From assembly GCA_949742895.1 (NCBI GenBank), contig CATJRT010000284.1:1-8120 (forward strand): DNA of 8,120 bases. The letters are read 5' to 3'. The DNA is from an uncultured Eubacteriales bacterium (lineage in GTDB: Bacteria; Bacillota_A; Clostridia; Oscillospirales; Oscillospiraceae). The translations under genes and the position numbers were made by a program. Position 1 is the first letter of the stretch; each line of letters starts with the position of its first letter. This document shows, piece after piece, positions 1-8,120 of the stretch. A model generated the notes under the pieces. It was not told the origin of the DNA. It saw nothing but the letters and a program-made list of their open reading frames with translations, and did no database searches.

Positions 1-19
1 GCTTTACAACGCGAAACAC
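1..19 (-). CDS. Possible 5' end of a replication-initiator-like gene (partial, runs off left edge)
   Basis: Read on the minus strand, a GTG at 19-17 opens a frame that begins (M)FRVVK and continues past the window edge. It is preceded by a GGAAGGTGG ribosome binding site about six bases upstream. The in-frame upstream codons spell W-K-P, so the local peptide is KPVFRVVK. From memory this resembles the N-terminus of helix-turn-helix/DnaD-like replication proteins that follow similar genes in conjugative elements of gut Firmicutes. It lies 54 bases after the stop of the preceding gene and in the same direction, so it would be the third gene of that operon. Six codons are too few for certainty, and a different start is possible. 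Confidence 0.3.
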
Positions 20-73
20 GGGCTTCCACCTTCCGGGAGGGGAATGTGGTGATTTTAAATGCGGTTTGGCAAC

Positions 74-799
74 TCATGTTGCGGGGGAGCCGCCGATGGA
101 AGCTGGAGCACTCAGGAGCGCATTGCGGGCGCGGCGCTCCTGCTGTCTGTGGAGCTTCCTGCGCTGCGCGTCCGCTTCCAGTTGGTCGAGCTGCCGCTGA
201 TGGAAAGTGCCTACTGCTTTCTGTATTGGCAGAATGGTGTAGAGGTTGTTGCCGTTCCATTTCATCCCGCACTGGTCGAGGTAGTGGCTGTGTTCCATGG
301 TGATGAGGTGCCGGTCGAGAAGGGTACCGATACTTTCCATTACGGTGTTTTTGGACATCCCGGTGGCGGTAGCGACGGTGCTGTAACTGGGATGGCAGGT
401 ATGTGTCCGGCGATCCTCGATCAACAGCAGGTAGGCGTACACCATGAACGCAGAAGGCGGGAGGTTCAGCAGGAAGATTTCATTGGGGAGTGTGAAAAAC
501 TTCCCGCTTTCAGCAGGCAAAAAATCAGCGGTGAGAGAGTATTGCTCTGTGACCAAACCTGCACCCGCCAAGACAGACAGGTGATTCCGCACCGTACCTT
601 CTGACTTGTAGATGCCCTTCGCGATCACTTCGGGGGGGAGGACTTTTGTATTGTCATGGGCAGAGTGGCAGCACAGGTAGGACAGGATCACGAACTCAAT
701 CGGTTTGAGCTGGTATTCCCACACCGCATTGGGGAGCGGGAAGCGATAGTGGCGGGGATCTCGCCGGGGCCAGCTGATGGGAATGCGGTGCTTCCTCAT
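74..799 (-). CDS. Double winged-helix protein, replication-initiator-like, of a conjugative element
   Basis: This 241-residue protein probably binds DNA and may act in replication or maintenance of the mobile element. The N-terminal part (about residues 18-90, containing HYRFPLPNAVWEY and then a region with the helix pair VIAKGIYKSEGTVRNHLSVL) looks like a winged helix. A second one spans about residues 108-185 (VATATGMSKNTVMESIGTLL is its recognition helix region). The C-terminus from about residue 196 is a highly charged, Arg/Gln-rich helix that could be a coiled coil. The start chosen is the ATG at 799-797, which overlaps the stop of the upstream excisionase-like gene as ATGA, with a GGGGG-containing binding site upstream. 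A longer frame starting at 835 would overlap that gene by 40 bases and is less likely. The HYRFP-PNAVW signature is, as I recall it, typical of helix-turn-helix proteins in integrative elements of gut Clostridia. The exact role is inferred. Confidence 0.8.
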   Translation of the reverse strand: MRKHRIPISWPRRDPRHYRFPLPNAVWEYQLKPIEFVILSYLCCHSAHDNTKVLPPEVIAKGIYKSEGTVRNHLSVLAGAGLVTEQYSLTADFLPAESGKFFTLPNEIFLLNLPPSAFMVYAYLLLIEDRRTHTCHPSYSTVATATGMSKNTVMESIGTLLDRHLITMEHSHYLDQCGMKWNGNNLYTILPIQKAVGTFHQRQLDQLEADAQRRKLHRQQERRARNALLSAPASIGGSPAT

Positions 800-1011
800 G
801 GAGCAGCACCCCCTTGTGTATGCTGTTCCACCCATTGAATAAATTTCTCTTTGGGGACTACTAATCGGTTGCCGATCTTTAGAACCGAGAAGTCTGCCTC
901 ATGCAATAATTCGTAGCTGCTGGACGGTGCAATACCCAGCACCTTCGCCACTGTTTCTGCGTTGAGAAAGAGCGGCAGATCATCGTAACTTTTGTACTCA
1001 GAAATTTTCAT
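796..1011 (-). CDS. Excisionase-like MerR/AlpA-type DNA-binding protein
   Basis: This 71-residue protein has the layout of small winged helix-turn-helix proteins of the excisionase (Xis)/AlpA class. A helix-turn-helix (LFLNAETVAKVLGIAPSSSYELL, about residues 14-37) is followed by a strand-turn-strand wing (LKIGNRLVVPKEKFIQWVEQH, about residues 44-64), the usual ending of excisionase-family DNA-binding domains. Such proteins bend DNA at element ends to direct excision or regulate neighbouring genes. The start is the ATG at 1011-1009, with AAAGGA placed six bases upstream. An in-frame extension to 1194 is open but its low-complexity, arginine-rich sequence and lack of a good binding site argue against it. 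The stop overlaps the start of the next gene (ATGA), so the two are probably translationally coupled. No integrase is present in the window, so a true excisionase function is unproven. Confidence 0.8.
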   Translation of the reverse strand: MKISEYKSYDDLPLFLNAETVAKVLGIAPSSSYELLHEADFSVLKIGNRLVVPKEKFIQWVEQHTQGGAAP

Positions 1012-1212
1012 TTGGAATCCTTTCGTAGAATTTTGTTGGCCACGCACTGTACCTGTTCCAGCCCCAGGATTTTTCTGCGGCGTTTTCACCCTGTTGGCAC
1101 GCTCATCTCGCATCGAGAGTCTTGGCAGTACTTCTCCCAGGGAGTATGCACTCCGGTGGTGGGTATTCAGTTGTCGAGGTGCAGCGGTGTGCAAGAAAAT
1201 TCTGCAAGGCTA
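1012..1212. other. Non-coding region between the divergent excisionase-like and zinc-finger genes
   Basis: About 200 bases with no supported gene. It should hold the promoter of the minus-strand operon, but I could not find a convincing -35/-10 pair. Two symmetric elements are visible: TCTCG-CAT-CGAGA at 1106-1118, a five-base-pair hairpin, and CTCCC-A-GGGAG at 1134-1144, which sits inside a longer imperfect palindrome at about 1127-1151. Either could be a protein binding site for autoregulation of the excisionase-like operon. Confidence 0.4.
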
Positions 1213-1241
1213 TTGACTTTTAAGTTGATATAGGCTATAGT
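1213..1241 (+). promoter_or_regulatory. Near-consensus sigma-A promoter of the zinc-finger (DUF6076-like) gene
   Basis: TTGACT at 1213-1218 and TATAGT at 1236-1241 are separated by exactly 17 bases, each box differing from consensus by one base. Transcription would start near 1248, giving a leader of about 84 bases before the ATG at 1332. The -10 box is embedded in two overlapping ATAG-N-CTAT palindromes, so a bound protein would be expected to block polymerase. Confidence 0.75.
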
Positions 1242-1313
1242 CTATTTGCGATATTCGTATGGTAACATAATCCAAACGTGGTGTCAATAGATTTTATAAA
1301 AAAGATAGTCTAT
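1230..1313. promoter_or_regulatory. Operator candidates: three ATAG-N-CTAT palindromes
   Basis: Perfect nine-base palindromes occur at 1230-1238 (ATAGGCTAT), 1237-1245 (ATAGTCTAT, sharing two bases with the first) and 1305-1313 (ATAGTCTAT). The last two extend to an identical 11-mer, ATAGTCTATTT, at 1237-1247 and 1305-1315. The first pair covers the -10 box. The third lies immediately before the AAGGAG ribosome binding site at 1317-1322. This arrangement suggests repression by a dimeric regulator, perhaps with looping between the two groups. The regulator is not identified; the adjacent DNA-binding proteins or the zinc-finger protein itself are candidates. Confidence 0.5.
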
Positions 1314-1331
1314 TTCAAGGAGTCGGTTTTT

Positions 1332-2084
1332 ATGGCCTTTCCCAAACTGACATTTCCGCTGACCGTGGACTCCAGCAACACAAAATACTGGATCGGGGAT
1401 TATGAACCGTTCCGGTTTGGCGAGGCGGTGACGGCTTTTTTCGATGGTGAAGATTTTGCAGATCCCGGAGAGGACAGGGATGGCTTGATGCGGGATCTGG
1501 AATTGTACCTGAAGGTGTTCGGCAATTATCTCCAGCCGTATATCCATCTGGGCGAGATTACGGACGAGATGCAGCATCGGCTGGACGCAAGCTCGGCGGG
1601 GTGTACGCTGAACTACGGTTACCACTTCCAGCCAAAGTCCGCTACCTTGGTGGAGCGGTACACATTCCCTGCCCTGCGGGACTTCCTCTATGTGGATCTG
1701 GGGAAAGCTATCATGCACGGCAATGCGCCGCGCCAGTGCCGCCTATGCGGAAAGTGGTTTTTCCACGAGCAGGGGGAGCGTTCTCTTTACTGTGAGCGAG
1801 TCGCCCCAGGCGAGACGGAGAAGACTTGCCGCTTGATGGGTGCGCGGGCGGTCTTTGAGAAGAAGATCCAGGATGAGGATACCTGGAAGCTGTACAAGCG
1901 GGCCTATAAAAAATACTACGCCCGGTTCATGAAAGGGAACATGAGCCGGGAGGAATTCAAAATTTGGGCGGAACAGGCGGCGGAGGAACGGGATGACGCA
2001 ATCCAGAAGCTGGAACTGACGCCGGAGGAAACGGTGCGGGTGGTAATTATCGATCAGCTCAAAAAGAAGTTAAATGACCGATAA
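1332..2084 (+). CDS. Zinc-finger-like protein of unknown function, DUF6076-like
   Basis: This 250-residue protein is probably soluble, with no signal peptide or membrane helix. Its clearest feature is a four-cysteine motif, C136-x2-C139-x14-C154-x11-C166, with the flanking pattern RQCRLCGKWFF...LYCER. It resembles treble-clef or CGNR-type zinc fingers that bind nucleic acid. The segment after it (about 168-230) is rich in Lys, Tyr and Arg and looks helical (KLYKRAYKKYYARF), consistent with DNA binding. The N-terminal 120 residues are acidic and not recognised. I recall this family as DUF6076 of gut Firmicutes, whose function is unknown. The ATG at 1332 is chosen because AAGGAG at 1317-1322 lies nine bases upstream; an in-frame start at 1278 has no comparable site. 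It is transcribed divergently from the excisionase-like operon, from a strong promoter with palindromic operators, so a regulatory role in the element is plausible but inferred. Confidence 0.75.
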   Translation: MAFPKLTFPLTVDSSNTKYWIGDYEPFRFGEAVTAFFDGEDFADPGEDRDGLMRDLELYLKVFGNYLQPYIHLGEITDEMQHRLDASSAGCTLNYGYHFQPKSATLVERYTFPALRDFLYVDLGKAIMHGNAPRQCRLCGKWFFHEQGERSLYCERVAPGETEKTCRLMGARAVFEKKIQDEDTWKLYKRAYKKYYARFMKGNMSREEFKIWAEQAAEERDDAIQKLELTPEETVRVVIIDQLKKKLNDR

Positions 2085-2114
2085 AGGCTCTTGGAGTGCG
2101 GCGGCCTTTTCTTT
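2083..2114 (+). terminator. Weak candidate terminator after the zinc-finger gene
   Basis: AAAGGC at 2083-2088 can pair with GCCTTT at 2104-2109, followed by TCTTT. The stem begins on the stop codon itself. The 15-base loop is large and the T run is interrupted, so efficiency is doubtful. Confidence 0.35.
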
Positions 2115-2194
2115 GTAGACAGTGGTGCAATCCGCGGGCTTTTAGAAAAGGAGAAGTGGGGAAAGGAGCACTCACAGCGCCCGCAAAAAGTGAG

Positions 2195-2221
2195 GGGGGA
2201 CCAGCCATAGGCCGGTCCCCC
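2195..2221 (-). terminator. Strong hairpin between convergent genes, possible terminator of the hydrolase gene
   Basis: GGGGGACC at 2195-2202 pairs perfectly with GGTCCCCC at 2214-2221, and an inner GCC-ATA-GGC continues the stem after one mismatch. On the minus strand the hairpin is followed by CTCACTTTTT, so the T run starts about five bases late. On the plus strand no T run follows. It is best seen as a barrier or weak terminator for the minus-strand gene ending at 2321. Confidence 0.4.
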
Positions 2222-2320
2222 GGAATGAGGAGAGGTGGTATGTTAGGACCACCCTATCATCGTCCGGCAAAGGTTTTGCCCCTTTATCGGAGATGTATCA
2301 ACATAGATTGCAGGTGTTTT
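2222..2320. other. Short intergenic stretch with two small hairpins
   Basis: GGTGGT at 2234-2239 pairs with ACCACC at 2248-2253, and GGCAAA at 2266-2271 pairs with TTTGCC at 2275-2280 with a three-base loop. An AGGAG followed by an ATG at 2240 opens a plus-strand frame, but it runs into the antisense of the hydrolase gene and has no recognisable product, so no gene is called. The hairpins could slow transcription or protect the 3' end of the hydrolase message. Confidence 0.35.
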
Positions 2321-5302
2321 TTATTCCTGCTCTTTTTTATATTTGCGAATCACCAGGAATTCCGCACCCACCAGCACGAGGGCCAGCACCACATCCGCAG
2401 CGATGAAAGCCTTGACCCAGGCGGGCATACCGCTGTCACTGTACATGGCGTTGGAGTTGGCCTGGGCGTACAGGTTTTCGTGGGCAGCTTCTCGCAGGGC
2501 GATCACGGTGCCCGCCTGATCTGTGTCATGGATCAGCTCGGGGTTGGCGGCGAAGGACAGGCCCTTGGTCAGCCCGGTGCGGATGCCTCGGTTTAGATCC
2601 ATGTAGAAGTCAGCCAGCGGGTCCATGGCGTCGGTGTTGACCGCGCCGTGGAAACCCCACTCGTTGCGCAGGACGTTAACCAGCAGGGCTTCGCAGCTCC
2701 CGGCCCACTCCGCGCCCACGCTGTTGAAGGAGCTCATGACGGCGGTGCACTTGCCGTCTTTGAAACCCTTCTCAAAGCCCTTGAGGTAGATCTCCCGCAG
2801 GGCCTGCTCGGTGGTCCAGGTGCAAACGCCGTTGGTCCGATTGGTCTCCTGGTCGTTGAGGACGAAATGCTTGACGTAGACCATGACACCCTTTTCTGTG
2901 GCGCCCTGGACTTCCAAGCCGCCGATGATGCCGGAGAGGGTTCCATCCTCGGAATAGTACTCGAAGTTGCGGCCGGAGAAGGCACTGCGGTGGATGTCGA
3001 TGCCGGGGCCGTACCAGCCGGTGGTGTCCAACTCGCCGCACTCAATGCCGATCTGGGCACCCCGGCGGTAGGCCAGGTCCTTATTCCAGGTGGCGGCGAT
3101 CATGGTGGCGGCGGGATAGGCGGTGCCGGAGTTGGCGTTGAACATACTGGAAATGCCGGCGGGGCCGTCGCTGTCCACGGACTCGGGGGAGTTGATGGAT
3201 TCCATGGCGGTGCTTTTAAAGCCGCCGTTGGTGACCATGTTCACCATCTCGTCCACGGTGAGCTGATCCAGCAGGGTATCCCACTTGGGGTCGTCGAAGC
3301 CCAGGCCCACCATGTCCGCCAGGGTCAAGCCGTTCTTTGCCCCGGTAGTGGGCATGGCGGCGCTGGGGTCGTCGTAGTCGGCGGCGTTGAAATTGTTCTT
3401 GCACTGGTAGACGGCCATCTCCTCCGCCGTCATCTCCATGCTGGAGGGGGCGGCGGTGGCCTCGTCGTAGTTGGCGAAGCCGTCCTTGCGGCTCAGGTAG
3501 GTCACATGGCCCCGGGCCTGGTCGAACTGGTTGACGGCGGCCACATGGTCGCTGTCCCGCTTGCCGTCGTGGCTGTCGTCATAGATGCGGTCAGCATCCA
3601 CGGTGACGGTACGGGAGTCCACTACGGTGTGGGAGTCGGTGTTGAGGGAGACGATGTACTCGCCCTTCTCCAGTACGTAGCAGCCGTGGCCCAGGTCATC
3701 GTAGGAGGCCATGTCCTCGTAGTCGAAGGTGACGGTGACCTTCTCGGAGGCGCCGGGCTGGATGAGGCCGGTCTTGGCGAATTCCACCAGGTTGGCGCTG
3801 GCCTTTTCAATGCCGCCGTTAGTGTAGGGCGGGTTGAAGTAAATCTCCTCTACGTCCTTGCCCGCCGCGCTACCGGTGTTGGTGACGGTGATTTCAATGG
3901 TGATGGTCTTGCCGTCATCGGTGAAATTGCTGATCTCCCGGTCAAAGGTGGTGTAGCTTAGGCCGTAGCCGAAGGGATACTGGACTGTTTTGTCATAGTC
4001 GAGGAACCCCTCTGCGGCGGCGGTCTCGTAGAACTTGTAGCCCAGGTAGATGCCCTCCACATAGTTGACGAACTTGGCCACGTTGGCGTCGGAGCCGGTG
4101 ATCTGGGCGGAGTTGGAATAGGTGAAGTTGCCGAAGTTGTTGGCGGTGGGGGTGGCCTTCAGGTCATAGACCCAGGTATCGGTGGTGCGGCCGGAAGGGT
4201 TTACCGTGCCGGACAGGATCTCGCCCAAAGCGTCGAAGCCGTTGACCCCGGTGCCGGCTACCCACAGGGCAGCGTCCACCTCGTACTCGTCCACCCAGCC
4301 CATTTCCATCACGTTGGAGGAGTTGAACACCACGTACACGTTTTCAAACTCGCTGGTAACCCGCTCCACCATCTGGCGCTCCCGGTTGGTCAGCTCCAGG
4401 TAGGTTTTGCTGGAGTCAATGTCATCCTCCTGGGTGGAGTACACTACGTCCCCGCCCATCTGGGATTTGTTGTAGGTACACTCGGAGGAGTAGACATTGG
4501 GCAGATCCATGCCCTCGCCCCCGGCCCGGGTGAGAACAATGAGGGCGGTATCGGAGAAACCTTTGGCGTCCTCGAATATGTGGGCGGCGTCATAATCCTC
4601 CATGGTGGGTTGCACCACGGTCCAGTCCACCTCGCCCATGCCCACTACCGGACGGTCCGAGCGGTAGTCCACATAGAACTGGGTCAGGCTGTCGTTCAGG
4701 GTGAAGCCCGCATTTTTCAGTCCCTGGAGCAGGGTGACGGCGGTGCTCTCGTCCACGCTGCCCGATCCGGTGCCGCCGTACATGGGCATGGTGCTGCCCC
4801 AGCCGAACACGTTTAGCTTGGTGTCCTTGCCGATGGGCAGGGGAGCGTCCCCATCGTTTTTCAGCAGAACAATGCCCTCCTCCGCGATTTCCTTGGTGAG
4901 GGCCAGGGAATCGGCCTTGGTCTGGTCGGACAGGCCGCTGGAGTCGGCCAGCACCTGGTTCAGCAGTGAGTACTCGGTTCCCAAGCAGATCCAGTTCACC
5001 GCTACAGCCACCACCAGCACTGCGGCGATAAGAGACTGCCAGCGGATCATGGACTTTTTGGCCTTGGGCAGTTTGATCACCGCAATGCTGACGGCGATGG
5101 CGGCCACGATTGCTACGCCAATCAAAATGAGTTGATAGCGGCAGGCGTAGATATTGCTGTACACATCCTCGATGGAGACGGCCACCGAGCCGCCGAACAT
5201 CAGGTCGTAGACCTTCCGATAGACCACAAAACCGATGACTGCCAAAATGGCGATGACGATGGCTGGAACCAGCCATGCCGGGAGTTTTTTCTTTTCGTTC
5301 AT
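2321..5302 (-). CDS. Membrane-anchored, domain-permuted glycoside hydrolase family 3 enzyme (beta-glucosidase-like)
   Basis: This 993-residue enzyme should hydrolyse terminal beta-linked sugars from an external glycan or glycoside; the substrate is not predictable. Three helices come first (about 7-28, 58-78, 89-108). Next is a GH3 C-terminal-type alpha/beta domain (about 135-385; EEGIVLLKND, and GGEGMD with Glu263 as likely acid/base), then PFGYGLSY (443-450) and a fibronectin-III-like domain (about 455-575). The GH3 barrel comes last (about 675-945): SDGPAG (711-716), GRNFEYYSEDG (777-787), KHFVLNDQETNR from Lys811, and TDAM with Asp891 as nucleophile. Usual GH3 enzymes have the barrel first; the permuted order is known in some ruminal and gut Firmicutes. 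A C-terminal helix (about 962-985) ends in RKYKKEQE. Positive-inside charges place the catalytic part outside, tethered at both ends. The ATG at 5302 follows AAGGAGG by five bases, whereas an in-frame start at 5347 lacks this. It is divergent from the two-component system, its likely regulator. Confidence 0.93.
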   Translation of the reverse strand: MNEKKKLPAWLVPAIVIAILAVIGFVVYRKVYDLMFGGSVAVSIEDVYSNIYACRYQLILIGVAIVAAIAVSIAVIKLPKAKKSMIRWQSLIAAVLVVAVAVNWICLGTEYSLLNQVLADSSGLSDQTKADSLALTKEIAEEGIVLLKNDGDAPLPIGKDTKLNVFGWGSTMPMYGGTGSGSVDESTAVTLLQGLKNAGFTLNDSLTQFYVDYRSDRPVVGMGEVDWTVVQPTMEDYDAAHIFEDAKGFSDTALIVLTRAGGEGMDLPNVYSSECTYNKSQMGGDVVYSTQEDDIDSSKTYLELTNRERQMVERVTSEFENVYVVFNSSNVMEMGWVDEYEVDAALWVAGTGVNGFDALGEILSGTVNPSGRTTDTWVYDLKATPTANNFGNFTYSNSAQITGSDANVAKFVNYVEGIYLGYKFYETAAAEGFLDYDKTVQYPFGYGLSYTTFDREISNFTDDGKTITIEITVTNTGSAAGKDVEEIYFNPPYTNGGIEKASANLVEFAKTGLIQPGASEKVTVTFDYEDMASYDDLGHGCYVLEKGEYIVSLNTDSHTVVDSRTVTVDADRIYDDSHDGKRDSDHVAAVNQFDQARGHVTYLSRKDGFANYDEATAAPSSMEMTAEEMAVYQCKNNFNAADYDDPSAAMPTTGAKNGLTLADMVGLGFDDPKWDTLLDQLTVDEMVNMVTNGGFKSTAMESINSPESVDSDGPAGISSMFNANSGTAYPAATMIAATWNKDLAYRRGAQIGIECGELDTTGWYGPGIDIHRSAFSGRNFEYYSEDGTLSGIIGGLEVQGATEKGVMVYVKHFVLNDQETNRTNGVCTWTTEQALREIYLKGFEKGFKDGKCTAVMSSFNSVGAEWAGSCEALLVNVLRNEWGFHGAVNTDAMDPLADFYMDLNRGIRTGLTKGLSFAANPELIHDTDQAGTVIALREAAHENLYAQANSNAMYSDSGMPAWVKAFIAADVVLALVLVGAEFLVIRKYKKEQE

Positions 5303-5400
5303 GGTGTCCTCCTTGTCACATTTGCGCCCTGTGCGCTCTTTCCTCATTCACTTGTGGGTGGGAAGCCGGCCCAGCGCCCCGTCCAAAATCCTGTCCGCCG

Positions 5401-5479
5401 CGGAATCTGGCGTTAGTTTAGCGCATCACCCAAGTATTGTCACGGAATCTGGAACGAATTGCACGCATATGGAACGAAT
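5401..5479. promoter_or_regulatory. Direct-repeat operator, probable LytTR regulator binding region
   Basis: TGGAACGAAT occurs perfectly at 5450-5459 and 5470-5479, a period of 20 bases or about two helical turns. LytTR regulators such as AgrA and ComE bind paired direct repeats with about this spacing. On the opposite strand each repeat carries a CGTT core, like the GTT of known LytTR sites, although the whole consensus is not matched. A second repeated word, CGGAATCTGG, is at 5401-5410 and 5443-5452, 42 bases apart. Its upstream copy overlaps the first TGGAACGAAT and the -35 edge of the GH3 promoter, while the other sits near the predicted GH3 start point. The downstream gene encodes a LytTR regulator, which supports the assignment. 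Confidence 0.55.
5415..5443 (-). promoter_or_regulatory. Candidate promoter of the GH3 gene
   Basis: On the minus strand, GTGACA (5443-5438) and TAAACT (5420-5415) are 17 bases apart. The -35 box has one mismatch and the -10 box two, which is weaker than the divergent promoter and fits one needing an activator. Transcription would begin near 5408, giving a leader of about 106 bases. The paired TGGAACGAAT repeats would then lie at about -42 to -51 and -62 to -71, a typical activator position. Confidence 0.45.
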
Positions 5480-5496
5480 AACTCGTCAGATGGCAG

Positions 5497-5525
5497 TTGA
5501 CACCCCTTATCTACCCCGGTATACT
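5497..5525 (+). promoter_or_regulatory. Near-consensus sigma-A promoter of the two-component operon
   Basis: TTGACA at 5497-5502 is a perfect -35 box, and TATACT at 5520-5525 is one base from consensus, with a 17-base spacer. The expected start point near 5532 falls directly before the GGGAGGAG ribosome binding site at 5533-5540, so the leader would be only about 17 bases. The TGGAACGAAT repeats end 17 bases upstream of the -35 box, in reach for autoregulation. Confidence 0.8.
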
Positions 5526-5548
5526 GGAACTTGGGAGGAGACGATGGT

Positions 5549-6286
5549 ATGGATATGGAGTGTTATCAGGCCGCAGTGTGCGAGGATCACCCGGGCGCCC
5601 TGGACCTTATCCGGAGCCAACTGGAGGAGGTGTTCCACCAGCGGAGACTGCCCATGGTGCTGGACGCCTATTCCGATCCCCGGATGCTGCTCAAGGCGGT
5701 GGCGGACGGGCGGCGGTATGCCCTGTTTTGCCTGGACATTGATATGCCGGGGCTCAACGGCATTGAGCTGTGCCGGAGGCTGCGCGCGGACGGATCGCGG
5801 GCGCTGGTGGTATTTATTTCTGGGAAGGAGGAGCTGGTGTTCCAGACCTTCGAGGTGCAGCCCTTCCGCTTTGTGCGAAAGAGCCATTTTAAGGAGGAAC
5901 TGCCCCAGCTGGCGGACGACGTGGTGCGGGAGCTGCGGGGGCGGGTGGAGGAGTCCATCGTAGTGGCGGAGCCTCACTCCAAGCGGCTGTACACCTTTGG
6001 CACCCAGAGCCTACTATACATTGAGGCCCTGGCCAAGGACTGCCGGTTCGTCACTGCCTCCGGGGAGACGGTGCTCACTGCCCGGCTCATGGAGCTGGAG
6101 GAGCGACTGCGGCCCCACGGCTTTGTCCGCTGCCACCGCAGTTACTTGGTGAATTGCCGGTATATCTTCAGTATACAGAAGGACACCGTCATCCTGGACG
6201 ACCACACGGTGCTGCCGGTAAGCCGGGGCCGGGCAGACGAGCTGCGGGAGTTGTTTTTTGCCTATGTCAACAGGGGGAGCGCGTGA
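5549..6286 (+). CDS. LytTR-family response regulator (AgrA/VirR type)
   Basis: This 245-residue cytoplasmic transcription factor should be phosphorylated by the kinase encoded next to it and then bind paired direct repeats. The receiver domain covers about residues 5-120: acidic pair Glu12/Asp13, phospho-acceptor Asp63 in CLDIDMPGLNGIEL, Ser81 at the switch Thr/Ser position, and a basic RK pair at 110-111 near the conserved lysine. The LytTR DNA-binding domain covers about residues 138-240, with the typical segments IEALAKDCRFVTA, MELEERL, FVRCHRSYLVNCRYI and LPVSRGR. Length is normal for the family. The ATG at 5549 is eight bases after GGGAGGAG; an ATG at 5555 or a TTG at 5531 within the binding site are less likely. 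The gene is first in an operon with the kinase and divergent from the GH3 gene. I cannot assign it to a named system. Confidence 0.93.
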   Translation: MDMECYQAAVCEDHPGALDLIRSQLEEVFHQRRLPMVLDAYSDPRMLLKAVADGRRYALFCLDIDMPGLNGIELCRRLRADGSRALVVFISGKEELVFQTFEVQPFRFVRKSHFKEELPQLADDVVRELRGRVEESIVVAEPHSKRLYTFGTQSLLYIEALAKDCRFVTASGETVLTARLMELEERLRPHGFVRCHRSYLVNCRYIFSIQKDTVILDDHTVLPVSRGRADELRELFFAYVNRGSA

Positions 6287-7566
6287 TGGTTGAATTTCTG
6301 CGTTGGTCGGAGGGTGTCGTCACCTTCGCCCTGGTACTGGCGACGCTGGCCATGGCCTGCGAACACCGCCGGAACCGGCCCCAGTGGCAGTCCACCCTGT
6401 TGTGGCTGGTGCTGTTCGGGGGAAGTTACCGCCTGCTGGAGTCCGTGATAGGAAGCTTTGGAGTCTATCTGGCGGCTCTGTTCCTGTGCGGCCTGTCCTA
6501 TACGCTGGTGTTCCAGCGGGGGGCTCTCTACCACCGGGTGTGCCTGTGCGTGGTGAGTATGTTCAGCATCGTTACCATCAAGACCCTGGTGCTGTCCGTG
6601 GTCTCCATGTTTTCCGGCGCGGCGGGGGTGGAGACCTCGGGCATGGGGCCCGTGGATTACGTGTTGTTCTATCTCGCCTATCTCCTGTGCGCGGCATACC
6701 TGGTTCGGTTCTACCCGGACAAGCAGACCCATCTGCCGCCCCGGTACTGGATTTTGTTTTCGGCGTCCACAGCTTTCTCTGCCGTCATGATCTATCTGTC
6801 CATTGAGCTTTCCATGTCCACGGCCATGGGCGCCGCCTTTTCCGCCGCCCTCTATCTGGTGAACCTGGGCCTGATTCTCCTCATTTATTACCTTACTTAT
6901 CTGGTATCGGAGAATTACGCCCGGGTGCTCCAGGCACAGGCGGTGGAGCAGCGCCAGCAACTCCAGATTGAACAGATCCAACACACCGCAGACATGATCG
7001 ACCGGGTGCGCCGGGAGCGGCACGAGCTGAAAAACACCTACTTTTACATCGACGGGCTGGTAAAGACCGGGCGTTATGAGGAATTGGAGCGCTATCTGGA
7101 CACGGAACTTAACGCCCGTGTCACCAGCATGGAGGAATTTCAGACGGGGAACGCCTTGGTGGATCTGCTGCTGACCCAGAAGGCGGGGGAGGCCCGGCAG
7201 AAGGGCATACATATCATGGCCAGCGTGACCTTACCGCCGGAGCTGTCCGTCAGGGAAGAAGACCTGTGTGCCCTGCTGGCCAACCTGCTGGACAACGCCA
7301 TTGAGGCCAGCGCGGGCAAGCCAGATGGGGACGTCCAGCTGTTTCTGGACCATGTGAAGGGCTATCTGCGCGTCCGGGTACGCAACCGGATGGAGGAGGA
7401 TGTTTTGGCGAAAAACCCGTCCTTGCTGACGACGAAGGAGGATCAGGGGCGCCATGGCATCGGACTGTCCGTGGTGCGCTCCATCGCAACGAAATACCAG
7501 GGGGACTTCCAGGCACGGTGGGAGAACGGCTACTTTTGTGTGACGGTGATGTTGTTATCGAACTGA
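6286..7566 (+). CDS. Polytopic GHKL sensor histidine kinase (AgrC/HPK10-like)
   Basis: This 426-residue membrane kinase is the probable partner of the LytTR regulator. Residues 1-206 contain about six or seven hydrophobic segments (near 10-26, 37-53, 58-76, 84-106, 124-141, 154-173 and 183-206) with no separate extracellular domain, as in peptide-sensing AgrC-type kinases. A coiled-coil linker (about 208-240, glutamine-rich) leads to the H-box RRERHELKN with His246. The GHKL ATPase part has the N-box LLANLLDNAIEAS (Asn333, Asn337) and the G-box GRHGIGLSVV (388-397). The family motif is usually RHDxxN; here Asp is replaced by Glu247. Translation starts at an ATG overlapping the regulator's stop by one base (TGATG), after GGGGGAG, so the two are coupled. 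No AgrD-like peptide gene or processing peptidase was found nearby, so the ligand may be a glycan product, an external peptide or something encoded elsewhere. Confidence 0.92.
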   Translation: MVEFLRWSEGVVTFALVLATLAMACEHRRNRPQWQSTLLWLVLFGGSYRLLESVIGSFGVYLAALFLCGLSYTLVFQRGALYHRVCLCVVSMFSIVTIKTLVLSVVSMFSGAAGVETSGMGPVDYVLFYLAYLLCAAYLVRFYPDKQTHLPPRYWILFSASTAFSAVMIYLSIELSMSTAMGAAFSAALYLVNLGLILLIYYLTYLVSENYARVLQAQAVEQRQQLQIEQIQHTADMIDRVRRERHELKNTYFYIDGLVKTGRYEELERYLDTELNARVTSMEEFQTGNALVDLLLTQKAGEARQKGIHIMASVTLPPELSVREEDLCALLANLLDNAIEASAGKPDGDVQLFLDHVKGYLRVRVRNRMEEDVLAKNPSLLTTKEDQGRHGIGLSVVRSIATKYQGDFQARWENGYFCVTVMLLSN

Positions 7567-7604
7567 GCAGAAGTACGGCAGATACAGTGCTGTGCAGCGG
7601 CGCT

Positions 7605-7626
7605 TGACCCACAACCTGACCCACAA
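7605..7626. repeat. Twofold tandem repeat TGACCCACAA, 12-base period
   Basis: TGACCCACAA is found at 7605-7614 and again at 7617-7626. It lies 39 bases after the kinase stop. Short direct repeats like this can be recombinase arm-type sites or chance; no more copies are seen here. Confidence 0.5.
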
Positions 7627-7651
7627 TAGGAAACGAGCGGGCGGAGGCAAT

Positions 7652-7682
7652 GGAGCGGAAAGCACCATTACTTTCGCTTTTC
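7652..7682 (+). terminator. Candidate terminator of the two-component operon
   Basis: AGCGGAAAG at 7654-7662 pairs with CTTTCGCT at 7671-7678 with one bulged G and an eight-base loop. T residues at 7678-7681 overlap the end of the stem. It lies about 90 bases after the kinase stop. It is moderate in strength and might be leaky. Confidence 0.4.
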
Positions 7683-7848
7683 CGGAACAAAAATGCCCCC
7701 AAAGCGCCATATGGAGGCGTTTCGAGGGTGGGGTATCAGTTGGTAAGGATGAGGTCTCGGATTCCTTCACTTAAAGATATGGAAACAGGAACCGCCCCCG
7801 CACAACACTTTCTAACACCAACCGAGTAACACAGCCGAACACACGAAG

Positions 7849-7880
7849 CAGGGAGCCGGAACCCCGGCCCCCTGTTTTTT
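7849..7880 (+). terminator. Strong rho-independent terminator
   Basis: CAGGG at 7849-7853 pairs with CCCTG at 7870-7874. After one A-C mismatch, GCCGG at 7855-7859 pairs with CCGGC at 7864-7868, closing an AACC loop. Six T residues follow immediately at 7875-7880. The orientation is plus. It is 283 bases from the kinase stop, so it either backs up the terminator at 7652 or ends an unrecognised transcript starting in between. Confidence 0.8.
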
Positions 7881-8120
7881 CATATTCTCGAATGCTATCC
7901 CCCCGACCCTTAACCCCCCATGCCCCGCAGGGCATACAAGCGAGGCAATCCCCACGGGGCCAGCTTCCCAGGGCTTGCGCCCCCATCGGCGGGGGATTGC
8001 ACCGAGCGGACACGCCTTTGACCCCGCCTTATGCCAAGGGCGCGGCAACCACCCGCCTGTCCTGCCGTGGCGGGCCACCGGCGTTATTATCCGTAAAGTT
8101 TACTATTACAAACAAAACCC
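7881..8120. other. Hairpin-dense GC-rich tract ending in AT-rich sequence, possible oriT or element control region
   Basis: No gene is supported, although two overlapping minus-strand frames (7771-8013 and 7812-8078) are open. Many symmetric elements are packed here: ATGCCC-CGCA-GGGCAT at 7920-7935, GGGC-TTGC-GCCC at 7971-7982, CCCCC/GGGGG at 7980-7995, and a bulged GCCGTGG/CCACCGGC stem at 8064-8082. A perfect nine-base inverted repeat, GCAATCCCC (7945-7953) and GGGGATTGC (7992-8000), encloses two of them. GC content falls sharply at about 8083, followed by GTAAA-G-TTTAC at 8093-8103. Inverted repeats next to an AT-rich step are usual for origins of transfer, and I recall similar tracts upstream of mobilisation genes in gut Firmicutes elements. 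No relaxase gene is in the window, so this remains a suggestion. Confidence 0.35.

Follow-up and report, generated by a model that had tools for sequence, protein, structure and literature searches.

What is a pair of perfect direct repeats doing between a glycosidase gene and a two-component system? The question is raised by the stretch of DNA analyzed here (the window, 8,120 nucleotides), in which a GH3 gene and a regulator-kinase pair are divergent and the repeats sit between them. Given conservation of the pair with one regulator clade and the HdrR-type geometry of the GH3 promoter, it most likely binds the adjacent regulator and activates GH3. On these comparative grounds, we consider it very probable that the pair is the operator of this LytTR regulator, serving to switch on a membrane-anchored GH3 enzyme.

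The genes on either side, together with the control elements between them, are collected in Table 1. An earlier sequence-only reading had described the locus correctly as far as the observation itself went, but differed in the details of start codons. The GH3 gene probably starts at an ATG that is preceded by AAGGAGG, inside its open reading frame, and the regulator gene probably starts at ATG 5549, leaving an intergenic stretch of 5303-5548.

Table 1. Control elements and flanking genes, with positions in the window
Feature	Positions	Strand	Remarks
GH3 glycoside hydrolase gene	2321..5302	-	Pfam; ORF opens at 5347, likely start ATG 5302
GH3 promoter, -10 hexamer TAAACT	5415..5420	-	33 nt after proximal half-site; no preceding TG
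GH3 promoter, -35-like hexamer GTGACA	5438..5443	-	10 nt downstream of proximal half-site
Repeat pair TGGAACGAAT-N10-TGGAACGAAT	5450..5479	+	perfect copies at 5450-5459 and 5470-5479
Putative promoter-proximal LytTR half-site GCAATTCGT, read toward GH3	5454..5462	-	6 nt shared with TGGAACGAAT copy 5450-5459
Putative distal LytTR half-site GTTATTCGT, read toward GH3	5474..5482	-	6 nt shared with TGGAACGAAT copy 5470-5479
Regulator-kinase promoter TTGACA-17-TATACT	5497..5525	+	11/12 consensus positions; -10 starts 41 nt after pair
Response regulator (receiver and LytTR DNA-binding domain)	5549..6286	+	Pfam Response_reg, LytTR
GHKL-type histidine kinase, multi-spanning N-terminal region	6283..7566	+	Pfam HATPase_c_5; overlaps regulator stop

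Both GH3 domains are present in the glycosidase (PF01915, 98.9 bits; PF00933, 90.7 bits) in a permuted order of GH3_C, Fn3-like, and GH3_N, and hydropathy indicates about three hydrophobic segments at the N-terminus and one at the C-terminus. Residues E278 and D906, invariant across 28 aligned sequences that include the window, correspond in an alignment to E458 and D242 in chain 2x40_A, which we take to be the catalytic Glu and Asp. Among the 120 best database relatives listed, identity ranges over 51-93%, and nearly all have the same Pfam domains; the best named relative among the matches listed comes from a Candidatus Onthomonas assembly (74% identical), which points to an Oscillospiraceae-like gut bacterium as the probable host. 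The regulator belongs to the LytTR family (PF00072, 45.4 bits against a cut-off of 30.2; PF04397, 72.9 bits against 22.6) and carries a phosphoacceptor-type residue at Asp 63. Its residues 192-198, FVRCHRS, fit the FhRhHRS motif of the LytTR DNA-binding domain, for which the AgrA equivalent is FFRCHNS (PMC4227749). The kinase falls in the Agr class of GHKL enzymes (HATPase_c_5, 67.5 bits), with hydrophobic segments between residues 8 and 210, an H-box-like RHELKN, an N-box-like NLLDNA, and, by hydropathy, no sizeable outer domain. On the left flank of the window (74-2084), a HTH_36 protein, a small excisionase-like HTH_17 protein, and a DUF6076 protein recall mobile elements; a near-match search of the window against plasmids gave no match.

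The two 10-bp repeats announced by the sequence-only reading are both in place and perfect, 20 bp from start to start with a gap of 10 bp. The extended repeat is 12/13 identical, and one further match to TGGAACGAAT occurs in the window at up to 2 mismatches (330-339, minus strand, 2 mismatches). The same reading had assigned a weak promoter to GH3 and a near-consensus one to the regulator, and both assignments stand: GTGACA-17-TAAACT (minus strand, 5443-5415) agrees with the consensus at 9/12 positions, and the regulator promoter comes within one position of it. With the start of the -10 element set at -12, the end of the repeats falls near -42 relative to GH3, and relative to the regulator they occupy about -82 to -53, also as proposed. 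A second perfect direct repeat, CGGAATCTGG, occurs at 5401-5410 and 5443-5452 (42 bp apart), one copy overlapping the operator start and the other lying just downstream of the GH3 -10.

The broad LytTR consensus is [TA][AC][CA]GTTN[AG][TG]. Read toward GH3, which is the orientation of the LytTR motif in the window, the proximal half-site agrees with the canonical consensus at 7/9 positions and the distal one at just 5/9. This distal score, along with a -10 that lacks the TG seen elsewhere, counts against the operator reading. The two 9-mers are separated by 11 nt and so come within the definition of a LytTR operator as two repeats of 9-11 nt with 11-13 nt between them (PMC4847170). In HdrR-type promoters, 9-nt direct repeats are separated mostly by 12 and in some cases by 11 or 13 bp, they strongly favor a position 10 bp upstream of the -35, and some of the promoters have an extended -10 element; the arrangement was tested for HdrR (PMC6193735). 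The window is much alike, with 11 bp between its 9-mers, 10 nt to GTGACA, and 33 nt to TAAACT; it differs in that HdrR/BrsR systems are autoregulatory and join a LytTR protein to an inhibitory membrane protein, where the window has a GHKL kinase and a glycosidase promoter (PMC6193735). This geometry also bears on whether the regulator might use the pair to repress GH3, which we regard as improbable. The direction of control is unreadable from sequence alone, and AgrA bound just downstream of the bsaA promoter does repress (PMC4227749); here, however, the pair precedes a weak -35, with the spacing that activated LytTR promoters show, and does not cover or follow the start. Activation of GH3 is the preferred reading.

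Conservation of the pair in orthologous loci had been set beforehand as the test on which the operator claim could fall. Genome searches with the regulator protein, at E thresholds that varied (1e-30, 1e-40, 1e-45), yielded 19 loci; 18 came from family-wide draws (400, 189, and 397 genomes) centered on an Oscillospiraceae, a Bifidobacterium, and a Butyrivibrio genome, and the nineteenth, L081, came from a genome reached via a GH3 locus. An order-wide search at 1e-45 found the regulator in 0/394 genomes, and a further search at 1e-40 in 0/5. The regulators of the loci compared at the DNA level are at most 49% identical to that of the window. Among the 1,390,189 bases scanned for pairs at spacings 19 to 22 (80 GH3 loci, 14 regulator loci, and the window), exact GGWAYGAA-N12-GGWAYGAA occurs 9 times at spacing 20 and 0 times at 19, 21, or 22. 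All nine exact pairs lie directly upstream of close regulator homologues (the window, L101, L102, L103, L104, L107, L108, L110, and L111), and imperfect pairs occur in L109 (15/16 positions) and in L100 and L112 (13/16; the same as L082 and L096), so that the window and 11 regulator loci carry it. The regulator tree places all 12 pair-bearing regulators together in a 13-member clade (support 0.918), whose remaining member, L097/L113, has neither the operator nor GH3; a carboxylesterase is encoded next door to it. The pair is conserved and the claim stands: as a predicted LytTR operator, it keeps its exact 20-bp spacing with the cognate regulator clade, the geometry of LytTR-activated promoters, and its orientation toward GH3.

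A relaxed scan of regulator upstream regions (at least 14/16 positions) found the pair at 8/16 close homologues (at least 220 bits), all exact and at spacing 20, and at 4/47 distant regulators. L082 and L096 fell below its threshold, and L093/L109 was missed because the pair starts 329 nt upstream and the scan reached about 300 nt. The sequence ahead of the L109 regulator (at 5785) also includes a nearly duplicated segment containing an inverted repeat (ATGTGTTTCATGC...GCATGAAAAAACATGAC), and the operator begins 329 nt before the regulator ORF.

The same comparison disposes of the view that the repeat is a product of chance or of mutational duplication, without function. Mononucleotide shuffles of the 204-nt stretch 5348-5551 gave a perfect 10-bp repeat at spacing 20 in 26 of 200,000 trials and at spacing 19-23 in 107 of 200,000, and other short repeats are present in the window; but the sequence and its exact spacing are conserved in loci from three family-wide draws. 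Conservation is the decisive evidence, and we reject this explanation as having next to no likelihood.

Recognition by some other regulator is very improbable. Direct repeats are bound by other factors as well, but in the loci scanned the exact site is found only with this regulator clade, apart from matches at background level, and related pairs differ from one regulator clade to the next: GCAWTTCRTWCC-like in the window clade, CCGTTCRYNCC in L105/L106, and ACAGTTTRTGCA-like in the main GH3 set. In the 19 genomes with regulator relatives, 8/10 exact matches lie at the regulator gene; the other two are at G043:C99 (L144, position 6651, inside a predicted ORF, 6416-7528) and G117:C124 (L143, between convergent gene ends). 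Allowing up to 1 mismatch gave 29 matches in these genomes versus 12 for a reversed control pattern. Across the class (391 genomes), 7 exact matches versus 6 for the control amount to background, and one of the seven, L147, is near an 82-bit LytTR regulator gene, on its 3' side and not upstream. Nothing but the exact matches at the regulator is conspicuous, and the operator site accordingly looks local to its own locus; on the same evidence, a wide genomic regulon was rejected. The adjacent LytTR regulator is the preferred reader of the pair.

A GH3 gene is present in the fetched stretch of 17/19 regulator loci, the other two being L090 (a 3.8-kb contig) and L097/L113. With 337 GH3 matches across the roughly 52.4 Mb of these 19 genomes (about 6 per Mb), a GH3 gene within 7 kb on either side would be expected in roughly one locus in eleven. 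The enzymes themselves are of several builds. Permuted GH3s with hydrophobic segments at both ends occur in the window, L102, L103, L104, L107, L108, and L111, and also in L105 and L106, with fewer N-terminal segments in L102, L103, L104, and L111; those of L100 and L101 are lipoprotein-like with the usual domain order; and that of L110 shares the divergent operon with an ABC transporter whose permeases are of the BPD_transp_2 type, a layout that L109/L152 and L112 resemble by sequence. The common factor across the regulator loci is GH3 itself, with differing builds. A further build is seen in L155 (2541-6389), where a GH3 that carries a cohesin as well as a dockerin domain is next to a distant member of the regulator family.

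Tandem loci offer a related picture. Regulator, kinase, and GH3 follow one another in L105 and L106, and a related pair at spacing 20 lies upstream of GH3 (CCGTTCGCGCC twice in one; CCGTTCACGCC and CCGTTCGTTCC in the other); an extended -10 follows the 9-mer by 31-32 nt. No convincing pair was found at GH3 or the neighbor gene in the distant regulator loci L153, L154 (201 nt scanned), L155, L157, and L113.

A wider set was assembled by scanning with the GH3 alignment, one genome per species, and keeping the best 80 of at least 586 loci. A LytTR regulator is present in 46/80 of these, and in 31/41 of the loci of at least 17 kb. The sequence-only reading had thought the pairing of GH3 with LytTR unusual, and this judgment is not borne out: apart from these counts and the 17 regulator loci above, the pairing had already been remarked on in Butyrivibrio proteoclasticus in 2010 (PMC2914790).

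The canonical LytTR 9-mer pair (at least 17/18 positions, spacing 20 or 21) lies in the GH3 upstream region of 17 of these best 80 loci, versus 2/80 on the opposite strand and 7/424 in coding pieces; 100 dinucleotide shuffles averaged 0.54, with a maximum of 2. An extended -10 (TGnTAnnnT) follows the proximal 9-mer by 31-33 nt at 16/17 of these strong GH3-promoter pairs. Lowering the pair threshold to 14 and requiring the extended -10 at 31-33 nt passes 28/80 GH3 loci (again of the best 80) versus 1.05 in shuffles, and the same composite at four other offset ranges gives 0 to 6; the passing loci score 14-18 of 18 against the LytTR consensus. Relatedness inflates the figure of 28/80, since these loci fall into fewer clusters by GH3 identity (4/11 at 60%, 14/32 at 70%, and 18/49 at 80%). 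The remaining 52/80 promoters lie below the composite threshold and may have diverged operators, other control, or wrongly assigned starts. The signal came from the LytTR-consensus scan of GH3 upstream regions; a plain self-repeat scan of the regulator upstream regions in the 80 GH3 loci gave scattered matches only. The same predicted wiring recurs beside the GH3 family in many gut bacteria, and the pairing is the rule in the regulator branch sampled. Three GH3 genes (L062, L042, and L049) have a good LytTR pair and extended -10 with no LytTR regulator found in the locus; as nearly 20 kb is covered in L062 and L042 without one, their regulator may act from elsewhere.

An operator set between divergent promoters might act on one or on both, and the distances to -10-like hexamers bear on this question. 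On the target side, the distance from the pair to TAnnnT is 28 nt in L102, L103, L109, L110, L111, and L112, 29 nt in L100 and L101, and 30 nt in the window and L108 (weak TACGCT); the exceptions are L104 (19 nt) and L107 (no TAnnnT), leaving 10/12 operator loci at 28-30 nt. On the regulator side, the distance is 28-29 nt in 6/12 (L100, L101, L109, L110, L111, and L112), 38-41 nt in the window (41), L102, L107, and L108, 49 nt in L103, and 23 nt in L104. The target-side distance is the more constant. Distance alone cannot single out the target, because 6/12 loci are equally close on the regulator side; with -10-like hexamers on both sides of those pairs, control of the target promoter only was dropped.

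A shared two-way operator, at which the same pair also controls the regulator-kinase promoter and gives feedback, is a possibility to which we assign somewhat less than an even chance. It would fit the location of the pair (about -53 to -82 relative to the regulator promoter), the six loci with a close regulator-side hexamer, and the other regulator-side distances (38-41, and 49 in L103), which are roughly whole helical turns further; kinase-less LytTR regulatory systems, moreover, are described as autoregulatory (PMC6193735). Against this, the LytTR motif is oriented toward GH3, L104 has its regulator-side TAnnnT at 23 nt, and because TAnnnT occurs several times in AT-rich stretches, some of the matches are chance. 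A LytTR pair (at least 17/18, either strand) is found in 0/47 regulator upstream regions of the 80 GH3 loci, which are distant and mostly tandem, and in L105 and L106 the pair is at GH3, while the 300 nt scanned upstream of the regulator contain none. The evidence on self-tuning, also proposed in the sequence-only reading, is mixed, and it is best called possible.

For the preferred reading, in which the regulator activates GH3, the following sequence of events can be envisioned. A stimulated GHKL kinase would phosphorylate the regulator, molecules of which would occupy the two half-sites, about two helical turns apart and centered near -60 of the GH3 promoter. Bound there, the regulator could aid RNA polymerase at the weak -35, and the membrane-anchored glycosidase would be made. 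The regulator-kinase operon would be transcribed from a near-consensus promoter of its own on the opposite flank; the same site might control this promoter too, or might not. We infer binding, activation, and a signal tied to the sugar on which GH3 acts; as GH3 builds vary between loci, a released sugar is the simplest common signal, though this is a guess.

A broader reading can be sketched, which we put forward as speculative and rather unlikely in its full extent. The window system might belong to a large, unrecognized LytTR/GHKL family in gut Clostridia and bifidobacteria, dedicated to GH3 enzymes of any build (membrane-spanning permuted, lipoprotein-like, cohesin-dockerin, and intracellular behind an ABC transporter), in which operator and regulator clade co-diverge with spacing and promoter geometry fixed. 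A GH3-released sugar would be the common signal, so that the enzyme triggers its own sensor circuit; this choice of signal follows from a kinase without a sizeable outer domain and from GH3 architectures that vary. If true, such a family would parallel, in Gram-positive bacteria, the hybrid two-component systems with which Bacteroides senses glycans.

The LytTR mechanism here is of a known kind, and likenesses can be drawn to other systems. AgrC is a multi-spanning kinase paired with AgrA, as in the window system. AgrA itself gives only a weak match to the regulator profile (27 bits for 3bs1), and the window departs from the Agr system in that its target is a GH3 enzyme and no candidate peptide precursor gene stood out among its ORFs of at least 60 aa. 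AgrA of Staphylococcus aureus is similar in being a LytTR response regulator with the FhRhHRS motif and a site centered near -60 of an activated promoter (PMC4227749). YpdB of Escherichia coli also uses tandem direct repeats: its half-site is GGCATTTCAT, followed by TCC in the first copy of the yhjX promoter, and that first copy, GGCATTTCATTCC (PMC4847170), is closely similar to GCATTTCATACC of L101 and GCAATTCGTTCC of the window. The YpdB repeats differ in their spacing of 21, versus 20 here, and the system is pyruvate-responsive with a single target, the transporter gene yhjX (PMC4847170). The gene pairing itself is shared with Butyrivibrio proteoclasticus B316, with LytTR regulators beside secreted GH3s and a GH3 with a C-terminal transmembrane helix; there, adjacency alone was remarked on, and the words operator and binding site are absent from the main text (PMC2914790). 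A LytTR operator at GH3 promoters was not evident among the open-licence titles and abstract starts listed.

Gut Clostridia have many two-component systems of unknown purpose, and one LytTR branch can now be tied to one enzyme family. With an operator sequence and a promoter geometry supplied, targets become predictable from sequence, and the signal can be searched for with simple reporters. The comparison suggests that, in two phyla, LytTR control extends to surface glycan use and is not confined to peptide signaling and bacteriocins. A further arrangement is seen in Bifidobacterium aerophilum (L043, 1315-16432), where two regulator-kinase pairs are interleaved with three GH3 genes in a 15-kb stretch.
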